6,465 nucleotides of DNA. Origin: Terriglobales bacterium (GTDB lineage: Bacteria > Acidobacteriota > Terriglobia > Terriglobales > Gp1-AA117). Below, one piece after another: positions 1 to 6,465 of this stretch. The notes under the pieces are model-generated. The model was not told where the DNA came from, searched no databases, and saw nothing but the letters and a program-made list of their open reading frames with translations. The stretch covers positions 1 to 6,465 of the forward strand of contig JASLFF010000170.1 of NCBI GenBank assembly GCA_030150795.1, given 5' to 3'. How positions within the stretch are numbered: the first letter of the stretch is position 1; each line of letters begins with the position of its first letter. The translations under genes and the position numbers were made by a program.

Positions 1-405
1 GCTGGCGACAGCAGACGCCGTATAACGACCCACTCCTGGTAATTCCATCAGCTCTGGCACCGAACGAGGAAACGATCCGCGCCGGACGATTTCTTTTGCC
101 GCCGCATGTAACGCTCTTGCCCTGCGGTAATATCCCAGCCCACTCCAGGCCGCAAGCACCGTAGCTTCTCTGGCATTGGCCAGCCGATCCACGGAAGGAA
201 ATTGCGCCACGAACTTTGTGAAGCGTTCTTGCACCACCGCCACGCGTGTTTGCTGCAACATGATCTCCGACACCAGAACATGGTAGGGATCGGTAGCTCC
301 ACGCCACGGCAGCTTACGCTGAAATTGCGCGAACCAGCCAAGCAGGAGCCGGCGGAACATGGCTTGGTCCAGTCCGGGGACACTGCTGTGTGAGGAGACG
401 GCCAT
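1..405 (-). CDS. mutY: A/G-specific adenine glycosylase MutY, N-terminal part (runs off left edge)
   Basis: Base-excision repair glycosylase that removes adenine mispaired with 8-oxoguanine or guanine. The frame is open from ATG at 405 to base 1, giving 135 residues. Visible landmarks are LPWR (residues 32-35), SEIMLQQTRV (46-55) with Glu47 at the position of the catalytic Glu of E. coli MutY, a WSGLGYYRRAR stretch (87-97), and the helix-hairpin-helix LPGVGRYTAS (122-131). The catalytic Asp, the [4Fe-4S] cysteines and the NUDIX-like domain would all lie beyond the edge. The start is well bounded: an in-frame TGA lies 8 codons upstream and no other start codon intervenes, although Met16 is an alternative. 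No Shine-Dalgarno sequence is visible. The gene lies downstream of the pilin operon, behind a terminator, so it is probably transcribed separately. The family call is secure from the motifs. Confidence 0.95.
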   Translation of the reverse strand, partial: MAVSSHSSVPGLDQAMFRRLLLGWFAQFQRKLPWRGATDPYHVLVSEIMLQQTRVAVVQERFTKFVAQFPSVDRLANAREATVLAAWSGLGYYRRARALHAAAKEIVRRGSFPRSVPELMELPGVGRYTASAVAS

Positions 406-455
406 GCTGAAAGAATTGTAGCGTAGTCAGCCCAGTTGATTTTCGCCATTGCAGC

Positions 456-482
456 AAAAAAGCCAGCCGTGCACGGCTGGCT
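456..482 (-). terminator. Rho-independent terminator of the minor-pilin operon
   Basis: A perfect 9-bp GC-rich stem (461-469 with 474-482) closes a TGCA loop (470-473). On the minus strand it is followed directly by a run of T (461-456). It begins 19 bp after the stop codon of the coiled-coil gene and before mutY. There is no T-run on the plus-strand side, so it acts on minus-strand transcripts only. Confidence 0.9.
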
Positions 483-501
483 CTTAGGATCTTTGTTCAG
501 C

Positions 502-1053
502 TTACTGGCTAGGAGAAGAAGACTTTTCGGCCTTCGCCAAATCGGCCTGTGTCTGGTCAATCTTGTTCTGGAAAATTTCCACGTTCTGCCTGTCGCCTTG
601 CAGCGCTTCCTCATACATCTGGCGACGGAAATCGCTGGTTTCCGTGGCCAAAAGGTCTTCGTACTTTTTGGCCGTGCGCTTCCAGCCTTCCTGCTCCTCT
701 TTATAGGATTCAAGCTTCTGCTTCAGCTCAGTAACTTGAGGCGGTTCTTTCGGAGCGGATTTCGCCACAGAGGACTCTTTTGCTGCATCCTTCGACTTCT
801 CAGGGCTTTTTGCGGCAGCCTCAGATGTAGCGGGCGCAGTCGAAGTCGCGTTGTCTGTATTCCTGCTCTGTGACTGCGTTTCAGGCCTGACCGTTGCTAC
901 GTCGTCATTGGTGAGGACCTTGACTACCTTTTTTTCCTGGCGGTTTTGCTTGGCCAGATCGCCCAACGACGGCTGGTCTGACTGGGCGACGCATGCGCCG
1001 CCCGCAGCCAGCAGAAAAATCAACGTCGCGTTAAGCAACTTCAACTTCTTCAT
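502..1053 (-). CDS. Secreted coiled-coil protein, last gene of the pilin operon (unknown function)
   Basis: A 183-residue protein of unknown function. Residues 1-23 form a signal peptide (MKKLK, then a hydrophobic core) with probable signal peptidase I cleavage after CVA. The nearby Cys21 is not in a good lipobox. Residues 29-51 hold the segment SLGDLAKQNRQ...KVLTNDD, which I recall from several acidobacterial secreted hypothetical proteins. Residues 55-103 are an Ala/Ser/Lys/Glu-rich, probably disordered linker. Residues 104-178 are highly charged and heptad-like, so a coiled coil is likely. The ATG at 1053 is chosen because the signal peptide starts there and an AAGGAG lies 10 bp upstream, overlapping the pilX stop; upstream in-frame Mets would put about 28 charged residues before the signal peptide. 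It lies 14 bp after pilX and 19 bp before the terminator, so it is co-transcribed with the pilins. A periplasmic scaffold or pilus-assembly role is inference only. Confidence 0.8.
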   Translation of the reverse strand: MKKLKLLNATLIFLLAAGGACVAQSDQPSLGDLAKQNRQEKKVVKVLTNDDVATVRPETQSQSRNTDNATSTAPATSEAAAKSPEKSKDAAKESSVAKSAPKEPPQVTELKQKLESYKEEQEGWKRTAKKYEDLLATETSDFRRQMYEEALQGDRQNVEIFQNKIDQTQADLAKAEKSSSPSQ

Positions 1054-1063
1054 TTTCCCAATG

Positions 1064-1069
1064 CTCCTT
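1064..1069 (-). promoter_or_regulatory. Ribosome binding site AAGGAG deciding the start of the coiled-coil gene
   Basis: AAGGAG on the minus strand, 10 bp before ATG at 1053. Its first two bases are part of the TAA stop of the pilX-like gene (1068-1070). This supports the 1053 start over upstream in-frame Mets and suggests coupled translation. Confidence 0.75.
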
Positions 1070-2693
1070 AGTACATGATTTCGTGCGTCGCCAGCAATTG
1101 AGGCGGCGTGCTGCCACCGAGTCTCTTCAGCGCGCAAACGTCATACTGGAAGTTGATGCTGCCGCCAAAGTTATCGCCCTGCGGCTGATTGGTGGCGTTC
1201 ACGTCGTCGCCGGCAAGGATCGCACCATACAGGTTTGTGCTGGCGCCGGCGCCGCCGGTGAAGGAAACTTTGCCCCGCACCAGGATCAGTCCGTACCAGT
1301 TCAATCCACCGTTGATGTCAAGATCGCCGTCCACAATCAGGATGCCGGACCCGCTGGCGGCAGAAGTCAAATGGACGCTGCCCGGAATGTATTCTGTCAC
1401 TGGGGTATAACTTCCCACAGCCGGCTCACTCGGCAAGCCTGTCGGGTAGGTTCCGAATGTCTGGCTGCTCTGCGTACCACAATTCTCATAGGTAGCAGGT
1501 GTGGTTGTAAGGTCCTGTGTGCCAGTGCACGTAAAGGGTGGGATTGTGGCCCCGGCCTTATACTTATCGATCAGATTGTTGATGTTCAGGGAGTTTGGCC
1601 AGGGATTTACGCCCTGGACCGATGGCCCTACCGTAGTGGTTGTTCCCGAAGTTGGATCGCTTCCGTAGCTGGTTATCGTGCTTCCAGAATTGCCAATCAC
1701 GCCCACTGAATTCTGCGTAAAGATAGCATGCGCAGAGGTGGCACAAGCGTTGGCGGGTTGACCTGCGCGTGGGGAACAACTGGTAACCTGATGTGAACCG
1801 CTTCCCGTAGTGCCACAACTGCATGCGCAATTGTCATACGCATTCAGTATGTAGCTTCCCTGCAAGCTCACTGGCGCCATAACAGAAATCGGGGCTGGCG
1901 GAATGAGCGGCGGGCTCAAGGCCACTTCCATCTGCACCATGCGTCTCGATCCCGGATTGCCACCCATCTTTGGCGTAACCGCCAGAGAGGTGATTTCCCA
2001 CACAGGCATCACGGTTGGCGACTGGGTTGCGCACGTTCCGCTAGTGACCACCACTTCCTGGCTGCCATCCCAGCAAACTTGCTGGCCGTTCCCAAGCGCG
2101 CTATTTACCTTTGTACCTGACGATCCCAATGCTCCCATCAGGTTCTGCTTGGCGGCGATTCTCACCCACTTAAATGGCAGCGCGTCCGCCCCGTTCACGC
2201 CGGCGGTCTGCGTCATGGTTGAAGCTGTAAAAGCGGTTGCACTGGTCAGCAACTGACCGCTCTGGCCATTTGAGCCGCAAGGGCCCGCGCCTGGAGTCAA
2301 AGTCAGATTCGCATATCTTTCCCAGCAAAGCTGATCGTCCAGGTATGGATTTACATCCAGAGTGCTTCCCGCAGCCGTGGTGGGATCAATGGCTTCGCTG
2401 TTGGTCGGGTTCTTCAGATAAATCATCTGGAACGGAGAATTCGTGTTCAGCGCCAGGGCATTGGCATTGAGCGTGGCATCCCTGACCAGAAGCAGGCGCG
2501 CGTCTTCCGCTCCCGCGCGTGCAGCAAAGTATGCTTTTTGCGAGTCGCGGTAATTATTGTTCACGCTGTTTTCCGTGTCAGCCATGAACATGAGCCCCAT
2601 GCCGATTGCGGCAAGCAGAAGCAGAGCGAGTAATGACACCATCATGGCTATGCCACGCTGGGATTTCAGTCGCTTTGTAATTTTTCCGTTCAT
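1068..2693 (-). CDS. PilX-like large minor pilin with long C-terminal extracellular region
   Basis: A 541-residue type IV pilus assembly protein with a PilX N-terminal domain. The leader (residues 1-14, basic, ending SQRG) precedes a hydrophobic helix (15-37) and the PilX-type continuation NNNYRDSQKAYFAARAGAE (45-63). Mature position 5 is Val19, not Glu, as in PilX/GspK-type tip pilins. The protein is much longer than classical PilX (about 200 aa). Residues 115-260 resemble a pilin globular domain, and 266-272 are Pro-rich. Residues 289-317 form a Cys cluster including C289-x-C291-x-C293. Residues 438-496 are Gly-rich with short beta-like repeats (GILIVDGDLDINGG, WYGLILVRGKVSFTGG), reminiscent of polymer-forming or bactofilin-like strands. 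There are 12 cysteines, so disulfides are likely in the exported protein. A strong SD lies 5 bp upstream of the start. It lies 9 bp after the pilW-like gene. Its expected role is at the pilus tip or in priming. Confidence 0.88.
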   Translation of the reverse strand: MNGKITKRLKSQRGIAMMVSLLALLLLAAIGMGLMFMADTENSVNNNYRDSQKAYFAARAGAEDARLLLVRDATLNANALALNTNSPFQMIYLKNPTNSEAIDPTTAAGSTLDVNPYLDDQLCWERYANLTLTPGAGPCGSNGQSGQLLTSATAFTASTMTQTAGVNGADALPFKWVRIAAKQNLMGALGSSGTKVNSALGNGQQVCWDGSQEVVVTSGTCATQSPTVMPVWEITSLAVTPKMGGNPGSRRMVQMEVALSPPLIPPAPISVMAPVSLQGSYILNAYDNCACSCGTTGSGSHQVTSCSPRAGQPANACATSAHAIFTQNSVGVIGNSGSTITSYGSDPTSGTTTTVGPSVQGVNPWPNSLNINNLIDKYKAGATIPPFTCTGTQDLTTTPATYENCGTQSSQTFGTYPTGLPSEPAVGSYTPVTEYIPGSVHLTSAASGSGILIVDGDLDINGGLNWYGLILVRGKVSFTGGAGASTNLYGAILAGDDVNATNQPQGDNFGGSINFQYDVCALKRLGGSTPPQLLATHEIMY

Positions 2694-2698
2694 GTTGT

Positions 2699-2704
2699 CA
2701 CCTC
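2699..2704 (-). promoter_or_regulatory. Ribosome binding site GAGGTG of the pilX-like gene
   Basis: GAGGTG on the minus strand, 5 bp before ATG at 2693. It overlaps the TGA stop of the pilW-like gene (2703-2705), so the ribosome finishing PilW sits on the PilX initiation site. It is the strongest SD in the operon. Confidence 0.7.
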
Positions 2705-3362
2705 AGTTATTTACTAAACGTGCCATGCCTGTCATGGTTACCTGAATGCTTTTGTGTGCGTCGTTATCCTGCACTACGCCCTGTGTGGTAAGCGTAATTT
2801 GTACGGCCTTGATTTTGGATAGGTTGCCGGCCGATGCCGGCAACGTTATGGAGTTCCCGTTGACATCGAATGCGGTGAAAAATGAAGTGCCTATCACATT
2901 TTGCACTTGGGTATATGTTGTTGCCGGCCCCGCGGAGCCCTTGGCTAATTGGCTGCGGCGTATGCACGGGCATGGATTGGGCGCGGAGCTTGTCCAGCCG
3001 GAACCGTCAAAATAGCTGTATTCGACAACGTCCACCGCGCCATCGCCATCGACATCGCCTTCAATCACAATGTCATTACTGGAAAGAGAAGTAAGTCCCA
3101 GTGCCACCTGGTTGGCCGTCGCGCTGCCGCCATACATTGGGGCAGAAGGATAACCGGCCTGATGCAGATCGCGCGTGAACTGATCGATAAATTCGCGCTC
3201 CTGCTGCGTCAGGTCGACTTTCTGGTCTTCCACCCTGTAACGCACCTGCGCGCGATCAATCTGTGAGAACACTGCGCCCACTACGATTGAAAGCAAGAGC
3301 ACTACCATTAACATTTCAATCAGGGTGAAGCCGGATTGCCGTGAATGCTTTTTGTTCTTCAT
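2703..3362 (-). CDS. PilW/GspJ-like minor pseudopilin with an EF-hand-type calcium loop
   Basis: A 219-residue minor pilin. The prepilin leader MKNKKHSRQSG (1-11) is followed by FTLIEMLMVVLLLSIVVGA (12-30), giving prepilin peptidase cleavage after Gly11 and Glu16 at mature position 5. Residues 46-70 (a charged helix ending FTRDLHQAGYP) are typical of the PilW/GspJ group, where the long first helix runs into the head domain. Residues 103-114 read DVDGDGAVDVVE, which fits the EF-hand ligand pattern DxDxDGxxDxxE at every position. A CPC motif follows (131-133). The C-terminal end (184-219) has alternating strands (VQITLTTQG, SIQVTMTGMARL) typical of the pseudopilin sheet. It lies 7 bp after the pilV-like gene and 9 bp before pilX. 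Its expected role is in the initiation/tip complex of a type IV pilus. A type II secretion role is less likely because PilX and PilV partners are present. Confidence 0.87.
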   Translation of the reverse strand: MKNKKHSRQSGFTLIEMLMVVLLLSIVVGAVFSQIDRAQVRYRVEDQKVDLTQQEREFIDQFTRDLHQAGYPSAPMYGGSATANQVALGLTSLSSNDIVIEGDVDGDGAVDVVEYSYFDGSGWTSSAPNPCPCIRRSQLAKGSAGPATTYTQVQNVIGTSFFTAFDVNGNSITLPASAGNLSKIKAVQITLTTQGVVQDNDAHKSIQVTMTGMARLVNN

Positions 3363-3369
3363 GGAAATC

Positions 3370-3912
3370 TCACATTCCTACAATCGTGCGCAGTGATACC
3401 GGCGCGATGTATGCCATAGCGTGGCTCTTGTTGTAACTGGTAGGATGGCCGGCGGCAACAATCACCAACTTGGCCCCGCTGGGGAGCGTTGTCACGTGCC
3501 AGCGCACGTCATAAGCAGTCTGCAGGCCGTTGCTGCTGCAAACCGTGTAGTTGATCTGATAGTTCGCAACCGGAGCGACCGTGAAATCCACGTCTCCATT
3601 TCCCGCCAGCGTCGCTCCCAGCCCGCCCCCCGTCGCGCCCGCGGTTGTCACTGAAAAGTTATTGTTTGCGCAGTCCGTCAACGGCAGCGTGACATCATTA
3701 TTTGCGGGCACTGCTGAGATTGCTTCCAAAACAGCCTGCGCCGCGTTGGTGGCGGTGGTGTCCATGCGGCTCGTGTTGTCCCGCGTCATTCCCAGCAGTA
3801 TCATGACCATTCCGCCGAGGACGCCAATGGTCAAAACAACCATGGCGACCAATAATTCCACCAGGGTGAAACCCTTGGCGTTCTTGCGCGAATTTCTGTT
3901 TTTATGTTTCAT
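3370..3912 (-). CDS. PilV/GspI-like minor pilin
   Basis: A 180-residue minor pilin. The basic leader MKHKNRNSRKNAKG (1-14) is followed by FTLVELLVAMVVLTIGVLGG (15-34). Cleavage falls after Gly14, and Glu19 is at mature position 5. The VLTIGVLGG segment and the following MTRDNTSRMDTTATNAAQAV (42-61) match the PilV pattern of a hydrophobic helix leading into an Ala-rich helical stretch. The head domain contains Cys81 and Cys125, a possible disulfide pair, and a Gly-rich loop (92-106). The YDVRWHVTTLP segment (134-144) is typical of PilV/GspI heads, which often read YxVxWxV. The ATG at 3912 lies 9 bp after the GspH-like stop, with only a weak GAG upstream as SD. PilV proteins join PilW and PilX in the type IV pilus priming complex in the inner membrane; that role here is by homology. 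Confidence 0.87.
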   Translation of the reverse strand: MKHKNRNSRKNAKGFTLVELLVAMVVLTIGVLGGMVMILLGMTRDNTSRMDTTATNAAQAVLEAISAVPANNDVTLPLTDCANNNFSVTTAGATGGGLGATLAGNGDVDFTVAPVANYQINYTVCSSNGLQTAYDVRWHVTTLPSGAKLVIVAAGHPTSYNKSHAMAYIAPVSLRTIVGM

Positions 3913-3921
3913 AAATTCTCG

Positions 3922-4560
3922 CTATATCCAGCAGGCTGTATAGCCACATGCGCTGCTTCCACCGGTCTGCTGGGAAAGTCTCCAGCTCTTGATTCTGCCG
4001 GACGGCGTCACCGTAATCGCCTCCCAGCCTCCCGCGCTTTGCATAAACCATTCAAATCCGGCGCTTGTTGCGCCACAGACCGTGGGATTGCCGCCGGTTT
4101 CAGTGCAGGGCAAGCCTCGCGCGTTGAAACCGATACTTCCACCCACCTGCGGGCCAGTACTGTTTAAATAGGCATCCAGTTGCGCGTGATCAGGCGGTGT
4201 CGTCTGAAATGAAACAGCCGAAGATATCTGGACTTCAGGATTGCCGGTCGCAACCGTCGTGTTTGCCGGATCATTGGTCACGAATGCCGTGTTCACTGAC
4301 GTGCCATTCGAAAAATTTGCATAGGCAGGCAGGTTCGTCTTTACAGCCTGCATTCTGGCCTGCTGCAGCAGACTGGCAACCGAATGCCCCGCAGAATCAA
4401 GCTGGTAATTCCGGAACGCACGGTAAATGTTCGGAATGGCCATGCCTGCAATGAGCACCATGATCACGCAAACGATCATCAATTCCACCATCGAAAACCC
4501 GGACTCCCGGTCCCTCATCGCAGGTGAATCGTGTTTTTTGCCTTGATAATTGAATGACAT
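3922..4560 (-). CDS. GspH/FimT-like minor pseudopilin, first gene of the pilin operon
   Basis: A 212-residue pseudopilin (from ATG 4560). The prepilin site is ESG|FSMVELMIV with the cleaved Gly at residue 21, and Glu26 is mature position 5. The hydrophobic helix runs to about residue 45 (MAIPNIYRAFRNYQLDSA follows). The GspH/FimT head is recognisable from ASLLQQARMQAVKTNLPAYA (62-81), SIGFNARGLPC (142-152) and ITVTPSGRIKSWRL (182-195). Four cysteines in the head (152, 162, 205, 210) probably form disulfides. No start has a clear SD. The alternatives are TTG at 4575 (5 residues longer) and ATG at 4518, which would leave a 7-residue leader MRDRESG of more classical length; the choice between 4560 and 4518 is open. 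It is first in the pilin operon, 9 bp ahead of pilV. FimT/GspH proteins act as minor pilins, and some FimT proteins bind DNA during transformation. DNA binding cannot be judged here. Confidence 0.85.
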   Translation of the reverse strand: MSFNYQGKKHDSPAMRDRESGFSMVELMIVCVIMVLIAGMAIPNIYRAFRNYQLDSAGHSVASLLQQARMQAVKTNLPAYANFSNGTSVNTAFVTNDPANTTVATGNPEVQISSAVSFQTTPPDHAQLDAYLNSTGPQVGGSIGFNARGLPCTETGGNPTVCGATSAGFEWFMQSAGGWEAITVTPSGRIKSWRLSQQTGGSSACGYTACWI

Positions 4561-4945
4561 AATGTTTTCAACCAACCGCCGAATGGAACACCGCTGCAGC
4601 CGCTTGGAATGAACGGCCTTTCAAATCTAGCCCCTAAGCCAGGGAACTTAAAGGTGACGTAGGTACCTAATCGCGAACGTACATCGTCAACTTTGGTAAC
4701 GTGGAAATGGCCCTGTACTTGCGGGTTCTTCAAAACGCTTTTAGCGGCTTTCGGCATGCCTCAACAGATGCAACTATTTGCGCGCATCCCGGTGGCATTC
4801 CTTGGGGTTCGATGCCGCCTCTTTAGCAGTGTGCAATTTGTTATCCAGCAAATGGAGATCAGAGGAATTCTGCGGTTAGGCGACGAATTTGCTGAACGCA
4901 ACGCGCTCAGCGGGTAGCGGATGGCGCCGGGTTATTGAACCGTGC
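4561..4945 (-). other. Gene-poor spacer upstream of the pilin operon
   Basis: About 385 bp without a convincing gene on either strand. Short open frames exist but lack an SD, family resemblance or a sensible start. It contains a sigma-54-like promoter candidate (4832-4847), a perfect 10-bp palindrome TAGGTACCTA (4660-4669) and a GCTGCAGC palindrome around 4591-4600. Its position suggests it holds the promoter and a long 5' leader of the minor-pilin operon. A decayed gene cannot be excluded. Confidence 0.4.
4832..4847 (-). promoter_or_regulatory. Candidate sigma-54 promoter for the pilin operon
   Basis: On the minus strand the sequence reads TGG-ATAACAAA-TTGCA, which keeps the GG-N10-GC spacing of -24/-12 promoters. 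The TTGCA (-12) half is perfect, but the -24 half matches only TGG of TGGCAC. It lies about 270 bp upstream of the first pilin start, implying a long leader. Pilin genes are sigma-54 dependent in several bacteria. One such match in the window by chance is plausible, so confidence is low. Confidence 0.25.
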
Positions 4946-5428
4946 TTAGTGGCTTTGGATTGCCGTAATAGATGTTGCAGAAAGCATCCAGCGGCTTTTG
5001 ACATCTTGCCAGAGTGACAATACACGGAACCCTCCGGGCGACGCCAGCCCCGGAGTAGATGCCTGAACGTGAAAGATGTAAGTAACTTTCATGTCTGGGC
5101 CTTCAGGATGGACTTCAACTTCCCCTAACGAGAACTCCCGCATCTGCGCGCTTTGCCATTGCTGTAACCAGCCGGCACGATCAAACATTTGACCATCCGC
5201 CATCACGCCAGTAAACGTGGGGGAAAGATGGCTTTCGACATTGAGCCAGTCTTTTGCCTGAATGGATTGCCACATCAGGCGCTCATGCTGCTCCGCGCCG
5301 GTGGCGTTCTTCCAGGTAGGGTGCTTTGGCTCACCGGCACAGCCGACAAGCAGAAAACAAACCACAAAGGACACGAAGAAACACAAAGGAAGAAAGAACC
5401 GGGATTTAGTTTCGCAGGAACTCAACAT
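4946..5428 (-). CDS. NTF2-like (SnoaL/DUF4440-type) predicted lipoprotein
   Basis: A 160-residue predicted lipoprotein from ATG at 5428. Residues 1-29 are a signal peptide with a very hydrophobic core (FFLPLCFFVSFVVCFLL, 11-27) and the lipobox L27-V28-G29-C30, so Cys30 should be lipidated. The mature part looks like an NTF2 fold: a helix with HERLMWQSIQAKDWLNVESHL (48-68), FTGVMADG (72-79), then paired strands SLGEVEVHPEG, KVTYIFHVQA and FRVLSLWQDVKSRWMLSATS. This order is typical of DUF4440/SnoaL-like domains, which bind small molecules or act as subunits; no function can be assigned. A longer frame starts at ATG 5509 (187 residues) with a GAAGG 6 bp upstream. I prefer 5428 because it gives a normal signal peptide, but no SD precedes it. 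The odd point is that the signal-peptide core is encoded by one arm of the inverted repeat at 5364-5506. The gene lies downstream of the Tes-like gene. Confidence 0.7.
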   Translation of the reverse strand: MLSSCETKSRFFLPLCFFVSFVVCFLLVGCAGEPKHPTWKNATGAEQHERLMWQSIQAKDWLNVESHLSPTFTGVMADGQMFDRAGWLQQWQSAQMREFSLGEVEVHPEGPDMKVTYIFHVQASTPGLASPGGFRVLSLWQDVKSRWMLSATSITAIQSH

Positions 5429-5506
5429 ACAATCACGGGCCAATCGACGTAAGCATAACAAAAAAGGCACAAAGTTTAATCCTTTGTGCCTCTTCGTGTC
5501 CTTTGT
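5364..5506. repeat. Inverted-repeat element (CACAAAGG/ACACGAAG type), MITE-like
   Basis: Two 27-bp arms, 5364-5390 and 5480-5506, are reverse complements at 25 of 27 positions (mismatches only in the middle) with an 89-bp spacer. Each arm carries ACAAAGGACACGAAG followed by CACAAAGGA. A further partial copy in the spacer next to the right arm forms a perfect 10-bp hairpin (5465-5474 with 5482-5491, 7-nt loop). I recall this CACAAAGGACACGAAGG-type sequence as a frequent dispersed repeat in acidobacterial, deltaproteobacterial and planctomycete genomes. The left arm lies inside the lipoprotein gene. No transposase is present, so any mobility would need help in trans. Confidence 0.75.
5465..5491. 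repeat. Hairpin inside the right part of the inverted-repeat element
   Basis: A perfect 10-bp stem AGGCACAAAG / CTTTGTGCCT with loop TTTAATC. It shares its 3' half with the right arm, so this arm can pair either locally or with the distant left arm at 5364-5390. The two alternative folds would compete in RNA. On the plus strand an A-run precedes it, so on the minus strand the hairpin is followed by a TTTTTT tract. It is therefore terminator-like for minus-strand transcripts coming from the Tes-like gene. Confidence 0.55.
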
Positions 5507-5512
5507 CATCCA

Positions 5513-5525
5513 GGGCCTTCGGCCC
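5513..5525. repeat. Small GC hairpin between the Tes-like and lipoprotein genes
   Basis: GGGCC-TTC-GGCCC, a perfect 5-bp stem with a 3-nt loop, immediately outside the right arm of the inverted-repeat element. No T-run follows on either strand, so it is unlikely to be a terminator by itself. It may be the edge of the repeat element. Confidence 0.4.
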
Positions 5526-5571
5526 GCGCAAGCACATGAAAATCGGTTTTTCGACCTTGTGGTTAGTTCGG

Positions 5572-6465
5572 CTAGTCGCCGAAAACTTCTTCCTTCTTTT
5601 CCTGCTGCAATTCTGCTTTCGGAGCAGCGGGAGCGATAGCGGCCAGCGGAATGAACCCGCCTTGCGGCTCAGGCTTGGGTTCTTTCAGGATGTGCTCGCG
5701 ATAAAGCGCTTCCATCCGGGCATCCTCTGCGCTTTTCTTCAGCTTGCTGTCCCGCGCGCGGAGCTTTTCTTCACGAGCAGTCTTAGCAATGCCCAGATCG
5801 TCCAGCGTGGTGTTGCGCCCCGCGTGCACGTGCTCTTCATTCAGGTTCAGCTTGTGCGCGCTCTGGTTCAGCCCCACGGCCTTGCCGCCGGCAAAGATTT
5901 CATGGCGTCCGTGCTCTTCATACCACTTGGTAAGCGTGGCCGTCATGTGCATCTTCTCAATGATGTTGCGCCAGCCGACACCGGTGTTATAGGCGCAGAA
6001 GCTGATCTCGCCTTCCTGCGTGGCGTAAGGAATGATGCACTGCTCGGTGCGTCGGAAGTCGTAGTTGTAAAGGTCCTGGAACCACATTCCAGCGATGAAC
6101 AGGAAGTTCCAGCGATCAGTGCGGCGCTTCTTGATATCTTCAATCGTGCGCTCGCCATCGACCTTGCCGTACTTTTCGTCGGCTTTCTTGGTCGCGCCGA
6201 ATGTCTTGTCGAATTTGCGGAGAAGGTCGATCAGTTTGAAGTGCTTGGGGGCCTGGAACGGATCATAATTGCGCGCCAGAGCCAGGGCCATTCCGAAGAC
6301 CGAGAGGAACCGTCCGCGGCCGGCATCATTCACTTTGGCCACGTCCTGCGCAATGCGATCGCCATTCAGGAACGCCGTCACGGGAACTGCTTCCTTGGTT
6401 TCTTTGTCGATCATCACTGCCATGCCGACGCCGCAGTTCGGGTGGCATACGCAGCTAAGTTGCCC
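5572..6465 (-). CDS. Tes-like radical SAM protein, C-terminal part (runs off right edge)
   Basis: The C-terminal 297 residues of a protein whose frame is open to the right edge. The Met at 6423 is internal, because coding continues upstream with LSCVCHPNCGVGM. The fragment matches my recollection of the archaeal tetraether lipid synthase (Tes) family. It has a CVCHPNCGVG cysteine cluster (residues 5-14) followed by VPVTAFLNGD, and a downstream segment LYNYDFRRTEQC...GEISFCAYNTGVGWR (132-166) with Cys143 and Cys157. Such cysteines hold auxiliary iron-sulfur clusters or mononuclear iron in Tes. The radical SAM CxxxCxxC site would lie upstream of the window. Residues 214-297 are a charged tail (EEKLRARDSKLKKSAEDAR, then Pro/Lys/Glu-rich) beyond the usual core. 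Tes couples lipid tails at their methyl ends by radical C-C bond formation. In acidobacteria a homolog would fit iso-diabolic acid or branched tetraether lipids. Another radical SAM subfamily remains possible. Confidence 0.65.
   Translation of the reverse strand, partial: GQLSCVCHPNCGVGMAVMIDKETKEAVPVTAFLNGDRIAQDVAKVNDAGRGRFLSVFGMALALARNYDPFQAPKHFKLIDLLRKFDKTFGATKKADEKYGKVDGERTIEDIKKRRTDRWNFLFIAGMWFQDLYNYDFRRTEQCIIPYATQEGEISFCAYNTGVGWRNIIEKMHMTATLTKWYEEHGRHEIFAGGKAVGLNQSAHKLNLNEEHVHAGRNTTLDDLGIAKTAREEKLRARDSKLKKSAEDARMEALYREHILKEPKPEPQGGFIPLAAIAPAAPKAELQQEKKEEVFGD

What the first reader, a model, noticed from the sequence alone, without database searches (positions are those of the whole stretch)
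5364..5428. A dispersed-type repeat arm encodes the signal peptide of a lipoprotein
The left arm of the 5364-5506 inverted repeat, read on the minus strand, encodes residues LCFFVSFVV in the hydrophobic core of the lipoprotein signal peptide, and the adjoining element sequence supplies its start (ATG 5428) and n-region. The LVGC lipobox follows immediately outside the arm. This suggests that a non-coding mobile repeat was co-opted as an export signal, turning a soluble or differently exported NTF2-like protein into a lipoprotein. T- and C-rich repeat strands naturally encode Phe/Val/Leu runs, so such repeats could seed signal peptides repeatedly in a genome.
Basis: partly seen in the sequence, partly recalled or inferred. 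Interest (0 to 1): 0.7.

Follow-up and report, generated by a model that had tools for sequence, protein, structure and literature searches.

The report
Palindromic DNA repeat became signal peptide
In a group of soil bacteria, a short palindromic DNA repeat that is scattered through related genomes supplies much of the export tag of a lipoprotein, apparently in place of an older tag, and a repeat of the same kind forms the export tag of an unrelated transport protein.

Summary
On the minus strand the right arm of a palindromic repeat (5389-5360) encodes residues 14-23 (PLCFFVSFVV) of a DUF4440 lipoprotein signal peptide. ATG 5428 and the n-region lie in the loop; the lipobox starts three codons after the arm.

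The repeat is dispersed: 24-113 copies in each of nine congeneric genomes, against 0-3 for the reversed-pattern control.

The repeat became part of an export signal but created no lipoprotein: 26 relatives with a native-type signal peptide and five outgroup sequences have another signal peptide before the matching Cys. Two sister genomes, about 90% identical on both sides, differ in having the fusion, with 53% identity in the block between.

Repeated seeding is partly borne out. All six readable SBP_bac_5 orthologs of the genus carry such a repeat in the signal peptide, in another frame; one SBP_bac_1 gene elsewhere is a candidate. Most copies stay intergenic (231 of 289; 132 of 141).

Export is inferred, not shown. 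Closest precedents: Yersinia RU-2, Rickettsia palindromic elements.

The parts
4946..5428 (-). DUF4440 (NTF2-like) putative lipoprotein gene, 160 aa
   Evidence: PF14534 40.7 bits against cut-off 25.2; 251 homologs
5342..5428 (-). predicted signal peptide, residues 1-29, MLSSCETKSRFFLPLCFFVSFVVCFLLVG
   Evidence: translation; judged by eye, no signal-peptide predictor was available
5360..5389 (-). right arm of the palindromic repeat, encodes P14-V23 PLCFFVSFVV
   Evidence: exact core match 5360-5378; inverted partner
5339..5350 (-). lipobox LVGC, Cys codon 5341-5339
   Evidence: translation; G29 and C30 invariant among 55 aligned rows
5390..5474 (-). loop of the element, holds ATG 5428 and the n-region
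5475..5506 (-). left arm of the palindromic repeat
5461..5495 (-). terminator-like hairpin with T-run, shares the left arm
5546..5564 (+). possible separated left end of the element (AACCACAAGG on the minus strand), three mismatches
   Evidence: inference
5572..6465 (-). upstream gene, radical-SAM-like (C-terminal part), syntenic in relatives
   Evidence: NCBIfam Tes E 4.6e-17, 61.8 bits against cut-off 450; same gene end seen in relatives

Best explanation
A dispersed palindromic repeat (ends AACCAC...GTGGTT, mostly about 80-150 bp) lies between the upstream gene and this gene in most of the relatives read. In the window and in several relatives the gene's own start and n-region are gone; translation begins inside the element's loop, runs through the pyrimidine-rich right arm and joins the last residues before the old lipobox. 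The arm thus serves as the hydrophobic core of a Sec/lipoprotein signal peptide, while the lipidation site is inherited. The element suits this because a palindrome with a purine-rich left and a pyrimidine-rich right arm reads as basic or polar residues followed by hydrophobic residues in all three frames. Shown: anatomy, dispersed copies in relatives, relatives with another signal peptide before the matching Cys, and a second gene family of the same build. Inferred: that the protein is exported and lipidated, that the short native signal peptide is ancestral, and that the arm is kept for its peptide.
For: Exact arm and inverted partner. Dispersed copies with near-zero control. Native-type relatives: 22 of 120 listed homologs (97 fused, 1 undecided) plus four genome loci, and five outgroup sequences with other signal peptides. 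L035 and L036 have the palindrome ending a few nt before an intact native start. Sisters L034 (fused) and L036 (native): upstream gene 90%, mature part 89%, downstream 85% identical, block between 53%. No start codon between arm and Cys in the window. Second family: six of six readable SBP_bac_5 orthologs. 25% of 261 frames through 87 elements look signal-peptide-like, against 1.5% of shuffled and 3.5% of random genomic stretches.
Against: No experiment and no signal-peptide predictor. The start is uncertain (no clear Shine-Dalgarno; open frame to ATG 5509). The fused label needs 21-22 changes on the tree of the mature part, so the history is not one clean gain; recombination or chimeric metagenome contigs may contribute. 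Most copies are intergenic. A wider peptide search for other families found nothing useful.
Confidence: 0.78

Rival explanations
1. The palindrome is kept for an RNA or DNA role (terminator of the upstream gene, hairpin at the gene start, recombination site), and reading the arm as a signal peptide is a tolerated by-product.
For: The left arm forms a terminator-like hairpin and the full element a strong stem. In the SBP family the arms stay complementary, 0.70-0.93, even where the repeat subtype differs (L147). Most copies are intergenic.
Against: In the window nothing else can supply the core of the signal peptide; and the mature part with its Cys is conserved among the relatives. The two roles do not exclude each other.
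Confidence: 0.13
2. Annotation or assembly artefact: the true start is elsewhere, or the mixing of signal-peptide types comes from chimeric metagenome contigs.
For: Many homologs come from short metagenome contigs; near-identical mature parts with different signal peptides, such as P0093 and P0118. REP authors warn that N-terminal repeats may be misannotation (PMC3733652, passages).
Against: L034 is on the contig also held as L001 (49 kb record), L035 on a 447-kb record, and L036 on a contig of about 732 kb, and they show both states; no start lies between arm and Cys in the window.
Confidence: 0.06
3. Chance resemblance of a pyrimidine-rich signal-peptide core to a repeat.
For: Hydrophobic codons have T at the second position (general knowledge).
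Against: Exact 19-nt core match, inverted partner of 32 nt 79 nt away, and the same layout in orthologs.
Confidence: 0.02

Closest known systems
RU-2 / YPAL palindromic repeat of Yersinia in YPO1552 (Delihas 2007, PMC2759123; passages and section 16 seen; review PMC2229807, passages seen)
   Same: [quoted passage not shown] relatives have predicted signal peptides unrelated to the repeat.
   Different: Other repeat and phylum; there one locus conserved in two species, here two families in a genus with old and new forms side by side, and a lipobox that stays fixed.
Rickettsia palindromic elements (RPE; seen through passages of PMC2229807 and PMC3733652; originals not read)
   Same: Palindromic repeats of about 100-150 bp read in frame inside protein genes.
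   Different: RPE inserts are described as tolerated extra segments; here the repeat supplies the export signal and nothing else could.
REP repeats of the GTAG and CGTC classes (PMC3733652, passages seen)
   Same: Short dispersed palindromes, mostly intergenic, sometimes within reading frames.
   Different: Their stems are 5-13 bp; here arms of about 30 nt, and no GTAG or CGTC tag (4 of 74 elements have either within 10 nt, random 15%).
Coding palindromes in Nematomorpha mitochondrial genes (PMC6649704, search listing only)
   Same: Both arms of an inverted repeat are read as protein.
   Different: Mitochondrial genes, no link to export in what I saw.

Membership tests
Bacterial lipoprotein signal peptide (signal peptidase II type) | basic n-region, hydrophobic core, lipobox with Cys | tested here: met
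   By eye on the translation: K8 and R10, core from F11 on, LVGC; G29 and C30 invariant in 55 rows
Bacterial lipoprotein signal peptide (signal peptidase II type) | lipidation and cleavage at Cys | not testable with these tools
   needs an experiment
DUF4440 (PF14534) | score above the Pfam gathering threshold | tested here: met
   40.7 bits against 25.2
MITE | terminal inverted repeats | tested here: met
   arms of about 30 nt with AACCAC...GTGGTT ends; 74 elements with exact ends, which were selected for these ends
MITE | target-site duplication | tested here: not met
   direct repeats of 2-8 nt at the borders near or below shuffled expectation in 74 elements
MITE | mobilised by a partner transposase | not tested
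   no transposase was searched for
REP (GTAG or CGTC class) | GTAG or CGTC at one end | tested here: not met
   4 of 74 within 10-nt flanks, random 15%
Protein-coding palindromic repeats (RPE-like, as a kind) | palindromic repeat read in frame within a gene | tested here: met
   window, and L143-L148 for SBP_bac_5
RPE proper | sequence relation to Rickettsia elements | not tested
   no comparison was run

The most novel reading that the evidence does not exclude
This palindromic repeat acts as a ready-made, exchangeable signal-peptide cassette: its purine arm encodes a basic or polar n-region and its pyrimidine arm a hydrophobic core whatever the frame, so turnover of the repeat at gene starts has repeatedly replaced export signals in Acidobacteriota, in at least two and perhaps three protein families, while the lipidation site stayed fixed.
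Probability: 0.45. Interest if true: 0.78.

Novelty: new variant of a known kind. Interest (0 to 1): 0.6.

Why it matters
Well-documented cases of how signal peptides arise or change are few, to my knowledge. Here close relatives carry an older and a repeat-derived signal peptide before the same Cys, so the replacement can be mapped and tested. The sense/antisense symmetry of a purine/pyrimidine palindrome gives a simple reason why a non-coding repeat can become an export signal, and it shows that repeats at N-termini are not always misannotation.

Tried and rejected
Own genome: not held, so relatives were used. The genome-contig scan with alignment A1 gave 3 loci; the genus of these holds 9 genomes, all with an ortholog (one search repeated it).

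A composite artificial peptide of element-like segments was searched for further gene families: one hit at E 0.51, of no use; the method has little power. Rfam: no match at gathering threshold. Target-site duplication and REP tags: not found. Literature by repeat sequence: 41 papers hold one of five strings, 20 listed, none by its title about a repeat family. The other searches listed the Delihas and REP papers but nothing that I recognised as this repeat. Any remark that it is undescribed rests on these eight searches and on partly shown listings.

Rejected: 'soluble protein turned lipoprotein' (relatives are lipoproteins); a single clean gain (21-22 changes); chance resemblance. A first impression from 300 nt of flank that upstream gene and mature part disagree in kinship was dropped when 750 nt showed L034 and L036 as nearest on both sides.

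Full report
What is there. On the minus strand, after a radical-SAM-like gene (5572-6465; best NCBIfam match Tes, E 4.6e-17, far below its cut-off), the window has a palindromic repeat and then a 160-aa DUF4440 gene (4946-5428; PF14534). The arms 5364-5395 and 5475-5506 are 32 nt and 88% complementary. The core of the right arm, 5360-5378, matches CYYYGTGNNCYYYGTGGTT exactly. As protein, 5389-5360 reads PLCFFVSFVV, residues 14-23 of the signal peptide MLSSCETKSRFFLPLCFFVSFVVCFLLVG before Cys30. ATG 5428 and the n-region lie in the loop, and three codons separate arm and lipobox. The left arm is part of a terminator-like hairpin, 5495-5461; the stretch 5506-5455 folds at -22.7 kcal/mol (z -7.5) and the strand 5506-5364 at -57 (z -8.2). 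Both structures use the left arm, so they exclude each other.

The repeat is dispersed. No whole genome is held for the window. In the nine genomes of the genus reached through orthologs, the core with at most one mismatch occurs 47, 68, 59, 42, 94, 113, 74, 37 and 24 times (G001, G200, G137, G003, G109, G053, G172, G186, G002), against 0, 1, 1, 3, 1, 0, 0, 0 and 1 for the reversed pattern. In the phylum 57 of 297 genomes drawn have at least one exact match, patchily, up to 71. Seventy-four elements chosen for exact AACCAC and GTGGTT ends have length quartiles 78, 85 and 145 bp, T-rich bases just outside, no excess of border duplications and no REP tag.

The fusion stands where relatives have another signal peptide. 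Of 120 listed homologs (251 found), 97 have a repeat-type signal peptide, 22 a short native type such as MRFLLTLMAFAVLAGC and 1 is undecided; labels were set by regular expressions and by eye. Both types precede the same conserved start of the mature part, CAGEPKHPTW and the like. Whether a repeat lies upstream of the native type is unknown for most of these proteins. At DNA level, among nine genome orthologs plus the window: window, L034 and L037 are fused; L039 is fused with a worn arm and an unclear start; L040 looks like a degenerate fusion; L035 and L036 have a palindrome that ends a few nucleotides before an intact native start; L038 has the same, but an in-frame upstream ATG behind AGGAGG also reads through the arm; L064 has an N gap and a native start; L041 shows no such repeat. 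The outgroup loci L042, L043, L044, L046 and L047 have other signal peptides before their Cys. L034 (fused) and L036 (native) are nearest to each other: 90% identity in the upstream gene, 89% in the mature part, 85% downstream, but 53% over the gapped alignment of the block with element and signal peptide. So the block turned over locally.

The history is not one clean event. On a quick tree of the mature part (134 rows, 131 columns, many unresolved forks) the fused label needs 22 changes, 12 of them forced by well-supported branches; 21 without the undecided row. P0093 (fused) and P0118 (native) hardly differ in the mature part. Recombination near the lipobox, turnover of the element and chimeric metagenome contigs could all contribute; the genome pair above shows that part of it is real. 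The fused proteins, as far as readable, use the FVSFVV frame, which fits one origin followed by exchange as well as selection for the most hydrophobic frame.

A second family. In G003 an SBP_bac_5 protein (L019; PF00496 E 6.7e-94) begins MFKNNHKGHKGAQRRK...LCAPSCPLWF...LLSC: left and right arm of one palindrome as n-region and core, in a frame other than that of DUF4440. Seven of nine genomes have an ortholog, one (L149) matched only from residue 318. All six others carry the repeat in the signal peptide. In L143-L147, by eye, the start ATG overlaps a stop (TATGTTTAA, or TATGTCTGA in L147); in L019 that stop ends a 381-aa frame that I take from recall for an anhydro-N-acetylmuramic acid kinase, not tested. 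L147 has another repeat subtype at the same place; its arms are 0.77 complementary though only about 0.6 identical to the other species' arms. Of 120 listed protein homologs, 41 were too short or not parsed; of the 79 others 50 show both arms by my loosely tuned regular expressions, several more show one, and some (such as P0183, P0190) show none.

How often. Of 289 distinct arms in the loci fetched from the nine genomes (the listed exact copies of G001, G002, G003, G053 and G109 as good as all, those of G137, G172 and G200 in part, none sought in G186), 231 are intergenic, 16 inside genes in antisense, 1 inside in sense, and 41 lie in an open frame that runs into a same-strand gene; gene calls are from a simple codon score. 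By my reading of the 41, six are signal-peptide fusions (L001, L037; L019, L144, L146, L148), one lies inside an acyltransferase gene (L237), and the others have a start codon after the arm or are doubtful. In G271 and G260, chosen from the phylum for their many copies, 132 of 141 arms are intergenic, 4 antisense and 5 in frame; one of the five, L305, looks like the signal peptide of an SBP_bac_1 protein (E 2e-34) that would start at TTG. No relatives of L305 were compared. Co-option is therefore seen, but rare among copies.

Why it works. The right arm is open and hydrophobic in all three frames (mean hydropathy 2.5, 1.4, 2.1), its complement hydrophilic in all three (-3.0, -2.7, -3.0). Of 261 frames through 87 two-armed elements (some overlap each other), 25% are open throughout with a net positive left end and a hydrophobic right end, against 1.5% of shuffled and 3.5% of random genomic stretches. 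Frames open throughout were 51%, against 42% of random genomic stretches, so the excess comes from the character of the arms more than from openness.

Known or new. Delihas (PMC2759123, passages and section 16) found Yersinia RU-2 to form part of the predicted signal peptide of YPO1552, whose relatives have unrelated ones; his review (PMC2229807, passages) also tells of Rickettsia palindromic elements read in frame and tolerated. De-tailed REP work warns that N-terminal repeats may be misannotation (PMC3733652, passages). The present case is the same kind of event with another repeat, in lipoproteins, in at least two families, with old and new forms among close relatives: a new variant of a known kind. 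Export itself remains inferred.

Noticed in passing
L237 742-2403 (minus), G053: An acyltransferase gene (PF01757, E 9.8e-26) carries two repeat stretches in frame between its predicted membrane parts.
   Followed up: partly
L147 (G137), start of the SBP_bac_5 gene: A different palindrome subtype (CACGGAGA units) sits at the same place in the signal peptide as the CACAAAGG subtype of other species.
   Followed up: partly
L305 1-1284 (minus), G260: SBP_bac_1 gene whose likely signal peptide reads through a short palindrome; TTG start, relatives not compared.
   Followed up: partly
window 5461-5495 (minus): The left arm can pair either in a terminator-like hairpin or with the signal-peptide arm; a regulatory switch was not tested.
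   Followed up: partly
window 5546-5564: AACCACAAGG stretch (minus strand) where relatives have the element's left end; the left arm may have been split by an insertion.
   Followed up: no
L138 near 1500, G137: Acyl-CoA-dehydrogenase-like frame runs from the arm without the usual start seen in L030, L227 and L246 (name by eye).
   Followed up: no
G469, G306, G271, G260: Genomes differ in the dominant repeat subtype, such as CCCCGTG, CTCTGTGACC or CTTTGTGTTC, as if copies within a genome were kept alike.
   Followed up: no
L041 (G137), upstream of its DUF4440 gene: A different short repeat (CACAGAT-like units) stands in the intergenic place where other genomes have the palindrome.
   Followed up: no
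window 1068-4575 (minus): Four genes with pilin-like N-termini (three N_methyl matches, one weak PilX_N) follow the DUF4440 gene; a MutY-like gene ends the window.
   Followed up: no
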